Positions 1 to 64,000 of a stretch of DNA of 64,000 nucleotides are shown here, in pieces (within the stretch, counting starts at the first letter, position 1; every line of letters begins with the position of its first letter). The DNA is from Pengzhenrongella sicca (lineage in GTDB: Bacteria > Actinomycetota > Actinomycetes > Actinomycetales > Cellulomonadaceae). The notes under the pieces are model-generated. The model did not search any database, had not been told where the DNA came from, and saw only the letters and a program-made list of their open reading frames with translations. Both the position numbers and the translations under genes were made by a program. The DNA is taken from assembly GCF_017569225.1 (NCBI RefSeq), contig NZ_CP071868.1, forward strand, positions 2,914,001 to 2,978,000. Reading direction: 5' to 3'.

Positions 1-267
1 CCGCGGGTCCTCGGCCGTGTACAGGACGAGCACTGCGTCCCGCGCGCCGTCGGCGACGAGGTGGGAGACGAGGCCGCGGGCAAGCTGCGGGCCGGCGTCC
101 AGGTCGCCGAGATCGGCGAGGTCGACGCGCGCCACCAGGCCGACGCGTCTGCGCGGGGCACGCAGGGAGACGGCGACCGCGCTCTCCTGCGGGCGGAACC
201 CGAGCTCGTAGGGCAGCAGGGCGAGCAGTTCACGGGGCTCGCGGACCCGGATCGTGGGAGGTGCCAT
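1..267 (-). CDS. DUF4192 domain-containing protein, N-terminal fragment
   Basis: An open frame begins at an ATG at 267 and reads leftwards without a stop to the window edge, giving 89 residues. The start reads MAPPTIRVREPRELLALLPY and continues with ELGFRPQES and VGLVARVDLADL. This is the conserved beginning of actinobacterial DUF4192 proteins, whose biochemical role is not established. The rest of the gene lies outside the window. The lipoprotein gene at 410 is divergent from it. The family call rests on memory of the N-terminal pattern and is fairly secure; no function can be inferred from the fragment. Confidence 0.82.
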   Translation of the reverse strand, partial: MAPPTIRVREPRELLALLPYELGFRPQESAVAVSLRAPRRRVGLVARVDLADLGDLDAGPQLARGLVSHLVADGARDAVLVLYTAEDPR

Positions 268-397
268 GCACCGAGCAGAGCCCACGACGCCGGCTCGCGC
301 CGCCTGCACTCCCCTGCCCTGTTGGCGCGCTCGCGCCCGATCGTCCTGAGGGTGGGTGAAGACTCGCCCGCCGTGAGCCCAGCGCCCCGCGCGCGGA

Positions 398-403
398 TAC
401 GGT
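398..403 (+). promoter_or_regulatory. -10-like hexamer TACGGT of a leaderless transcript
   Basis: TACGGT ends 7 bases before the GTG at 410, so transcription would start on or beside the start codon of the lipoprotein gene. No clear ribosome binding site lies between. Confidence 0.5.
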
Positions 404-409
404 GGTGCC

Positions 410-1003
410 GTGCGAACTCATGGTGGCCGGCGCAGGGGCGGGTCCCTGCGCTCGTGGCGCACCCGGGCCCGCACCGGGCTGCTCGCGGCGACCGCGGTGG
501 CCCTGCTCGGGGCCTGCGGCGTCGGCCCGTTCGCTGGCACCAGCAGTGGTTCCGCCCCGTCCGCGCTCGCCTCGCCGGGCCCGTCGGTGACGTCCCCCGG
601 GTCGGAGAAGGACTCCCCCGACCCGGCGCTGCTCGCGGATGAGCCGGATCCGGACTCGGCGGTCGGCGCCCTCGCCGAGGGCTTCCCGGCCGACCTGCTG
701 CCCGTCCCGGACGGCGCCGAGGTGCTCGTGTCGTCGGTGGAGCGCGTCGGGGAGTCCGATGCCTACCAGGTGAGCCTGAACCTGCGCACGACGCTCGAGG
801 CGGCCGACGTCGTCGCGGTCTATCGGGCGAGCCTGACCGCTGCCGGGTTCGCGGAGGCCGCACCCGCCGGCGCCGACGCGGCCCTCGCCGCGCAGTCGAC
901 CTTCACCCGGTCCGGCGGCGACGAGCTCCTGGTCATCGGCGTGCTCGACCGCGACGGCGTGCGCACGGTCACGATCGGCGGGCGGCTCCGCATCGCGAGC
1001 TGA
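410..1003 (+). CDS. Putative lipoprotein of unknown function
   Basis: A protein of 197 residues starts at GTG. A basic N-terminus (residues 1-22) precedes a short hydrophobic stretch ending in LLGAC, a lipobox in which the cysteine would be lipidated, so the product is probably anchored on the outer face of the membrane. A Ser/Pro/Ala-rich linker follows, then a folded domain of roughly 115 residues containing VSSVERVGESDAYQVSLNLR and a C-terminal TFTRSGGDELLVIGVL segment. I recognise no named family. It lies directly upstream of the polyprenyl synthase with 21 bases between, but that gene has its own promoter-like hexamer, so joint transcription is not certain. Confidence 0.75.
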   Translation: MRTHGGRRRGGSLRSWRTRARTGLLAATAVALLGACGVGPFAGTSSGSAPSALASPGPSVTSPGSEKDSPDPALLADEPDPDSAVGALAEGFPADLLPVPDGAEVLVSSVERVGESDAYQVSLNLRTTLEAADVVAVYRASLTAAGFAEAAPAGADAALAAQSTFTRSGGDELLVIGVLDRDGVRTVTIGGRLRIAS

Positions 1004-1012
1004 GCGCGCCGA

Positions 1013-1018
1013 TAGGCT
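1013..1018 (+). promoter_or_regulatory. -10-like hexamer TAGGCT of a leaderless transcript
   Basis: TAGGCT ends 7 bases before the GTG at 1025 of the polyprenyl synthase gene. Confidence 0.55.
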
Positions 1019-1024
1019 GCCCCC

Positions 1025-2134
1025 GTGACTGACTCGCGCACGGCTCCCGTCGACGTCGAGGACGTCAGGCTCCGCGTCGACCTGCTGCTCGCGGAGCACG
1101 TCGCGGCCCAGCGCCGCGTCCTGGCCGGCATCGGGGCGGACACCGCCGCGCTCTCCGACGCGGTCGAGCAGATCCTGTCCGGCGGCAAACGCCTGCGCGC
1201 CGCGTTCTGCTACTGGTCCTGGCGCGCGCACGGCGGGCAGCGGGACTCCCCCGCTGCGGCCGCCGTGCTGCGGGTCGGGGCGGCGCTCGAGCTGTTCCAG
1301 GCGGCGGCGCTCCTGCACGACGACGTCATGGACGACTCCGACACCCGGCGCGGCCACCCCGCCGCCCACCGCACATTCGCCGATCTGCATGCGCGGTCCG
1401 GGTGGACCGGCGAGCCGCGCCGGTTCGGCGACGCCGCGGCGATCCTGCTCGGCGACCTGGCGCTCGTCGCGAGCGACGCGGAGTTCCACGACGCCCTCGT
1501 CGGGGTTCCGGTCGACGCCGCACGCGTCGCCCGCGGCGTCTTCGACCTGATGCGCACCGAGGTGACGGTCGGGCAGTACCTGGACGTGCTCGCGCAGGCG
1601 CTGCCCTGGGGCGTCGACCCGGCCGCCGACGAGGCCCGGGCCCGCGAGGTGATCCGGGCGAAGTCCGCGCGCTACAGCGTCGAGCACCCGATCGTGCTCG
1701 GGGCGGCCCTGGCGGGCGCCGGCGACGCGGCCCGGGCCGCGTGCTCCGAGTTCGGCCTCCCGCTCGGCGAGGCGTTCCAGCTGCGCGACGACCTGCTGGG
1801 GGTCTTCGGGGACCCGAGCACGACGGGCAAGCCCGCCGGCGACGACCTTCGCGAAGGCAAGCGCACCGTGCTCGTGGCGCGCGCCATGGCGAGCGGCAAC
1901 GACGCCCAGCGCGCCGTCCTGCGCGCGCAGCTCGGCGTCCGCGACCTGTCCGCCGACGACGTCGCGATCACCGCGCGGGCGATCGCGAGCTCGGGCGCGC
2001 CGCAGCAGGTGGAGGGGCTCATCGCCGAGCTGTCCGCGTCGGCGTTCAGCGCGCTGGCCGTCTCGGGGCTCGCCGAGCCCGGCGCCGGCATGCTGGTCGC
2101 CCTCGGCGAGGCCGCGATCGACCGTCGGGCCTGA
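1025..2134 (+). CDS. idsA: Polyprenyl (geranylgeranyl-type) diphosphate synthase
   Basis: This 369-residue protein belongs to the trans-isoprenyl diphosphate synthase family, which condenses isopentenyl diphosphate with allylic diphosphates to make C15-C20 or longer prenyl chains. The first aspartate-rich motif is at about residues 99-103 (DDVMD followed by SDTRRG). GGKRLR near residue 53 binds substrate, and the second aspartate-rich region is QLRDDLLGVFGD with GKPAGDDLREGKRT after it. Length is normal. It corresponds in position to M. tuberculosis idsA2 (Rv2173), next to an Rv2175c homologue. Chain length cannot be decided by eye. The symbol is by analogy. Confidence 0.9.
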   Translation: MTDSRTAPVDVEDVRLRVDLLLAEHVAAQRRVLAGIGADTAALSDAVEQILSGGKRLRAAFCYWSWRAHGGQRDSPAAAAVLRVGAALELFQAAALLHDDVMDDSDTRRGHPAAHRTFADLHARSGWTGEPRRFGDAAAILLGDLALVASDAEFHDALVGVPVDAARVARGVFDLMRTEVTVGQYLDVLAQALPWGVDPAADEARAREVIRAKSARYSVEHPIVLGAALAGAGDAARAACSEFGLPLGEAFQLRDDLLGVFGDPSTTGKPAGDDLREGKRTVLVARAMASGNDAQRAVLRAQLGVRDLSADDVAITARAIASSGAPQQVEGLIAELSASAFSALAVSGLAEPGAGMLVALGEAAIDRRA

Positions 2135-2154
2135 GCTCGGGCTCGGCGCCCACC

Positions 2155-2171
2155 GCCCGCGAACGGCGGGC
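2155..2171. terminator. Short hairpin between convergent genes
   Basis: GCCCGC and GCGGGC form a 6-bp stem with a 5-base loop between the convergent ends of the polyprenyl synthase and the Rv2175c-like gene. There is no T-run, so the terminator call is tentative. Confidence 0.35.
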
Positions 2172-2179
2172 AGGGTCCG

Positions 2180-2617
2180 CTAGAGCAGGGTCTGGGCGAT
2201 GCGACGCACCGCGGTCTTGTGCCCGGTGCGCAGCGCCTCGATCGGGGTCATCTGCAGCGTCTCGTCGGGGCTGAACAGCCACCCGATGGCCTCGGCGTCG
2301 TCGAACCCCGCATCGCGCAGCAGGGTGAACGTGCCCATGAGTGACGCGAGCACGGCCCACTTGGCCGCCGGCTCGCCGTCGCCGGCCGCGTTCTCGGGCC
2401 GGTTGCGCGTCGAGTTCGCGGGATTCTCCAGGTATTCCGGCACGAGGAACGCCCCGGGAATCGACACCACGCGGGGATTTCCGCGGCGCACGCCGACAAT
2501 TCGGCCCTCCTGGACCAGGCGTCGCACCTTGCCCGCGTCGAGGCCGAGCCGGTAGGCGACGTCGGGCACGGTGAGCCACTCGTCGACCAGGGAATCAAGT
2601 GCTGAGGTGTCCGTCAC
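2180..2617 (-). CDS. Rv2175c-family DNA-binding protein
   Basis: The product is 145 residues when started at the GTG at 2617. That start is preferred because a TAGGCT hexamer lies 8 bases upstream and because the alternative at 2635 adds only unconserved residues. The N-terminal half (DEWLTVPDVAYRLGLDAGKV, then RRLVQEGRIVGVRRGNPRVV) is a MerR/excisionase-like winged helix. The C-terminal half (WAVLASLMGTFTLLRDAGFD, then EAIGWLF, ending HKTAVRRIAQTLL) is the Rv2175c C-terminal domain. In M. tuberculosis Rv2175c is phosphorylated by the neighbouring kinase PknL. Here a LysM gene separates it from the kinase at 4270, but the pairing is retained. Confidence 0.88.
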   Translation of the reverse strand: MTDTSALDSLVDEWLTVPDVAYRLGLDAGKVRRLVQEGRIVGVRRGNPRVVSIPGAFLVPEYLENPANSTRNRPENAAGDGEPAAKWAVLASLMGTFTLLRDAGFDDAEAIGWLFSPDETLQMTPIEALRTGHKTAVRRIAQTLL

Positions 2618-2624
2618 GCCGCAC

Positions 2625-2630
2625 AGCCTA
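2625..2630 (-). promoter_or_regulatory. -10-like hexamer TAGGCT of a leaderless transcript
   Basis: On the minus strand TAGGCT ends 8 bases before the GTG at 2617 of the Rv2175c-like gene. It supports that start over the upstream one. Confidence 0.5.
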
Positions 2631-2817
2631 CGCAACTCGCCGGTGTGGTCGAGATCAGGACAAACCCCTGTTCTGACCCGGGCAAAGGCGAATTACACGA
2701 TGGGAATTCAGTGCCCCGGCTTTCGGACCGCCGCGAAAAGCAAGTACGGTCGCAGTCACACCAGTCACATCAGACACATGAGCACCATCCATCACTCACG
2801 TCACACGGGGTTCCACC

Positions 2818-4233
2818 ATGACGCAGCACGCCACCGCAGTGCCGATCGCCTATGGGCGGCTCGATGACGCGCAGCCCGCGAGCGCCGCGACCTCGGCCGG
2901 CAGCCGCATCCGCCGCCGGGTCGTCACCGGAACCGGAGCCACGCTCGTGCTCGCGGTCGCGTCGGTCGGCGCCGCCGGCGCCGCGCAGGCCGACGAGCAG
3001 TACACCGTGCGCAGCGGCGACACCGTGAGCCACATCGCGGCCCGCTCCGGGACCTCGGTGGCGGCGATCGCCCGCGCGAACAGCCTCGGCAACGTCGCCA
3101 AGATCCGCATCGGCCAGCAGCTGACGATCCCGACCGGCTCCGCCGCGGCCGCCGCGCCCGCCGCCGCGGCCGCCCCCGCCAGCGCGACGCACACGGTCGT
3201 CTCCGGCGAGACGGTCTCCGCGATCGCCGCCCGCGCGGGTACCTCCGTCGCCGCGATCGTCGCGGCGAACGGGCTCGACTCCCGCGCGTTCATCCGGGTC
3301 GGCCAGCAGCTGACCATCCCGGGTTCGGGCGCGACCGCGGCAGCCGCCGCCCCCGCCGCGACCGCGACCGCGGCCTCGACCGGCGCGACCCATACCGTGA
3401 CGTCGGGCGAGACCGTCTCCGGCATCGCGGCGTCGTTCGGCACGTCCGTGGCCGCGATCGTCGCGGCCAACGGGCTCGACTCCCGCGCATTCATCCGGGT
3501 GGGCCAGACCCTGCGCATCGGCGGCTCCGCACCCGCCGCCACCGCGACCTCCGCCCCGGTCGCCGCGGCGGCCTCGGCCACGACGCACACCGTTACCTCA
3601 GGCGAGACCGTCTCGGCGATCGCCAAGCGGTACGGCACGACGGTCGCGGCAATCGTCTCGGCCAACGGCCTCGACGCCCGGGCGTTCGTCCGGATCGGGC
3701 AGCAGCTCAAGGTCTCGGGCGCGGCCGCCGCACCCGCCACCACCGCCCTCGTCGGGAACACCTTCGGGGGGCGGACCTACCCCGAGGCTGTCGTCGCGTC
3801 GGCGAACGCCAACAAGGCCACGCTCCTGAGCCTGGGCGTCCCGTCCAAGGCGCAGATGCAGGCCATGGTCGTCGCGACGGCGCGCGAACTCGGCGTCGAC
3901 CCGGCGCTCGCCCAGGCAATCGCGTTCCAGGAGTCCGGCTTCAACCAGTCGGCCGTCTCCCCCGCGAACGCCATCGGCACGATGCAGGTCATCCCGAGCT
4001 CGGGCGAGTGGGCCTCCGACCTCGTCGGCCGGCACCTGAACCTGCTCGACCCGCAGGACAACGTCACGGCCGGCGTCGCCCTGCTGCGCCAGCTCCAGCG
4101 CACTAGCGCCGACCTGCCGACGGCGATCGCCAGCTACTACCAGGGCGCCTCGTCGGTCCGGCGCAACGGCATGTTCGCGGACACGCGGGTGTACGTCGCC
4201 AACATTCAGACCCACATGGCGCGCTACCGCTGA
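2818..4233 (+). CDS. Secreted LysM-repeat lytic transglycosylase
   Basis: The 471-residue protein has a long N-terminus with RIRRR followed by a hydrophobic segment (about residues 37-58), consistent with a Sec or Tat-like signal peptide. Four LysM repeats follow, each starting like YTVRSGDTVSHIAARSGTS or HTVTSGETVSAIA and separated by Ala/Pro/Thr-rich linkers; LysM binds peptidoglycan glycan strands. The C-terminal domain (about residues 350-471) is a lytic transglycosylase fold, with the likely catalytic glutamate at residue 372 in FQESGF, then NAIGTMQV and IASYYQG. It probably cleaves peptidoglycan during wall remodelling. It sits between the Rv2175c-like gene and a PASTA kinase, a wall-linked context. 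The 200 bases upstream show no obvious riboswitch. Confidence 0.9.
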   Translation: MTQHATAVPIAYGRLDDAQPASAATSAGSRIRRRVVTGTGATLVLAVASVGAAGAAQADEQYTVRSGDTVSHIAARSGTSVAAIARANSLGNVAKIRIGQQLTIPTGSAAAAAPAAAAAPASATHTVVSGETVSAIAARAGTSVAAIVAANGLDSRAFIRVGQQLTIPGSGATAAAAAPAATATAASTGATHTVTSGETVSGIAASFGTSVAAIVAANGLDSRAFIRVGQTLRIGGSAPAATATSAPVAAAASATTHTVTSGETVSAIAKRYGTTVAAIVSANGLDARAFVRIGQQLKVSGAAAAPATTALVGNTFGGRTYPEAVVASANANKATLLSLGVPSKAQMQAMVVATARELGVDPALAQAIAFQESGFNQSAVSPANAIGTMQVIPSSGEWASDLVGRHLNLLDPQDNVTAGVALLRQLQRTSADLPTAIASYYQGASSVRRNGMFADTRVYVANIQTHMARYR

Positions 4234-4256
4234 CCGGTTCCGAGGGGTCCCGCCCG

Positions 4257-4262
4257 TAGGAT
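4257..4262 (+). promoter_or_regulatory. -10-like hexamer TAGGAT deciding the kinase start
   Basis: TAGGAT ends 8 bases before the GTG at 4270. The in-frame ATG at 4261 overlaps this hexamer, so GTG 4270 is the better start. Confidence 0.55.
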
Positions 4263-4269
4263 GACCCTC

Positions 4270-6276
4270 GTGGGAGCCACTATCACCGACCCGCTCGTCG
4301 GCCGCCTGGTCGACGGGCGATACGAAGTCGTCTCCCGGATCGCCCGCGGCGGGATGGCGACGGTCTACCTCGCCATCGACCGCCGCCTCGAGCGCGAGGT
4401 CGCGCTCAAGGTCATGCACCCGCACCTGGCCGAGGGCGCCGCGGGCTCGGCCTTCGTCGCGCGGTTCCGGCGCGAGGCCCGGGCGTCGGCCCGCCTGACC
4501 CACCCCGCGCTCGTCGGCGTGCTCGACCAAGGCGTCGACGGCGAGACGAGCTACCTCACGATGGAGTACGTGGACGGCGTCAACCTGCGCCGCCACCTCG
4601 GCGAACGCGGCGCCCTGAGCGTCGAGGAGTCCTTCGCGATCCTGGAGCGGGTGCTGGACGGCCTCGGCGCGGCGCACCGCACCGGCCTCGTGCACCGCGA
4701 CATCAAGCCCGAGAACGTGCTCATCGCGACCGACGGGCGCATCAAGCTCACGGACTTCGGGCTCGCCCGGGCCGTCACCGAGATCACGTCGACGACGACG
4801 GGCACCGTGCTCGGCACCGTCGCCTACCTCGGCCCCGAGCTAGTCGCCAAAGGTGAGTCGGACGCGCGCACCGACGTCTACGCCGCCGGCATCATGCTCT
4901 ACGAGATGCTCACCGGCCGGCAGCCGTACACCGGGTCCACGCCCATCCAGGTCGCGTTCCTGCACGTGAACTCCGACATCCCCGCGCCGTCGGACGCCGT
5001 CGACTGGCTGCCCCAGGAGGTCGACGACCTCGTGCGAGCGCTGGCCGCGCGCGAGCCGGACGACCGCCCGGTCGACGCCGGCGCCGCGCTCGAGCTCGTG
5101 CGGCGCACCCATGCGGCCATGGACGAGACGACCCTGGCGCGGCACGCCGACGTCGCGCCCACGATCACGCTGCACCCGGCGACCGTCGACCCGGAGTCCG
5201 CCGACCCGAGCACCGACCAGGAGTCGGACCCCGGCGGCCAGGACGCGCCCGACCCGATGGACTCGGGCGCGACGACGCGCATCGACGTCGCCGCCGAGGG
5301 CCGCACCATCGCCCTGCCGATCGGCACGGGGATCCGGACGCCCGACGAGGCCGCGGCAGCCGAGCACTCCGCGACGGCACCCGCGCGGCGCCGGCGCCGG
5401 CTGCGCTGGGCTGCGCTCGCCCTGCTCGTCCTCGGGCTGCTTGCCGGCGGGACGTGGTGGTACCTGACCAACGGTCCCGGCGCCTACACCGCGGTGCCCG
5501 ACGTCGTCGGCATGACCCATGAGGTCGCGGGCGCGCGGCTCGACGAGCGGGGCCTGGACACCACCACCGCCCCGGCGTTCGACGCCGCGCCGGCGGGCAC
5601 GGTCATCGCGACCGAACCCGAGCCCGGCGCCCTGGTGCGCAAGGACGGCTCCATCGAGCTGACCGTCTCGCAGGGTCCCGAGATGACGACCGTGCCCGAG
5701 GGGCTCGTCGGCATGAACTCCGATGATGCGATCGCGGCGCTCACGGCCGCGCGCCTGACCGTCGGCGAGCCCTCGACGCCGTACGACGACGCCGCGCCCG
5801 TCGGCTCCGTCATGGCCGTGTCCGCCGAGCCCGGCGCGAGCGTCGAGGTCGACACGGAGATCGTCCTCACGGTCTCCCAGGGGCGCGCGCCGCTCACGGT
5901 CAGCTCCGTCGTCGGCGCGAGCCAGGAGCAGGCGACGAAGGACCTCGAGGGTCAGAGCCTGAAGGTCACCGTGACCGAGGCCTTCAGCGACACCGTCGCC
6001 GCGGGTCACGTGATCAGCCAGGACCCCGCCCCCGGCGCGGCGGGGCACCGCCTCGACCCGATCACAATCGTGGTCTCTCAGGGGCCCGAGCTCTTCGAGG
6101 TGCCCGACCTCTTCGGTAAGCAGTACAAGGAGGCGGCACAGATCCTCACGGACCTCGGGATGGTCCCGAAGAAGGAAGCCCTCTTCATCCGCATCTTCGA
6201 CACGGTGCGAGACCAAAGCGTCAAGGCAGGCGACAAGGTCCCCCGCGGCACCGAGATCACCCTCTCAGTCGTGTAG
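4270..6276 (+). CDS. PASTA-domain Ser/Thr protein kinase (PknB/PknL type)
   Basis: The 668-residue transmembrane kinase has every catalytic element (numbered from the GTG): ARGGMATVY glycine loop, lysine 47 in VALKVM, HRDIKPEN at 142-149, DFG at 162-164, and a threonine-rich activation segment (EITSTTTGTVLGTVAY). An acidic juxtamembrane linker leads to one membrane helix at about 380-398 after a run of arginines. Four extracellular PASTA repeats follow, such as VPDVVGMTHEVAGARL and VPDLFGKQYKEAAQIL; PASTA domains sense muropeptides or lipid II. By position it matches M. tuberculosis PknL beside Rv2175c, yet the PASTA repeats resemble PknB. The GTG start gives an N-terminus of GATITDPLVGRLVDGRYEVV, close in length to PknL. 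Confidence 0.92.
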   Translation: MGATITDPLVGRLVDGRYEVVSRIARGGMATVYLAIDRRLEREVALKVMHPHLAEGAAGSAFVARFRREARASARLTHPALVGVLDQGVDGETSYLTMEYVDGVNLRRHLGERGALSVEESFAILERVLDGLGAAHRTGLVHRDIKPENVLIATDGRIKLTDFGLARAVTEITSTTTGTVLGTVAYLGPELVAKGESDARTDVYAAGIMLYEMLTGRQPYTGSTPIQVAFLHVNSDIPAPSDAVDWLPQEVDDLVRALAAREPDDRPVDAGAALELVRRTHAAMDETTLARHADVAPTITLHPATVDPESADPSTDQESDPGGQDAPDPMDSGATTRIDVAAEGRTIALPIGTGIRTPDEAAAAEHSATAPARRRRRLRWAALALLVLGLLAGGTWWYLTNGPGAYTAVPDVVGMTHEVAGARLDERGLDTTTAPAFDAAPAGTVIATEPEPGALVRKDGSIELTVSQGPEMTTVPEGLVGMNSDDAIAALTAARLTVGEPSTPYDDAAPVGSVMAVSAEPGASVEVDTEIVLTVSQGRAPLTVSSVVGASQEQATKDLEGQSLKVTVTEAFSDTVAAGHVISQDPAPGAAGHRLDPITIVVSQGPELFEVPDLFGKQYKEAAQILTDLGMVPKKEALFIRIFDTVRDQSVKAGDKVPRGTEITLSVV

Positions 6277-6306
6277 ACCCCCTGCCCCACCGGGTGCGCG
6301 CGCTGG

Positions 6307-7677
6307 CTACGCCCGCATCAGCTGGACGACCTGAAAGGCCATCTCCAGGGACTGCTGGTGGTTCAGGCGCGGGTCGACCAGGGTCTCGTAGCGCACCGCG
6401 AGGCCGGCGTCGTCGATCTCCTCGCTGCCGCCGAGCACCTCGGTCACGTCGTCGCCCGTGAGCTCGATGTGCAGCCCGCCGGGCACCGTGCCCAGCGCGC
6501 GGTGCACCTCGAAGAAGCCGCGGACCTCGTCGAGCACGTCGGTCAGCCGCCGCGTCTTGTACCCGGAGTCGGACGTGATGGTGTTGCCGTGCATGGGGTC
6601 GCACACCCAGGTCACGGGGGAACCGACCGCGCTGACCTTCTCGACCAGCGCGGGCAGCGCCGAGCGGATCGTGCCGGCGCCCATCCGCGTGATGAACGTC
6701 AGCCGCCCGGGTTCGCCCGCGGGGTTGAGCTTGTCCATCAGCGCGAGCGCCTCGTCGGCGGTCGTGGTGGGGCCGAGCTTGACGCCGATCGGGTTGCGCA
6801 CCCGCGACAGGAAGTCGACGTGCGCGCCGTCGATCTGCCGCGTGCGCTCCCCGATCCACAGGAAGTGCGCCGAGCAGTCGTAGGGCAGGCCGGTCCGCGA
6901 GTCGATGCGCGTGAGCGGGCGCTCGTAGTCGAGCAGCAGCGCCTCGTGGCTCGAAAAGAACTCGACCGTGCGCAGCGCGTCGAAGTCCGCGCCGCACGCC
7001 GCCATGAACCGGATCGCGCGGTCGATCTCCGCCGCGGTCTCCTCGTAGCGCGCGTAGGACGGGTTCGCCATGAACCCGCGGTTCCACTCGTGCACGCGCC
7101 GCAGGTCCGCGAACCCGCCGGTCGTGAACGCGCGCAGCAGGTTCAGCGTCGACGCCGACGTGTGGTACGCCTCGAGCAGCCGGTCGGGGTCCGGGATCCG
7201 GGCCTTCGGCGTGTAGTCGTGGCCGTTGATGATGTCGCCGCGGTACGCCGGGAGCGTCACGTCGCCGCGCGTCTCGTCGTTGGAGCTGCGGGGCTTCGCG
7301 TACTGCCCGGCCATGCGCCCCATCTTGATCACCGGCAGGCTCGCACCGTAGGTGAGCACGACGGCCATCTGCAGGATCGTCTTGATCTTGTTGCGGATGT
7401 TGTCGGCGGTCGCGTCGACGAACGTCTCGGCGCAGTCGCCGCCCTGGAGCAGGAACGCCTCGCCGCGCCCGGCGGCCGCCAGGCGCGCCTTGAGCACGTC
7501 GGCCTCCCCCGCAAACACGAGCGGGGGCAGGGTCGCGAGCCGCTCGGTCACCCGGGCGACGTGGTCGAGGTCCGGCCACGTCGGCTGCTGGGTCAGGGGC
7601 AGGTCGCGCCACCGGTCGAGCCCGGCAAGCACGTGCGGCTGCGGCGCGACGGCCGCCACGTCCGGCGCGAACGTCAC
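6307..7677 (-). CDS. aroG: Class II 3-deoxy-D-arabino-heptulosonate-7-phosphate synthase
   Basis: This is the first shikimate pathway enzyme, condensing phosphoenolpyruvate and erythrose 4-phosphate to DAHP. The 456-residue protein is class II (plant/mycobacterial type), shown by LLQGGDCAETF, KMGRMAGQYAKPRS, TLPAYRGDIING, ANPSYARYEE, SAHFLWIGERTRQIDGAHV, GVKLGPTTTADE, WVCDPMHGNT and GGLHIELTGDDVTE. The GTG start overlaps the TGA of the upstream phosphofructokinase gene (GTGA), indicating translational coupling. Position and class match M. tuberculosis aroG (Rv2178c). Confidence 0.95.
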   Translation of the reverse strand: MTFAPDVAAVAPQPHVLAGLDRWRDLPLTQQPTWPDLDHVARVTERLATLPPLVFAGEADVLKARLAAAGRGEAFLLQGGDCAETFVDATADNIRNKIKTILQMAVVLTYGASLPVIKMGRMAGQYAKPRSSNDETRGDVTLPAYRGDIINGHDYTPKARIPDPDRLLEAYHTSASTLNLLRAFTTGGFADLRRVHEWNRGFMANPSYARYEETAAEIDRAIRFMAACGADFDALRTVEFFSSHEALLLDYERPLTRIDSRTGLPYDCSAHFLWIGERTRQIDGAHVDFLSRVRNPIGVKLGPTTTADEALALMDKLNPAGEPGRLTFITRMGAGTIRSALPALVEKVSAVGSPVTWVCDPMHGNTITSDSGYKTRRLTDVLDEVRGFFEVHRALGTVPGGLHIELTGDDVTEVLGGSEEIDDAGLAVRYETLVDPRLNHQQSLEMAFQVVQLMRA

Positions 7678-8891
7678 GGCTTCGCCGGGACGAGCTGCTG
7701 CCCGATGTCGGCCAGGAGCGCGCCAAACCAGGGCTGCGAGACGTCGAACGCCTTGCCGCCGGCGATCCGCCCGAACGCGATCGCCTTGAGCCGGTCGCCG
7801 TCCTCCTCGTCGTGCCCGATGACGCCCGAGGTGCCCTTGAGCGCGCACTCGACCGCGAGGTCGGTCATCGACTTGATCAGGCGCAGGTCCTCGGCGTTGG
7901 CGGCCGCGGCGCGCGAGTAGTAGCCGCTCTTCTGCACCATGACCTTCTCCGCGCCGAGCAGCTCGGCGAACTGCTTGGCGAACCAGGCGCCTGGGTTGAT
8001 CGTGTCCAGGCGCACGTGGCCGAACGCGTCCCGCAGCACCTGCTGCCCCGACGCCTCGAGCTGCTCGACGATCTCGTGCGTGCCGGCGCCCTCGGACAGG
8101 AAGATGTTGACGTTGCCGACCTCGTCCATGATCGTGCGCAGGCGCTTCGCCTCGCCGGCGATGTCGATCGCGAGCTCGGGCAGGAACACCGCGTGGATGT
8201 CCCAGCGCTCCTGGGTCAGGCCGATGCCGGGCACCCACTCCTGGGTCCCGAGCCACGTGCGGTACGACGCCGCCGCAGCCGCGGTGAGCCAGCCGCAGTG
8301 CCGGCCCATGACCTCGTGCACGATGAGCATGCGCGGGCCCGAGCGGTGCTCGCCGATGATGTTCTGGGCGAACTGGGAGGTCTGCTCCGCCGCGGTCCAC
8401 GCGCCGAGCGACTGCTTGATCGGCACGACGTCGTTATCGATGGTCTTCGGCAGGCCCACGACCGTGAGCGGGTAGCCGTGCTCCTCGAGGTACGCCGCGA
8501 GCTCGGCCGCCGTGAGGTTCGTGTCGTCGCCGCCGATCGTGTGCAGCACGTCGACGCCGTCGGCCTTGAGCTGTTCGGCCGCGACCTGCAGGGGGTTCTG
8601 GCCCTCGGCGACGAGGCCGCGCTTGACGAGGTCGGCCGCGTTCGAGAGCTTGACGCGCGAGTTGCCGATCGGGGACCCGCCGAAGCGGTGCAACAGGCCG
8701 GCCTTGGCGCGCGTCTCGTCGTCGACGACGATCTTGGTGCCGGTGAGCAGGCCGTGGTACCCGTGCTGGTAGGCGATGATCTCGATCTCGGGATCCAGCT
8801 CCGTGTACCGCTCGATGAGTCCTCCGACGGCGGAGGACAGGCACGGGGCGAAGCCTCCGGCGGTCAGGAGCGCGACGCGACGAACCGACAT
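7674..8891 (-). CDS. pfp: Pyrophosphate-dependent 6-phosphofructokinase
   Basis: The 405-residue enzyme phosphorylates fructose 6-phosphate in glycolysis and is probably reversible. Residues 120-124 are GGDDT and 148-154 are PKTIDND. In this superfamily the Asp in GGDD and the Lys in PKTIDND mark use of pyrophosphate, where ATP enzymes have GGDG and PGTIDND. Other conserved parts are RFGGSPIGNSR, HEVMGRHCGWL and EGAG. The ATG at 8891 follows AGAGGTG at a good spacing; the in-frame TTG/GTG codons upstream are less likely. It overlaps and probably couples to aroG, so one transcript links glycolytic flux to aromatic synthesis. Confidence 0.92.
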   Translation of the reverse strand: MSVRRVALLTAGGFAPCLSSAVGGLIERYTELDPEIEIIAYQHGYHGLLTGTKIVVDDETRAKAGLLHRFGGSPIGNSRVKLSNAADLVKRGLVAEGQNPLQVAAEQLKADGVDVLHTIGGDDTNLTAAELAAYLEEHGYPLTVVGLPKTIDNDVVPIKQSLGAWTAAEQTSQFAQNIIGEHRSGPRMLIVHEVMGRHCGWLTAAAAASYRTWLGTQEWVPGIGLTQERWDIHAVFLPELAIDIAGEAKRLRTIMDEVGNVNIFLSEGAGTHEIVEQLEASGQQVLRDAFGHVRLDTINPGAWFAKQFAELLGAEKVMVQKSGYYSRAAAANAEDLRLIKSMTDLAVECALKGTSGVIGHDEEDGDRLKAIAFGRIAGGKAFDVSQPWFGALLADIGQQLVPAKP

Positions 8892-8948
8892 GGAACACAC
8901 CTCTCGTTGGAGTTTCTGCCGCCGGTCACGGGACCTGCGGCGACGCGA

Positions 8949-9746
8949 TCATCCTACTGACGGCTCGGCGTCGTCCTCGGGAGCGACCGGCACCTGGACC
9001 TCGGGCACCGGACGGCCGCCGGGCGCCGCCCCGCCGCCCGGCCCGCCGGCCGGCTGCTCGGCGTTGCCGGCGGCGATGCGCGCCTTCTGGGTCGCCGCGT
9101 ACACGTCGACGTACTCCTGGCCGGACAGGCTCATGAGGGCGTACATGATCTCGTCCGTGACCGAGCGCAGGATGAACCGGTCGTTCTCCATGCCGGCGTA
9201 GCGGCTGAAGTCGAGCGGCTCGCCGACGACGATGCCGATCCGGGTGGGGCGCGGCAGCCGCTGCCCGATCGGCTGGGCCTTGTCCGTGTCGATCATCGCG
9301 ATCGGGATGACCGGGGCGCCGGACTCGAGCGCGAGCCGGGCGACGCCCGTCTTGCCGCGGTACAACCGGCCGTCGGGGCTGCGGGTGCCCTCGGGATAGA
9401 TGCCGAAGAGCTTGCCGTCGCGCAGGCGGCGCAGCCCGGTGCGCAGCGCGGCCTCGCTCGCGCGGCCACCGGCACGGTCGACCGGGATCGTGCCGACGCC
9501 GCGCATGAAGCCGGCGATCATCCGCCCCTTCAGCCCCACGCCGGTGAAGTAGTCGGACTTGCCGATGAAGACGATCTCGCGGCTGAGCTCCAGCGGCAGG
9601 AAGAAGGAGTCGACGACGGCGAGGTGGTTGGACGCCAGGATCGCCCCGCCCTCGGCGGGGACGTTCTCGATCCCCCGCACCCAGGGCCGGAACAGCACCT
9701 TCAGAACCGGGCCGAAGACCACCCGCTTCAAGAACCAGTAAAACAA
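8949..9746 (-). CDS. plsC: 1-acyl-sn-glycerol-3-phosphate acyltransferase (PlsC family)
   Basis: A 265-residue membrane-associated acyltransferase that converts lysophosphatidic acid to phosphatidic acid. Numbered from a TTG at 9746, the catalytic HX4D box is H41-D46 (NHLAVVD); GKSDYF, GTIPVDR and YPEGTRSPDGRLY are the substrate-binding blocks. The TTG is chosen because GAGGAGG lies 5 bases upstream and the family usually begins with a FYW-containing amphipathic helix; a GTG at 9785 is the alternative. The C-terminus is a Gly/Pro-rich tail. M. tuberculosis Rv2182c occupies the equivalent place. Confidence 0.9.
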   Translation of the reverse strand: MFYWFLKRVVFGPVLKVLFRPWVRGIENVPAEGGAILASNHLAVVDSFFLPLELSREIVFIGKSDYFTGVGLKGRMIAGFMRGVGTIPVDRAGGRASEAALRTGLRRLRDGKLFGIYPEGTRSPDGRLYRGKTGVARLALESGAPVIPIAMIDTDKAQPIGQRLPRPTRIGIVVGEPLDFSRYAGMENDRFILRSVTDEIMYALMSLSGQEYVDVYAATQKARIAAGNAEQPAGGPGGGAAPGGRPVPEVQVPVAPEDDAEPSVG

Positions 9747-9800
9747 CCCAGCCTCCTCGAGCGGCTTCGCGGGAAATCCGCGCACCGCCTCATCCGACTC

Positions 9801-9806
9801 TAGAGT
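9801..9806 (+). promoter_or_regulatory. -10-like hexamer TAGAGT of a leaderless transcript
   Basis: TAGAGT ends 8 bases before the ATG at 9814 of the two-helix membrane protein. Confidence 0.5.
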
Positions 9807-9813
9807 GCTCCCT

Positions 9814-10347
9814 ATGACCGCACGTCACGACGGCCCCGGCCCGACGCCCGACGACGCCGATCGCGCCTCGAGCGACGAGCTCGCCGAACGGTGGAAAGCG
9901 ATCGTCGCCGAGCTCGGTGAGCTCGATGTCGCGGTGGAATCCGCGCCAGGCGCGGACCCCGCCGGTGCTGCGGGTCCGCCCGTAACCTACCCGGTCGCGC
10001 CGCGGGGGCCGGTCCCGCCGCCCGCTGCCGCCCCGCGCGAGCTGTCCGGCCGGGACTGGGACGGCACCGCGCAGTACGACGCCGCCGAGTCGGAGGTCGA
10101 CGACCAGGAGCACTACGTCCCGCCCGACCCCGGGCCGATCTTCGGCGGCGACCCGCTGCTGACGATGGCGTGGATCGGCGCCGCCGGGATCCCCGTCGCG
10201 CTGCTCGTGGTGATCATCGTGTGGCGCGACGCGCCGACCATCCTCCTGCAGGCCGCCGGCGTGGTGTTCGCGCTGTGCTGCATGCTCCTGGCCTGGCGCC
10301 TGCCCCACAGCCGCGACGGCGCGGACGGGCCCGGCGCCGTCGTCTGA
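9814..10347 (+). CDS. Conserved two-helix membrane protein, unknown function
   Basis: The product has 177 residues. A long acidic and Pro/Ala-rich cytoplasmic N-terminus (about residues 1-105) contains SSDELAERWKAIVAELGELD. The conserved motif EHYVPPDPGPIFGGDPLLTM leads into two hydrophobic helices, AWIGAAGIPVALLVVIIVW and ILLQAAGVVFALCCMLLAW, joined by a short loop. This motif is common in unnamed actinobacterial proteins, and I cannot assign a function. It is divergent from plsC and convergent with the glucokinase gene. Confidence 0.75.
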   Translation: MTARHDGPGPTPDDADRASSDELAERWKAIVAELGELDVAVESAPGADPAGAAGPPVTYPVAPRGPVPPPAAAPRELSGRDWDGTAQYDAAESEVDDQEHYVPPDPGPIFGGDPLLTMAWIGAAGIPVALLVVIIVWRDAPTILLQAAGVVFALCCMLLAWRLPHSRDGADGPGAVV

Positions 10348-10397
10348 CCCTCGCGGGCCGCGGCGTCGGACGGGCGCGGCGTCAGAGCCGCGCGGCG

Positions 10398-11342
10398 TCA
10401 GATGCGCGCGAGGTCGGCCGCGCCGACGATCCCCGCGTCGTTGCCCATCGAGGCGACCTTGAACTCCGCGAACGGGCGGTAGCCGCGCGCCGACAGGCTG
10501 TGGGCGTACGCGTACCGCGCGGGACCGAGCAGCAGCTCGTCGGCCGCGCCGACGCCGCCGCCGATCACGACGACCGCGGGGTCGAGCAGCGCGGCGACGG
10601 AGGCCGAGCCCTCCCCGATCCACCGGCCCAGCTCGGCGAGGAGCTCGGTGGCCAGCGGGTCGCCCAGCTTGGCGGCCATGGTGATGTGGGGCCCGCGAAG
10701 CCCGGAGACCTCGCCGCCCGCGAGCCCGAGGAGCGTGACCGCCCGCTCGGGGTGCTTGACCATCGCGGCCTGCGCGTCGCGCACCAGCGCACTGCCGGAC
10801 GCGTACTGCTCCCAGCAGCCCTCGTTGCCGCACCCGCAGATATGGCCGTGCGGGACGACCCGCATGTGCCCGACCTCCGCCGCGACGCCCCACGCCCCGC
10901 GCACGAGGTTGCCGCCGACGACGATCGCGCCGCCGAGGCCGGTGCCCACCGTGAGCAGAAGCATGTCCTTCACGTCGCGCCCGGCGCCGAACCGGAACTC
11001 GGCCCAGCCCGCGGCGTTGGCGTCGTTCTCGACAACGACGCGGATGTCGGACTTCAGCAGCGCCCGCACGTTCTCCTGCAGGGGGTAGTCGCGCCAGGCG
11101 ATGTTCGGCGCGAACAACACCGTGGACCGCTCGGCGTTGACGAAGCCCGCGGCGGCGACCCCGATCGCGCCCACCTCGAACTGCTCCGAGAGCTCGACGT
11201 AGACCTCGCAGACCGCGCGGTCGATGCTCGCGGCGTCGTCCGGCTCCGTGACGCGTCGGGTCCGGGCGAGGATGTTCCCGTCCTCGTCGACGACACCAGC
11301 CGCGATCTTCGTCCCGCCGATGTCTACGCCGATCGCATGCAT
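10398..11342 (-). CDS. ROK-family glucokinase
   Basis: The 314-residue ROK-family sugar kinase probably phosphorylates glucose at the 6-position. The N-terminal phosphate loop is MHAIGVDIGGTKIAAGVVDE. VVENDANAAGWAEFRFGAG holds the catalytic aspartate in the DAN triplet. The zinc-binding cluster HICGCGNEGCWEQYASG is typical of bacterial ROK glucokinases, and VVIGGGVGAADELL closes the adenosine site. No N-terminal helix-turn-helix is present, so it is a kinase and not a ROK repressor. A GGAC-rich ribosome binding site precedes the ATG. The gene stands alone on the minus strand. Confidence 0.9.
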   Translation of the reverse strand: MHAIGVDIGGTKIAAGVVDEDGNILARTRRVTEPDDAASIDRAVCEVYVELSEQFEVGAIGVAAAGFVNAERSTVLFAPNIAWRDYPLQENVRALLKSDIRVVVENDANAAGWAEFRFGAGRDVKDMLLLTVGTGLGGAIVVGGNLVRGAWGVAAEVGHMRVVPHGHICGCGNEGCWEQYASGSALVRDAQAAMVKHPERAVTLLGLAGGEVSGLRGPHITMAAKLGDPLATELLAELGRWIGEGSASVAALLDPAVVVIGGGVGAADELLLGPARYAYAHSLSARGYRPFAEFKVASMGNDAGIVGAADLARI

Positions 11343-11523
11343 GTCCGTCCTTCGGTGTGCGCTGTCTGCCGTGGCTGCGAAACGCGGCGGCAGGAATGGA
11401 TGCGTCAGTTCGTGGGAAGGCTACCCAGGTCCACGCCGAACGTTAGCCGCGCCAGATGCCCTGCACCCGGACCGGACGTCCCGTATCGTCGAGGCATCGC
11501 CGTCGCCTGCCAATGGAGCCAGC

Positions 11524-13347
11524 ATGGATGAGTTCCGCACGCCCCAGCTCGTCGACGTCGACCCGTCGAAGAACCTGAACGACCTCTTCGCGGCGCGCGT
11601 CGCGGCGAAGCCCGACGGGACCGTCATCGAGATCAAGGACGAGGGCACGGGAACCTGGATCCCCATGTCCGCGCGCGAGTTCGACGCCGAGGTCGTCTCG
11701 GTCGCGCAGGGCCTGGTCGCGCGCGGCGTCGAGCCGGGCGATCGCGTCGGGATCATGTCGCGTACCCGGTACGAGTGGACCCTGCTCGACTGGGCCGTCT
11801 GGGCCGCCGGCGCGGTTCCGGTGCCGGTGTACGAGACGTCGTCGGCCGAGCAGGTGCTGTGGATCCTCACCGACGCCGAGGTCTCGCTCGTGGTCGTCGA
11901 GACGGCGCAGCACGCGGCGACCGTGGCCCAGGTGCGCGGCGACCTGCCCGCGCTGCGCGAGGTGCTCGTGCTCGACGACGGCGCGATCGAGGCGCTCGTG
12001 AGCGCCGGCCCCGCGGTGGGCGCCGACGAGATCGGTCGCCGGCGCGGGCTCGCCGCGCTCGGTGACGTCGCGACGATCATCTACACCTCCGGCACGACGG
12101 GCCGCCCCAAGGGCGTCGAGCTCACGCACGAGAACTTCTACGTGCTCACGGTCAACGCGGTCGAGGGCCTGAACCCCGTCGTGGCGACCCCCGGCGCGCG
12201 CACCCTGCTGTTCATGCCGCTCGCCCACGTGTTCGCGCGGTTCATCGAGGTGCTCTGCATCCCGGCCGGCTGCGTGCTCGGCCACACCCCGGACGCGAAG
12301 AACCTGCTCGCTGACCTCGCGTCCTTCCAGCCGACGTTCATCCTGTCCGTCCCGCGCGTGTTCGAGAAGGTCTACAACTCCGCCGAGCAGAAGGCCGTCG
12401 CCGGCGGCAAGGGCGCGATCTTCCAGCGCGCCGCGAAGACCGCGATCGTCTACTCGCGCGCGCTCGACACCCCGCGCGGGCCGAGCCCGTGGCTGCGGGT
12501 GCAGCACAAGGTCGCCGACGTGCTCGTGCTGTCGAAGCTGCGGGCGGCCCTCGGCGGGCGCGTCGAGTGGGCGATCTCGGGCGGAGCGCCGCTCGGCGAG
12601 CGGCTCGGCCACTTCTACCGGGGGCTCGGCCTCAAGGTCCTCGAGGGCTACGGCCTGACCGAGACGACCGCGCCGTCGACGGTCAACACGCCCGACCAGA
12701 CCAAGATCGGGACCGTCGGACCGCCCCTGCCGGGCGGGTCGATCCGCATCGCCGCGGACGGCGAGGTCGAGGTCAAGGGCCCGCACGTCTTCCGGGCCTA
12801 CCACCGCAACCCGGCGGCGACCGCCGAGGCGTTCAACGACGGCTGGTTCCGCACCGGCGACCTGGGCGCGCTCGACGACGACGGCTTCCTGCGGATCACG
12901 GGGCGCAAGAAGGAGATCATCGTGACGGCCGGCGGCAAGAACGTCGCGCCCGCCGCGCTCGAGGACCGCCTGCGCGGGCACCCGCTCGTGAGCCAGGTCG
13001 TCGTCGTCGGCGATCAGCGTCCGTTCATCGGCGCGCTGCTCACGCTCGACGCCGATAGCCTGCCCGGCTGGCTCTCGGCCCACGGCCATCCCGCGATGAG
13101 CGCTGCCGAGGCGGCCGCGAACCCGGCGGTGCTCGCGTCGATCGACCGGGCGGTCGAGAAGACGAACGAGGCCGTCTCCCGTGCGGAGTCGATCCGCAAG
13201 TACCGGATCCTCGACGGCGACCTGACGATCGCCAACGGCTACCTGACCCCCAAGCTCAGCGTGCGCCGGTCGCAGGTGCTCAAGGACTTCTCGGGCGAGA
13301 TCGACGCGCTCTACGGCGGCCCGACGTCGAACGGCCCCGGCGAGTAG
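11524..13347 (+). CDS. Long-chain fatty acid--CoA ligase (AMP-forming)
   Basis: The 607-residue adenylate-forming enzyme activates long-chain fatty acids to acyl-CoA. The phosphate-binding signature IIYTSGTTGRPKGVELTH is near residue 183. LEGYGLTETTA, DGWFRTGDLGALDDDGFL and TGRKKEIIVTAGGKNVAP are the later adenylation-domain cores, with the catalytic lysine region in the C-terminal lid. The ATG at 11524 follows GGAGCC; in-frame codons further upstream lie in non-conserved sequence. It matches M. tuberculosis fadD15 (Rv2187) in synteny and subfamily (the type with a long C-terminal section ending in TPKLSVRRSQV). Confidence 0.92.
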   Translation: MDEFRTPQLVDVDPSKNLNDLFAARVAAKPDGTVIEIKDEGTGTWIPMSAREFDAEVVSVAQGLVARGVEPGDRVGIMSRTRYEWTLLDWAVWAAGAVPVPVYETSSAEQVLWILTDAEVSLVVVETAQHAATVAQVRGDLPALREVLVLDDGAIEALVSAGPAVGADEIGRRRGLAALGDVATIIYTSGTTGRPKGVELTHENFYVLTVNAVEGLNPVVATPGARTLLFMPLAHVFARFIEVLCIPAGCVLGHTPDAKNLLADLASFQPTFILSVPRVFEKVYNSAEQKAVAGGKGAIFQRAAKTAIVYSRALDTPRGPSPWLRVQHKVADVLVLSKLRAALGGRVEWAISGGAPLGERLGHFYRGLGLKVLEGYGLTETTAPSTVNTPDQTKIGTVGPPLPGGSIRIAADGEVEVKGPHVFRAYHRNPAATAEAFNDGWFRTGDLGALDDDGFLRITGRKKEIIVTAGGKNVAPAALEDRLRGHPLVSQVVVVGDQRPFIGALLTLDADSLPGWLSAHGHPAMSAAEAAANPAVLASIDRAVEKTNEAVSRAESIRKYRILDGDLTIANGYLTPKLSVRRSQVLKDFSGEIDALYGGPTSNGPGE

Positions 13348-13352
13348 TTCGA

Positions 13353-13381
13353 GGGCGCGCCGGCGTTCAGCCGGCGCGCTC
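13353..13381. terminator. Bidirectional terminator-like hairpin
   Basis: GCGCGCCGG (13355-13363) pairs with CCGGCGCGC (13371-13379) around a 7-base loop, with possible extension on both sides. It lies between the converging acyl-CoA ligase and small CxxC protein and includes the latter's stop codon. Confidence 0.55.
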
Positions 13382-13549
13382 GCCGGGGGCGAGCCGCAGC
13401 GGTGGCACGAGCCCCGAGGCCGCGAGCACGGCGATCGCCGCCTGCTCGCCGTCGTCGAGGTCGGCACGCGTGCCGATCGTCAGGAACGTCACCACGCAGT
13501 CGGCACATCCCGGTCCGCGCGCGGTGCAGGTGCCACAGTCGATCTTCAT
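13367..13549 (-). CDS. Small cysteine-motif protein, conserved in Actinobacteria
   Basis: The 60-residue product begins MKIDCGTCTARGPGCADCVV, giving CxxC and CxxC pairs (residues 5, 8, 15 and 18) that could bind zinc or an iron-sulfur cluster. The middle, FLTIGTRADLDDGEQAAIAV, ends in a Leu-rich helix with PPLRL. The ATG at 13549 is preferred over an upstream GTG frame start because the conserved cysteine segment begins exactly there and a TACCGT hexamer lies 8 bases upstream. I recall similar tiny proteins in many actinobacterial genomes, but none with a proven role. Confidence 0.7.
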   Translation of the reverse strand: MKIDCGTCTARGPGCADCVVTFLTIGTRADLDDGEQAAIAVLAASGLVPPLRLAPGERAG

Positions 13550-13556
13550 GCCCGCG

Positions 13557-13562
13557 ACGGTA
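13557..13562 (-). promoter_or_regulatory. -10-like hexamer TACCGT of a leaderless transcript
   Basis: On the minus strand TACCGT ends 8 bases before the ATG at 13549 of the small CxxC protein. Confidence 0.45.
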
Positions 13563-13603
13563 GCCAGGCCCGCCCACACGGCCGCCCACCGTGGTGGTCG
13601 CGC

Positions 13604-14254
13604 CTACCGGTCCGCGAGCTCCGCGGGCACCTCGAGCGCCGCCGCCGTGGCGGCCCGCACCTGCGCAACCGTCACGCCAGGGGCGAGCTCGCGCAGCGCC
13701 AGGCCGCGCGGCGTCACGTCGATGACCGCGAGGTCGGTGATGATCCGGTGCACGACGCCACGCCCGGTGAGCGGGAAGGTGCACCGCTCGAGGATCTTGG
13801 GGGAACCGTCCTTGGCGCGGTGCTCCATCAGGACGATCACGCGCGCGGCGCCGTGGACCAGGTCCATCGCCCCGCCCGGGCCCTTGACGAGCCGGCCGGG
13901 CACCATCCAGTTGGCCAGGTCCCCCGTGGCCGAGACCTGCATCCCGCCGAGGATCGCGGTCTCGATCTTGCCGGCTCGGATCATCGCGAAGCTCGTCGCG
14001 GAGTCGAACAGCGCGGCGCCCGGCACCACGGTCACCGACTCCTTGCTCGCGTTGACCAGGTCCGGGTCGACCTCGGCGGCGCGCGGGTACGGCCCGACGC
14101 CGAGGATCCCGTTCTCGGAGTGCAGCATCACGGTGAACCCCGCGGGCACGTGGTTCGAGACGAGCGTCGGCAGCCCGATGCCGAGGTTCACGTACGAGCC
14201 GTCGACCAGCTCAAGCGCAGCGCGCGCGGCCATCTCGTCCCGGGTGCGGGCCAT
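13604..14254 (-). CDS. scoB: 3-oxoacid CoA-transferase, subunit B
   Basis: The 216-residue beta subunit of a family I CoA-transferase moves CoA between succinate or acetate and a 3-oxoacid. The catalytic glutamate, which forms the glutamyl-CoA thioester, is residue 47 in [10 protein letters not shown]. Other conserved blocks are [31 protein letters not shown] and [10 protein letters not shown]. Its ATG overlaps the TGA of scoA by one base (TGATG), so the two subunits should be made in equal amounts. Confidence 0.92.
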
Positions 14255-15045
14255 CAGGCCGGGCCCCGGTCGGAGTCCGGGCGCACCCGGAGCTTCTCGA
14301 TGCGCTTGGGCACGTCCGAGCCGACCTCGACGACGCGATGCACGTACACGCCGGGCAGGTGGATCTCGTCGGGATCGAGCTCGCCGGGCTCGACGAGCCG
14401 CTCGACCTGCGCGATCGTGACCCGGCCCGCCATCGCGGCGAGCGGCGAGAAGTTGCGCGCCGAGCGGTGGAAGACGAGGTTGCCGTACCGGTCGCCGCGC
14501 TCGGCGTGCACGAGCGCGAAGTCAGTCGTGATCGCCTCCTCGAGCACGTGCTCGCGGGCGGCCCCGCGCACGGTGAACATTCGCACCTCCTTCGCCGCGG
14601 AGGCCAGCGCGACGCCGCCGCGGCCGTCGTAGCGCAGCGGCAGCCCGCCCTCGGCGACCTGCGTGCCGACGCCCGTCTGGGTCCAGAACGCCGCGATGCC
14701 CGACCCGCCGGCGCGCAGCTTCTCGGCGAGGGTGCCCTGCGGCACGAGCTCGAGCTCGAGCTCGCCCGCGAGGAACTGGCGACCGAACTCCTTGTTCTCG
14801 CCGACGTACGACGCGACCATCCGGCGGATCCGCCCCGCGTGCAGGAGCAGCCCCAGGCCCCAGTCGTCGACGCCGCAGTTGTTGCTCACGACCTCCAGGT
14901 CGCGCGTGCCGCGCGCGAGCACCGCCTCGATGAGGGCGATGGGGTTGCCGCACAGGCCGAACCCGCCGACGGCGACGCTCGCGCCGTCGGGCAGGTCGGC
15001 CACGGCTGCGGCCGGCGACGCGACGACCTTGTCGATCCCGATCAT
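14254..15045 (-). CDS. scoA: 3-oxoacid CoA-transferase, subunit A
   Basis: The 263-residue alpha subunit carries the CoA-binding signature [18 protein letters not shown], then [46 protein letters not shown] and [16 protein letters not shown]. It starts at the ATG at 15045, after GGGAGC; the frame stays open further upstream but without conservation. Together with scoB it forms a heteromeric transferase for ketone body or short-chain fatty acid use. No beta-oxidation or thiolase gene is nearby to fix the substrate. Confidence 0.92.
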
Positions 15046-15457
15046 CAATGCTCCCGTGGACCTCGGCGAACGAGCGGTGGCTCTCACCTTGGCACGCCGG
15101 TCCGGGCGCCCGGCTGGGACCGTCGTCCCGATACGTGCGCCGCGAACCGTCGGCGGGGCGGCGACAATCGCTAGGCAACCCGCGCTCGAACTCGCGTCGG
15201 CGCGGCGGATCTGCCGTACCAAGCGTGCGCACTCGAACGTGTGATCCGAGCGGGTTTCACCCCGCCCTCCCCCGTCCTGCGGGACGAGGAGCGCCCCGCT
15301 GGGAGCAGAGCGAGGCCGCCGCTGTCGGCGGTCGATGACGAGCCGTCGCCACAGAACCGGACGCACAGTGGCGCTCACGTGCGTCTCGGCGTCGCCAGGA
15401 GGACTAGCCTCCGGCGGGCGGGCGGGCGGGCGACTCGGGCGAGGGCGTCGTCTCGAC
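15046..15457. other. Gene-free stretch upstream of scoAB
   Basis: No credible reading frame was found on either strand in about 410 bases. It should hold the scoAB promoter. A short GGGC-repeat tract lies near 15415-15430. No integrase site, tRNA or riboswitch was recognised. Confidence 0.5.
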
Positions 15458-15958
15458 CTAGAAGATCCATCTGAACACCGTCACCGCACCGATGCCCACC
15501 AGTGCGATGAGCACGAGTGCGGCAAACATGCACCCGATGGCGAAGCCGTCATCCCACCAGGAACCACCGACATCGCGTCCGCGATCGGACCAGTCAAGCT
15601 TCTTCCCAGCGGCGGATTCCGCCCGCGCGCGGACATCGAGTAGTACTTGGTGCGCGCGTTCAGTGGAAGCGGCGTCTTCGGGGCCACTCCAGCGCAGTCC
15701 CCTCATGATCCGGACCGGGTCTCCGCCGCAGGCCTTTTCGAATGCGGTCACCTCAGCCAGGTCGCGCTGCTCGCTCAAGTACGACCAGCGTCCGGCCTCG
15801 ACGCGATCGCCGTCGAGGCGGCAAACAACTGCGAGCCGTTCGCGGGCGTCGAGACGGTGAGGCAGGCTCTGGACGAGACTCGTCAAGCGGGTGCGTGCCA
15901 TCGCAAGGTCGCCCTTGCGCAGGTCTTCCTCGACCCTCGCCAGGGTCCGCTCCACGGT
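15458..15958 (-). CDS. DUF6584-like protein with C-terminal membrane helix
   Basis: The product has 166 residues from the GTG at 15958, which follows AAGGTGAG at a good spacing; a GTG at 15970 is possible, and the frame is open to 16210 without conservation. VERTLARVEEDLRKGDLAMA and ARTRLTSLVQSLPHRLDARE are a helical TPR-like pair. DRVEAGRWSYL and TAFEKACGGDP continue the pattern I associate with DUF6584. A hydrophobic helix (FAIGCMFAALVLIALVGIGA) ends the protein, suggesting a tail-anchored membrane protein with its bulk in the cytoplasm. Function unknown. Confidence 0.65.
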   Translation of the reverse strand, partial: TVERTLARVEEDLRKGDLAMARTRLTSLVQSLPHRLDARERLAVVCRLDGDRVEAGRWSYLSEQRDLAEVTAFEKACGGDPVRIMRGLRWSGPEDAASTERAHQVLLDVRARAESAAGKKLDWSDRGRDVGGSWWDDGFAIGCMFAALVLIALVGIGAVTVFRWIF

Positions 15959-16196
15959 CACGGCGCTCACCTTAAGCGTCTGCAGGCGCGTGGCCAGCCT
16001 GTATTCAGGCTGGCGCAGCGGCGAGCCCACGATCTCGCGGACTGGGTGTCGCCGGTGCGCCCACCGCCACCAGGTGATCACGAGGGCGATAGCGGTTTTC
16101 GGTGCGTTTTGTCGTGAAGCCAGATAGCGACGAGCACAACTTGCAGACCCGATCGCGCGGGACTGGGCCGCCGGACACCGGGCCTCGCCTGGGAAG

Positions 16197-16202
16197 TATC
16201 GT
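16197..16202 (+). promoter_or_regulatory. -10-like hexamer TATCGT of a leaderless transcript
   Basis: TATCGT ends 7 bases before the ATG at 16209 of the small conserved protein. Confidence 0.5.
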
Positions 16203-16208
16203 GCCGGC

Positions 16209-16502
16209 ATGTCCAGTTCTGAACTTGCCGACGCGATGACCGAACACCTGGCGGGTCCATTCCCTCAGTCCGTCACGAAGGGTGAGGACTACGGCGAGGT
16301 CGACGCGGTGATGATCGACGCAGACATCTACGGATGGGCTCAGACTGTCCTGGGCGGGTCTGCCTTGTCCCCTCTCGACCGCACGCGGCTGCAACTGGCC
16401 GCCGAAGAACTGAAGCAGTCAATATCTGCGTTTCCGTCGGATGCTCAGGGCTACTACGAACGGGTCCTTGCGATCGCCCACCTTGCGCTGGCTCGATCCT
16501 GA
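16209..16502 (+). CDS. Small conserved protein of unknown function
   Basis: The 97-residue soluble protein has the conserved core VTKGEDYGEVDAVMIDADIY followed by GWA, and a helical C-terminal half (LQLAAEELKQSISAFPSDAQ, YYERVLAIAHLAL). I have seen this core in other actinobacterial proteins of similar size, but no role is known. It is divergent from the DUF6584 gene and has a well-placed leaderless-type hexamer. Confidence 0.65.
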   Translation: MSSSELADAMTEHLAGPFPQSVTKGEDYGEVDAVMIDADIYGWAQTVLGGSALSPLDRTRLQLAAEELKQSISAFPSDAQGYYERVLAIAHLALARS

Positions 16503-16847
16503 AAGCAGGACCCGCTCGAATACAGCACCTACCTGCCGTCAAGTTTCTGGGTCTAGTTCGGACCGGCTTGTTTCGCGTGCGGCAGTCGCAGGGACGCTAC
16601 GCGCTCACAGCACCTCGCTGCGCCTCGGCGAAAGCGCACGCGAGCAATCGCGCAACGTTTCGGCGAGGGATGCGAATGCGTACGCCTGAATCGCCTGCGG
16701 GATCGTGGCTCTCATGTTGACGGTGTGCAGCGCCAGGACTCAGTTCCGCTTCGCGTCCGGAAAGGCGGCTCAGATCCCTACGAACCCGCGAAAGACGCAC
16801 ATGAAGATGCGGCTTGGGGACTTGACCTTGGGTGATGTACTACAGCC
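16503..16847. other. Gene-free stretch
   Basis: About 345 bases with only short frames lacking codon bias or conserved motifs. GC is visibly lower than elsewhere. A TTGGGG ... TGTACT pair (16814 and 16836) with 16 bases between could be the promoter of the lipoprotein at 16848. Confidence 0.4.
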
Positions 16848-17447
16848 GTGAACACGACGACGCGAACCATCTTGGCCATCGGTCTTCTCGGTTCTGTCCT
16901 GGCGATCTCGAGCTGTTCGTCAGACGCGGGCGGCGAACCAGAGGAGGCTCTCTCCTCGCCCACCGCTCCTTCGGCAGCGGAGCCGACGGAGACGTCGAGC
17001 GAGAGCACTACTGAGGGTCCCTCGGACGAGTCGCCTCTCAGCGCTGACCAGGTGGTAGAGATCCGCACGTACTCGGGCACCTACATTGCCCCGTCTACCG
17101 AGGGCGGAGTGATCACAGTTGAGGATCCAGCGGTATCCGAGATCCCGGCCCAGTGGGCAATCGTCCCTGTCGAGCCTGGCAGCGAGCTGTACCAGCTGAT
17201 GACTGTGGCCCTCACGGACGGGCATGCGTCCTGTCTCACAGTTCCCGTTGGGGGGGACGTATCACTAGCCAAATGCGACGCCGCAGATCCGGGTCAGGTC
17301 TTGCAAGTGAGGTCCTTGGACAGCCCGGAGCAGGTCTCACTGAGCTCGAGCGCCGGCTACATCGGCGTTGAACCCGACGACAACACCCTGACGGTCTTCC
17401 CCACCGGCGACCAGCTCAGCAGCACCCTCACGCTGGTCACGAAATAG
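16848..17447 (+). CDS. Putative lipoprotein, possible lectin-like fold
   Basis: The 199-residue product starts at GTG with a signal sequence (TRTILAIGLLGSVL) ending in the lipobox AISSC. A Ser/Thr/Glu-rich linker to about residue 65 follows. The remaining 130 residues contain CLTVPVGGDVSLAKC and a GQVLQVRSL repeat, faintly like ricin-type beta-trefoil units with a disulfide pair; that resemblance is weak. Codon use is less GC-biased than in the housekeeping genes around it, which fits recent acquisition. No partner gene is evident. Confidence 0.68.
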   Translation: MNTTTRTILAIGLLGSVLAISSCSSDAGGEPEEALSSPTAPSAAEPTETSSESTTEGPSDESPLSADQVVEIRTYSGTYIAPSTEGGVITVEDPAVSEIPAQWAIVPVEPGSELYQLMTVALTDGHASCLTVPVGGDVSLAKCDAADPGQVLQVRSLDSPEQVSLSSSAGYIGVEPDDNTLTVFPTGDQLSSTLTLVTK

Positions 17448-17808
17448 GTCCGTCGCAGCCGATAACCCGCGTGGCCTGGGTGCCGCGGGTGCGTAGTGGG
17501 CGAGAAGGCGATGGCCCCGGGGACGCCAGCTAGCGCGTTGCCGTTGGTGCTTCTCGGATCGGCCGGGCACAGGGGAGATGGGCGGAGTCGGCTCGCAGCC
17601 GAGCATTACCCGTCGAAAGCCGCCGCAGAGCTGTCGCTACGCGAGATCGCGACGGCGTGCGGGCGGCAACCATCAATTACTCGATCTGCGAGTCTCATGG
17701 CCGCTGAAGGGGCTTCCGTCACCCCGGGGTCACGACGCCTGTCACCGAGAGGGGGGGCGTCGCGGAGCGCTCGTCCGACAGGTTGATCGGCGGCGGCGGG
17801 TGTCGACC
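17448..17808. other. Gene-free stretch
   Basis: About 360 bases between the lipoprotein and the converging TetR gene. No conserved frame, RNA gene or clear hairpin terminator was found; short open frames on the plus strand lack codon bias. Confidence 0.4.
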
Positions 17809-18399
17809 TCAGAGAGGAGTCCGGACCGCGCGCACGGCCTGGTCATAGAGGTCGGCGAGCCTCAGGATCCCCTGCCCTCGCGTCCAGAGCTCTCCGGCGA
17901 CGTCGAGGCATGCGATGGCGCTGGCAACGATCGCGTCCGCTGCGGGATCATCCTGATCGGCCTCGATGCCTAGCCGGGTGCGGATGTTGGGCGCGAGGAG
18001 CGACTGCCAGTGCAAGTGCTTTTCAATGCTCCGCGAGCGTAGCGACGGCGTCTCGTACATCATCTTCGCGATCTTCAGCGTGATACCCGCCTCGACCTCG
18101 AGCGCGTCGACAGCGTAGAGGGCTGCACGCAATGCCTCCCACGGGCCGACAGAGAGCGGGATCGCCTCGAGGGCTTCCTGGACCAGAACGCCCTGGTTCG
18201 CCAGGTCGCCGAGCACGATGTCCTCCTTCGTGCCGAAGTACCGAAAGAACGATCTGCGTGAGATGCCGGCTGTCGCAACGATCTGGTCGATCGTCGTCTG
18301 TTCGAACCCCTGCTCCAGGAACAGGCGCCAAGCGACACTCGTGATCTCGGCATATGCGGCTTGCCGCGATCGCTCCCAGAGGGACGGCTCAGTCGTCAT
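17809..18399 (-). CDS. TetR-family transcriptional regulator
   Basis: The 196-residue regulator has the TetR helix-turn-helix at about residues 15-62 (AYAEITSVAWRLFLEQGFEQ, TTIDQIVATAGISRRSFFRY, FGTKEDIV). The C-terminal ligand domain is all-helical and not identifiable by eye. It is divergent from an SDR gene with 80 bases between, containing an inverted repeat and a TTGACA promoter. This is the usual layout for a TetR protein that controls its divergent enzyme gene. Confidence 0.9.
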   Translation of the reverse strand: MTTEPSLWERSRQAAYAEITSVAWRLFLEQGFEQTTIDQIVATAGISRRSFFRYFGTKEDIVLGDLANQGVLVQEALEAIPLSVGPWEALRAALYAVDALEVEAGITLKIAKMMYETPSLRSRSIEKHLHWQSLLAPNIRTRLGIEADQDDPAADAIVASAIACLDVAGELWTRGQGILRLADLYDQAVRAVRTPL

Positions 18400-18407
18400 G
18401 CCACAAC

Positions 18408-18418
18408 TCTAGTCTAGA
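18408..18418. promoter_or_regulatory. Inverted repeat, candidate TetR operator
   Basis: TCTAG-T-CTAGA is a perfect inverted repeat 9 bases outside the TetR start codon. A second, weaker one, TGTC-CAATT-GACA, follows at 18419-18431 and overlaps the -35 box of the SDR promoter. Either could be the operator. Confidence 0.45.
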
Positions 18419-18425
18419 TGTCCAA

Positions 18426-18455
18426 TTGACACTCAGTGCCACCCTGGCATACGGT
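18426..18455 (+). promoter_or_regulatory. Sigma-70-type promoter of the SDR gene
   Basis: TTGACA (18426-18431) and TACGGT (18450-18455) are separated by 18 bases, 24 bases before the SDR start codon. The transcript would have a leader containing the GAGGAGAAG ribosome binding site. Confidence 0.5.
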
Positions 18456-18479
18456 TTGGCGATCGTCAGAGGAGAAGTC

Positions 18480-19349
18480 ATGTCCGTCGTGGACCACAGA
18501 AACCAGACCGTACTCATCACTGGGGCGAGCTCCGGCATCGGCGCAGCCTTCGCCCGAGCACTTGCCGCGCGCGGATCGAACCTGGTCCTCGTCGCGCGTC
18601 GACTTGAGCGCCTCCAGGAGCTCGCGTCGGAACTCGAGCAGGGCCACGGCATCGCGGCGACAGCCATCGCCCAGGACCTCGGCTCGCCGACTGCGGGCGC
18701 TGACCTGCACACCGCCGTTGCGGGGGCCGGCCTCTGCGTGACCAGCCTCATCAACAACGCCGGATTCGGAACGTTCGGCCCATTCATCGACGAAGACCCG
18801 GCGCGGCTCGCGCAAGAGATCGCTGTCGACGTGGCCACGCCTGTGCAGCTCAGCTCCGCGTTCCTGCCCGACATGATCAAAGCCGGGCACGGCTACCTCA
18901 TCAACGTGGCAAGCATGGCTGCCTACACACCCACCCCCCGGATGGCCGTCTATGGGGCAGCGAAAGCCTTCGTCCTCAGCTTCACGGAGTCGCTCTGGGC
19001 TGAGTTGCAGGGAACGGGAGTCACCGTGTTCGCCCTTTCTCCTGGAGCGACACGCACTGAGTTCAACTCTGTCGTCGGGACGGACGACGCCACCGCGGGC
19101 GCCCGGATGCGCACCCCTGACGACGTCGTCGCGACCGCCCTCGCGCACCTCGCGCGCGCCAACCCCGGCCCGAGCGTCATCGACGGCGCGTCCAACCGTC
19201 TCAGCGCACGCGTCGGAAGCCTCTTGACCCGGCGAACCACCGCCCGGATCATGTACCGGCTGACGGACCCCGCCCGCAGGGCAGGGTCCACCACCACGCC
19301 AGCAGCGCTGGGACAAACCACGCGATCCGTCGCCCGTACCTCGCATTGA
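18480..19349 (+). CDS. Short-chain dehydrogenase/reductase
   Basis: The 289-residue classical SDR oxidoreductase has the NAD(P)-binding TGASSGIG at residues 14-21, NNAG at 92-95, catalytic serine 145 (INVASMAAY) and the YxxxK pair Y158/K162. The ATG at 18480 follows GAGGAGAAG; an in-frame codon at 18354 would overlap the TetR gene and is rejected. An arginine-rich stretch at 40-46 suggests NADPH preference. The subgroup (DltE/YqjQ-like, with a C-terminal RTTARIMYRLTDPARRA) acts on unknown, probably lipophilic, substrates. It is probably controlled by the divergent TetR protein. Confidence 0.9.
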   Translation: MSVVDHRNQTVLITGASSGIGAAFARALAARGSNLVLVARRLERLQELASELEQGHGIAATAIAQDLGSPTAGADLHTAVAGAGLCVTSLINNAGFGTFGPFIDEDPARLAQEIAVDVATPVQLSSAFLPDMIKAGHGYLINVASMAAYTPTPRMAVYGAAKAFVLSFTESLWAELQGTGVTVFALSPGATRTEFNSVVGTDDATAGARMRTPDDVVATALAHLARANPGPSVIDGASNRLSARVGSLLTRRTTARIMYRLTDPARRAGSTTTPAALGQTTRSVARTSH

Positions 19350-19660
19350 CCTGCTCTTGGCAGTACTGTACCCATCATGCGGTCCGCACTCCCGTGCACG
19401 GGGTGCCGCCCGGCACATGACGCAGACGCTCCCGCGCTCCGGTGACGAGGACGGGAGCGCTGCGTCGTGGTCACTGGCGGTTGCACGACCAGCACCGACG
19501 GTTTCCCAGCCGAAGACGATCGCCCCGCCAAGCGGCAACACCTGGAGCAGGTGCACCCTCAGCGCAGCCAGCAATGACCCCGTGAGTCGGGCCCAAACAC
19601 CGGAAGGGCACTCCCCCGCTCCGATTTGGCGAGAACGAGAAAGCTAGCCCTCGCCAGCCA
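19350..19660. other. Gene-free stretch
   Basis: About 310 bases after the SDR gene, before the converging GNAT gene. No conserved frame on either strand and no clear terminator hairpin. Confidence 0.4.
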
Positions 19661-20254
19661 TCAGCGGTGGGCGGCGAGCCGGGCGCGCAGCCCGGCGCGC
19701 ACGGCGGGCCACTCGGACGCGATGATCGAGAACACGACGGTGTCGCGCAGCGAGCCGTCCGCCAGCACGCTGTGGCTGCGCAGCACGCCGTCCTGCTTCG
19801 CGCCCAGGCGCGCGATCGCGGCGCGCGACTGCTGGTTCAGCCAGTGCGTGCGGAACTCGACGGCGATGCAGTCGAGCTCGTCGAAGGCGTGCCCCAGCAG
19901 CAGGAGCTTGCTCTCGGTGTTGGTACCGGTCCGCTGCGCCGACCGCGCGTTCCAGGTCGACCCGATCTCGAGCCGCCGGTTCGCCGCGTCCGGGGCCAGG
20001 TACGTCGTCATCCCGAGGATCTGCCCGCTGCGGCAGGAGAACGCCGTGAACGCCAGCATCGCGGCGTCCGCCTGCGCGCGCAGCCGCCGCTCGATCTCGG
20101 CCCGCATCCCGTCGGGGCTGGGGACGGCGGTGTACCAGAGGTTCCACAGCTCGCCGTCGCGGGCCGCCGCGACGAGCCCGTCGTGGTGGTCGAGGGACAG
20201 CGGCTCGAGCGTCACGAGCTCACCGACGAGGCGCACCGGTCGAAGGAAGGTCAC
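19661..20254 (-). CDS. GNAT-family N-acetyltransferase (RimJ/RimL-like)
   Basis: The 197-residue acetyltransferase starts at the GTG at 20254, supported by a TAGAGT hexamer 8 bases upstream. LVGELVTLEPLSLDHHDGLV is the usual RimJ-like beginning. QILGMTTYL, RLEIGSTWNARSAQRTGTNT and ESKLLLLGHAFDELDCIAVE form the acetyl-CoA-binding core, and WLNQQSRAAIARLGAKQDGV is the RimJ/RimL C-terminal motif. The acceptor, a protein N-terminus or a small amine, is unknown. It is divergent from the exonuclease gene across a region with a tandem duplication. Confidence 0.88.
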   Translation of the reverse strand: MTFLRPVRLVGELVTLEPLSLDHHDGLVAAARDGELWNLWYTAVPSPDGMRAEIERRLRAQADAAMLAFTAFSCRSGQILGMTTYLAPDAANRRLEIGSTWNARSAQRTGTNTESKLLLLGHAFDELDCIAVEFRTHWLNQQSRAAIARLGAKQDGVLRSHSVLADGSLRDTVVFSIIASEWPAVRAGLRARLAAHR

Positions 20255-20261
20255 GTGCGGG

Positions 20262-20267
20262 ACTCTA
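20262..20267 (-). promoter_or_regulatory. -10-like hexamer TAGAGT of a leaderless transcript
   Basis: On the minus strand TAGAGT ends 8 bases before the GTG at 20254 of the GNAT gene. Confidence 0.5.
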
Positions 20268-20275
20268 GGCCCGAC

Positions 20276-20339
20276 GTGTCGGCGGCCGGGGTGTCGGTGG
20301 TGCGGGAGTGTCGGCGGCCGGGGGTGTCGGTGGTGCGGG
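20276..20339. repeat. Two-copy tandem repeat in a divergent promoter region
   Basis: A 31-base unit beginning GTGTCGGCGGCCGGGG and ending GGTGGTGCGGG is followed after one base by a 32-base copy with one extra G. It fills nearly all the space between the GNAT and exonuclease promoters. Confidence 0.8.
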
Positions 20340-20340
20340 T

Positions 20341-20346
20341 TACCGT
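20341..20346 (+). promoter_or_regulatory. -10-like hexamer TACCGT of a leaderless transcript
   Basis: TACCGT ends 8 bases before the ATG at 20354 of the exonuclease/GIY-YIG gene and sits immediately after the tandem repeat. Confidence 0.5.
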
Positions 20347-20353
20347 CGCTGGC

Positions 20354-22063
20354 ATGCCGTCCGTCCGCCAGCTGAGCCGCGAGGACCTCGCGCCGCCGAT
20401 GGTCGGACGACCGGTCCAGCTCGGCCTCGACGAGCTCGGGACGCCGCTGCACGCGGTGACCTTCGTCGTCGTCGACCTCGAGACGACCGGCGGATCGCCG
20501 CTGTCCAGCGCGATCACGGAGATCGGCGCGGTCAAGGTGCGCGGCGGGGTCGTGCTCGGGGAGTTCCAGACGCTCGTGAACCCCGGCACCGCGGTGCCGG
20601 CCTTCATCGCCTCCCTGACCGGCATCACCACCTCGATGGTCGCCTCCGCTCCCCGCATCGCGCAGGTGCTGCCGTCGTTCCTCGAGTTCTCGCTCGGGTC
20701 GGTGCTCGTGGCCCACAATGCGCCGTTCGACATCGGGTTCCTCAAGGCGGCGGCTGCCGCCTCGGGCCACGCCTGGCCCGGCAACCAGGTGCTCGACACC
20801 GTCCGGCTCGCGCGCCGCGTCGTGCTGCGCGACGAGGCGCCCAACCACAAGCTCGGCACCCTGGCAGCGCTGTTCGGCGCCGCGGTGACCCCCGACCACC
20901 GGGCGCTCTCGGACGCGCGCGCAACCGTGGACGTGCTGCACGCGCTGCTCTCGCGCCTCGCCCCGCTCGGCATCACCCATCTCGAGGACCTGGCGACCGC
21001 GACCGACCCGGTGCCGGCGGATGTGCGCCGCAAGCGACACCTCGCCGACGGCCTGCCGGACGCGCCGGGGGTGTACCTATTCCGCGGCCCCGACGAGGAG
21101 GTGCTGTACGTCGGCACGTCCGTCTCGATCCGGACCCGCGTGCGCAGCTACTTCACGGCGGCCGAGAAGCGCGGCCGGATGACCGAGATGGTGCGCATCG
21201 CGCACGCTGTCACCCCCGTGGTGTGCGCCACGACGCTCGAGGCGCGCGTGCGCGAGCTGCGCCTGATCGCCGAGCACTCCCCCCGGTACAACCGTCGCTC
21301 GCGCTTTCCCGACCGGATGCCGTGGATCCGGCTCGTCGAGGGGCCGACGCCGCGCCTCCAGGTGGTCCGCGAGGTCCGGGCCGGGCTCGCGCACATCGGC
21401 CCGTTCGCCTCGCGCTCGAGCGCGCAGCTCGCGGTCGAGGCGCTGCACGCGACGTACGGGACCCGCACCCCGGGCACGCGCGCGAGCGCCGACCTCGACC
21501 AGGGCGCCTGCGCCGCGCTGCGGGCCGCGATGCTCGGCGACCCGGAGCTCGTCGTGCGCGCGCACGCCGTGCGCATCGCCGCGCTGACCGCGCGCGAGCG
21601 GTTCGAGGAGGCCGGCGCGGTCCGGGACCGGCTCGACGCGTTCGTGCGGGGCGCGGCGCGGGCGCAGCGGCTGGCCCCGCTCGCGGCGTGCCCGCAGCTC
21701 GTCGCGGCCCGGCGGACCGCCGACGGCGGCTGGGAGGTCGTGCTCGTTCGGTACGCGCGGCTCGCCGGGACGGCCGCCGTCGACCGACGCGACGACCCTC
21801 GGCCGGCGATCGCGGCGCTGCTGCTGACCGGCGAGCAGGTCGACCCGCCGGTGCCGCCGGCGCCGGCCGCCCACCCGGAGGAGGCCGACCTCGTGCTCGA
21901 CTGGCTCGACTCGCCCGGGGTCCGCCTCGTCGACATCGAGAGCGCCGACGGGCCGCTGCCCGCCCGGAGCTGCCCGGTCCGGGGCGCGCAGGCGTTCTGC
22001 GACCCGGCCCGGACCGCGGCCGCCGTCGCGGTCGCTGGCGCCGCGCTCCGCGGCGCGGCCTGA
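20354..22063 (+). CDS. DEDD exonuclease fused to a GIY-YIG (UvrC/Cho-like) nuclease
   Basis: The 569-residue two-nuclease protein has a DnaQ-like 3'-5' exonuclease in residues 35-200: VVVDLETTGG (D41, E43), VLVAHNAPFDIGF, and HRALSDARAT with its histidine and aspartate (DEDDh type). Residues 232-330 form a GIY-YIG domain: GVYLFRGPDEEVLYVGTSVS, then the arginine-rich SIRTRVRSYF, and a later glutamate region with YNRRSRFPDR. The C-terminal part is helical and includes AALTARERFEEAGAVRDRLD, a UvrB-interaction-like helical hairpin. M. tuberculosis Rv2191 has the same architecture and place. It probably acts in DNA repair, perhaps as a nucleotide excision backup. Confidence 0.9.
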   Translation: MPSVRQLSREDLAPPMVGRPVQLGLDELGTPLHAVTFVVVDLETTGGSPLSSAITEIGAVKVRGGVVLGEFQTLVNPGTAVPAFIASLTGITTSMVASAPRIAQVLPSFLEFSLGSVLVAHNAPFDIGFLKAAAAASGHAWPGNQVLDTVRLARRVVLRDEAPNHKLGTLAALFGAAVTPDHRALSDARATVDVLHALLSRLAPLGITHLEDLATATDPVPADVRRKRHLADGLPDAPGVYLFRGPDEEVLYVGTSVSIRTRVRSYFTAAEKRGRMTEMVRIAHAVTPVVCATTLEARVRELRLIAEHSPRYNRRSRFPDRMPWIRLVEGPTPRLQVVREVRAGLAHIGPFASRSSAQLAVEALHATYGTRTPGTRASADLDQGACAALRAAMLGDPELVVRAHAVRIAALTARERFEEAGAVRDRLDAFVRGAARAQRLAPLAACPQLVAARRTADGGWEVVLVRYARLAGTAAVDRRDDPRPAIAALLLTGEQVDPPVPPAPAAHPEEADLVLDWLDSPGVRLVDIESADGPLPARSCPVRGAQAFCDPARTAAAVAVAGAALRGAA

Positions 22064-22112
22064 GCGACCCGTGTCGCGGCGGCCTGAGCGACCCGTGTCG
22101 CGGCCTGAGCGG
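22057..22112. repeat. Short tandem repeat at the end of the exonuclease gene
   Basis: A unit of about 24 bases, beginning GGCCTGAGCGACCCGTGTCG, occurs twice (22057 and 22081), followed by a partial third copy ending near 22112. The first copy contains the gene's stop codon. Confidence 0.75.
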
Positions 22113-22175
22113 CATGATGGGGTCATCGCCCGCGCCCCACCCGCAGCGCGCCCCACCCGCAGAAGGAACGCAGCC

Positions 22176-22457
22176 ATGCTCACTGCCATCGTCATGCTCG
22201 ACGTCGACGCCGCCCGGATCCCCGAGGTGGCCGCGGCGATCACGGAGGTCCCCGGGGTGAGCGAGGTCTACTCGGTCACGGGCGAGGTCGACCTGATCGC
22301 GATGGTGCGGGTCCGCAAGCACGACGAGCTCGCGGACGTCATCGCCGACCGACTGAGCAAGGTCGACGGCGTGCTGCACACGCAGACGTACATCGCCTTC
22401 CGCGCCTACTCCAAGCACGACCTCGAGGAGGCCTTCGCGCTCGGGATCGAGGACTAG
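22176..22457 (+). CDS. Lrp/AsnC ligand-binding (RAM) domain protein
   Basis: This 93-residue protein is a stand-alone RAM domain: MLTAIVMLDVDAARIPEVAA, GVSEVYSVTGEVDLIAMVRV, then HTQTYIAFRAYSKHDLEEAF. It lacks the helix-turn-helix of full Lrp regulators, so it is more likely an amino acid-sensing partner or enzyme-binding domain than an independent repressor. The ATG follows AGAAGGAACG. It converges on trpD with 9 bases between; an effector role in amino acid metabolism is plausible but unproven. Confidence 0.85.
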   Translation: MLTAIVMLDVDAARIPEVAAAITEVPGVSEVYSVTGEVDLIAMVRVRKHDELADVIADRLSKVDGVLHTQTYIAFRAYSKHDLEEAFALGIED

Positions 22458-22466
22458 GCCGCGCGC

Positions 22467-23507
22467 CTAGGCCGAGGCCAGCACCCAGCGCGCGAGCACG
22501 TCGGCGGCGGCGCCGTCGTCGATCGCGCGTGCCGCGTGCCCCATGCCGGCGCGCAGGCGCTCGACCAGCGAGCCGTCCTGGGTCCCGGGCAGCGCCGCGT
22601 CGGCCACGAGCGCCGCGGCGGCGTTGAGCACGACGACGTCGCGGACCGGACCGGCCTGGCCGGCCAGCACGCGCCGGGCGACGTCGGCGTTGTACGCCGC
22701 GTCGGCCCCGCGCAGCTCCGCGACCGTCGACGGCGCGAGGTCGAGCTCGCGCGCGGAGTCCAGCTGCGAGGCCGTCACCCGCCCGTCACGGACCTCCCAC
22801 ACCTGCGAGCGCGCGGTGGGCGCGAGCTCGTCGAGCCCGTCGTCGCCGCGGAACACGAGGGCGTTGGTCCCCCGGCTCGCAAACACGCCGGCGACCAAGG
22901 GCGCCATCCGCGCGTCCGCGACCCCGACCGCCGTCGCGCCCGGCTGGGCGGGGTTGGTGAGCGGCCCGAGGAAGTTGAACACCGTCGCGATGCCGAGCTC
23001 GCGTCGGGCCACGGCGGCGTGCCGCATCGACGGGTGGAAGACCTGCGCGAAGCAAAAGGTGATGCCGACCTCGTCGGCCAGCTGCGCGACCCGCTCGACG
23101 GGGTGGTCCAGCCGGAGCCCCAGCGCTTCGAGCACGTCCGCCGAGCCCGACGACGACGAGGACGCGCGGTTGCCGTGCTTGACGACGGTGGTGCCCGTGC
23201 CCGCGACGACGAGCGCCGCCATGGTGGAGATGTTCACGGTGTGCGCGCGGTCGCCGCCCGTGCCGACCAGGTCCACCGTGCGCCCGGGAACCGCGAACCG
23301 CACCGCGTGCTCGAGCATCATGTCCGCGAGCGCGGTCAGCTCGGTCACGGTCTCGCCCTTGGCCCGCAGCGCCACGAGGAAGCCGGCCAGCCGAGCCGGG
23401 TCCACCTCGCCGGCCATCACCTGGTCCATCGCCCACGCCGTCTGCGCGGCGGAGAGGTCCTCGCGCGCGACGAGGGTCGAGAGCAGCTCGGGCCAGGTGG
23501 GGCTCAT
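22467..23507 (-). CDS. trpD: Anthranilate phosphoribosyltransferase
   Basis: The 346-residue enzyme transfers phosphoribose from PRPP to anthranilate in tryptophan synthesis. [20 protein letters not shown] is the PRPP site; [20 protein letters not shown] and [16 protein letters not shown] bind anthranilate and phosphate; [20 protein letters not shown] and RGDDGLDEL are family hallmarks. Its ATG overlaps the TGA of the receiver-domain gene upstream (ATGA). The other trp genes are not in the window. The place next to ctaE matches M. tuberculosis trpD (Rv2192c). Confidence 0.95.
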
Positions 23508-23935
23508 GCGATCACTGGCGCCGCCAGCAGGCGCGCGACGACGCCCTGCAGCTCGACCGGGTCGAGCGGCGCGGCGACGACGGCGTCGGCGAGCGACCAC
23601 GAGGCCAGCCACGCATCCTGCGGCCGGCCGGTGAGCACGAGGATCGGGGGGCACCGGAAGAGCTCGTTCTTGAGCTGGCGGCACAGCCCGAGGCCGCCCG
23701 ACTTGGCGGCCTCGCCGTCGAACACGAAGAGGTCGAAGCCGCCGGCGTCGGCGTGGTCGATCACGGCCGCGTGGGTCGCCGTCTCGACCCACTCGATGTC
23801 CGGCGCGCCGCGCGACAGGCGACGGCCGACGGCGAGCAGCACCTGCGCGCGGGTGTCGACGTTGTCGCTGTAGAGCAGCACCCGGGGCGCTCGGTCACTC
23901 GCGGTGCTGTCCGACTCATTCAGATCCGTGGTCAT
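23504..23935 (-). CDS. Atypical response-regulator receiver domain protein
   Basis: The 143-residue single-domain receiver has an acidic residue at D24 (LLYSDN), a candidate phosphorylation site at D73 (FVFDGE) and threonine 102 (LVLTGR). The conserved lysine of the last strand, which positions the phosphoryl group, is replaced by alanine (VVAAPLDP, residues 119-126), so it may not switch in the usual way. No output domain follows and no histidine kinase lies nearby. Its stop overlaps the trpD start, so the two are co-translated. The ATG follows GAGGGCGAG. Confidence 0.8.
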
Positions 23936-24037
23936 GCTCGCCCTCACTCGCGCCCTCGCGTGCTCACTCGCACACCTGTGCTGCATCCTGGCACGCCGCG
24001 GCCGCGAGGGTGCCATGCGGCCACGGTGCGCCCGGGA

Positions 24038-24060
24038 ATTGCCTCCGCCGCGGCGGCAAT
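24038..24060. promoter_or_regulatory. Inverted repeat upstream of ctaE
   Basis: ATTGCC (24038-24043) and GGCAAT (24055-24060) flank a CCGCCGCGGCGG palindrome in the 205-base divergent region between the receiver and ctaE genes. A regulator site is possible; no regulator is identified. Confidence 0.3.
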
Positions 24061-24127
24061 CTGACTGTGTGACATATTCCGCACCGCCCCACCTAGGTCC
24101 AACGACCCATCCGGGCTCGTTGTCGCG

Positions 24128-24133
24128 CATAAT
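24128..24133 (+). promoter_or_regulatory. -10-like hexamer CATAAT deciding the ctaE start
   Basis: CATAAT ends 8 bases before the GTG at 24141. The in-frame ATG at 24132 overlaps the hexamer, favouring GTG as the start. Confidence 0.5.
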
Positions 24134-24140
24134 GACGAAC

Positions 24141-24779
24141 GTGTCGACTGCAACGGCTGCCTCCAGCACCTCCGTCCATGTGAGTGTGAACCGACCCAAC
24201 CCCGTGTCGGTCGGGACGATCGTGTGGCTCGCGAGCGAGCTCATGTTCTTCGCCGGGCTCTTCGCGATGTACTTCACGCTCCGCTCGACCGTGCCAGAAC
24301 AGTGGGCCGAGCACACCCAGCTGCTCAACCTCCCGTTCGCCGTGGCCAACACGACGGTGCTCGTGCTCTCGTCGGTCACCTGCCAGATGGGTGTGTGGGC
24401 GGCGGAGCGCTTCCAGCCGCGCCGCAGCGGCCCCCTGTGGGCGGTCGGCCGGTGGGGCATGAACGAGTGGGTCACGCTGACCTATGTCATGGGCGCCATC
24501 TTCATCGGCGGGCAGATCTACGAGTACGCCGGCCTGGTGAGCGAGGGCCTGACGATCTCGTCCTCGGCCTACGGCTCGGTGTTCTACCTCACGACCGGCT
24601 TCCACGGCCTGCACGTGATCGGCGGGCTCATCGCCTTCCTGTTCCTGCTCGGGCGGTCGTTCTCCGCCAAGCGGTTCGGGCACCACGAGGCCACCACCTC
24701 GATCGTGACCTCGTACTACTGGCACTTCGTGGACGTCGTGTGGATCGCCCTGTTCGCCGTCATCTACCTGATCAAGTGA
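24141..24779 (+). CDS. ctaE: Cytochrome c oxidase subunit III
   Basis: The 212-residue multi-pass membrane protein is subunit III of the aa3 oxidase. [20 protein letters not shown] is the diagnostic actinobacterial start, followed by five helices. Motifs include [55 protein letters not shown] and [15 protein letters not shown], with the family's conserved histidines. Ten bases separate it from qcrC, giving a ctaE-qcrC-qcrA-qcrB operon as in M. tuberculosis Rv2193-Rv2196. Confidence 0.95.
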
Positions 24780-24789
24780 GGATCTACCC

Positions 24790-25575
24790 GTGAAGGCACT
24801 CGCCGCCAGCAGGCAGAACCGGTACGCACCGATGGTGCTGCTGCTGCTCGCGCTGCTGGCCATGGGTGGGCTCTACGCGGCGCTCGCGCCGAGCTCGGCC
24901 GACGCCGCGCCCGCCAGCGCCAGCGCCGACGACGTCGCGACGGGGCAGAAGCTCTTCGCGGCGAACTGCGCGACGTGCCACGGCATGGGTGCCGCCGGCA
25001 GCGACGCCGCGCCGTCCCTCATCGGGGTCGGGGCCGCCTCGGTCGACTTCCAGGTCAGCACGGGCCGGATGCCGATGGCGGCGAGCGGTGCGCAGGCCCC
25101 CCAGAAGACGCCGCAGTTCGACGCGGAGCAGACCGCGCAGCTCGCGGCGTACGTCGCCTCGCTCGGCGCCGGGCCGTCGATCCCGACCGACGACCAGGTC
25201 GACGGCTCGCAGGGCGACGTCGCGAACGGTATGGCGCTGTTTCGGACCAACTGCGCGATGTGCCACAACGCCGTCGGCGCGGGCGGGGCGCTCTCGGGCG
25301 GCAAGTACGCGCCCGCGCTCACCAACAGCGACCCGCGCGTGATCTATGAGGCGATGCTGACCGGGCCCCAGTCGATGCCGGTCTTCAACGACACCAACAT
25401 CACCCCCGACGAGAAGCGCGACGTCATCGCGTTCATCGAGGCGCAGCGCGACGGTTCGCCGGGCGGTGCGACGCTCGGCAACCTCGGCCCGGTGAGCGAG
25501 GGCCTGTGGGTCTGGGTCATCGGCATGGGTCTCCTGCTCGGTTGCGCAGTCTGGATCGGAGCGAAGTCCTCGTGA
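24790..25575 (+). CDS. qcrC: Diheme cytochrome c subunit of the bc complex
   Basis: The 261-residue diheme cytochrome c1 equivalent of the actinobacterial bcc complex is anchored by an N-terminal helix (MVLLLLALLAMGGLYAAL) and a C-terminal helix (GLWVWVIGMGLLLGCAVWIG). Two heme-binding sites, CATCH and CAMCH, lie in two cytochrome c domains facing outside. The second heme replaces a soluble cytochrome c, passing electrons directly to the aa3 oxidase. The GTG start follows GTGAGGATC. Its stop overlaps qcrA (GTGA). Confidence 0.95.
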   Translation: MKALAASRQNRYAPMVLLLLALLAMGGLYAALAPSSADAAPASASADDVATGQKLFAANCATCHGMGAAGSDAAPSLIGVGAASVDFQVSTGRMPMAASGAQAPQKTPQFDAEQTAQLAAYVASLGAGPSIPTDDQVDGSQGDVANGMALFRTNCAMCHNAVGAGGALSGGKYAPALTNSDPRVIYEAMLTGPQSMPVFNDTNITPDEKRDVIAFIEAQRDGSPGGATLGNLGPVSEGLWVWVIGMGLLLGCAVWIGAKSS

Positions 25576-26612
25576 GCACGCACAAGCCGTCCACAGACGT
25601 CTCGGTACCTGGCACCCCCGCCGGCGACGCCGGGACCGACGCCACCCGCTTCACCGACCCGGGTCACCCGCCGCACCGCGAGCGCCGCTCCGACGTCGAC
25701 CCCCGCGCCGACAAGCGCGCCGAACGTCAGGTGGTCGCGCTCTTCGGGCTGTCGGCGATCGGGACGATCGGCTTCGTCGTCGCCTACTTCGCGGTGCCGC
25801 CGGGCGAGACGATCGCGAGCATGCGCCTGTCGAACCTGCTGCTCGGGCTCGGCCTCTTCCTGGGCATGTTCTGCATCGGCATCGCCGCGGTGCACTGGGC
25901 CAAGACCCTGATGAACGCGCACGAGAAGGCCGAGGACCGGCACGCGCTGCGCAGCTCGGACGAGACCCGCGCCGGGGCGATCGCGAACCTCGTCGACGGC
26001 GTCGCGGACTCAGGCATCGCCCGTCGCGGCGTACTCAAGGGCGCACTGGTCACCGCCGTCGCGCTCGCACCCCTGTCCATCGTGGTCCCGCTCGTGGGCA
26101 ACCTGGGCGACGACTGGAACGTGTCGAAGTTCAAGCACACGATGTGGCGCAAGGGGACCCGCCTCGCGCTCGACCCGTCGGGCCGACTGATCAAGGCCGC
26201 CGACGTGACGATCGGCTCGGTGTTCCACGTCATCCCGGCGGACCTCGAGGAGGCCGAGCACCCGCTGAACGAGAAGGCCAAGGCGGTCGTGCTGCTCGTC
26301 CGGCTCGACCCGCGCGACCTGACCGAGGCGCCCGACCGGCAGGGCTGGTCCTACGACGGCATCGTCGCGTACTCCAAGATCTGCACGCACGTCGGCTGCC
26401 CGGTAACCTTGTACGAGCAGCAGACCCACCACCTGCTGTGCCCGTGCCACCAGTCCACGTTCGACGTCGCTGACGGGGCCAAGGTGGTCTTCGGCCCCGC
26501 AAAGCGCGCCCTGCCACAGTTGCCGATCGAGGTCGACGACGACGGCTACCTGGTCGCTCAGAGCGACTTCAACGAACCGATCGGCCCGAGCTTCTGGGAG
26601 CGGCTGCGATGA
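25572..26612 (+). CDS. qcrA: Rieske iron-sulfur subunit of the bc complex
   Basis: The 346-residue Rieske protein has a long charged N-terminus and three membrane helices (VVALFGLSAIGTIGFVVAYF, LLLGLGLFLGMFCIGIAAVH, VLKGALVTAVALAPLSIVVP), as in actinobacterial QcrA. An RRG pair before the third helix would suit Tat-dependent insertion of the folded domain. The [2Fe-2S] ligands are in CTHVGC and CPCHQSTF. The GTG start overlaps the qcrC stop, and the qcrA stop overlaps the qcrB start (ATGA), giving tight translational coupling. Confidence 0.95.
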   Translation: MSTHKPSTDVSVPGTPAGDAGTDATRFTDPGHPPHRERRSDVDPRADKRAERQVVALFGLSAIGTIGFVVAYFAVPPGETIASMRLSNLLLGLGLFLGMFCIGIAAVHWAKTLMNAHEKAEDRHALRSSDETRAGAIANLVDGVADSGIARRGVLKGALVTAVALAPLSIVVPLVGNLGDDWNVSKFKHTMWRKGTRLALDPSGRLIKAADVTIGSVFHVIPADLEEAEHPLNEKAKAVVLLVRLDPRDLTEAPDRQGWSYDGIVAYSKICTHVGCPVTLYEQQTHHLLCPCHQSTFDVADGAKVVFGPAKRALPQLPIEVDDDGYLVAQSDFNEPIGPSFWERLR

Positions 26613-28360
26613 CGACTCCGGCAGTGAAGACACCAGCGGCGGCGTCCCCCGCGGCACGCGGCGCGGCGGCGACCGCCGACTACCTGGACCAGCGCACCTC
26701 GATCGGCACCGCCGTCAAGGGCCTCGCCCGCAAGATCTTCCCGGACCACTGGTCCTTCCTGCTCGGCGAGATCGCGCTCTACTCGTTCATCGTCATCCTG
26801 ATCTCGGGTGTGTTCCTCACGATGTTCTTCGTGCCGAGCATGGCCGAGACGACGTACGACGGCCCGTGGGCGGCCCTGAACGGCGTCCACATGTCCGAGG
26901 CGTTCTCGTCGACGCTGCGGCTGTCGTTCGAGATCCGCGGCGGCCTGCTCATGCGGCAGGTGCACCACTGGGCCGCGCTGCTGTTCATGGCGTCGATCGT
27001 CACGCACATGATGCGGGTGTTCTTCACGGGCGCCTTCCGCAAGCCGCGCGAGCTGAACTGGCTGATCGGCTTCACCATCATGATCCTCGGCCTGCTCGCG
27101 GGCCTGACGGGCTACTCGCTGCCGGACGACGTGCTGTCGGGCAACGGGATGCGCATCACCGACGGCGTCGTCCGCGCGATCCCCGTGATCGGCAGCTACC
27201 TGTCGTACTTCATCTTCGGCGGGGAGTTCCCCGGGACCGAGCTCATCCCCCGCCTGTTCACGCTGCACGTGCTGCTGATCCCCGCGCTGATCCTCGGGCT
27301 GATCGGCGCGCACCTGATCCTCGTGTTCCTGCAGAAGCACACGCAGTACCCGGGCGCCGGACGCACGGACAAGAACGTGGTCGGCTACCCGCTGTTCCCG
27401 ATCTACGTCGCGAAGGCCGGCGGCTTCTTCTTCATCGTGTTCGGCGTCATCGCCCTGATGGCGGCGACCATGACGATCAACCCCGTGTGGAACTACGGGC
27501 CGTTCGACCCGGCGATCGTCTCGGCCGGCGCGCAGCCCGACTGGTACATGCTCTTCCTTGAGGGTTCGCTGCGGCTGATGCCCGGGTGGGAGGTCGTGCT
27601 CGGCTCGTTCACGCTGCCCCTGAACGTCCTGATCCCCGCGGTCGTCATCCCGGGGGTGTTGTTCACCTCGCTCGCGCTCTACCCGTTCATCGAGGCCGTC
27701 GTGACCGGTGACCGGCGCGAGCACCACGTGCTCAACCGCCCGCGCAACGTCCCGTTCCGCACGGCCACCGGCGTCTCGATCCTCACGGCGTTCGTGATCC
27801 TGATCCTCGCGGGATCGAACGACCTGATCGCGACCCACTTCGGGCTCTCGATCAACAACATCACGTGGGTGTTCCGCGCCGCGTTCTTCCTCGCGCCCGC
27901 GGCCAGCTTCTGGGTCACCAAGCGGATCTGCCTCGGGCTGCAGCGCAAGGACCGCGAGCTCGTCCTGCACGGGCACGAGACGGGTCGTATCGTGCGGTTC
28001 GCGAACGGCGAGTACATCGAGGTGCACCGGCCGCTCGACGACTACGAGCGTTGGCTCCGGGTCAACTACGAGTCCACGGCGCCGCACGAGATCGAGCCGG
28101 CACACGACTCACGGGGCGTTCGGCGCAAGGGCTACCGCCTCGATGCGCTGCGCCAGCGCGCGTCGCGGGTCTTCTTCGAGGACCGCGTCGAGCCGGTCAC
28201 CCCCGCCCAGCTCGAGGCGGCGCACTCGCACGGCGAGCACGACGCGCTCGAGGGTCCCGACGCCGGGCAGACACCGGCGCTGGAGAGTACCGTCGCTGGC
28301 GGTGGCCGCCGGCTGACGGAGCCCGAGGACCACACAACGACCGACGCGCGCAAGCCCTGA
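26609..28360 (+). CDS. qcrB: Cytochrome b subunit of the bc complex
   Basis: The 583-residue cytochrome b oxidises menaquinol in the bcc-aa3 supercomplex. SLRLSFEIRGGLLMRQVHHW with VTHMMRVFF gives heme histidines; GFTIMILGLLAGLTGYSLPD is the helix after it; PDWYMLFLEGSLRLMP is the PEWY-like Qo-site segment (here PDWY). About eight membrane helices end near residue 430, and a long charged C-terminal tail (from about 450) is typical of actinobacteria. It closes the operon. Confidence 0.95.
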   Translation: MTTPAVKTPAAASPAARGAAATADYLDQRTSIGTAVKGLARKIFPDHWSFLLGEIALYSFIVILISGVFLTMFFVPSMAETTYDGPWAALNGVHMSEAFSSTLRLSFEIRGGLLMRQVHHWAALLFMASIVTHMMRVFFTGAFRKPRELNWLIGFTIMILGLLAGLTGYSLPDDVLSGNGMRITDGVVRAIPVIGSYLSYFIFGGEFPGTELIPRLFTLHVLLIPALILGLIGAHLILVFLQKHTQYPGAGRTDKNVVGYPLFPIYVAKAGGFFFIVFGVIALMAATMTINPVWNYGPFDPAIVSAGAQPDWYMLFLEGSLRLMPGWEVVLGSFTLPLNVLIPAVVIPGVLFTSLALYPFIEAVVTGDRREHHVLNRPRNVPFRTATGVSILTAFVILILAGSNDLIATHFGLSINNITWVFRAAFFLAPAASFWVTKRICLGLQRKDRELVLHGHETGRIVRFANGEYIEVHRPLDDYERWLRVNYESTAPHEIEPAHDSRGVRRKGYRLDALRQRASRVFFEDRVEPVTPAQLEAAHSHGEHDALEGPDAGQTPALESTVAGGGRRLTEPEDHTTTDARKP

Positions 28361-28395
28361 GCCCGCGCCCCGGTGGAGAAAGACGTCGTCGGTGC

Positions 28396-28411
28396 CCACC
28401 GTTCGCGGTGG
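28396..28411. terminator. Small UUCG-type hairpin after qcrB
   Basis: CCACCG-TTCG-CGGTGG would form a 6-bp stem closed by a stable UUCG tetraloop, 35 bases after the qcrB stop and before sodA. It could attenuate read-through; there is no T-run. Confidence 0.35.
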
Positions 28412-28478
28412 CGTCGGCGGCGGCAGTCCGACGTGCCGCAGAGCGCTTGCGGCCTGACGCAGGAGAGGCCTCACCTTC

Positions 28479-29105
28479 ATGGCTGACTACACCCTTCCGG
28501 ATCTGACCTACGACTACTCGGCTCTCGAGCCGCACATCTCGGGCCGGATCATGGAGCTGCACCACGACAAGCACCACGCGGCCTACGTTGCCGGCGCGAA
28601 CACCGCGCTCGCGAAGCTCGCCGAGGCGCGCGCCAGCGGCGCGTTCGAGACCGTGAACCTGCACGAGAAGAACCTCGCGTTCAACCTCGGCGGGCACGTG
28701 AACCACTCGGTGTTCTGGAAGAACCTCTCGCCCGACGGTGGCGACAAGCCGGTCGGCGAGCTCGGTGCGGCCGTCGACGAGTTCTTCGGGTCCTTCGACG
28801 CCTTCCAGAAGCACTTCACGGCCAACGCCATGGGCATCCAGGGCTCCGGCTGGTCCATCCTGGCCTGGGACTCGATCGGCGAGCGCCTCGTGATCGTGCA
28901 GCTGTACGACCAGCAGAGCAACATCGCGCTCGGGCTCGTCCCGGTCGTGACGCTGGACATGTGGGAGCACGCCTTCTACCTCGACTACGTCAACGTCAAG
29001 GCCGACTACATCAAGGCCTGGTGGAACATCGTCAACTGGGCCGACGCCGCCGAGCGCTTCACGCGCGCGCGGACGCAGGCCGCCGGCCTGATCGTCGCGG
29101 TCTAG
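28479..29105 (+). CDS. sodA: Superoxide dismutase, Fe/Mn family
   Basis: The 208-residue enzyme dismutates superoxide. The metal ligands are H28 (ELHHDKHH), H76 ([10 protein letters not shown]), and the Asp and His of [11 protein letters not shown]. Length and motifs fit the cytoplasmic MnSOD/FeSOD group; [13 protein letters not shown] includes the residues used to guess the metal, but this cannot be settled by eye. It lies between the two halves of the respiratory cluster, a sensible site for an oxidative-stress enzyme. GGAGAGG precedes the ATG. Confidence 0.96.
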
Positions 29106-29128
29106 CCATACCGCACCGCACAGCCAGA

Positions 29129-29185
29129 CGGACGCTAGCGTCCGCTCTCGGGGGGTTCAGACCCGCTGGGGCGGACGCTAGCGTC
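29129..29185. terminator. Pair of near-identical palindromes between sodA and ctaF
   Basis: CGGACGCTAGCGTCCG (29129-29144) is a perfect 16-base palindrome; CGGACGCTAGCGTC recurs at 29172-29185 with a 12-base palindromic core. They are separated by 27 bases in the convergent sodA/ctaF intergenic region. They may act as a bidirectional terminator or as a repeated protein-binding site. Confidence 0.5.
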
Positions 29186-29228
29186 GTTTCGTGCTGTGTG
29201 AGGCCCGTGGCGGGCGGCGGGAGCGCGC

Positions 29229-29630
29229 TCAGTGCGCGTGCTGGCCGCGGGAGAACTCGAGGATCCAGCCGACCAGGCCGATCACGGCCAGCGCGGCGCC
29301 GAGGTACAGCAGCCACCAGCCGACGGCGAGCGCGAGGAAGCTGATCGCGGCCGCCGCCCCGACGACCAGCGGCCACCAGCTCCACGGGCTGTACACGCCC
29401 TGGTCGCCCGCGCCCTGCTCGATCTCCGCGTGCGGGTCGTCCTCGGGGCGGGCGTCGATGCGCTTGGCGAGGAGCGTGAAGTAGCCGCCGATCATCGCGA
29501 CGAGGGCCGCCACGAGCAGCAGCCCGGCCGAGCCGACCGGTTCCTGCCAGTCGGTGAGCACGCCGTACACGACGCCGCAGAGCGCGAAGAATGGCGCCAG
29601 CCATGCGAAGAGCCTGGTCTCGACCTTCAT
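29229..29630 (-). CDS. ctaF: Cytochrome c oxidase subunit IV (actinobacterial)
   Basis: The 133-residue protein has four predicted membrane helices. It starts [20 protein letters not shown] after MKV, has the conserved [20 protein letters not shown] and ends with a short polar tail. This is the actinobacterial subunit IV of aa3 oxidase. Its ATG overlaps the stop of ctaD (ATGA), so it is the last gene of a ctaC-ctaD-ctaF operon. M. tuberculosis Rv2199c is the equivalent. Confidence 0.92.
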
Positions 29631-31447
29631 CGGTCCTCGTCCTCCGTGCTGTCCGGGCGGGGTCGGTCGATGACGATCGTGGACGACTGCTCCGGCTCGC
29701 CCGAGCCGGACTCCATCCGCTCGCGCGCCGAGCCCTGCTCGCCGCGCCGATCCGCGTCACCGAGCAGCTGGTCGAGCAGCCCGGGATCCGGCTCGGCGTG
29801 GTCCATCGCCGCCACCTCCGGGTGGTGCAGGTCGAAGGCGGGGCGCTCGGACCGGATGCGCGGCAGCGACGTGAAGTTGTGCCGCGGCGGCGGGCAGCTC
29901 GTGGCCCACTCGAGCGAGCCGCCGAAGCCCCACGGGTCGTCGATCATGACCTTGGGCGCGTTGCGCCACGTCACGTAGACGTTCCACAGGAACGGCAGCG
30001 TCGACGCGGCCAGGAGCACGGACCCGATGGTCGACACCTGGTTCATCCAGGTGAAGCCGTCCTCGGCCGAGTAGTCGGCGTAGCGGCGCGGCATGCCGAC
30101 GACGCCGAGCCAGTGCTGGATGAGGAACGTCGCGTGGAAGCCGAAGAACAGCATCCAGAAGTGGATCTTGCCGAGCCGCTCGTCGAGCATGCGGCCGGTG
30201 AACTTCGGCCACCAGAAGTAGAACCCCGCGAACATCGCGAACACGACCGTGCCGAACACGACGTAGTGGAAGTGCGCGACGACGAAGTAGGTGTCGGTGA
30301 CGTGGAAGTCGAGCGGCGGGCTCGAGAGGATGATCCCGGTCAGCCCGCCGAACAGGAAGGTGATCAGGAAGCCGAGCGACCAGAGCATCGGGGTGTCGAA
30401 CGTCAGCTTTCCCCGCCACATCGTGCCGATCCAGTTGAAGAACTTCACCCCGGTCGGCACCGCGATGAGCATGGTCATCAGCGAGAAGAACGGCAGCAGC
30501 ACGGCCCCGGTCGCGTACATGTGGTGCGCCCACACGGTCACGGACAGCGCCGCGATCGCGATCGTCGCGTAGACGATGCCCTTGTAGCCGAACAGCGGCT
30601 TGCGGCTGAACACGGGCAGGATCTCCGAGACGATGCCGAAGAACGGCAGCGCGATGATGTAGACCTCCGGGTGCCCGAAGAACCAGAACAGGTGCTGCCA
30701 GAGGATGGCGCCCCCGTTCTCGGGGTTGAACACCTGGGCGCCGAGGCGCCGGTCGGCGCCGAGCGCGAACAGCGCCGCCGCGAGCGGCGGGAACGCCATG
30801 AGCACGAGCAGGCTGGTCACGAGCGTGTTCCAGGTGAAGATCGGCATCCGGAACATCGTCATGCCGGGCGCGCGCATCGTCACGATCGTCGTGATGAAGT
30901 TGACGGCACCGAGGATCGTGCCGAAGCCGGTCAGGGCGAGACCGAACACCCAGAGGTCTCCCCCGAGCCCGGGCGAGAACGCGGCGTTCGACAGCGGCGC
31001 GTAGGCGGTCCAGCCGAACGACGCGGCCCCCTGCGGGGTGAAGATGCCCGAGACGGCGATGAGGCCGCCGAACAGGTACAGCCAGTACGCGAACATGTTC
31101 AGCCGCGGGAACGCGACGTCGGGGGCGCCGATCTGCAGCGGCATGATCACGTTTGCGAAGCCCGCGAACAGCGGGGTCGCGAACAGCAGCAGCATGATCG
31201 TGCCGTGCATCGTGAAGAGCTGGTTGTACTGCTCGCGGCTCTGCACGAGCTGCAGGCCGGGCTCGAACAGCTCGGCGCGGATGAGCAGCGCCATGATGCC
31301 GGCGATGCCGAAGAAGATGAACGACGTGACCAGGTACATGTAGCCGATGGTCTTGTGGTCGGTCGAGGTGATGACCTTGATCACCGACCGGCCGAGGGAC
31401 TGCCGCCGGGGCGCGAGCCCCGGGATCTCGATCGCCGAGGTGGCCAT
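29627..31447 (-). CDS. ctaD: Cytochrome c oxidase subunit I
   Basis: The 606-residue catalytic subunit holds heme a and the heme a3-CuB centre. It has twelve helices. [12 protein letters not shown] gives a heme a histidine, [15 protein letters not shown] the CuB histidine and Tyr of the His-Tyr crosslink, WAHHMYATG two more CuB histidines, and [10 protein letters not shown] the heme a3 and heme a ligands. A charged C-terminal tail of about 90 residues, rich in Asp/Glu/Arg, is longer than in many relatives. The start overlaps the stop of ctaC (TGATG). Confidence 0.97.
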
Positions 31448-32337
31448 CAGTTCTCCTGTCCTTCGGCGCCCGATGCCTGGTCGCTCACGCGAGCGTCCTG
31501 CAACCGGCTGTACTCGAGGCCGAGCTGGCCGGTCTGACCCTTGGCGCGGAGCTCGTCCATGTGCTCGTCGTAGTCGGCGCGCGAGACGACGGCCACGTTG
31601 AAGAGCATCGACGAGTGGTACTCCCCGCACAGCTCGGCGCACTTGCCGGCGTAGACGCCGATCCGGGTCGGGACCACCTGGAAGGTGTTGGTGCGGCCCG
31701 GGATCACGTCGAGCTTGTACAGGAACGCCGGGATCCAGAACGAGTGGATCACGTCCCGCGAGTCGAGGGTGAACTCGACCCGCTCGTCCACCGGCAGGTA
31801 CAGCGTCGGGAGCTCGTCGAACGAGCCCTCGGCGGCCACGTCCTCCGCCTGCACGCCCGTCTCGTAGACGTCGTCGTCCACGTAGTTGAAGTCCCAGCTC
31901 CACTGCTTGCCGATGACGCCGATCGTGACGTCGGGCTGCTCCGTCGAGACGTCCGTGATCGCGGTCATGTCCCGCGCCGTGTAGTAGTACAGCACCCCGA
32001 TCATGACGATCGGCAGGATGACGTACATGATCTCGAGCGGCACGTGGTAGCGCAGCTGCACCGGCAGCGTGTCGTCGTCCTTGCGCTTGCGGTAGACCGC
32101 GACGCACCACAGGATCAGGCCCCAGGTGATGAGGCCGACGATGAGCGCGGCGATCCAGGAGCCGACCCACAGGCTCGTGATCCGGGCGGTCTGGTTGGTG
32201 ACCTCGCCGTCGTCGTACCCCGGCAGGAAGCCCCGCTCGGCCTGGGCCGAGCAGCCGGAGGCGACGAGGGTTACCGCCACGGCCAGGCCGACAAGCACTG
32301 CCTGTCGCCGGGTCCGACGGGGGTGTTCCGAGTGCAA
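31447..32337 (-). CDS. ctaC: Cytochrome c oxidase subunit II
   Basis: The 296-residue CuA subunit has a signal peptide ending in a lipobox (VASGC, C29), so the mature protein is probably a lipoprotein with two further helices. The CuA centre is formed by the histidine of [11 protein letters not shown] and by [14 protein letters not shown]. The start is a TTG at 32337, supported by GAGAGAGG a few bases upstream and by the position of the signal peptide. No ATG or GTG gives a better fit. Electrons come from QcrC. Confidence 0.95.
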
Positions 32338-32537
32338 GGTGCGACCTCTCTCGTCCAGTCCCGCAGGGCGCCGGCCAGATGGCCGGGCCGCTGGTCCGGG
32401 ACCTAAGTCCTCGACTCGCGCAGCCTAGCGCGTGCCTGTGCCCTGGGCCGCCGGAACTCGGCGTGTTGGTGGCGCCCCGCCGCCGCCGCGGCGGGCCGGC
32501 GCTCCGGCCGCGACCCGCACCGGGGCCCGGGGGTGAC

Positions 32538-32543
32538 TAGCGT
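32538..32543 (+). promoter_or_regulatory. -10-like hexamer TAGCGT of a leaderless transcript
   Basis: TAGCGT ends 7 bases before the ATG at 32550 of the desulfurase-like gene. Confidence 0.5.
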
Positions 32544-32549
32544 GCGGGG

Positions 32550-33797
32550 ATGACCAGCGACAGCAGCCCCACCCCGAGCCGGGGCGACGACCCGGGTGTG
32601 AGGCAGAACACAGCCGTCCGGGTGCCGCACGGCGCCGCCGGGCGCACCGTCCTGGACGTCGCGGGCCACGCGCCGCTGCACCCGGCCGCGCGCGCGGCGT
32701 TCGCCCAGGCGCTCGACGAGGGCTGGGCCGACCCGCGCCGCCTGCACGCCGAGGGTCGGCGCGCGCGGTCGCTGCTCGACGGCGCGCGGGCGTCGCTCGC
32801 CGCGGGGCTCGGCGCGCGCACCGAGGAGGTGTTCCTCGCCGGCTCGCACACGGCGGCCCTGCACGCCGCGGTGCGTGGGATCGCTCGCGGGCGGCGCCGG
32901 GTCGGGCGCGACGTCGTCGTCGGCGCGGTCGAGCGCGCGGCGTTGCTCGAGGCCGCCCGCTTCGCCGCCGCCGAACCGGCCGGGGCCGGCGCGGGCCCGG
33001 GCCGGCGCGTGGTCGTCGGGGTCGACGGCGCGGGCCGCGTGGACGCGGCCGCGATGGGCCGGGCGCTCGCCGCCCCGGGCGTCGCGCTCGTCGCGCTGCA
33101 GCACGCGAACGGCGAGGTCGGCACGCTCCAGCCGGTGTCCGAGGTGGCCGAGGCCGCGCGCCGGGCGGGCGTGCCGCTGCTGCTCGACGCGGGCGCGAGC
33201 GCCGGCCACGTCGAGCTCGGGCCGCAGTGGGACGCGCTGGCGGCGGACCCGGGCGACTGGGGCGGCCCGAGCGGCCTCGGCGTGCTCGCTGTGCGTCCGC
33301 GCGTGCGCTGGGCCGCCGACTGGCCCGAGGACGACGACGCCTGGTTCCCGGGCGGCGTGAGCGTGCCCGCGGCGCTGGCCGCGGCCGTCGCGCTCGAGCA
33401 CGCCGTGGCCGAGCGGGCCGGCGCGGACGCGCACCGGCGCCGCCTGGTCGATCGCATCCGCCGGACGGTCGCGGCGACCGTGCCCGACGTCGAGGTCGTC
33501 GGGGACGCCGCTGCCCGGCTCCCCCACGTCGTCACGTTCTCGTGCCTGTACGTCGACGGCGAGGCGCTCGTGGGCGAGCTGGACCGCCTCGGCTTCGCCG
33601 TCGGCTCCGGGTCGGCGTGCACGTCGAGCACGCTCGAGCCGAGCCACGTGCTCGCAGCGATGGGCGTGCTGACCCACGGCAACGTGCGCCTCGCGCTCCC
33701 AGTGGGCGCGACCGACGACGGCGTCGACCGGTTCCTCGCGGCGCTGCCCGGGGCGGTGCGCCGGGTGCGCGACCTGCTCGGCGTGACCGGGCTGTGA
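32550..33797 (+). CDS. Cysteine-desulfurase-like (class V aminotransferase fold) protein without lysine
   Basis: The 415-residue protein matches the NifS/IscS fold: VAGHAPLHPAARAAF, LQHANGEVGTLQPV, VPLLLDAGASAGHVEL, GGVSVPAALAAAVALE and a catalytic-type cysteine 357 in GSGSACTSSTLEPSHVL. The segment that normally holds the PLP Schiff-base lysine (SAHKFGGPKG-like) reads ADPGDWGGPSG, with Asp 236 in the lysine place, and the whole sequence contains no lysine. It therefore cannot form a PLP internal aldimine. It overlaps the TusA-like gene by GTGA. Sulfur handling through Cys357, independent of PLP chemistry, is possible; so is loss of activity. Confidence 0.82.
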   Translation: MTSDSSPTPSRGDDPGVRQNTAVRVPHGAAGRTVLDVAGHAPLHPAARAAFAQALDEGWADPRRLHAEGRRARSLLDGARASLAAGLGARTEEVFLAGSHTAALHAAVRGIARGRRRVGRDVVVGAVERAALLEAARFAAAEPAGAGAGPGRRVVVGVDGAGRVDAAAMGRALAAPGVALVALQHANGEVGTLQPVSEVAEAARRAGVPLLLDAGASAGHVELGPQWDALAADPGDWGGPSGLGVLAVRPRVRWAADWPEDDDAWFPGGVSVPAALAAAVALEHAVAERAGADAHRRRLVDRIRRTVAATVPDVEVVGDAAARLPHVVTFSCLYVDGEALVGELDRLGFAVGSGSACTSSTLEPSHVLAAMGVLTHGNVRLALPVGATDDGVDRFLAALPGAVRRVRDLLGVTGL

Positions 33798-34099
33798 CCG
33801 ATCCCGTGATCGTGGACGCGCGGGGCCTACGGTGCCCGCTGCCCGTCATCGAGCTGGCCAGAGCCGCGCGCGACGCCGCGCCCGGGTCCCTCCTGACTGT
33901 CCTGGCCACCGACCCGGCGGCGCGCTACGACGTGCCCGCCTGGGCGCGGCTGCGCGGCCACGAGCTCGTGGCGATCACCGCGAACGCAATCGACATGGAC
34001 GGCGCCGACGCGAGCGACACCGACATGGACGGCGCCGAGCTCGCGATCACCGTCCGCACGGCCGGTGACGCAGAACGTCCGGGCGCCGGACGCCCGTAG
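33794..34099 (+). CDS. TusA/SirA-family sulfur carrier-like protein
   Basis: The product is 101 residues from a GTG that overlaps the stop of the desulfurase-like gene. DARGLRCPLPVIELARA is the TusA signature, with cysteine 14 as the persulfide carrier in the CPxP motif. The fold continues through SLLTVLATDPAARYDVPAWA and ends with GAELAITVRTAGDA. A short insert with repeated DMDGA lies before the last strand. TusA proteins take sulfur from cysteine desulfurases for tRNA thiolation or other acceptors. The coupling to a lysine-free desulfurase-like partner is the odd feature. Confidence 0.88.
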   Translation: MTDPVIVDARGLRCPLPVIELARAARDAAPGSLLTVLATDPAARYDVPAWARLRGHELVAITANAIDMDGADASDTDMDGAELAITVRTAGDAERPGAGRP

Positions 34100-34119
34100 G
34101 GACGCCGGCGCCCGGACGT
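34075..34119. terminator. Perfect 15-bp hairpin between tusA-like and erpA genes
   Basis: ACGTCCGGGCGCCGG (34075-34089) pairs exactly with CCGGCGCCCGGACGT (34105-34119) around a 15-base loop. It contains the end of the tusA-like gene, including its TAG, and precedes the converging erpA end, so a two-way terminator is likely. Confidence 0.65.
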
Positions 34120-34148
34120 CGGGGCGCTGGGAGAACGTGCGGCCGGAC

Positions 34149-34499
34149 TCAGCCGAACGAGCCGCCGCACGCGCAGGAGCTGCCCGCGTTCGGGTTGTCG
34201 ATCGTGAAGCCCTGCTTCTCGATCGTGTCCGCGAAGTCGATCGTCGCGCCGTCGAGGTACGGCACGCTCATGCGGTCCACGACCACCTCGACGCCGTCGT
34301 AGTCGCGCACGGCGTCGCCGTCGAGCACGCGCTCGTCGAAGTACAGCTGGTAGATCAGGCCCGAGCAGCCGCCGGGCTGGACGGCGACGCGCAGCCGGAG
34401 GTCGTCGCGCCCCTCCTGCTCGAGCAGGCTGCGAATCTTGCTCGCGGCAAAGTCTGTGAGGTCGACGCCGTGCGTCGCGGTCTCGGTGGTCTCGCTCAT
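34149..34499 (-). CDS. erpA: Iron-sulfur cluster insertion protein (A-type carrier)
   Basis: The 116-residue A-type carrier delivers Fe-S clusters to apoproteins. The three cysteines are C45 (QPGGCSGLIYQLYFD), C109 and C111 (SSCACGGSFG). VDRMSVPYLDGATIDF and FTIDNPNA are family hallmarks. It corresponds to M. tuberculosis Rv2204c. Cluster-requiring clients close by are QcrA, NadA and LipA. The ATG at 34499 is used; the frame continues upstream without conservation. Confidence 0.93.
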   Translation of the reverse strand: MSETTETATHGVDLTDFAASKIRSLLEQEGRDDLRLRVAVQPGGCSGLIYQLYFDERVLDGDAVRDYDGVEVVVDRMSVPYLDGATIDFADTIEKQGFTIDNPNAGSSCACGGSFG

Positions 34500-34676
34500 C
34501 GTCACTCCGCAGGTCTCGACGGTACGGCGGGGGACATCGTCACCCGACTCGCTGGCTGACTGGGTTAACAGCACACCCGGGGCCAGTTGTTCCCGGCAAG
34601 CGTACGTCGAACTCCGCGCGGCGGCCGAGTCGGTGCGTCGGCGAGTTGGGCGCGGCCCGCGCACCGGCCGGCGCGG

Positions 34677-35891
34677 TCAGGCCCGGCGGGCGGGCGACCA
34701 GGTCCGGGCGACCCGCTCCGCGCGCGCCGCGAGCGTGCCCGCGGGATCGGCGAACGCCGCCGCGACCTGCTCGGCCGTCTCGGCGACCGCGTACGCCCCG
34801 GCGATGCCGGCGGCGCTCCACTCGCGCCGCCCGACCTGCACCTGTCCGGCGAGCACGATCGCGGGGACGCCGGCCGCGAGCGCCCGCTCGGCCACGGCCG
34901 CGACCACCTTGCCGTGCAGCGACTGCCAGTCGAAGGTGCCCTCCCCCGTGACCACGACGTCGGCCGCGCCGATCCGCGCGGGCAGCCCGACGGCGTCGGC
35001 CACCAAGCCCGACCCGGACACGATGCGGGCGCCGAGCAGGGCGAGGCCGAAGCCGAGGCCGCCGGCCGCGCCCGCGCCCGGCAGGCCCGTGAGCCGCGCA
35101 GCGGCGGACGCGCTGCGCGACGACGCGAGCAGGTCCGGCCGCACGGCGTCCGGGCCGAGCGCCGCGACCGCCGCGTGCGCGAAGCTGCCGAGGGCGCGCT
35201 CGAGGTCCTGGGCCTGCTGGTCGGTGGCGCCCTTCTGCGGCGCGAACCCGGCGCTCGCGCCGTGCAGGCCGAGCAGCGGCACGTCGACGTCGGTCGCGAC
35301 GAGCAGCTCGACGCCGGCCAGGCTCGCGCGCAGCTCGGCGAGCCCGGCGAGGTCGGCGGCCGTGACGGCGCCCAGCCCGCCGCCGCCCCGCGCGAGCGGC
35401 CCGTCGCTCGCGCCGACGCCGAGCGCGGCGAGCATCCCCGCGCCGGCGTCGTTGGTGGCCGAGCCGCCGAGCCCGACGACGACGCGGCCCGCCCCGGTCG
35501 CGAGGGCGGCCCGCAGCAGCTCGCCCACGCCGTAGGTCGAGGTGCGGGTCGGGTCCCGAAGCGCCGGCGGCACGAGGGCGAGGCCGGCCGCCTGTGCCGA
35601 CTCGAGGTAGGCGGTCCGCGTGCCGTCCGCGCCCTCGACGACCAGCACCGCGGCGGGCACGGCGTCGCCCGCCCCGACGTCCGGCGTCGGCGGGCGCACG
35701 GTGGCAACGAGCAGCTCGCCGCCCAGGCTGGCGCGCAGGGTCTCGACGAACCCCGGGCCGCCGTCGGCCAGGGGGCGCACGTCGAGCACGTCCCGGGGGG
35801 CCGCACGCAGCCACCCCGCGCTGATCGCCGCGGCCGCCTGCTCCGCGGTCAGGGTTCCGCCGAAGCAGTCCGGGGCGATGACGACGCGCAT
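34677..35891 (-). CDS. glxK: Glycerate kinase
   Basis: The 404-residue enzyme of the GlxK/GarK glycerate kinase family phosphorylates D-glycerate to a phosphoglycerate. MRVVIAPDCFGGTLTAEQAA is the characteristic start (S in many relatives replaced by G-G-T). RPLADGGPGFVETL, VGLGGSATNDAGAGMLAALG, LLGLHGASAGFAPQKGAT and TGEGTFDWQSLHGKVVAAVA are conserved. M. tuberculosis Rv2205c stands in the same place. It is divergent from nadA with 63 bases between. Confidence 0.92.
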   Translation of the reverse strand: MRVVIAPDCFGGTLTAEQAAAAISAGWLRAAPRDVLDVRPLADGGPGFVETLRASLGGELLVATVRPPTPDVGAGDAVPAAVLVVEGADGTRTAYLESAQAAGLALVPPALRDPTRTSTYGVGELLRAALATGAGRVVVGLGGSATNDAGAGMLAALGVGASDGPLARGGGGLGAVTAADLAGLAELRASLAGVELLVATDVDVPLLGLHGASAGFAPQKGATDQQAQDLERALGSFAHAAVAALGPDAVRPDLLASSRSASAAARLTGLPGAGAAGGLGFGLALLGARIVSGSGLVADAVGLPARIGAADVVVTGEGTFDWQSLHGKVVAAVAERALAAGVPAIVLAGQVQVGRREWSAAGIAGAYAVAETAEQVAAAFADPAGTLAARAERVARTWSPARRA

Positions 35892-35954
35892 GAGCCGAAG
35901 CCTGGCACAGGCCGAGACCACCCCGGCGCCGGGGCACTGTGTGAAAATGATCAG

Positions 35955-37160
35955 GTGAGCGCCACCACCACCGGCCGTCCCTTCGCGGAGCCCGCGCCGT
36001 CGGCCCTGCTGCTGCTGCTCGGGCAGGGCACTGACCTGCTGTCCGAGCGCGGCGTCGAGTGCGCCGGCGCGCTGCCGGCCGCGAGCGACCCGGACCTCGT
36101 CGACCGGGCCCGGGCGGCGCGCGCGGCCCTCGGCGACCGCCTGTTCGTCCTCGGCCACCACTACCAGCGCGACGAGGTGATCGAGTTCGCGGACGTCACC
36201 GGCGACTCGTTCAAGCTCGCCCGCGAGGCGGCGGCCCGCCCCGACGCGGAGTTCATCCTGTTCTGCGGCGTGCACTTCATGGCCGAGTCGGCGGACATCC
36301 TCACCTCGGCGGCGCAGCAGGTCATCCTGCCCGACCTCGCCGCCGGCTGCTCGATGGCCGACATGGCCGCGATCAACCAGGTCGAGGACGCGTGGGACAC
36401 GCTCACCGACCTCGGCATCGCCGCGCAGACGGTGCCCGTGACCTACATGAACTCGACGGCCGCTATCAAGGCGTTCACCGGCCGCCACGGCGGGACGGTC
36501 TGCACGTCGTCCAACGCCGCCGTCGCGCTGCGGTGGGCGTTCGACCGCGTCGGCGGACTGGACGGCACCGGCAAGGTGCTGTTCATGCCCGACCAGCATC
36601 TGGGCCGCAACACCGCGGTGCGCGAGCTCGGGCTGTCCCTGGCCGACTGCGTCGTGTTCGACCCCCGCAAGCCGAACGGCGGCCTCGCCCCCGGCGAGCT
36701 CGAGGCCGCACGGATGATCCTGTGGCGCGGGCACTGCTCGGTGCACGGCCGATTCTCCGAGGCGAACGTGCGCGACATCCGCGCCGCCGTGCCGGGCGTC
36801 ACCGTGCTCGTGCACCCCGAGTGCACGCACGAGGTCACCGAGGCCGCCGACCTCGTGGGCTCGACGGAGTTCATCGTCAAGGCGCTCGACGCGGCGCCGG
36901 CCGGGTCGGCCTGGGCGCTGGGGACCGAGCTGAACCTCGTGCGGCGCCTCGCCCGGGCGCACCCCGACAAGGCCGTGCACTACCTCGACTCGACCGTGTG
37001 CTTCTGCTCGACCATGAACCGCATCGACCTGCCGCACCTGGTCTGGGCGATGGAGTCGCTCGTCGCGGGGCGCACGGTCAACCGCGTCGTCGTCGATGCC
37101 GACGACGCGCACTGGGCCCGCGTGGCCCTCGACCAGATGCTGGCGCTGCCGGGGCTGTAA
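35955..37160 (+). CDS. nadA: Quinolinate synthase
   Basis: The 401-residue enzyme condenses iminoaspartate with dihydroxyacetone phosphate to quinolinate for NAD synthesis, using a [4Fe-4S] cluster. LGHHYQRDEVIEFADVTGDS is the diagnostic start. Cluster and active-site cysteines are within FCGVHFMAESADI, VCTSSNAA, HPECTHEV and STVCFCSTMNRIDLPHL. MPDQHLGRNTA and GHCSVHGRF are conserved. The GTG at 35955 is chosen because a GAAAAT hexamer ends 7 bases upstream and the family begins there. nadB and nadC are not in the window. Confidence 0.94.
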   Translation: MSATTTGRPFAEPAPSALLLLLGQGTDLLSERGVECAGALPAASDPDLVDRARAARAALGDRLFVLGHHYQRDEVIEFADVTGDSFKLAREAAARPDAEFILFCGVHFMAESADILTSAAQQVILPDLAAGCSMADMAAINQVEDAWDTLTDLGIAAQTVPVTYMNSTAAIKAFTGRHGGTVCTSSNAAVALRWAFDRVGGLDGTGKVLFMPDQHLGRNTAVRELGLSLADCVVFDPRKPNGGLAPGELEAARMILWRGHCSVHGRFSEANVRDIRAAVPGVTVLVHPECTHEVTEAADLVGSTEFIVKALDAAPAGSAWALGTELNLVRRLARAHPDKAVHYLDSTVCFCSTMNRIDLPHLVWAMESLVAGRTVNRVVVDADDAHWARVALDQMLALPGL

Positions 37161-37213
37161 CCGGCGGCCCGCAGCACCACGGCGGGTGGAACGTCCGATC
37201 GGAAGGCGGCTCG

Positions 37214-37813
37214 ATGAGCACCGGCAGCGCGTTGCGGGTAGGGGTCTTCGTGTTCGACGACGCGGAGGAGCTCGACGTCGTTGGCCCGTTCGAGGTCCTC
37301 GCGGCCTGGGCCGCGCTGTCGGACCTGCGGCCCGAGGTGCTGACGTTCTCCGCCGACGGCGCGGGCGTGCGCCTCGCGAAGGGGCTGCGGATCGTGCCCG
37401 ACCGGTCGGCCGACGACGTCGCCGGGCTGCACGTGCTCGTGTACCCCGGCGGCCGCGGCACCCGGACCCTGTCCGCCGACTCCGCGCACCTGGACTGGGT
37501 CCGCCGCCAGCGCGCCGAGGTCCCGCTGCTCGCAAGCGTGTGCACCGGCGCGCTCGTGCTCGCGGCCGCCGGGCTGCTCGCGGGCCGACCGGCCACGACC
37601 CACTGGGGTGCGTTCGACGAGCTCGCAGCCATCGACCCGAGCGTGATGCTCGACACCGAGGCCCGGTTCGTGGACGACGGCGACGTGATCACGGCCGCCG
37701 GGGTGTCCGCCGGGATCGACATGGCGCTGCACCTGGTGGCGCGGCTCGAGAGCGCCGACGTCGCACGTCAGGTCCGCCGCGCGATCCAGTACGACCCGGA
37801 CCCGCCGGTCTGA
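37214..37813 (+). CDS. DJ-1/PfpI-family (GATase1-like) protein
   Basis: The 199-residue protein starts LRVGVFVFDDAEELDVVGPF, the pattern of the DJ-1/PfpI/AraC-N group. The nucleophile elbow cysteine is C110 in LASVCTGALVLAAAGLL, followed by THWGAFDEL and ITAAGVSAGIDMALHLV. Such domains include isonitrile hydratases and the sensor part of AraC regulators. No DNA-binding domain follows here, so an enzyme such as a cyclohexylisocyanide hydratase relative is plausible; substrate unknown. It follows nadA after 53 bases with its own GGAAGGCGG ribosome binding site. Confidence 0.88.
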   Translation: MSTGSALRVGVFVFDDAEELDVVGPFEVLAAWAALSDLRPEVLTFSADGAGVRLAKGLRIVPDRSADDVAGLHVLVYPGGRGTRTLSADSAHLDWVRRQRAEVPLLASVCTGALVLAAAGLLAGRPATTHWGAFDELAAIDPSVMLDTEARFVDDGDVITAAGVSAGIDMALHLVARLESADVARQVRRAIQYDPDPPV

Positions 37814-37833
37814 GTCGACGGCATCCACGTCGC

Positions 37834-37937
37834 GAGGTAGTCCAGTTGCGGCGAGTTCGTCCTTCTACGGCGAGTTCGTCCTTCGACGGCGAGTTCGTCC
37901 CTCGTGACGGACGAACTCGCGACAGCTGGACTACCTC
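37834..37937. repeat. Composite hairpin/tandem repeat element
   Basis: GAGGTAGTCCAG (37834-37845) is the exact complement of CTGGACTACCTC (37926-37937). Between them CGGCGAGTTCGTCC is present three times with a 19-base period (37849, 37868, 37887), and GGACGAACTCGC (37909-37920) is its inverted partner. The right arm contains the TAG stop of the M20 peptidase gene. It sits between the converging PfpI-like and peptidase genes and may terminate transcription both ways; any one of the three direct copies can pair with the single inverted copy. Confidence 0.85.
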
Positions 37938-39316
37938 ACCGCCGACGGACCGCCCAGGCGGCGCAGCAGCAGGGCCTCGGCGAGGACGACGTGCTCGAGG
38001 TCGCCGAGGTCGACCGACTCGTTCGCCCCGTGGGCGCGCGAGTCCGGGTCCTCGACGCCCGTGACGAGGATCGACGCCGTCGGGAACGTCTCGAGCAGGT
38101 CGGCGATGAACGGGATCGAGCCGCCGAGGCCGATGTCGACCGGCGCGGTCCCCCACGACTGCTCGAACGCCCAGCGCGCGGCCTGCATCGCGTCGGAGTC
38201 GGCCGGGGCCTTGAACGGCCGGCCGAGGTCTCCCGGGGTCACGGTGACCCGGGCGCCGAACGGCGCGTGCGTGTGCAGGTGGGTGCGCAGCGCGTCGAGC
38301 GCCGCCGCCGGATCCTGCCCGGGAGCGATCCGCAGCGACAGCTTCGCCTTCGCGCGCGGCACGATCGTGTTGGAGGACAGCGCGATGCTCGGCGCGTCGA
38401 TCCCGATGACGGCGAGCGCCGGCCGCGTCCACAGCCGGGCGGTGAGCGGGCCGCTGCCCGCGAGCTCGGCGCCGTCGATCAGCGCGGCGTCCGCCCGGAA
38501 CTCGGCCTCGTCGTAGTCGACGACGGGGTCCGGCGCGCTGACCAGGCCCGCGACCGCGACGTCGCCGGCGTCGTCGTGCAGCGTCGCGATCAGCCGGGAC
38601 AGCAGCGTCAGGGCGTCGAGCACGGGGCCGCCGAACATGCCCGAGTGCACCGAGTGCTCGAGCACGGTGACCTCGACCTCGAGGTCCACGAGGCCGCGCA
38701 GCGACGTGGTCAGGCCGGGGGTGCCGACCTTCCAGTTCGCGGAGTCGGCCACGACGATGACGTCGGCGACGAGCAGGTCGGCGTAGGTCTCGAGGAAGGC
38801 CGTGAACGTCGGCGACCCGATCTCCTCCTCGCCCTCGACGAACACGGTCACGCCGACGGCGAGCTCGTCCGCGAGCACGCGCAGCGCGCCGACGTGAGCG
38901 ATCACGCCCGCCTTGTCGTCGGCCGCCCCGCGGCCGTACAGCCGGCCGTCGCGCTCGACCGGCTCGAACGGGATGGAGTCCCAGTCGGCGTCGGCGCCCG
39001 GGGGCTGGACGTCGTGGTGCGCGTACAGCAGGACGGTCGGGGCGCCGTCGGGCGCAGGGCGACGCGCGATCACGGCGGGCCGGCTGCGCTGGCCGTCGGC
39101 GAGCTCGGCGCGCAGGATCTGGACGTCGGGCAGGCCGGCGCCGCGCAGCAGCTCGGCGACGGCCGCGGCGCTGGCGTCCATATGCGCCTGGTCGAACGAG
39201 GAGTTCGAGACGCTCGGGATGCGCACGAGCGACTCGAGGTCGGCGCGCAGGGCCGGAAAGGCGGCGGCGACGCGGTCGCGCAGGACGGTTGTCGGGTTCG
39301 TGCTGAGCTCGGTCAC
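37931..39316 (-). CDS. M20-family dipeptidase/peptidase
   Basis: The 461-residue metallopeptidase has dinuclear zinc-site motifs: YAHHDVQPPG, GRGAADDKAGVIAHV (bridging aspartate), VFVEGEEEIGSP (catalytic and ligand glutamates), VVADSANW, and a late histidine in RAHGANESVDLGDL. The lid domain contains HSGMFGGPVLDAL. Relatives act as dipeptidases on small peptides or acylated amino acids in the cytoplasm. The GTG at 39316 begins the conserved region; an upstream codon at 39379 would overlap the promoter of the divergent DUF3043 gene. Confidence 0.92.
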   Translation of the reverse strand: MTELSTNPTTVLRDRVAAAFPALRADLESLVRIPSVSNSSFDQAHMDASAAAVAELLRGAGLPDVQILRAELADGQRSRPAVIARRPAPDGAPTVLLYAHHDVQPPGADADWDSIPFEPVERDGRLYGRGAADDKAGVIAHVGALRVLADELAVGVTVFVEGEEEIGSPTFTAFLETYADLLVADVIVVADSANWKVGTPGLTTSLRGLVDLEVEVTVLEHSVHSGMFGGPVLDALTLLSRLIATLHDDAGDVAVAGLVSAPDPVVDYDEAEFRADAALIDGAELAGSGPLTARLWTRPALAVIGIDAPSIALSSNTIVPRAKAKLSLRIAPGQDPAAALDALRTHLHTHAPFGARVTVTPGDLGRPFKAPADSDAMQAARWAFEQSWGTAPVDIGLGGSIPFIADLLETFPTASILVTGVEDPDSRAHGANESVDLGDLEHVVLAEALLLRRLGGPSAVR

Positions 39317-39345
39317 GGGCGACCACGCTACCCCCGCGGCTCGTC

Positions 39346-39351
39346 TATCCT
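39346..39351 (+). promoter_or_regulatory. -10-like hexamer TATCCT deciding the DUF3043 start
   Basis: TATCCT ends 7 bases before the GTG at 39358. A second in-frame GTG at 39352 would be too close to the hexamer. Confidence 0.5.
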
Positions 39352-39357
39352 GTGGGG

Positions 39358-39948
39358 GTGTTCTTCCGCAGCAAGCCACCCGAGACCGTGCAGCCCGTCG
39401 ACGACGCCAGCTACGGCGCGGTGACGACCGGCAAGGGCCGGCCCACCCCCAAGCGCAAGACGGCAGAGGCGGCCAACAGGCGCCCGCTCGTGCCGACCGA
39501 CCGCAAGGCGGCGGCCAAGTCCGGGCGCATCGCCGCGCGGGCGCAGCGCGACCTCGAGTACCGCGCCATGCAGAACGGCGACGAGAAGCACATGCCGGCC
39601 AAGGACATGGGCCCGGTGCGCCGGTACGTGCGCGACTACGTTGACGCGCGCTGGAACCTCGGCGAGTTCTTCCTCCCGGTCGCGATGCTCTTCGTCGTCG
39701 CGACCTTCGTCTTCGCCCAGAACCGGGCGGCCTCGGTGGTCGTCGTCTTCACGCTGTACGCCGTCGTGCTCGTGACGATCATCGACGCGCTCCTCATGTG
39801 GCGCCGGCTGAAGAAGAAGCTGTACGACAAGTTCGGCGAGGCCTCGTTCCTGCGCCGCATCGCGCTGTACGCGATCATGCGCGCGTTCCAGATCCGGCGC
39901 GCCCGCCTGCCGCGGCCGCAGGTCAAGCACGGTGAGTACCCGGTCTGA
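39358..39948 (+). CDS. DUF3043 membrane protein
   Basis: The 196-residue actinobacterial membrane protein has a basic cytoplasmic N-terminus: FFRSKPPETV, KGRPTPKRKTAEAANRRPLV, then DRKAAAKSGRIAARAQRDLE. The conserved MPAKDMGPVRRYVRDYVDAR leads to two membrane helices (FFLPVAMLFVVATFVFA and VVVVFTLYAVVLVTIIDALL), and a basic C-terminal segment closes the protein. M. tuberculosis Rv2206 is the equivalent. Function unknown. Confidence 0.88.
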   Translation: MFFRSKPPETVQPVDDASYGAVTTGKGRPTPKRKTAEAANRRPLVPTDRKAAAKSGRIAARAQRDLEYRAMQNGDEKHMPAKDMGPVRRYVRDYVDARWNLGEFFLPVAMLFVVATFVFAQNRAASVVVVFTLYAVVLVTIIDALLMWRRLKKKLYDKFGEASFLRRIALYAIMRAFQIRRARLPRPQVKHGEYPV

Positions 39949-39980
39949 CCCACCCCCGGGCGGCGCTGCGACCGCGGTCA

Positions 39981-39986
39981 TAGGCT
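39981..39986 (+). promoter_or_regulatory. -10-like hexamer TAGGCT of a leaderless transcript
   Basis: TAGGCT ends 7 bases before the ATG at 39993 of the aldo/keto reductase gene. Confidence 0.55.
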
Positions 39987-39992
39987 GGCGCG

Positions 39993-41006
39993 ATGGTCAA
40001 CCATCGCTATCTGGGCAGCTCCGGCCTCAAGGTCTCGGAGATCACGTACGGCAACTGGCTCACCCACGGCTCGCAGGTGGAGAACGACACCGCCACGGCG
40101 TGCGTCCGCGCGGCGCTCGACGCCGGGATCACGACCTTTGACACCGCCGACGCGTACGCGAACACCGCGGCCGAGACCGTGCTCGGCGCCGCGCTCGCCG
40201 GCGAGCGCCGCGCGTCGCTCGAGATCCTCACCAAGGTGTACTGGCCGACCGGCCCGAAGGGCCCGAACGACTCCGGCCTCTCCCGCAAGCACATCATGGA
40301 GTCCATCGACGGCTCGCTGACGCGGCTGCGCACCGACTACGTGGACCTGTACCAGGCCCACCGGTACGACACCGAGACGCCGCTGACGGAGACGATGCAG
40401 GCGTTCGCGGACGTCGTCCGCCAGGGCAAGGCGCTCTACATCGGCGTCAGCGAGTGGACCGCCGAGCAGCTGCGCGCGGGCCACGCCCTGAGCACCGAGC
40501 TCGGGTTCCAGCTCGTCTCGAACCAGCCGCAGTACTCGATGCTCTGGCGCGTCATCGAGCCCGAGGTGGTGCCGGCGGCGCGCGAGCTCGGCATGTCCCA
40601 GATCGTCTGGTCCCCCGTCGCGCAGGGCGTCCTGACGGGCAAGTACGCGCCCGGCCAGCCGGTGCCCGCCGGCACCCGCGCGACGGACGCCAAGGGCGGC
40701 GCGAGCACGATCAAGCGGTTCCTCACCGACGACGTCCTGACGCGGGTGCAGGGGCTGCGGCCGATCGCGGACGAGCTCGGGCTGACGCTCGCCCAGCTGG
40801 CGGTCGCCTGGGTGCTGCAGAACGACAACGTCGCGGCGGCCCTGATCGGCGCCTCGCGGCCCGAGCAGGTCGCCGAGAACGTCAAGGCGTCGGGCGTCAC
40901 GATCCCGCGCGAGCTGCTCGACCGGATCGACGCGGTGCTCGGCGACGCCGTCGAGGCCGACGCGGCCCTGACCGCCGCGCACGCGCCGACGACCCGTCCG
41001 TCCTGA
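39993..41006 (+). CDS. Aldo/keto reductase
   Basis: The 337-residue NADPH-dependent oxidoreductase is of the potassium-channel beta-subunit-like group. The catalytic tetrad is D50, Y55, K81 and the histidine of LYQAHRYD. SNQPQYSML, IVWSPVAQGVLTGKY and AALIGASRPEQVAENV are cofactor-binding blocks near the C-terminus. It probably reduces aldehydes or ketones; substrate unknown. It is a single gene converging on the small protein at 41015. Confidence 0.92.
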   Translation: MVNHRYLGSSGLKVSEITYGNWLTHGSQVENDTATACVRAALDAGITTFDTADAYANTAAETVLGAALAGERRASLEILTKVYWPTGPKGPNDSGLSRKHIMESIDGSLTRLRTDYVDLYQAHRYDTETPLTETMQAFADVVRQGKALYIGVSEWTAEQLRAGHALSTELGFQLVSNQPQYSMLWRVIEPEVVPAARELGMSQIVWSPVAQGVLTGKYAPGQPVPAGTRATDAKGGASTIKRFLTDDVLTRVQGLRPIADELGLTLAQLAVAWVLQNDNVAAALIGASRPEQVAENVKASGVTIPRELLDRIDAVLGDAVEADAALTAAHAPTTRPS

Positions 41007-41014
41007 GGACGCGG

Positions 41015-41221
41015 TCAGGGGATCCGGAGCGCGACCGCGGCCGCGGCCTGGGTCCCGTCGTGCAGCAGCCGGGCGACCACCACGTCCTGCCGCGCGAGCT
41101 CGCGCCAGTTCTCGCCCAGCCACTGCTCGGCGTCGAACTGGTTGGTGAAGACCGGGCTGATCGGGCGGTCGAGGGCGCGGCCCTCGGCGTCGTCCAGCGC
41201 CCACTCCCACTGCGGGCGCAT
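41015..41221 (-). CDS. Small conserved protein coupled to pyrD
   Basis: The 68-residue product begins MRPQWEWALDDAEGRALDRP and contains FTNQFDAEQWLGENWRELAR. The ATG overlaps the pyrD stop (TGATG), so it is translated with pyrD. I recall similar short acidic proteins with the EWLGE.WRELA pattern in other actinobacteria, but no function is known. Confidence 0.72.
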   Translation of the reverse strand: MRPQWEWALDDAEGRALDRPISPVFTNQFDAEQWLGENWRELARQDVVVARLLHDGTQAAAAVALRIP

Positions 41222-42279
41222 CACGACGCCACCGCCGCGGGCCGCACGCGCGCGGCGTCGGCGGCGAGGGCGCGGTTGATGCCGGCGGCCCACAGCGGCC
41301 CGCGGTAGATGAAGCCGGTGTAACCCTGCACGAGGGTCGCGCCGACTGCGAGGTACTCCCGGGCGTCGTCCGCGGTCGAGATCCCCCCGACGCCGATGAT
41401 CGTCGGGTCCGGCCCCAGCCGGGACCGCAGCCGGGCCACGACGTCGAGGCCGCGCTGGAGCAGCGGCGGCCCGGAGAGGCCGCCCGGGCCGTACGCGTGC
41501 GACGTCGTCGTGTTCACCGCGACGACGCCGTCGAGGCCGAGCTCGACCGCGAGGTCGGCGACCGCGTCGACGTCGTCGTCCGACAGGTCGGGCGAGATCT
41601 TCACCAGCAGCGGCACGGGACCCTTCGCGCGGTCCGGCGTGGCGGCGGCGGCGGCGGAACGCACCGCGGTGAGGATCGGCCGCAGCGCCGCGACCGACTG
41701 CAGGTCGCGCAGCCCGGGGGTGTTCGGCGACGAGACGTTCACGACCAGGTAGTCCGCGTAGGGCGCGAGCAGCCCCGCGCTCGTCGCGTAGTCGGCCGCC
41801 GCCTGGTCGGGCGCCGTCACCTTGGTCTTGCCGATGTTGACGCCGACGACGAGCGCGCGCCCGGCCGGGGTCGCCCGGAGCCCGCGCAGCCGGGCCGCGA
41901 CGGCCGCGGCCCCCTCGTTGTTGAAGCCCATCTGGTTGCGGATCGCCTGCCGGTCGAGCACGCGCCACAGCCGCGGCGCGGGGTTTCCGGGCTGGCCGTG
42001 GGCCGTGACGGTGCCGACCTCGACGAAGCCGAAGCCGAGCATCACCAGGCCCGGCACCGCGACCGCGTTCTTGTCGAACCCCGCCGCGACCCCGAACGGC
42101 GCCGGGAAGGTGCGCCCGAGCGCGCGCACCGGCGCGCCCGCACCCCGGGTGAGCACGCGGTGCACGAGCGCGGCGAGCGGACCGACCGACCCGACCAGGC
42201 GGATCGCGCGGAAGCCGCGGCGGTGCGCGAGCTCGGGGTCCATCCGGCGGAAGACGAGGGTGAAGAAGAAGCGGTACAT
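41221..42279 (-). CDS. pyrD: Dihydroorotate dehydrogenase (quinone), class 2
   Basis: The 352-residue flavoenzyme oxidises dihydroorotate to orotate in pyrimidine synthesis and reduces the quinone pool. The N-terminal helix pair (MYRFFFTLVFRRMDPELAHR) is the membrane-binding domain specific to class 2. FPAPFGVAAGFDKNA, GFVEVGTVTAHGQPGNPAPR, NQMGFNNEG, NVSSPNTPGLRDLQ (catalytic serine), LLVKISPDL and IGVGGISTADDAREYLAVGA bind FMN and substrate. The link to menaquinol suits the nearby bc complex. Confidence 0.95.
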   Translation of the reverse strand: MYRFFFTLVFRRMDPELAHRRGFRAIRLVGSVGPLAALVHRVLTRGAGAPVRALGRTFPAPFGVAAGFDKNAVAVPGLVMLGFGFVEVGTVTAHGQPGNPAPRLWRVLDRQAIRNQMGFNNEGAAAVAARLRGLRATPAGRALVVGVNIGKTKVTAPDQAAADYATSAGLLAPYADYLVVNVSSPNTPGLRDLQSVAALRPILTAVRSAAAAATPDRAKGPVPLLVKISPDLSDDDVDAVADLAVELGLDGVVAVNTTTSHAYGPGGLSGPPLLQRGLDVVARLRSRLGPDPTIIGVGGISTADDAREYLAVGATLVQGYTGFIYRGPLWAAGINRALAADAARVRPAAVAS

Positions 42280-42289
42280 CTGGCCCAAT

Positions 42290-42730
42290 CTAGCGGCCGG
42301 CCCCCGGGTCGTCGGCGCGCCGGGCGGGGCGGGTCGGACGGGTCCGCCGCAGCCACGCGAGCCCGAGCAGAGGCAGCACAAGCGGCACGTACCCGTACCC
42401 CTGCCCGAACCCGGACCAGACGGTCGCGTCCGGGAAGGCCGCGGGGTCGGCGAGCGAGAACACCCCGACGGCCAGCACCCCGACGAGCTCGATGCTCACC
42501 GCCGCGGTCGCCACCCGCCGTTGCCCGCGCGCGAGGGCGACGGTTGCGACGACGTAGACGACGCCCGCGAGCGCCGACAGCGCGTACGCGAGCGGCGCCT
42601 CGTGCCCCTTCGTCACGAGCTGGACCCCGGCACGCGCGCTCGCCGCGAGCGCGAAGACCGCGTAGACGGCGACGAGCACGCGCCCGGGACCGCTCGCGGT
42701 CGACGCCGCGCCCCCGCCCGGCCGGCTCAC
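42290..42730 (-). CDS. Membrane protein of unknown function (tandem pair, second gene)
   Basis: The 146-residue protein has four predicted helices: VLVAVYAVFALAASARAGVQ, ALAYALSALAGVVYVVATVA, TAAVSIELVGVLAVGVFSLA and YVPLVLPLLGLAWL. VQLVTKGHEAPLAYALSALA and DATVWSGFGQGYGYVPLVLP are the best conserved parts; related proteins occur widely in actinobacteria without a known role. The GTG start overlaps the stop of the preceding membrane gene (GTGA). A basic tail ends the protein. Confidence 0.75.
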   Translation of the reverse strand: MSRPGGGAASTASGPGRVLVAVYAVFALAASARAGVQLVTKGHEAPLAYALSALAGVVYVVATVALARGQRRVATAAVSIELVGVLAVGVFSLADPAAFPDATVWSGFGQGYGYVPLVLPLLGLAWLRRTRPTRPARRADDPGAGR

Positions 42731-43092
42731 GCGGCGCCCCAGACCTGCAGGAGTCGCCACTGCAGGAACACGACCGTCACCCCGGCCACTACCAGTACGA
42801 CCGAGCTCCACCGGCTCCGCTCCGCGAACGCCCAGGCCGCGGCGATCGGCAGGATGAGCAGGGTTGCGGCGGCGTAGCCCCAGAAGGTCGCGGGCTCGAG
42901 GATCGGCTCGCCGCCCGCGGCGACGACCACGGCGATCACGACCTGGACCGCGATCGCGGCCTCGACCACGGCCGCAGCCCACAGCTGGCGGAGCACGACG
43001 GGCCGGTCGCGCAGCGCGCGCGCGGCGGCCCAGCCGGCGAGCAGAACGGCGAGCGCGGCGATGGCGATCGCGAGGGGGATGTACACGGTCAC
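42727..43092 (-). CDS. Membrane protein of unknown function (tandem pair, first gene)
   Basis: The 121-residue product starts at GTG with four hydrophobic segments: IPLAIAIAALAVLLAGWAAA, AAAVVEAAIAVQVVIAVVVA, GYAAATLLILPIAAAWAFAE and SSVVLVVAGVTVVFLQWRLL. The WAFAERSRW turn between helices three and four is the most distinctive part. It is co-translated with the next membrane protein and divergent from pepA. The two may form a complex. Function unknown. Confidence 0.75.
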   Translation of the reverse strand: MTVYIPLAIAIAALAVLLAGWAAARALRDRPVVLRQLWAAAVVEAAIAVQVVIAVVVAAGGEPILEPATFWGYAAATLLILPIAAAWAFAERSRWSSVVLVVAGVTVVFLQWRLLQVWGAA

Positions 43093-43115
43093 CGAGGCTA
43101 CCGGCGCGACGCGGC

Positions 43116-43121
43116 TACGAT
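43116..43121 (+). promoter_or_regulatory. -10-like hexamer TACGAT of a leaderless transcript
   Basis: TACGAT ends 7 bases before the GTG at 43128 of the leucyl aminopeptidase gene. Confidence 0.5.
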
Positions 43122-43127
43122 CGGTCG

Positions 43128-44615
43128 GTGCCTCTGACGCTGACTTCCAAGGATCCTGCCCGCATCTCCGCCGATGCCCTCATCGTGGCGACGGCCGTCG
43201 CCGACGACGGGATGGTGCTCGTCGGCGCCGACGCGCTCCCCGCCGCGCTGCGCAACCAGCTCACGCGCGCCGCCGGCACGCTCGGGATCACGGGCGCGGC
43301 CGACGAGGTGCGCAAGCTGCCGACCGGCGGCGAGATCGCCGCGCCCGTCATCGTGCTCACGGGCCTCGGCGCCCGGGCCGAGCACTACTCCCCCGAGACG
43401 CTGCGCCGCGCCGCGGGCGCCGCGACCCGCGAGCTCGCCGGGGTCTCCGCCGTCGCGATCGCCCTGCCCGCCGCCGACGTCGCGGCCGTCGCGGCGGTCA
43501 CCGAGGGCGCTCTGCTGGGCGCCTACGCCTTCACGCGCTACCGCGACGCCAAGACCGCCGCCGCGCACGCGCCGGTCGCGACGATCGAGATCTGCACCCC
43601 GCTGGCCCGCGAGAGCGAGGCCAAGGGCGCCGTCGCGCGCGCCGAGGCGATCGCCGCCGCCGTGCACGGGACCCGGGACCTCATCAACGCCGCGCCGAAC
43701 GACCTGTACCCGGAGGCGTTCGCCGAGCTCGCGAAGGCCTCGGTCAAGGGCACCGGCATCAAGATCACTGTGCTCGACGAAAAGGGCCTGACCGCTGGCG
43801 CCTACGGCGGCATCCTCGCCGTCGGGCAGGGTTCGGCCCGGGGCCCGCGCCTGGTCAAGGTCGCCTACTCCCCGTCGCGGCCGACGGCGAAGATCGCCCT
43901 GGTCGGCAAGGGCATCACGTTCGACTCGGGCGGCATCTCGATCAAGCCCGCCGCGGGCATGGAGGCGATGAAGTCCGATATGTCTGGGGCGGCCGCCGTG
44001 CTGCACACCGTGATCGCCGCCGCGCGCTTGGAGCTGCCGGTCGCGGTGACCGGGTGGCTCTGCATCGCGGAGAACATGCCGTCGGGCACGGCCCAGCGCC
44101 CGTCCGACGTCATCACGATCCGCGGCGGCAAGACCGTCGAGGTGCTCAACACCGACGCCGAGGGCCGGCTCGTGCTCGCCGACGGCCTCGTCGCGGCCGT
44201 CGAGGAGAAGCCCGACGTCGTGCTCGACATCGCCACGCTCACCGGCGCCCAGGTCGTCGCGCTCGGCAACCGGGTCTCGGCCGTGATGGGCACCGACGCC
44301 GTGCGCGCCGACGTCGTCGCCGCCGCCGAGACCTCGGGCGAGCTGTTCTGGCCGATGCCGCTGCCCGACGACCTGCGCCCGGGGCTGAACTCGAAGTTTG
44401 CCGACCTGGCCAACATCGGCGAGCGGTGGGGCGGCATGCTCTCCGCGGGGATCTTCCTGCGCGAGTTCGTCGGCTCGACGCCGTGGGCGCACCTGGACAT
44501 CGCGGGCCCCGCCTACAACGAGAAGGCCGCGCACGGGTACACGCCCGTCGGCGGCACCGGGGTCGGCGTGCGGACGATGCTCGCCGTGATCGAGGCGCGC
44601 GCCGCGAAGAAGTAG
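43128..44615 (+). CDS. pepA: Leucyl aminopeptidase (M17 family)
   Basis: The 495-residue cytosolic aminopeptidase removes N-terminal residues from peptides with a two-metal site. The catalytic domain shows VGKGITFDSGGISIKPAAGM, MKSDMSGAAAVLHTV, the carboxylate-rich NTDAEGRLVLADGL and LTGAQVVALG. The N-terminal half is the alpha/beta regulatory domain. The C-terminus (WAHLDIAGPAYNEKAAHGYT) is typical. M. tuberculosis pepB (Rv2213) is the syntenic equivalent. Confidence 0.95.
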   Translation: MPLTLTSKDPARISADALIVATAVADDGMVLVGADALPAALRNQLTRAAGTLGITGAADEVRKLPTGGEIAAPVIVLTGLGARAEHYSPETLRRAAGAATRELAGVSAVAIALPAADVAAVAAVTEGALLGAYAFTRYRDAKTAAAHAPVATIEICTPLARESEAKGAVARAEAIAAAVHGTRDLINAAPNDLYPEAFAELAKASVKGTGIKITVLDEKGLTAGAYGGILAVGQGSARGPRLVKVAYSPSRPTAKIALVGKGITFDSGGISIKPAAGMEAMKSDMSGAAAVLHTVIAAARLELPVAVTGWLCIAENMPSGTAQRPSDVITIRGGKTVEVLNTDAEGRLVLADGLVAAVEEKPDVVLDIATLTGAQVVALGNRVSAVMGTDAVRADVVAAAETSGELFWPMPLPDDLRPGLNSKFADLANIGERWGGMLSAGIFLREFVGSTPWAHLDIAGPAYNEKAAHGYTPVGGTGVGVRTMLAVIEARAAKK

Positions 44616-44628
44616 CCGGCGGGACCGG

Positions 44629-44982
44629 TCAGGCGCGCGACTCGCGCGCGCGCTTGGCCAGGATCCGCTGCTTGCTGTTCCAGTCCCGCATGCGCTGCGG
44701 GTAGCCGACGCGGTTGACGTCGTAGACCGGGATGCCGAGCGACTGGGCGAGGTCGAACGCGGCCTGCGGCGTCGGTACGCGGCGCCGGGTCCACTCCCCC
44801 GAGGTCGCGATGAGCATGAGCGTCATCGGCGTGCTGCTGGTCACGGGCTCGGCGAACGCCTCGACCCCCTTGTGGGTGGCGACGAACTCGCGGAAGTGCG
44901 CGACCGTCGCCTCCTGCGCCTCGCGGGTGGTCGGCTGCGCCGCCGCGTCGTACGCGCTCTTACGTCTGGAGAACAGGCCCAT
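44629..44982 (-). CDS. Small conserved actinobacterial protein
   Basis: The 117-residue product starts MGLFSRRKSAYDAAAQPTTR and contains ATVAHFREFVATHKGVEAFA, LMLIATSGEWTRRRVP and GIPVYDVNRVGYPQRMRDWN. The pattern is conserved in actinobacteria next to pepA or lpdA, without an assigned function. A TATTGT hexamer ends 7 bases before the ATG. A much longer open frame of the same phase runs upstream to 48762 but lies antisense to lpdA and sucB and is not coding. Confidence 0.8.
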   Translation of the reverse strand: MGLFSRRKSAYDAAAQPTTREAQEATVAHFREFVATHKGVEAFAEPVTSSTPMTLMLIATSGEWTRRRVPTPQAAFDLAQSLGIPVYDVNRVGYPQRMRDWNSKQRILAKRARESRA

Positions 44983-44988
44983 CGGCGC

Positions 44989-44994
44989 ACAATA
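44989..44994 (-). promoter_or_regulatory. -10-like hexamer TATTGT of a leaderless transcript
   Basis: On the minus strand TATTGT ends 7 bases before the ATG at 44982. Confidence 0.5.
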
Positions 44995-45174
44995 GCGGCC
45001 GCACCTGGAGAAAGGGTGGGGTTTGGATGGACGTGACCTGGGCGCAGCAGACATGGGATGAATGTTTCCAGAGTCACACGGCGAAAGCCGCGTTCGGGTT
45101 AGGGTCGCGGTGCCCACGATGACAAGATGGGCGAGATCACCGAGACCAGGTACGTCTGCACCGAGGAGTTTCAC

Positions 45175-46560
45175 GTGGCCGACACGAACGGCACCGCTTT
45201 CGACATCGTCGTCCTGGGCGGAGGCAGTGGTGGCTATGCCACCGCGCTGCGCGGCGCCCAGCTCGGCCTCAAGGTCGCCCTCGTCGAGGGGGGCAAGCTG
45301 GGCGGGACGTGCCTGCACAACGGCTGCATCCCCACCAAGGCCTTGCTGCACGCGGCCGAGCTCGCCGACAACGCCCGCGAGGGCGCCCAGTTCGGGGTGC
45401 ACAGCACGCTGGACCACATCGACATGGCCGGGGTCAACAAGTACAAGGACACCGTGATCGGCCGGCTCTACAAGGGCCTGCAGGGGCTGATCAAGTCCCG
45501 CGCCATCACGGTCATCGAGGGCTGGGGCACGCTCGTCGCGCCCGACGCCGTCGAGGTCAACGGCGAGCGCATCACCGGCCGGAACATCGTGCTCGGCACC
45601 GGCTCGTACGCGCGGTCGCTGCCCGGGCTCGACATCGGCGGTCGCGTGATGACCTCCGACCAGGCCCTCACGCTCGACTGGGTGCCGAAGTCGGTCATCG
45701 TGCTCGGCGGCGGTGTCATCGGCTCCGAGTTCGCGAGCGTGTGGAAGTCCTTCGGTGCCGACGTCACGATCGTCGAGGCCCTGCCCCACCTCGTCCCGAA
45801 CGAGGACGAGGCGCTGAGCAAGGCGTTCGAGCGCGCGTTCCGCAAGCGCGGCATCAACTTCAGCCTCGGCGTCCGCTTCGCCGGCGTGACTCAGTCCGAC
45901 GACGGCGTGCACGTGAGCCTCGAGGATGGCAAGACGTTCGACGCCGACCTGCTCCTCGTGGCCGTCGGCCGTGGCCCGACCACGTCGGGGCTGGGCTACG
46001 CCGAGCAGGGCCTCACGCTCGATCGCGGCTTCGTCATCACGAACGAGCGCCTGCACACCGGCGTCGGCAACATCTACGCCGTCGGCGACATCGTCCCCGG
46101 CCTCCAGCTCGCGCACCGCGGGTTCGCGCAGGGCATCTTCCTCGCCGAGGAGATCGCCGGGCTCAACCCGCCGGCCATCATCGAGTCGGGCATCCCCCGG
46201 GTCACCTACTCCGAGCCCGAGGTCGCCTCGGTGGGCCTGACGGAGGCGAAGGCCAAGGAGATCCACGGCGCGGACGCGGTCGAGACGCTCGAGTACAACC
46301 TGGGCGGCAACGGCAAGAGCCAGATCCTCGGGACCGCGGGCTTCGTCAAGCTCGTGCGCCAGAAGGACGGCCCCGTCATCGGGGTCCACATGATCGGGTC
46401 CCGGGTAGGCGAGCTCATCGGCGAGGGCCAGCTCATCGTGAACTGGGAGGCCTACCCCGAGGACGTCGCGTCCCTCGTGCATGCGCACCCGACCCAGAAC
46501 GAAGCGCTCGGCGAGGCCCACCTGGCCCTCGCCGGCAAGCCGCTGCACGCCCACAACTGA
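45175..46560 (+). CDS. lpdA: Dihydrolipoyl dehydrogenase (E3)
   Basis: The 461-residue flavoprotein reoxidises dihydrolipoamide on E2 subunits using NAD. From the GTG start: GGGSGGYATALRGAQLGL (FAD), the redox disulfide C46/C51 in GGTCLHNGCIPTK, VIVLGGGVIGSEFASVWKSF (NAD), IYAVGDIVPG, and the catalytic His/Glu pair in AHPTQNEALGEAHLALAG. The GTG is preferred over an ATG at 45127 because GAGGAG lies 6 bases upstream and conservation begins there. It precedes sucB by 30 bases, so E3 and E2 are made together. Confidence 0.95.
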   Translation: MADTNGTAFDIVVLGGGSGGYATALRGAQLGLKVALVEGGKLGGTCLHNGCIPTKALLHAAELADNAREGAQFGVHSTLDHIDMAGVNKYKDTVIGRLYKGLQGLIKSRAITVIEGWGTLVAPDAVEVNGERITGRNIVLGTGSYARSLPGLDIGGRVMTSDQALTLDWVPKSVIVLGGGVIGSEFASVWKSFGADVTIVEALPHLVPNEDEALSKAFERAFRKRGINFSLGVRFAGVTQSDDGVHVSLEDGKTFDADLLLVAVGRGPTTSGLGYAEQGLTLDRGFVITNERLHTGVGNIYAVGDIVPGLQLAHRGFAQGIFLAEEIAGLNPPAIIESGIPRVTYSEPEVASVGLTEAKAKEIHGADAVETLEYNLGGNGKSQILGTAGFVKLVRQKDGPVIGVHMIGSRVGELIGEGQLIVNWEAYPEDVASLVHAHPTQNEALGEAHLALAGKPLHAHN

Positions 46561-46590
46561 CCCCCACGATCGAAGGAGACACGAGCGGTC

Positions 46591-48396
46591 ATGGCTGATT
46601 CCGTGCAGATGCCGGCACTTGGCGAGAGCGTTACCGAAGGCACCGTTACCCGCTGGCTCAAGGCCGTTGGCGACACCGTCGCCGTCGACGAGCCCCTGCT
46701 CGAGGTCTCGACCGACAAGGTCGACACCGAGATCCCGTCGCCGTTCGCGGGAGTGCTCCAGGAGATCCTGGTGCAGGAGGACGAGACGGTCGCCGTCGGC
46801 GTCGCGCTCGCGACGATCGGCTCCGGCAGCGACGCCCCGGCGGCGCCCGCCGAGCCGGCTGCCGAGGAGGCGCCCGAGCCGACCCCCGAACCTGAGCCCG
46901 AGGTGGCGCAGGCCGCTCCCGCGGCGGAGCCGGAGCCCGCCGCGGCGCCCGAGCCCGCGGCAGAGCCTGAGGCCGCGGCGCAGTCGGCCGGCGACTCCGG
47001 CGGGGCCGAGGTGACCATGCCCGCACTCGGCGAGTCCGTCACGGAGGGCACCGTCACGCGCTGGCTCAAGGCGATCGGCGACGAGGTCGCGGCCGACGAG
47101 CCGCTGCTCGAGGTCTCGACCGACAAGGTCGACACGGAGATCCCGTCCCCGTTCGCCGGCACGCTCCAGCAGATCCTGGTGCAGGAGGACGAGACGGTCG
47201 CCGTCGGCACCCCCCTCGCCGTGATCGGCTCCGGCGCGGCCGCGCCCGCAACCGCCGCGGCGGCACCCGCCCCCGCAGCGGCACCGGCGCAGACCGAGGC
47301 CGCACCCCAGGTCGCCGCCCCGGACGAGGCGCCCGCGCCGCGCGCCGAGCCGGCAGCGCAGGCACCTGCGGCCGCACCGGCACCCGTAGCCGAGGCCAAG
47401 CCGGCCCCCGCCTCGCACGCAGCACCCGCGACGGCGACGGCGTCGGGCAGCTACCTGACCCCGCTCGTGCGCAAGCTCGCCGCGGAGCGCGGCGTGGACC
47501 TCACCGCGGTGGCGGGGACCGGCGTCGGCGGGCGGATCCGCAAGGAGGACGTCCTCGAGGCGGCAGCCAAGGCCGAGGAGGCCGCCAAGCAGGCGGCCGC
47601 CGCGTCGGCCAGCGCCGCGTCGGCGAGCGCCGCTCCCGCTCCTGCGGCCGCGAAGGCCGCCCCCGCGGCCGTCTCGCCGCTGCGCGGCACGACCCAGAAG
47701 ATGACGCGGCTGCGCAAGCTGGTCGCCGATCGCCTGGTCGAGTCGATGCAGACGTCGGCGCAGCTGACCACGGTCGTGGAGGTGGACGTCACGAAGGTGG
47801 CCCGCCTGCGCGCCCGGGCCAAGGCGGACTTCAAGGCACGCGAGGGCGTCAACCTCACGTTCCTGCCGTTCTTCGCCCTGGCCGCCGTCGAGGCGCTCAA
47901 GACGTACCCGAAGATCAACGCGAGCATCGACGGCGATCAGGTCGTCTACCACGGCTCCGAGAACCTCGGGATCGCGGTGGACACCGAGCGCGGGCTCGTC
48001 GTGCCGGTGATCAAGGACGCGGGCGACCTCAACCTCGCCGGGATCGCGCGCAAGATCGCTGACCTCGCCGGGCGGACACGGGCGAACAAGGTTGCGCCCG
48101 ACGACCTCGCCGGCGGCACCTTCACGATCACGAACACGGGTTCGGGCGGCGCGCTGATCGACACCCCGATCGTCGCCCTGCCGCAGGTCGCGATCCTCGG
48201 CACCGGCACGATCGTCAAGCGACCCGTCGTCGCCCAGGACGCGGACGGGGCCGACATCATCGCGATCCGCTCGATGAGCTACCTGTTCCTGTCCTACGAC
48301 CACCGGCTCATCGACGGCGCGGACGCGGCCCGGTACCTGACCGCGGTCAAGAACCGGATCGAAGAAGGCGCGTTCGAGTCCGAGGTCGGCCTCTAG
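46591..48396 (+). CDS. sucB: Dihydrolipoamide acyltransferase (E2) with two lipoyl domains
   Basis: The 601-residue E2 component has two nearly identical lipoyl domains, with lipoylated lysines K43 and K179 in [16 protein letters not shown]. They are joined by long Ala/Pro/Glu linkers. The E3/E1-binding domain is at about residues 290-325 ([33 protein letters not shown]). The catalytic domain ends with [16 protein letters not shown] (H571, D575). It is annotated in actinobacteria as the 2-oxoglutarate or pyruvate dehydrogenase E2; M. tuberculosis DlaT (Rv2215) stands at this place. Lipoate is provided by the lipB and lipA genes 8-10 kb downstream. No E1 gene is present. Confidence 0.93.
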
Positions 48397-48401
48397 CCCG
48401 C

Positions 48402-48456
48402 CACCAGCACTACCAGCACCACCAGCACCAGCACCAGCACCAGCACCAGCAGCACC
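48402..48456. repeat. CCAGCA microsatellite after sucB
   Basis: An imperfect hexanucleotide array (units CCAGCA/ACCAGC, about nine) starts a few bases after the sucB stop and ends at the terminator stem. Copy number could vary between strains. Confidence 0.8.
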
Positions 48457-48461
48457 TGAGC

Positions 48462-48518
48462 GCGCGCAGCGCCCGCAGACAGTGAGGCCCGACCCCACGG
48501 ACTGCGGGCGCTGCGCGC
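48462..48518. terminator. Bidirectional terminator, 17-bp perfect stem
   Basis: GCGCGCAGCGCCCGCAG (48462-48478) pairs exactly with CTGCGGGCGCTGCGCGC (48502-48518). It lies between the converging sucB and HNH genes and is followed by TGTTGTG. Confidence 0.7.
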
Positions 48519-48532
48519 TGTTGTGTCCCGGC

Positions 48533-50095
48533 TCAGAAGGGTGGGTCGTCGGGCTGGGGCGTGTGCAACCAGGGCCGATCGGGTGGCGGCGGCTCGGGAT
48601 TGACGTCGACGGAGGGTCGCTTGTAGCGGTGCTTGGTCGGTGAGGTCCACCACGTGTCGCCGGTGCGGGTGTCGAGGTCGGGGTGCCAGCCGCCGTAGGT
48701 CTTGGCCCGGTGATGGTGGCGGCACAGCGAGTGCAGGTTCTCCGCGCAGGTCTGCCCGCCAAGGTCGGGGTGGTCGTGGTCGTAGGGGTCGCGGTGGTCC
48801 AGGTCGCATCGCCACGCCGGCATCCGACACCCGATGAACGTGCAGGTCTTGTCTCGGGCCAGGATTGTGCCGGTCAGGTCGGCGCCGGGGCGGTACCCGC
48901 GCGGTCCGATCCCGGTCACGCACCCGGTGGCGGGGTCGGTGAAGATCCGTCGCCACGTCGCGTCCGCCGCGATCGCCCGGACCAGGTCTGCGGGGATCGG
49001 CCCGTACCCGGCCAGCTCCCCGGGCACCTCATCCAACCCCAACAACGTGGTCGCGGCGGCGGTCACTTGCAGGTGCGGTCGACGACCGTGCTCGGTCTTC
49101 AAGACCCCGCCGGCCTTCAGCGTCCCGCCGGCCTGACCCGCCTGCCAGGGCTCCTGTCCCGCTGTGCCGGGTAGTGCGGTGGTGGGGGCGATGCCGGTGG
49201 TGAGGATGTCGGTGCAGATGTCGGTCAGGGCGTCCGCGCGCCGCGCCGCCACACCGCGCGGGTCGGCGGGGTCCGCGGACGCGGCGATCGCGTCGATCGC
49301 GGTGAACACGGTCATCGCATCCGCCGCGGGTAGGTACGCGGTCAACCACGCCATCACCCCCGGCGCCGGGCTGACCTGCACATACCTGTCGGCGGCGTCG
49401 CGGGCGCGCCGCTCGGCGACGGCGGCCGGGTTCACGGTCAGCTCGACCTTGCGCAGGCGCGCCTTCAACGCCGGCACCGTCAAACCCGGAGCGACCGGCA
49501 GCACCGCGTCCAGGACCGCGGCGGCCGCGTCGTCGTCGAGGTGCCCGACCCCGTCGACCAGGGCGGTGGCCTTGCGATGATCGATCACCCCAGCCACCAA
49601 CGCCTCGCGCACCGCGGGCCACGCCTGCAGCGACGTCCCGAGGCCGACCTTCGCCTCCGCCACCGACCGGGACATCACCAGCACCGACGCGACCTCATCA
49701 CCCACGAACTCACCCAACCGCTGCGCATCCCGGCGCCGGGCCAGCTCCGCGATCATCTCGCCCTGCCGCGCCGCAGCCAACGACGTCACACGCTCCCAGG
49801 CGGCGATCGCCTCGATCAACACCGCATCATGCACATCCCCCGGGCACAGACCCTCAAGCAGGTCCACCAGCGACGAGCCGGGCGCCTGCCCCATCAAGGC
49901 CGTAGCCAACGCGACCTGATCGATCGGCCCCGCGATGCAGGACCCCGCGGCCGCGGCCTGCGCCAACGCCGCCCCCGCCTCCGCAAACACCCGCCCAAGC
50001 AGCACCCCGAACGCCACATCCACCGAGGCGCCCACGCCCGCCAGCCCGGCCCCCGCCGGGACCCCCGTTACCTCGTCATCGCGCGCTTCGAACAT
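48533..50095 (-). CDS. DUF222/HNH endonuclease-like protein (13E12 repeat family)
   Basis: The 520-residue protein has an N-terminal helical DUF222 domain (VDLLEGLCPGDVHDAVLIEA, AAWERVTSLAAARQGEMIAE) and, from about residue 420, an HNH nuclease: CTFIGCRMPAWRCDLDHRDP, GGQTCAENLHSLCRHHHRAK and TYGGW. This is the architecture of the 13E12 family, present in many copies in actinobacterial genomes and suspected of being mobile. A Gly/Ala/Thr-rich stretch at about 300-330 looks repeat-expanded. It interrupts the otherwise conserved neighbourhood of sucB and the TIGR01777 gene, fitting insertion. Whether it is an active nuclease is unknown. Confidence 0.88.
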   Translation of the reverse strand: MFEARDDEVTGVPAGAGLAGVGASVDVAFGVLLGRVFAEAGAALAQAAAAGSCIAGPIDQVALATALMGQAPGSSLVDLLEGLCPGDVHDAVLIEAIAAWERVTSLAAARQGEMIAELARRRDAQRLGEFVGDEVASVLVMSRSVAEAKVGLGTSLQAWPAVREALVAGVIDHRKATALVDGVGHLDDDAAAAVLDAVLPVAPGLTVPALKARLRKVELTVNPAAVAERRARDAADRYVQVSPAPGVMAWLTAYLPAADAMTVFTAIDAIAASADPADPRGVAARRADALTDICTDILTTGIAPTTALPGTAGQEPWQAGQAGGTLKAGGVLKTEHGRRPHLQVTAAATTLLGLDEVPGELAGYGPIPADLVRAIAADATWRRIFTDPATGCVTGIGPRGYRPGADLTGTILARDKTCTFIGCRMPAWRCDLDHRDPYDHDHPDLGGQTCAENLHSLCRHHHRAKTYGGWHPDLDTRTGDTWWTSPTKHRYKRPSVDVNPEPPPPDRPWLHTPQPDDPPF

Positions 50096-50210
50096 GTGTA
50101 CAGACTAGGACGGACCACCCACACGCACCCCACCCCGCAACCCGACCTGTGCACAGATTCCAACCGGTGCCCCGACTCCCGACCTGGAGCTCTGAAGGCT
50201 GGAGCCCTGA

Positions 50211-50250
50211 AGGCTCTGATCTGCAGGCTCTGATCTGCAGGCTCTGATCT
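50211..50250. repeat. 14-base tandem repeat upstream of the HNH gene
   Basis: AGGCTCTGATCTGC occurs at 50211 and 50225, then 12 of 14 bases again at 50239. Degenerate related copies (GAGCTCTGA, AGGCTGGAGCCCTGA) precede it from about 50187. The array lies in the 290-base region between the HNH and TIGR01777 genes. Confidence 0.8.
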
Positions 50251-50373
50251 GGACTGCGGCGGGGCGATGCCCGCCGTCGCGGTCGAGGTCGCGTTCGCCT
50301 CTGCGACGCCGATCCCCGACACCTCCGCCACCCGCTCCAGCCGCCACGCCGTGGCACCCCACGCGATCGCATC

Positions 50374-50379
50374 TAGGCT
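50374..50379 (+). promoter_or_regulatory. -10-like hexamer TAGGCT of a leaderless transcript
   Basis: TAGGCT ends 8 bases before the ATG at 50387 of the TIGR01777 gene. Confidence 0.55.
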
Positions 50380-50386
50380 GGGTGAC

Positions 50387-51295
50387 ATGCGCGTCGTCAT
50401 CGCCGGCTCCAGCGGCCTCGTAGGTACCGCCCTTGTCACCTTCCTCTCCGCCCAGGGCCACGACGTGCGCCGCCTCGTGCGCCGCGCGCCCGCGTCCCCG
50501 GACGAGATCCGGTGGGACCCGGACACCGGACGCCTCGACCCGAGCGACCTCGAGGGCGCCGACGCCGTCGTCAACCTGGCCGGCGCGGGCGTGGGCGACC
50601 ACCGCCTCACCGCGACGTACAAGCGCGTCGTGATCGACTCGCGGACCCGGACCACGACCCTGCTCGCACAGACCATCGCCGGGCTCGCGACCCCGCCGGA
50701 AGTACTGCTCCAGGCCTCCGGGATCGGCGCCTACGGCCTGCTCGCCGGCCGCGGCGACGAGGTGCTCGACGAGTCGACCGCGCTCGGCGACACCTTCTTC
50801 GCGGGCGTGGTGCGCACCTGGGAGGGCTGCGCAGCGCCGGCCGAGGACGCCGGCGTGCGGGTCGCGTACCTGCGCTCGGGCATCGTGCTCGCCCCGCGCG
50901 GCGGCGCTCTCGGCCGCCTGCTCCCGCTCGTGCGCGCGGGCGTCGGCGGCCCGCTCGGCTCCGGCCGCCAGTACTGGAGCTGGATCACCCTGACCGATGA
51001 GGTGGCCGCGATCGCGCACCTGCTCACCGCCCCGGTTGCCGGGCCCGTGAACTTCACCTCGCCCGAGCCCGCGACCAACGCCGACCTCACGGCCGCCCTG
51101 GCTCGCGCCGTCCACCGCCCGGCGGTCATCAAGGTCCCCGCCTTCGCGGTGCGCCTGGCGATCGGCGAGTTCTCGCAGGAGGTTCTCGGCTCGGTGCGGG
51201 CGGTCCCCCGGGCCCTGTCGGCCAGCGGGTTCACCTGGACCCACCCCGGCATCGCCGACGCCGCGCGCTGGGTCACGGCGCGGCCGCCGCAGTAG
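50387..51295 (+). CDS. TIGR01777-family NAD-dependent epimerase-like protein
   Basis: The 302-residue extended-SDR protein of the YfcH/SulA-like TIGR01777 group starts MRVVIAGSSGLVGTALVTFL, the dinucleotide-binding fold. AVVNLAGAGVGDHRLT, LLQASGIGAYGL, FFAGVVRTWEG, LRSGIVLAPRGGALGRLLPL and WSWITLTDEVAAI are group hallmarks; the central YxxxK is absent, as is usual here. The role is not settled. M. tuberculosis Rv2216 is the syntenic equivalent, normally between dlaT and lipB. The last 23 bases overlap the end of the converging pseudokinase gene. Confidence 0.9.
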   Translation: MRVVIAGSSGLVGTALVTFLSAQGHDVRRLVRRAPASPDEIRWDPDTGRLDPSDLEGADAVVNLAGAGVGDHRLTATYKRVVIDSRTRTTTLLAQTIAGLATPPEVLLQASGIGAYGLLAGRGDEVLDESTALGDTFFAGVVRTWEGCAAPAEDAGVRVAYLRSGIVLAPRGGALGRLLPLVRAGVGGPLGSGRQYWSWITLTDEVAAIAHLLTAPVAGPVNFTSPEPATNADLTAALARAVHRPAVIKVPAFAVRLAIGEFSQEVLGSVRAVPRALSASGFTWTHPGIADAARWVTARPPQ

Positions 51296-52856
51296 CACCC
51301 TCGAGCACCTCCGCGACCCGCCAGCCGGCCGCGGTCCACGCGAGGCTGAGCACCACCGACCGGGCGGGCGCCGCGGGAACCTCGACCGGGGCCCCCTCCC
51401 CCACCGGGACCCGCCGATGCGCCGTCACCGCCGAGGTGACCTCGACGCGGGCCTCCGCGGCCGCCGCGCCCTCCGCGCCCTCCGCGGCGGCCGCGCCCTC
51501 CGCGGCGTCCCGTTCGCCGTCGACCCGGCGCGCGGCGAGCACCGATACGGACAGCCCCTCCAGGCGCTCGCCCGCTCCCGCGAGGGTGTCGAGCAGCGCC
51601 CGGTCCGCGCGGTGCGCCCCGCCGCCCTCGATGTCGACGTCGACGAGGCCCGCGGGGTCGCCGCTCGCGAGGACCGCGGCCCGCCGCTGCGTCAGGGCGA
51701 CTGCCGCGGCCACCGGGTCCGGCCTGGCCGCCGCCGGCGCTGGGCTGGAGGCCGCCGCCGGCGCTGGGCTGGAGGCCGCCGCCGGCGCTGGGCCGGCGCC
51801 CGGCGCACCGGCACGCAGCGTGGCGAATCCCGCAGCGCCGAGGGCGACGGACCCGAGCACCGCCGCAGTCGCGGCCACGGTCCACGCTCGTCGAGACCGG
51901 AACCGGGTCCGCTCGCGCGAGTGCGTCCGCCCCGCCGTGCGCACCGATCCCGGGCTCGGACGGGCGGCGAGCCGCGCGAGCGCGGTGCGGGCAAGCACCG
52001 CCGCGTCCGGGACTGCGATCGGCTCGGGCGCCGCGGCGGCGTAGCACCGCGACGCGAGCTCGGCCGCCGACGGCCGCTGCCCGGGCCCCTCGGCGCAGGC
52101 GCGCGCGAGCACCTCGCGCAGCTCCGGCGCGCCGTCAGGCCCGAGGGCCGCGAGAGCGACGCGCCCGAGCGCGAACACGTCGGCGGCGGGTGTCGCCGGC
52201 TCGCCGCGTGCGAGCTCCGGGGCCGCGAACCCCGGTGTGCCCCCGCCCGGGCGCGCGGCGGCCGCGCCGAGAAGGTCCACGAGCACCGGCCGCCCCTCGG
52301 GGCCGACGACGACGTTGGCCGGGGAGACGTCGCCGTGCACGAACCCGGCGTCGTGCAGCGCCGCGAGGGCCTGCGCGGCGGGAACTGTCAGCGTGACGAC
52401 CTCGCCCGCGGTCAGCGGCGGTCGCGCCGAGAGCAGCGCTGCCAGGTCGGTGCCGGGCACCTCGGCGACGAGCACCGCCCAGCGGTCGGCACGGCCCGGC
52501 GGGGCGCCCGGCGGGGCGCCCGGCGGGGCACTGGTCGGGGCGCCGGGCACGGCGCCGTCGTCCGCAGCGGCCGAGTCGGCCGCACCATCGACCGGGACGA
52601 TCGCCACGATCTGCGCGAGGTGCTCGTGCCGCACCGCGCGCAGCGCGCCGAGCCGGTCGGTCAGGCCGGGTCCGGCGCCCCGCGGGCGAGCCGAGAGCAG
52701 CGTGACCACGACGCGGCGCCGGGCCGCCGGGCCGTCATCGCGCCCGACGGCGGCCCACGCCGGGCCGTGCGCACCGATCCCGACGGGGCCACCCAGGCGG
52801 TACCCGGCGCGCACCATCGCGGCGGCGAGGTCGCTCGGGATGGCGTCGCGCTCCAT
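51273..52856 (-). CDS. Lysine-free Ser/Thr protein kinase-like membrane protein (pseudokinase)
   Basis: The 527-residue protein has a kinase fold in residues 18-270: GIGAHG glycine loop (26-31), FVHGDVSPANVVV (catalytic-loop Asp 176, Asn 181), VLVDLLG in place of DFG (Asp 194), and GTPGFAAPEL as the APE segment. The VAIK strand reads VVVTLL with Thr 52, and there is no lysine anywhere in the sequence, so normal ATP phosphotransfer is improbable. After an Arg-rich stretch comes one helix (AATAAVLGSVALGAAGFATL), an Ala/Pro repeat region (SSPAPAA) and an outer domain of about 150 residues of unknown type. It may be a signalling scaffold or sensor. Confidence 0.85.
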   Translation of the reverse strand: MERDAIPSDLAAAMVRAGYRLGGPVGIGAHGPAWAAVGRDDGPAARRRVVVTLLSARPRGAGPGLTDRLGALRAVRHEHLAQIVAIVPVDGAADSAAADDGAVPGAPTSAPPGAPPGAPPGRADRWAVLVAEVPGTDLAALLSARPPLTAGEVVTLTVPAAQALAALHDAGFVHGDVSPANVVVGPEGRPVLVDLLGAAAARPGGGTPGFAAPELARGEPATPAADVFALGRVALAALGPDGAPELREVLARACAEGPGQRPSAAELASRCYAAAAPEPIAVPDAAVLARTALARLAARPSPGSVRTAGRTHSRERTRFRSRRAWTVAATAAVLGSVALGAAGFATLRAGAPGAGPAPAAASSPAPAAASSPAPAAARPDPVAAAVALTQRRAAVLASGDPAGLVDVDIEGGGAHRADRALLDTLAGAGERLEGLSVSVLAARRVDGERDAAEGAAAAEGAEGAAAAEARVEVTSAVTAHRRVPVGEGAPVEVPAAPARSVVLSLAWTAAGWRVAEVLEGATAAAAP

Positions 52857-52910
52857 CTCGCCATCGAACCGCGCCCCGGCGGGCCGGCGACGTTGTCCAC
52901 AGGCGGCACG

Positions 52911-53942
52911 TCAGCCGAGGTCGACGACTCGCCGCTCGCGCGCGCTGGCCGTGGCGGCCTCGAGCACCTGCGCGGTGCGTACGGCGTCCGCCGGGTCGAC
53001 CGGCACCAGCCCGCCGGCGCGGACCCACCGGTCGACGGCGATGTAGAAGTCGACGTGACCGCCGGGCGCCCGCGGCACCGCGGTGCGCTCGGCGCCGCGC
53101 ACGAGCCAGCCCTCGTGCCCGTCGACGCCGCCGGGTGCGGCCTCGTCGAGGGCCGCGAACGGCGTCGGCTCGCCCTCGAACGACGTCACCAGGTAGGCGC
53201 CGCGGCTACCGAGCACGCGGGTCCGCGGGCCGGGCGCGCCGGCCAGCCCGCCCGCCATCAGGTGGCTGACGACGCCGCCAGGGTGCTGCAGGGCGAGGAA
53301 GACGTCGTCGGGCGCCGGCGTGGTCAGGGCGCGGATCTCCGCGTAGACGCTCGTCGCGGGCCCGAAGAGCTGGACCGCGGAATCGACCAGGTGCGCGCCG
53401 AGGTCGAGCAGGAGGCCGCCCGAGACGAGGTCGTTCTCGCGCCACCGGTCCTTCGGGACGGGCCGGAACCGCTCCCAGCGCCGCTCGAACCGGTGCACGG
53501 TCCCGAGCGCGCCGTCGGCCAGCAGCGCGCGCAGCGTGAGCTGCTCGCTGTCCCAGCGCCGGTTCTGGAAGACGGTGAGCGGCACGCCCGCGGCGGCGGC
53601 GGCGTCGACCACGGTGCGGGCACCGGCGGCGTCGGGCGCGAGCGGCTTGTCGACGACCAGCGGGACGCCCGCGCCGATCAGCGCGAGCGCGTTCTCGACG
53701 TGGTTGCCGGTTGGGCTCGCGACGACCACGACGTCGAAGTCACCCGCGCGCTCGAGCAGCGCCGCGACGTCGGCCACCACGTCGACGCCGGGCCAGTCGC
53801 CGCGCGCCGCGGCCGCCCGCTCGGGGTTGCGCACCACGACGTGCGTGACCGCCGCCCCGGCGGCGCGCAGCAACCGCGCGTGGATCCCCCGCCCGGAGTC
53901 CCCGTACCCGACGATCGCGACCCGCAGCTGCCCAGAAGTCAT
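52911..53942 (-). CDS. Gfo/Idh/MocA-family oxidoreductase
   Basis: The 343-residue NAD(P)-dependent oxidoreductase has the N-terminal Rossmann motif VAIVGYGDSGRGIHARLLRA, then VVVASPTGNHVENALALIGA and the VVDKPLAPDAAGA segment (EKP-type, with the catalytic lysine). The C-terminal domain contains LLLDLGAHLVDSAVQLFGPA with a histidine usually involved in catalysis. The substrate is probably a sugar or cyclitol, not known here. It starts at an ATG with TAGGGT 7 bases upstream. Confidence 0.92.
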   Translation of the reverse strand: MTSGQLRVAIVGYGDSGRGIHARLLRAAGAAVTHVVVRNPERAAAARGDWPGVDVVADVAALLERAGDFDVVVVASPTGNHVENALALIGAGVPLVVDKPLAPDAAGARTVVDAAAAAGVPLTVFQNRRWDSEQLTLRALLADGALGTVHRFERRWERFRPVPKDRWRENDLVSGGLLLDLGAHLVDSAVQLFGPATSVYAEIRALTTPAPDDVFLALQHPGGVVSHLMAGGLAGAPGPRTRVLGSRGAYLVTSFEGEPTPFAALDEAAPGGVDGHEGWLVRGAERTAVPRAPGGHVDFYIAVDRWVRAGGLVPVDPADAVRTAQVLEAATASARERRVVDLG

Positions 53943-53948
53943 CCAGCC

Positions 53949-53954
53949 ACCCTA
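53949..53954 (-). promoter_or_regulatory. -10-like hexamer TAGGGT of a leaderless transcript
   Basis: On the minus strand TAGGGT ends 7 bases before the ATG at 53942 of the oxidoreductase gene. Confidence 0.5.
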
Positions 53955-53973
53955 TGCACCCGAACGCTGGGGT

Positions 53974-56226
53974 TCAGCGCAGCCGGGCGGGCCACCAGAC
54001 GCGCGGGCCGATGTCGTGCACCAGCGCAGGGACGAGCAGGCTGCGCACCACGAGCGTGTCGATCAGCACGCCGAACGCGACGATGAACGCCAGCTGCGCC
54101 AGGAACGCGAGCGGGATGATGCCGAGCGCCGCGAACGTCGCCGCGAGCACGACCCCGGCGGACGTGATCACCCCGCCCGTCACGGCCAGGCCGCGCAGCA
54201 CGCCCTCACGCGTGCCGAACCGCAGGGACTCCTCGCGCACGCGCGTCATCAGGAAGATCGAGTAGTCGACGCCGAGCGCGATGAGGAACGTGAACGCGTA
54301 CAGCGGGACGGACGGATCGGCGGCCGGGAAGTCGAGCACGTGGTTGAACACGACGGCCGAGACGCCGAGCGCGGCCGCGAACGACAGCACGTTGGCGCCC
54401 GTGAGCAGCGCGGCGGCGATGACGGAGCGCAGCAGCAGGGCGAGGATGACGAAGATGACCAGCAGCACGACCGGGACGATCACCTTCAGGTCGCGCACGC
54501 TCGCGTCCTGGGTGTCGAGTGTCTCGGCGGCGGCCCCGCCCACGAGCGCGTCCGGCGCGACGTCGTGGACGGCGCCGCGCACGTCACGCACGGTCTGCAC
54601 GCCCTCCTGCGAGTCGGCGGATGCCTCGGTGATCACGTCCACCCGGATCAGGCCGTCGACGACGACGGGCTCGGCGGCCTCGGCGCCGGCGGGGGGCCCG
54701 GACGTCTGCGCGCCGGTGAAGTACGCCGCGGACGTGACGCCCGCGACCTCCTGCGCGGCGGCGAGCACGGCCGCCGCCTCCGCCTCGGGGGCGATCACGA
54801 CTGCCGGCTGGACCGCGCCGGCCGGGAAGTGCTCGGCGAGCTGCTCCTGGCCGGAGACGGCGTCGACGTCGGTGAGGAACACGTCGGCCTGGCTCGAGCC
54901 GCCCGCGCGCAGCGTCGGCAGGAACGCCGCGCCTACGGCCAGCGCGAGCGCGGTGAGCACCCAGACGCGGCGCGGGTTTCGCCCGATCGTGCGGGCGAGG
55001 CGGCCCCAGCCGCCGGACATCAGCTCCGCCGTCGGGATCGTCCCCTCGACGAAGTCGGCGCCGCCGGCATGGGCCGCGACGTCGACCGGCCGGGGCACCC
55101 GCGGCCAGAACACCGCGCGCGAGAACCGGCCGAGCACGAGCAGGAACGCCGGGAGCAGCGTCAGCACGGCGACGAACGCCGAGACGATGCCGATCGCGCC
55201 GACCGGTCCGAGGCTCTTGTTCGACGCGAGGTCGGACAGGGTCAGGCACAGCAGGCCCGCGATCACCGTTCCGGCGCTCGCCGCGATCGGCGCGATCGAC
55301 ACCCGCAGCGCGCGGCGCATGGCCGTCGCGGGGCTCGCGATGTGCCGCAGCTCCTCGCGGTAGCGCGCCACCAGCAGCAGCGCGTAGTCCACCGACGCCC
55401 CGACGACGAGGATCGAGAGGATGCCCTGGGTCTGCCCGTTGAGGGTCAGCGTGCCGTTCTTGGCGAGGTGGTAGACGACCAGGGCCGCGGCGCACAGCGC
55501 GAACACCGCGGTGATGATGACGACGAACGGCAGGAACGGCGAGCGGTACACCACCACGAGGATGAGCAGGACGGCCCCGAGGGCGACGAGCAGAAGCACC
55601 ACGTCGATCCCGCCGAAGGCCGTGACCAGGTCGGCGACGAACCCGGCCGGGCCGGTGACCCATGCGTTGAGCTCGAGCTCGCCGGCGTCGGACGCGCTCG
55701 CCCCGAGGTCCGCGCTCAGGCCGTCGCGCACCGCGGCGACGACGGCGCCGACGACGCCCTCGTCGTCGGCCAGCGTGCCCTCGGCCGCCTCCCCGTCGAG
55801 GGACAGCGGGATCAGCAGCGCGGCGTCGTCCTCGGACGGCGCGACCACGGGATCGGCGGTCAGCACGTCGCCGACGGCGGCGGGGTCCCCCGCTGCGGGG
55901 TCCGCCCCCGGGATGGGCAAGTCGGCGATCTCCCCGGCGAACTGCTCGACCGCGGCGAGCTGCTCGGGCGTGATGACGTCACCCGACGCCGAGGTGAGCA
56001 CCACGAGCGCGGGCAGGGTCGGGTTCGCCACGAACGCGCGGTTCAGCTCGGCCGCGCGGGTCGACTCGGCCGAGGCCGGCAGGAAGGTCGCGGCGTCGTT
56101 GCTCTGGACCTGGGACAGCTGGCCCTGCGCCATGCCGCCGAACGCGCCGATGCCGAGCCAGACGCCCAGAGCGACAACAATGGCTACGGCCCGCAGGAGC
56201 GTGGCTCCCCTCGAATTACTCAGCAT
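53974..56226 (-). CDS. MMPL-family RND transporter
   Basis: The 750-residue membrane transporter has the MmpL/YdfJ layout: helix 1 (TLLRAVAIVVALGVWLGIGA), a large outer domain (QVQSNDAATFLPASAEST), five helices (LLLVALGAVLLILVVVYRSP, GASVDYALLLVARYREEL), then a second copy with outer domain and helices containing FTFLIALGVDYSIFLMTRVR. The two GxxxDY segments hold the proton-relay Asp-Tyr pairs. Such proteins export lipids or drugs. It is divergent from a MarR gene whose palindromic operator covers the first codon. The ATG at 56226 is used; an ATG at 56238 in the same frame adds four residues. Confidence 0.9.
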   Translation of the reverse strand: MLSNSRGATLLRAVAIVVALGVWLGIGAFGGMAQGQLSQVQSNDAATFLPASAESTRAAELNRAFVANPTLPALVVLTSASGDVITPEQLAAVEQFAGEIADLPIPGADPAAGDPAAVGDVLTADPVVAPSEDDAALLIPLSLDGEAAEGTLADDEGVVGAVVAAVRDGLSADLGASASDAGELELNAWVTGPAGFVADLVTAFGGIDVVLLLVALGAVLLILVVVYRSPFLPFVVIITAVFALCAAALVVYHLAKNGTLTLNGQTQGILSILVVGASVDYALLLVARYREELRHIASPATAMRRALRVSIAPIAASAGTVIAGLLCLTLSDLASNKSLGPVGAIGIVSAFVAVLTLLPAFLLVLGRFSRAVFWPRVPRPVDVAAHAGGADFVEGTIPTAELMSGGWGRLARTIGRNPRRVWVLTALALAVGAAFLPTLRAGGSSQADVFLTDVDAVSGQEQLAEHFPAGAVQPAVVIAPEAEAAAVLAAAQEVAGVTSAAYFTGAQTSGPPAGAEAAEPVVVDGLIRVDVITEASADSQEGVQTVRDVRGAVHDVAPDALVGGAAAETLDTQDASVRDLKVIVPVVLLVIFVILALLLRSVIAAALLTGANVLSFAAALGVSAVVFNHVLDFPAADPSVPLYAFTFLIALGVDYSIFLMTRVREESLRFGTREGVLRGLAVTGGVITSAGVVLAATFAALGIIPLAFLAQLAFIVAFGVLIDTLVVRSLLVPALVHDIGPRVWWPARLR

Positions 56227-56234
56227 GCTGAGTA
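56217..56234. promoter_or_regulatory. 18-base perfect palindrome, candidate MarR operator
   Basis: TACTCAGCATGCTGAGTA is exactly self-complementary. It covers the ATG of the MMPL gene and precedes the MarR gene by two bases, so a bound MarR dimer could block both divergent genes. Confidence 0.7.
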
Positions 56235-56236
56235 TC

Positions 56237-56722
56237 ATGGGCAAGGACCGGCCTGAGAGCAAGTGGGGAGGGCGCGTGGCGCAGGACATCTCGCGGTGGC
56301 CCACCGGCCGGATGCTCTCCAGCGCGGCCCGCCGGGTCGAGCGCGAGTGGAACGCCCACCTCGCCGGCTGGGACCTGAACCACGCGAGCCTCCCCGTCCT
56401 GGTGCTGCTCGCGCAGCGCGACCACTCCCAGCGCGAGCTCGCTGCGGCGACCGGTGTCACCGAGCAGACGATGAGCCGGATCCTCGCGCGGATGGAACGC
56501 ACCGGGTACCTCACGCGCGTACCGCATCGCGACGACAAGCGCCGGCACGTCATCTCACTGAGCCCGGCGGGCCTGGCCACCATGCGTGAGGCGGCGGATG
56601 TCGGCGTCGCCGAGGCGATGACGACCCGCGGCCTGAGCGCCGAGCAGGTCGTCCAGCTGCGCGAGCTGCTCACGGTGATGATGCGCGAGCCACCCGAGGC
56701 CGGATCCGACACCGGCGGCTAA
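56237..56722 (+). CDS. MarR-family transcriptional regulator
   Basis: The product is 161 residues from the ATG at 56237. [20 protein letters not shown] begins the dimerisation helices. The winged helix is [40 protein letters not shown] and [14 protein letters not shown]. Possible starts are ATG 56225 (inside the palindrome), ATG 56237 and GTG 56276 (after GGGGAGGG, beginning VAQDISRW); the last is a real alternative, because the conserved part starts there. Divergence from an MMPL exporter indicates a ligand-responsive repressor of efflux. Confidence 0.88.
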
Positions 56723-56725
56723 CCT
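56720..56725 (+). promoter_or_regulatory. -10-like hexamer TAACCT of a leaderless transcript
   Basis: TAACCT ends 8 bases before the GTG at 56733 of lipB and contains the MarR stop codon. Confidence 0.5.
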
Positions 56726-56732
56726 GGGCAGC

Positions 56733-57392
56733 GTGCTGTTCGTCGAGCTCGACCTCGGTTCCCGCCTCGCTGACTACCGCGAGACCTGGGACCTGCAGCG
56801 CGGGCTCCACGCGCAGGTCGCCGCAGGCAGCTCGCCCGACACGGTGCTGCTGTGCGAGCACGAGAGCGTCTACACCGCGGGCCGACGCACGGCGACGACC
56901 GACCGTCCCGTCGACGGGACTCCCGTCGTCGACGTCGACCGCGGCGGCAAGATCACCTGGCACGGCCCCGGACAGCTCGTGGGCTATCCGATCGTGCGGC
57001 TCGGCGACCCGGTCGACGTCGTCGCGTACGTCCGGGCGCTTGAGCAGGCGCTGATCGAGGTGTGCGCGGGGTTTGACCTCGAGGCGATCCGCGTCGAGGG
57101 CCGCAGCGGCGTCTGGTTCCCCGCCGACGGCGCGCGCCGCGAGCGCAAGGTCGCCGCCGTCGGGATCCGCGTCGCGCGCGGCGTGACGATGCACGGCTTC
57201 GCCCTGAACTGCGACCCCGACCTCGCGGCGTTCACGCGGATCGTCCCGTGCGGCATCCCGGACGCGGACGTCACGTCGCTGTCCGCCGAGGCGGGCCGCC
57301 CCATCACGATCGCCGACGTCGTCGCGCCGGTGCGCGAGCGGCTCGACCACGCGCTCGCGCCCCAGCTCGCCGTCGGCCGCGCGGCCGCCTGA
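56733..57392 (+). CDS. lipB: Octanoyl-[acyl carrier protein]:protein octanoyltransferase
   Basis: The 219-residue enzyme moves the octanoyl group from acyl carrier protein to the lipoyl-domain lysine, step one of lipoate synthesis. [20 protein letters not shown] is the signature. The catalytic pair is lysine 139 ([10 protein letters not shown]) and cysteine 173 ([14 protein letters not shown]). [11 protein letters not shown] is conserved. It starts at a GTG just after the MarR gene. Its targets include SucB. The partner lipA is separated only by a flavodoxin gene on the other strand. Confidence 0.95.
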
Positions 57393-57426
57393 GCCTGCGC
57401 CCGCGCCTGCCGCGCCCGCGCCTGCC

Positions 57427-57936
57427 TCAGCCGCGCCCGGCGCGCGGGCGAGCGTGCAGCTTCGCGGCGATGGACTCGGCCCACAGGTCGATCTCCTCGA
57501 AGTCGCGGTAGTCCCCCGGCTTCGCGCCGACCATCGCGACCAGCCCGCGCTCGGCCATGCCAAGCTCGCTGCGCTCGACCCGGCCGCCGAACTCGTGCTG
57601 GCCGACGGGCGCGAGGCGCCGCACGAGGTAGCCGACGTCGTCGGGCCGCTCGGACGGGCGCGGCGGGTTCCCGATCGGGCCCGACCAGAACAGCCAGAGC
57701 GCGACCTCGGCGAGCTGCGCCTCGAACCGGTCCGCGAGCGCGCGGACCGAAGCCGTCAGCCGGCCGACGTAGACGGCGGACCCGAGCACGACGGCGTCGT
57801 ACTCGTCGATGCTCGTCACGTCGTCCGGGTCGAGGATCGTCACCCCGTGCCCGGCGCGCTCGAGCACCTCGGCGATGGCCGCCCCGATCTCGCGCGTGGA
57901 CCCGTGCCGCGAACCGACCGTTACGAGAACCTGCAT
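57427..57936 (-). CDS. Flavodoxin-like protein (HemG-type domain)
   Basis: The 169-residue protein starts MQVLVTVGSRHGSTREIGAA, the phosphate loop that binds FMN, followed by YDAVVLGSAVYVGRLTASVR and LALWLFWSGP-like central strands. It fits the flavodoxin/menaquinone-dependent protoporphyrinogen oxidase group; the exact reaction cannot be told. It sits on the minus strand between lipB and lipA. Flavodoxins can reduce radical-SAM enzymes, and LipA is one, so a supporting role is conceivable though unproven. A GGAGGCGC site precedes the ATG. Confidence 0.85.
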   Translation of the reverse strand: MQVLVTVGSRHGSTREIGAAIAEVLERAGHGVTILDPDDVTSIDEYDAVVLGSAVYVGRLTASVRALADRFEAQLAEVALWLFWSGPIGNPPRPSERPDDVGYLVRRLAPVGQHEFGGRVERSELGMAERGLVAMVGAKPGDYRDFEEIDLWAESIAAKLHARPRAGRG

Positions 57937-58062
57937 GGCCTGCGCCTCCTCTGCCTCGGGCGGCCGCTCCGTCGCATGCCCCCTGCAGTCCAGGCTGGGC
58001 ACGGGTTTGCCCGCTCGCGCGGGCCAGAAGTCCCAGGTCGGGACGTTCTGCGGGCGCTGACG

Positions 58063-58068
58063 TAGGCT
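58063..58068 (+). promoter_or_regulatory. -10-like hexamer TAGGCT of a leaderless transcript
   Basis: TAGGCT ends 8 bases before the GTG at 58076 of lipA. Confidence 0.55.
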
Positions 58069-58075
58069 GACGAGC

Positions 58076-59077
58076 GTGACCATCGCACCCGAAGGACGGC
58101 GCATGCTCCGGGTCGAGGCCCGCAACGCTGCGACCCCGATCGAGAAGAAGCCGGCGTGGATCAAGACCCGCGCGACGATGGGACCGGAGTACTCCGAGCT
58201 CAAATCCCTGGTCAAGCGCGAGGGCCTGCACACGGTCTGCGAGGAGGCCGGCTGCCCGAACATCTTCGAGTGCTGGGAGGACCGCGAGGCGACCTTCCTC
58301 ATCGGCGGCGACCAGTGCACGCGCCGCTGCGACTTCTGCCAGATCGACACCGGCAAGCCCGCCGACCTCGACACCGACGAGCCGCGTCGCGTCGCGGAGT
58401 CGGTCGAGGCGATGGGCCTGAAGTACGCGACGATCACGGGCGTCGCGCGCGACGACCTGGCCGACGGCGGCGCGTGGCTCTACGCCGAGACCGTCCGCCA
58501 GATCCACACCCGCAATGCCGGGACCGGCGTCGAGCTGCTCATCCCCGACTTCAACGCGATCCCCGAGCTGCTCACCGAGGTGTTCTCCTCTCGCCCCGAG
58601 GTCCTCGCGCACAACCTCGAGACCGTGCCTCGCATCTTCAAGCAGATCCGCCCCGCGTTCCGGTACGAGCGCTCGCTCTCGGTGTTGACCTCGGCGCGCG
58701 ACGCCGGGCTCGTGACGAAGTCGAACCTCATCCTCGGGATGGGCGAGACGACCGCCGAGGCGGCCGAGGCCCTCGCTGACCTGCACGCGGCCGGCTGCGA
58801 CCTCGTGACGATCAACCAGTACCTGCGCCCGTCGGTGCGCCACCACCCCGTCGACCGGTGGGTCCGGCCCGAGGAGTTCGTCGAGCTGTCCGCCGAGGCC
58901 GAGCGCCTCGGCTTCCTCGGCGTCATGGCCGGGCCGCTGGTGCGCTCGTCCTACCGCGCGGGCCGGCTGTGGGGCCAGGCGATGCGCCGGCGCGGGCAGG
59001 AGATCCCCGCGGCGCTCGCGCACCTCGGCGAGGCGCGCACGTCGCGCCAGGAGGCCGCGAGCCTGCTCGCCCGCTGA
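58076..59077 (+). CDS. lipA: Lipoyl synthase (radical SAM)
   Basis: The 333-residue enzyme inserts two sulfurs into octanoyl-lysine. The auxiliary cluster is bound by C55, C60 and C66 ([16 protein letters not shown]). The radical-SAM cluster is at C81, C85 and C88 ([10 protein letters not shown]). [46 protein letters not shown] and the C-terminal arginine-serine VRSSYRAG are family features. Needed for SucB and other lipoylated proteins. Confidence 0.96.
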
Positions 59078-59109
59078 CGCGAGGGCGGGAAGTCCGTCGT
59101 CGCGCCCAC

Positions 59110-59115
59110 TAGACT
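59110..59115 (+). promoter_or_regulatory. -10-like hexamer TAGACT of a leaderless transcript
   Basis: TAGACT ends 9 bases before the ATG at 59124 of the DUF4191 gene, the longest spacing of this group. Confidence 0.4.
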
Positions 59116-59123
59116 CTCGAACC

Positions 59124-59849
59124 ATGGCCCGTCAGAGCACTGGGGCGAGCGAAGCCGCCGCCAAACCCGAAAAGCCGAAGAAGATCCGCTGGTACAAGCA
59201 GGTCTGGCAGGCGTACCAGATGACCCGGAAGCAGGATCCCGCGGTCACGTGGCTCATGCTCGCCGCGTTCTTCGGCGTACTCGCCGTCGCGCTGCTCATC
59301 GGGTTCTGGTGGGGTCACTGGGTCTACATGCTGGTGCTGGGCCTGCCCTTCGGCGCGCTCGCTGCGATGTTCATCCTCGCCCGCCGCGCCGAGACGGCCG
59401 CGTACTCCCAGATCGAGGGTCAGCCCGGTGCCTCCCGCGCCGCGCTCGGCACCATCCGGCGTGGCTGGAACTTCCCCGAAGAGCCCGTCGCCGTCGACCC
59501 CCGCACCCAGGACCTCGTGTTCCGCGGCATCGGCCGGGCCGGCATCGTCCTGATCAGCGAGGGCCCGCGGGCGCGGGCCACCAAGCTCCTCGAGGTCGAG
59601 CGCAAGCGCACCAACCGCGTGCTCCCGAACGTCCCGGTGACGCTCATCCAGAGCGGCGACGACGAGGGCCAGGTACCCCTGCGCAAGCTGCCGCGCACGG
59701 TCCAGAAGCTCAAGTCCACCCTCACGGCGCAGGAGACGGCCGAGATCACCAAGCGCCTCACGGCTCTTGGCGCGGTTCGGCTGCCGGTCCCGAAGGGCAT
59801 CGACCCGATGCGCGCGCGCCCGGACCGCAAGGGGATGCGCGGGCGCTGA
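59124..59849 (+). CDS. DUF4191 membrane protein
   Basis: The 241-residue protein has a basic N-terminus and the conserved KKIRWYKQVWQAYQMTRKQD, two helices (VTWLMLAAFFGVLAVALLIG and VYMLVLGLPFGALAAMFILA) and a large cytoplasmic domain: AYSQIEGQPGASRAAL, RRGWNFPEEPVAVDPRTQDL, VFRGIGRAGIVLISEGP. M. tuberculosis Rv2219 is the counterpart between lipA and the RDD/glnA genes. Function unknown. Confidence 0.9.
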   Translation: MARQSTGASEAAAKPEKPKKIRWYKQVWQAYQMTRKQDPAVTWLMLAAFFGVLAVALLIGFWWGHWVYMLVLGLPFGALAAMFILARRAETAAYSQIEGQPGASRAALGTIRRGWNFPEEPVAVDPRTQDLVFRGIGRAGIVLISEGPRARATKLLEVERKRTNRVLPNVPVTLIQSGDDEGQVPLRKLPRTVQKLKSTLTAQETAEITKRLTALGAVRLPVPKGIDPMRARPDRKGMRGR

Positions 59850-59861
59850 GGCTGCGCCTGC

Positions 59862-60263
59862 TCAGAGCCGGACGACGACCGTCCCGGCGGCCCGGTCGTG
59901 CAGGCCACGGCCGTCTGGCCCGGTGAGCACCGCGGGCAGCACGAGGCACAGCAGCGCGGTGCGCAGCGCGGCCCGCCCGAGCCCGACGGGTCCGGGCGCG
60001 CCAACCGGCCGGACGTGGATCCCGAGCAGGCGGTGCCCGAGGGTGTGCCCGAGGGTCCCCACGAGCGCCACATGCTCGAGCGCGAAGACGCCGAGCGTCG
60101 CGAGCGGGTCACCCCCGAAGAACGCGCCCGAGATCGCCAGGCAGAGCAGCCAGTCGACCGTGAGCGCGACGACGCGACGCCCGAGCGGAGCCTGCCGGCT
60201 CGGGCCCTGAGCAGGGCTTCCGGGCCCGGTCGCCCAGGATCCGAGGTCGTCCCGCGTCGCCAC
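59862..60263 (-). CDS. RDD-family membrane protein
   Basis: The 133-residue protein has about three helices. APLGRRVVALTVDWLLCLAI is the RDD motif region (Arg then two Asp-like positions; here R and D are seen). GHTLGHRLLGIHV is the second conserved block, and LHDRAAGTVVV near the end is typical. Starts at GTG, with TAGGCT 7 bases upstream. Syntenic with Rv2219A next to glnA; possible transport or stress role, unproven. Confidence 0.88.
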   Translation of the reverse strand: MATRDDLGSWATGPGSPAQGPSRQAPLGRRVVALTVDWLLCLAISGAFFGGDPLATLGVFALEHVALVGTLGHTLGHRLLGIHVRPVGAPGPVGLGRAALRTALLCLVLPAVLTGPDGRGLHDRAAGTVVVRL

Positions 60264-60269
60264 ACCAGT

Positions 60270-60275
60270 AGCCTA
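60270..60275 (-). promoter_or_regulatory. -10-like hexamer TAGGCT of a leaderless transcript
   Basis: On the minus strand TAGGCT ends 7 bases before the GTG at 60263 of the RDD gene. Confidence 0.5.
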
Positions 60276-60400
60276 GCCAGCGGGCGCGCGTGGGATGCAG
60301 CGACGTAACACGGCGGAAACACGAGGTACACCGACGGGAAACGACGCACCCATAGCGTCTAGCACGCCCGTACCGGGCAACCCGAACCGAGGAGCAGCGG

Positions 60401-61825
60401 ATGTTCAGCAATGCCGAGGAAGTTCTGAAGTTCATCGAGGAAGAAGACGTCAAGTTCGTTGACATCCGTTTTTGCGACCTTCCGGGTGTGATGCAGCACT
60501 TCAACGTGCCTGCCTACTCGCTGCCCGATGACTTCTTCACCGAGGGCCAGATGTTCGACGGGTCCTCGATCCGCGGCTTCCAGGCCATCCACGAGTCCGA
60601 CATGAAGCTGATCCCGGACGTCACGACGGCGTACCTCGACCCGTTCCGCGTCGAGAAGACCCTCAACATCAACTTCGCGATCGTCGACCCGTACACCAAC
60701 GAGCCCTACAGCCGCGACCCGCGCCAGGTTGCTGCGAAGGCCGAGGCGTACCTCAAGTCGACCGGCATCGCCGACACCGCGTTCTTCGCCCCCGAGGCCG
60801 AGTTCTATATTTTCGACGACGTCCGGTTCGAGACGAAGTCCAACTCCGCGTCGTACTTCGTCGACTCGAGCGAGGCGGCCTGGAACACGAACCGCGTCGA
60901 GGAGGGTGGCAACCTCGGGCACAAGATCCCGTACAAGGGCGGCTACTTCCCCGTCCCCCCGGTCGACTCGTTCACCGACATCCGCGACCAGATCTGCCTC
61001 GCCCTCGACGCGCTCGGCCTGCAGATCGAGCGCTCGCACCACGAGGTCGGCACCGGCGGCCAGCAGGAGATCAACTACCGCTTCGACGAGCTCGCGATCT
61101 CGGCCGACAAGGTCCAGCTGTTCAAGTACGTCGTGAAGAACGTCGCGCACCGCAACGGCCGCACCGCGACCTTCATGCCGAAGCCGCTCTTCGGTGACAA
61201 CGGCTCGGGCATGCACGTGCACCAGTCCCTGTGGAAGGACGGCGTGCCGCTGTTCTTCGACGAGAAGGGCTACGGCGGGCTGTCCGACATGGCGCGCTGG
61301 TACATCGGTGGCCTGCTCAAGCACGCGCCGTCGCTGCTCGCGTTCACGAACCCGACGGTGAACTCCTACCACCGCCTGGTCCCGGGCTTCGAGGCGCCGG
61401 TCAACCTGGTGTACTCGGCCCGCAACCGGTCCGCCTGCATCCGCATCCCGGTCACCGGCTCGAACCCCAAGGCCAAGCGCATCGAGTTCCGCGTGCCGGA
61501 CCCGTCGTCCAACCCGTACCTGGCCTTCGCGGCCATGCTGATGGCCGGCCTCGACGGCATCCAGAACCGCATCGAGCCGCCGGAGCCGGTCGACAAGGAC
61601 CTGTACGAGCTCCCGCCCGAGGAGCACGCCGCGATCCAGCAGGTTCCCGGCAGCCTCGGCGAGGTCCTCGACGCGCTCGAGGCCGACCACGACTACCTCA
61701 CGGCCGGGAACGTCTTCACCCCCGACCTGATCTCGACGTGGATCGACTACAAGCGCACGCAGGAGATCGACCCCATCCGGCTGCGCCCGCACCCGCACGA
61801 GTTCGAGCTCTACTACGACTGCTGA
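60401..61825 (+). CDS. glnA: Glutamine synthetase, type I
   Basis: The 474-residue dodecameric enzyme makes glutamine from glutamate, ammonia and [104 protein letters not shown] and [12 protein letters not shown] are active-site blocks. Tyrosine 402 in DLYELPPEE is the expected adenylylation site, so activity is probably controlled by GlnE. The 137-base upstream region is the promoter; the ATG follows GAGGAGCAG. A strong terminator follows. M. tuberculosis glnA1 (Rv2220) is the counterpart. Confidence 0.97.
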
Positions 61826-61883
61826 TCGCTCGGGAGCTCTAGCCTGCGGGAACGCATCCGAGGCAGCTTCGTAGTCAGCAGAG

Positions 61884-61931
61884 AGTCCGCACGCGCCGCC
61901 AGCGCTGCTCCGACGGCGGCGCGTGCGGACT
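61884..61931 (+). terminator. Intrinsic terminator of glnA
   Basis: AGTCCGCACGCGCCGCC (61884-61900) pairs perfectly with GGCGGCGCGTGCGGACT (61915-61931), a 17-bp stem with a 14-base loop, followed by TTTC. It is the clearest Rho-independent terminator in the window. Confidence 0.85.
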
Positions 61932-62232
61932 TTTCTGCATCTGAGGGCGCGTCTTCAGTTGTGGTCCGGATCGGTGCCTCTGACACGCAGATCCCGACCA
62001 CAACTCGCCGAGACTCGACGAAGGCGACTCGCCCCCCGAGACAGAGGAGCAGGACCGCCTCGAGCGGGCAGGAACGTACGAGGCAAGAAGCGCGAGCGGT
62101 CGCTGCCCAGCCATACAGCGAGGCACTGCGTTTCGGCAGGCTCCGAGGTCCGACGCCGCAGCTGTCGATAGTCTCCGAACGCGAGGGGCAGGCACGGACT
62201 GCCCAGCCCACATGCACAGGACGGGGGCCGTG
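61932..62232. other. Gene-free stretch between glnA terminator and methyltransferase
   Basis: About 300 bases of lower GC than the flanks. Short frames on both strands show no conserved motif. The promoter of the methyltransferase gene should lie at its right end. Confidence 0.4.
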
Positions 62233-63027
62233 ATGACTGCGAGGCGCGACGACGGCAGCGCCGGCGACGCCGACTACGGCCAGATCGGCGCGTCGTACGC
62301 CGCCTACCGCCGCCCCGACCCGAGGATCGCGGCGGCCATCCTCAGCGCCGTGGGGTCGGCACGCACGATCCTCAACGTCGGTGCGGGCGCCGGGTCGTAC
62401 GAGCCGGTCGACCGGCAGGTCACGGCGGTAGAACCCTCGGAGTCGATGCGCGCCCAGCGCCCGACCGAGCGAGCAACCGCCGTCGACGCCACCGCCGAGA
62501 ACCTGCCGTTCCCCGACCGGTCGTTCGACGCCGCCATGACGACGTTCAGCATCCATCAGTGGGGCGACCTCGACGCGGGCCTGCGCGAGATGCGGCGCGT
62601 CACCCGTGGACCCGTCGTCATCCTGACCTGCGACCCGGCCCTGCTCGACCGCTTCTGGCTCGCGGAGTACGCCCCGGGCGTCATCAGCGCCGAGGCTGGC
62701 CGGTACCCGCCGATCGCCGCCATCGCGCGCGTCCTGGGGGACGTCGAGGTGACCGGCGTCCCGATCCCGCTCGACTGCGTCGACGGGTTCAACGAGGCCT
62801 ACTACGGACGGCCTGAGGCCCTGCTCGATCCGCTGGCGCGCACCTCGTGCTCAGCGTGGAGCTTCGTGGACGAGCGCACGGCCGCGGCGTACGTCGACCG
62901 CCTCGCCGCGGACCTGGCCGACGGCGGCTGGGACCGCCGCCACGGCGACCTCCGGACCCAACCCACGTTCGACGGCTCGCTCGTCCTGGTGGTCAGCCGA
63001 CCCGCGGCCACTCCTCGGGTGCCGTGA
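62233..63027 (+). CDS. Class I SAM-dependent methyltransferase
   Basis: The 264-residue enzyme has a Methyltransf_11-like fold. DYGQIGASYAAYRRPDPRIA precedes motif I, TILNVGAGAGSYEP. An acidic post-II residue (VEPSE), ATAENLPFPDRSFDAAMTTF and HQWGDLDAGLREMRRVTRGP complete the SAM site. The C-terminal domain would select an unknown substrate. The ATG at 62233 is preferred; an upstream ATG at 62212 in the same frame adds seven residues. Confidence 0.88.
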   Translation: MTARRDDGSAGDADYGQIGASYAAYRRPDPRIAAAILSAVGSARTILNVGAGAGSYEPVDRQVTAVEPSESMRAQRPTERATAVDATAENLPFPDRSFDAAMTTFSIHQWGDLDAGLREMRRVTRGPVVILTCDPALLDRFWLAEYAPGVISAEAGRYPPIAAIARVLGDVEVTGVPIPLDCVDGFNEAYYGRPEALLDPLARTSCSAWSFVDERTAAAYVDRLAADLADGGWDRRHGDLRTQPTFDGSLVLVVSRPAATPRVP

Positions 63028-63063
63028 GCCGAGTCCGCCCGGGAGCCCGCCCTGACGCGCGCG

Positions 63064-63069
63064 TATCGT
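63064..63069 (+). promoter_or_regulatory. -10-like hexamer TATCGT of a leaderless transcript
   Basis: TATCGT ends 8 bases before the GTG at 63077 of the membrane protein. Confidence 0.45.
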
Positions 63070-63076
63070 TCGCGCG

Positions 63077-63541
63077 GTGTCCGACGCCGCTGCCCCTGCC
63101 GCTGGGCGCAGTTTCCTCACGCGCCGCCTCGTGCTGTCGTGGTTCGTCGGCGCGGCGTTCGTGGGATTTTCGCGCTATCCCTACGCGGCTGCCCTCGCGG
63201 GTGGTTGGCCGCTGGCGTTGGTCCGTACCGCCGTCCTCGCCAGCGCTTCGATGGCGACGCTGGCCTTCGCGCACGGCGTGACCCCCGGCAGCACCCGCGC
63301 CGACCGCTTCCGTTGGGGCCTCGGCGTGACCGCGGCTGCCTTCATGCTGTCTGCCCTGATGGCGTCGACCTGGTCTCAGTTCGGGGGCGACTACTTCGCC
63401 CCGCTGCTCGGGTGGCGCGTGCTCGGCGGTGGCGTGTTCGTGCTGTGCAGCGCCGCCGCGACCCGCCATACCGCAGTGATCGCGCGCTCGGGCGTGCTCG
63501 GACTGCTGGTTCTCGCAGGGATCGGCCACGCGCTCGGCTGA
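63077..63541 (+). CDS. Four-helix membrane protein of unknown function
   Basis: The 154-residue product starts at GTG. The first segment (RLVLSWFVGAAFVGFSRYPY) and three more hydrophobic stretches (ALVRTAVLASASMATLAFAH, WGLGVTAAAFMLSALMASTW, VFVLCSAAATRHTAVIARSG with LGLLVLAGIG) suggest four or five helices. I recognise no family. No partner gene is evident. Confidence 0.62.
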   Translation: MSDAAAPAAGRSFLTRRLVLSWFVGAAFVGFSRYPYAAALAGGWPLALVRTAVLASASMATLAFAHGVTPGSTRADRFRWGLGVTAAAFMLSALMASTWSQFGGDYFAPLLGWRVLGGGVFVLCSAAATRHTAVIARSGVLGLLVLAGIGHALG

Positions 63542-63616
63542 GCGAGAAGCGCAGCCTGGACACCGGCGCGGCGCACGCGAAAAGCCTCCCAGGAACTCGG
63601 GCGTCAGGGGTCACGA

Positions 63617-64000
63617 GTGATCTACCAACGCGAGGCGATGTGGCTCGGGTTCGATTCCGCGAGCCCGGGCGCCCTTCAGATCGGCATCGGCAGGGTGTGC
63701 GCAATCAGCGGCGCGGACTGGAGCGACGAGCTCTCCACCGCGCCGCAGAACTACGTGCCGCTGCCCGAGCAGCCCTGGCTCGACGGCATCAACTCCGGCA
63801 GCGGGGAGATCCGTCAGTTCGTCGCCGTCCCGCTCGGTCTGGGCGCAACGATCGAGGGACAGGTCACCGGCTCGGAGGTCCACCGGCCGGCGCGGCGATG
63901 GGCCTCTGCTCGGGCGGAAGGATGAAGCAGGAGGTCTACGCGGACGACCGACCCCTGGACGACTACGACGAGCCGTCGGCGCAACGGATCTTCGGGCACC
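63617..64000 (+). pseudogene. Conserved unknown protein, apparently frameshifted and cut by the window edge
   Basis: A GTG-started frame (63617) gives MIYQREAMWLGFDSASPGAL, then PLPEQPWLDGINSGSGEIRQ, FVAVPLGLGATIEGQVTG and a stop at 63925. The +1-shifted frame from about 63895 continues as MGLCSGGRMKQEVYADDRPL and DDYDEPSAQRIFGH to the window edge without a stop. Both parts fit one actinobacterial family of unknown function that I recall in this order, so the gene looks broken by a small indel (or linker deletion) near 63870-63895. A sequencing error is the alternative. Confidence 0.6.

Follow-up and report, generated by a model that had tools for sequence, protein, structure and literature searches.

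Loss of the PLP Lysine and Retention of the Loop Cysteine in a TusA-Linked Desulfurase-Like Family of Actinomycetes

Introduction

A desulfurase fold without the Schiff-base lysine is already known from an archaeon. In passages of PMC7585200, IscS of A. fulgidus is described as inactive as a desulfurase, with one cysteine serving as a ligand of the [2Fe-2S] cluster of IscU. Its structures are available as 4eb5, 4eb7, and 4hvk, and 4r5f is titled as a D199K mutant. According to passages of the same paper, IscS1 of Methanosarcina acetivorans is also without the essential lysine. It differs from the protein studied here in that it is discussed together with IscU1, and its recombinant form was insoluble. 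SelA of H. pylori was considered as a second precedent for the lysine loss and was rejected, as the lysine is conserved in the part of PMC4607533 that treats it.

The closest described sulfur transfer is that of E. coli, where passages of PMC2854127 report the transfer from Cys328 of IscS to Cys19 of TusA across the dimer. The proteins analyzed here resemble this system in having a loop cysteine as the putative donor and a TusA acceptor with equivalents of Cys19, Asp45, and Asp51. E. coli IscS differs in being PLP-dependent and in serving many acceptors.

Here, a gene for a desulfurase-like protein (P0001) and its overlapping TusA-family gene (P0002) from Pengzhenrongella sicca are compared with these systems. 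The sequence-only reading of this DNA had put forward a lysine-less desulfurase-like protein without naming a published precedent; A. fulgidus IscS supplies one. Among the literature matches listed, searched by title and abstract with subscription journals mostly outside, no paper treating the family was found.

The desulfurase-like gene and its setting

The window is the whole 64,000-nt stretch of DNA that was analyzed. The features of the locus are listed in Table 1.

Table 1. Features of the P0001 locus and loci of the unlinked TusA-like protein. IscS residue numbers are those of the E. coli K-12 record.
Feature	Position	Strand	Basis
Desulfurase-like protein without PLP lysine (P0001), 415 aa	32550..33797	+	ORF, Pfam, model
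Codon 129, CGC (Arg), place of IscS His104	32934..32936	+	Alignment to E. coli IscS
Codon 236, GAC (Asp), place of Schiff-base lysine, IscS Lys206	33255..33257	+	Alignment
Codon 357, TGC (Cys), mobile-loop cysteine, IscS Cys328, in GSGSACTSS	33618..33620	+	Alignment
TusA-family carrier (P0002), 101 aa, CPLP motif	33794..34099	+	Pfam
GTGA stop/start overlap	33794..33797	+	Sequence
ctaC, presumed cytochrome c oxidase subunit II, divergent neighbor	31447..32337	-	Name assigned from sequence
Presumed erpA/IscA-type protein, convergent neighbor	34149..34499	-	Name assigned from sequence
Unlinked TusA-like loci L255-L262, L266, L267, L300-L304	e.g., G726:C1:3322606-3322860		

The reading frame of P0001 runs from ATG to TGA. 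It matches Aminotran_5 of Pfam (E 3e-26), which indicates the class V aminotransferase/desulfurase fold, and it stays below the NCBIfam curated cut-offs of the named desulfurases, the best being NifS (188.9 bits against a cut-off of 530.75). The structure model is of low confidence over its first ~30 residues, and for many orthologues the match sets in only near residue 30; thus, the true start could be further downstream.

The alignment places Asp 236 where cysteine desulfurases have the Schiff-base lysine, and the catalytic loop cysteine is present as C357. These two observations of the sequence-only reading, together with the lack of any lysine in the 415 residues, are confirmed. At the places of IscS H104, S203, H205, and Q183, P0001 has R129, D233, G235, and A216, so that the PLP-contacting residues are replaced; the D180 equivalent is retained. 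We take IscS His104 to be the PLP-stacking histidine and likewise assume the PLP roles of S203, H205, Q183, and D180, Lys206 and Cys328 being outside this assumption. The predicted fold is intact; the PLP pocket, whose preservation had been raised as a question, is mostly replaced.

P0002 starts with GTG and is the single PF01206 match found in the window's genome (66.7 bits, cut-off 28.6, E 1.6e-18). It scores 48.6 bits against the NCBIfam TusA equivalog, below the cut-off of 78. The protein has the TusA domain, the CPxP cysteine, and the Asp45 and Asp51 equivalents. The earlier description of an overlapping, lysine-free TusA-family gene with an intact CPxP motif is thus correct, and the GTGA overlap probably reflects translational coupling of the two genes. 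Of four TusA-interface helix residues of E. coli IscS, only D52 and R55 have like residues in P0001, which speaks against a TusA hand-over; W45 and E49 do not.

The names ctaC, ctaD, erpA, glxK, nadA, and sodA used for genes around the locus are assumed from their sequences. In the gene orders compared, ctaC lies directly upstream of the P0001-type gene on the other strand. Among loci with enough sequence, it was matched in 55/56 lysine-less and 42/42 lysine-bearing ones. The corresponding counts are 46/50 and 28/34 for erpA downstream, and 38/50 and 13/34 for nadA. Loci that have lost the lysine thus match those that keep it, in favor of orthology and of a setting that has not changed. It had been stated that erpA follows the pair; it is indeed adjacent, but it is convergent on the opposite strand and hence outside the operon. 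The P0001 gene is divergent from ctaC across Actinomycetes, and the two may share a control region (31447-32549 in the window).

Distribution and phylogeny of the lysine loss

Orthologues were collected from 59 related genomes, 394 genomes of the class, 396 genomes of the order, and the best 80 of 558 loci of a named collection. The order search gave a P0001-type match at E 1e-66 or better in 107/396 genomes. The 229 loci correspond to 206 distinct sequences; removal of the outgroup L002 and L188, which are ordinary desulfurases, left 204 family members. Lysine is at position 236 in 98 of them, and another residue in 106. A further 40 sequences from families outside the lysine-less group all have both the lysine and C357 (40/40). 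Outside this group, there are 5 losses in 143 sequences.

The trees indicate at least six changes at position 236, one old and five isolated, and the 115-row and the 55-row trees agree. Both were built with the trait columns masked. The main lysine-less clade is supported at 99/93 in the 55-row tree and at 89 in the 115-row tree. We treated 101 of the 106 lysine-less sequences as one group, 55 of which are in the 115-row tree and 25 in the 55-row tree. Most of the omitted members share at least 76% identity with a row that was retained; a few are too short. The long-branched L178, L186, L187, and L189 were omitted from the 55-row tree.

The lysine-less group is found in Cellulomonadaceae, Promicromonosporaceae, Sanguibacteraceae, Jonesiaceae, Demequinaceae, and Intrasporangiaceae, and also in families f1, f5, f9, f12, f15, f17, and f18. 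Position 236 in this group, which is defined by lacking K there, is D in 76 members, S in 13, A in 8, T in 2, G in 1, and E in 1. There is no lysine anywhere within positions 230-242. The isolated losses show H (L089), T (L108), Q (L209), or A (L212 and L223).

Homologues keeping the lysine had been named beforehand as a sign that the substitution is a local mutation or a sequencing error. Such homologues exist, as 98 of the 204 members keep it, but the change is neither: judging from the tree, synteny, and dN/dS, which rule out both, the loss is real and clade-wide. An error or a decaying pseudogene is hardly conceivable, having nothing in its favor beyond the unusual residue, and it is refuted by the 101 group members, the conserved synteny, and the dN/dS of 0.089-0.213 in 21 pairs (median 0.16).

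The lysine-bearing orthologues are from Streptomyces, Kitasatospora, Kribbella, Nocardioides, and Micromonosporaceae and are 48-58% identical. They share with the lysine-less members the ctaC synteny, the linked or fused TusA, and the cysteine loop; they differ in that the lysine and the greater part of the PLP pocket are retained. The lysine-less clade is nested among these actinomycete orthologues in a tree without A. fulgidus, and its loss is therefore inferred to be independent of that in A. fulgidus IscS. The A. fulgidus protein and P0001 are alike in the Lys-to-Asp change and in keeping the fold and the cysteine. A. fulgidus IscS is archaeal, acts with IscU in the passages available, and keeps the His104-type histidine in the alignment. 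In contrast, the window family is tied to TusA and has also lost His104, Ser203, and His205.

Pocket residues and selection

The replacement of the pocket extends over the 101 lysine-less members. The H104 place (codon 129) is R in 83 and H in 15, whereas it is His in 98/98 lysine-bearing members. The S203 place is D in 87 and S in 3, the H205 place is never H, and the Q183 place is A or S in 98. The D180 place is D in all 101. The C328 place is C in 100/100 readable rows and the R354 place is R in 100, one row of the 101 being incomplete.

The pairwise dN/dS values given above come from the lysine-less lineage, in which purifying selection appears to maintain the loop cysteine and Arg 380, as well as TusA in most members. 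Two values from lysine-bearing pairs, 1.79 and 3.07, look like codon-indexing artefacts from a dropped stop sign (L065, L138).

L089, with His at position 236, keeps much of the pocket, including the H104 and S203 equivalents. Isolated losses such as this one might still use PLP or PMP.

The linked TusA partner

TusA is adjacent or fused in 97/97 testable lysine-bearing members, 11 of them by profile only with one of those partial, against 84/105 testable lysine-less members. The association with adjacent or fused TusA, whose co-occurrence had been raised as a question, thus holds for most members with and without the lysine. Fourteen lysine-bearing members are fusions, nine from Streptomyces or Kitasatospora and five from family f37. 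The one lysine-less fusion, L173 (4001-5434), is natural; its AF2 model is poor (pLDDT 70.2, pTM 0.66). L071 was rejected as a fusion, as a stop lies between the two parts.

The 4-base stop/start overlap is seen in 69/81 lysine-less and 55/70 lysine-bearing pairs, with the start nearest that overlap taken in counting. The TusA cysteine is present in 81/81 and 70/70 by selection, as the collection pattern demanded CPxP; this does not apply to Asp45 and Asp51. In 20 lysine-less members, there is no TusA in the downstream stretch covered, and the loop cysteine is present in 20/20. All five isolated losers retain both the cysteine and the linked TusA.

Among the 59 relatives, the P0001-type match (E 1e-53 or better) is accompanied by a TusA-type match in 32 and stands alone in 3; none has TusA only, and 24 have neither; this co-occurrence is partly trivial, as the linked genes overlap, and the genomes are related, so that P values do not represent independent trials.

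A 1.9 Mb genome of family f9 holds the pair a second time in divergent form, as L178 (G553:C6:58545-67651). The loop of this copy, GCGCTCG, has several cysteines, and its TusA is without the CPxP cysteine.

Unlinked TusA-like proteins

A TusA-like protein in which GGDLGCARLL or DLSC replaces CPxP is encoded apart from the P0001-type gene in some genomes. Strong matches (E under 1e-18) were found in 17/396 order genomes, and 17/17 of these are among the 107 with a P0001-type gene (hypergeometric P 8e-11, relatedness ignored). Linked TusA is absent in 11/11 of the unlinked-type genomes outside family f15 (families f1 and f17), and 6/6 of those in f15 have both types. A shared neighborhood for the unlinked protein was weakly rejected: no shared neighbor was seen at four loci with a rough gene call, which recovered the protein itself in 1/4.

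Twelve genomes were chosen because linked TusA was missing or degenerate. Eight of them (G010, G028, G597, G726, G734, G752, G770, and G570) have the unlinked TusA-like protein. In G044 and G008, the sole TusA domain lies within a large protein, and G553 has such a domain together with a linked TusA copy without the cysteine. In G455, which is 73% complete, no TusA type was found. The P0001-type gene and its cysteine are kept in G008, G032, and G044, where there is no linked or unlinked TusA match. Members without linked TusA keep the cysteine and some genomes have neither type; therefore, TusA cannot be the sole partner.

At L248, L249, L250, and L254, a TusA domain (LDCTGLACPGPI) lies inside open frames of >700 residues, which are perhaps, we assume, of the CoA-disulfide-reductase type.

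Possible function

Eight Aminotran_5 matches are present in the window's genome. Those with the lysine include an IscS (L002, SAHK) directly beside MnmA (PF03054), a SufS whose SUF cluster also has a SufU-like gene, and a CsdA-like protein with a rhodanese-like frame nearby. These names, MnmA excepted, are assumed from the sequences. MnmA adjoins the genome's own IscS, a point of difference from the likeness to E. coli IscS-TusA. A role of P0002 within a TusBCDE relay was set aside; the genome gave a single DsrE-family match, and the IscS beside its MnmA has the lysine.

The loss of the lysine and the pocket, the retained cysteine loop, and, in most members, the TusA partner fit what the sequence-only reading predicted for a sulfur relay or scaffold. 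They suggest that the P0001 fold has shed its cofactor-holding parts and now passes on sulfur released by another enzyme. We give about an even chance to P0001 being a TusA-coupled desulfurase that has lost its PLP half and now works as a PLP-free persulfide relay or docking subunit. Lysine-bearing members presumably desulfurate cysteine with PLP, and their adjacent or fused TusA presumably receives the persulfide formed on the loop cysteine. A single loss in the lineage of the window's order would have removed the PLP half, including the lysine and most pocket residues, and left the cysteine half in place. Most simply, the cell could do without the first half-reaction as the cysteine can be loaded by a different desulfurase. 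One of the others in the genome (SufS, the IscS beside MnmA, or the CsdA-like protein) would load Cys 357, directly or via a carrier, and Cys 357 would pass the sulfur to Cys 14 of TusA. The setting with ctaC/ctaD, erpA, and nadA leads us to guess at an Fe-S supply to respiratory or NAD-synthesis proteins as the target.

The main rival rests on the same kept cysteine. As in A. fulgidus IscS, Cys 357 may bind a metal or an Fe-S cluster with a partner such as ErpA or SufU and move no sulfur. In the closest sequence of known structure (4eb5, 4hvk), Lys is likewise replaced by Asp, and this inactive protein ligates the IscU [2Fe-2S] cluster through a cysteine, according to passages of PMC7585200. 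The erpA matches downstream and the cysteine kept in 20/20 members without TusA also speak for such a role. The overlapping and co-occurring partner is, however, a sulfur carrier, ORF inspection of the window showed no IscU-like frame beside P0001, and erpA, which is convergent, is found beside lysine-bearing members as well, which makes a ligand role possible but doubtful. Unlikely is a non-catalytic subunit or regulator that pairs with an active desulfurase as a heterodimer, docks on it, or stabilizes TusA: the nearest paralogue in the genome is distant (37-40% identity), and a loop cysteine in 100/100 exceeds the needs of a structural role.

Lysine-free PLP or PMP enzymes of the same fold type exist, e.g., ColD with His, and the Asp that presumably contacts the pyridine (D180) is kept in 101/101. 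An enzyme still using PLP or PMP without the Schiff-base lysine is nevertheless quite improbable here, as the His104, Ser203, His205, and Gln183 equivalents are mostly replaced and two Asp residues of P0001 lie close to the sites of the phosphate and the lysine. P0001 would be free of PLP in the relay reading.

We consider it possible, at somewhat below even, that PLP-free relays form a widespread class. On at least six occasions, desulfurase-TusA modules of Actinomycetes would then have dropped the lysine and kept the cysteine hand-over; desulfuration and delivery would be separable, another desulfurase feeding a dedicated TusA or its unlinked substitute. If the relay reading is true, the two cysteine desulfurase half-reactions are naturally split, the lysine-bearing orthologues of this locus offer ready-made controls, and a desulfurase fold can act as a cofactor-free sulfur relay. 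The archaeal precedent would then reach into the bacteria, to a large clade whose partner differs, and "cysteine desulfurase" would be a misnomer for the lysine-less proteins. The relay reading also points to a module for sulfur delivery that has drawn little notice, next to the cytochrome oxidase genes in Actinomycetes.

Lysine content

The total lack of lysine in P0001 had been taken as a notable trait. It is true of the protein, but it is mostly a matter of composition, and the meaningful part appears to be position 236. Lysine makes up 1.9% of 47 mechanically chosen window ORFs, a rough sample that took the antisense frame over the P0001 gene; this gives P ~3e-4 for zero in 415, and 6/47 of these ORFs are likewise without any lysine. 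Per 100 residues, the lysine-less clade has 0.11 K, and the aligned core is free of lysine in 80/101 members; the lysine-bearing group has 0.31 with position 236 excluded. Zero lysine as a selected trait is thus unsupported, as the family is lysine-poor and other window ORFs are lysine-free too. One window ORF of mechanical origin, at 62212-63027 (271 residues), is also without lysine.
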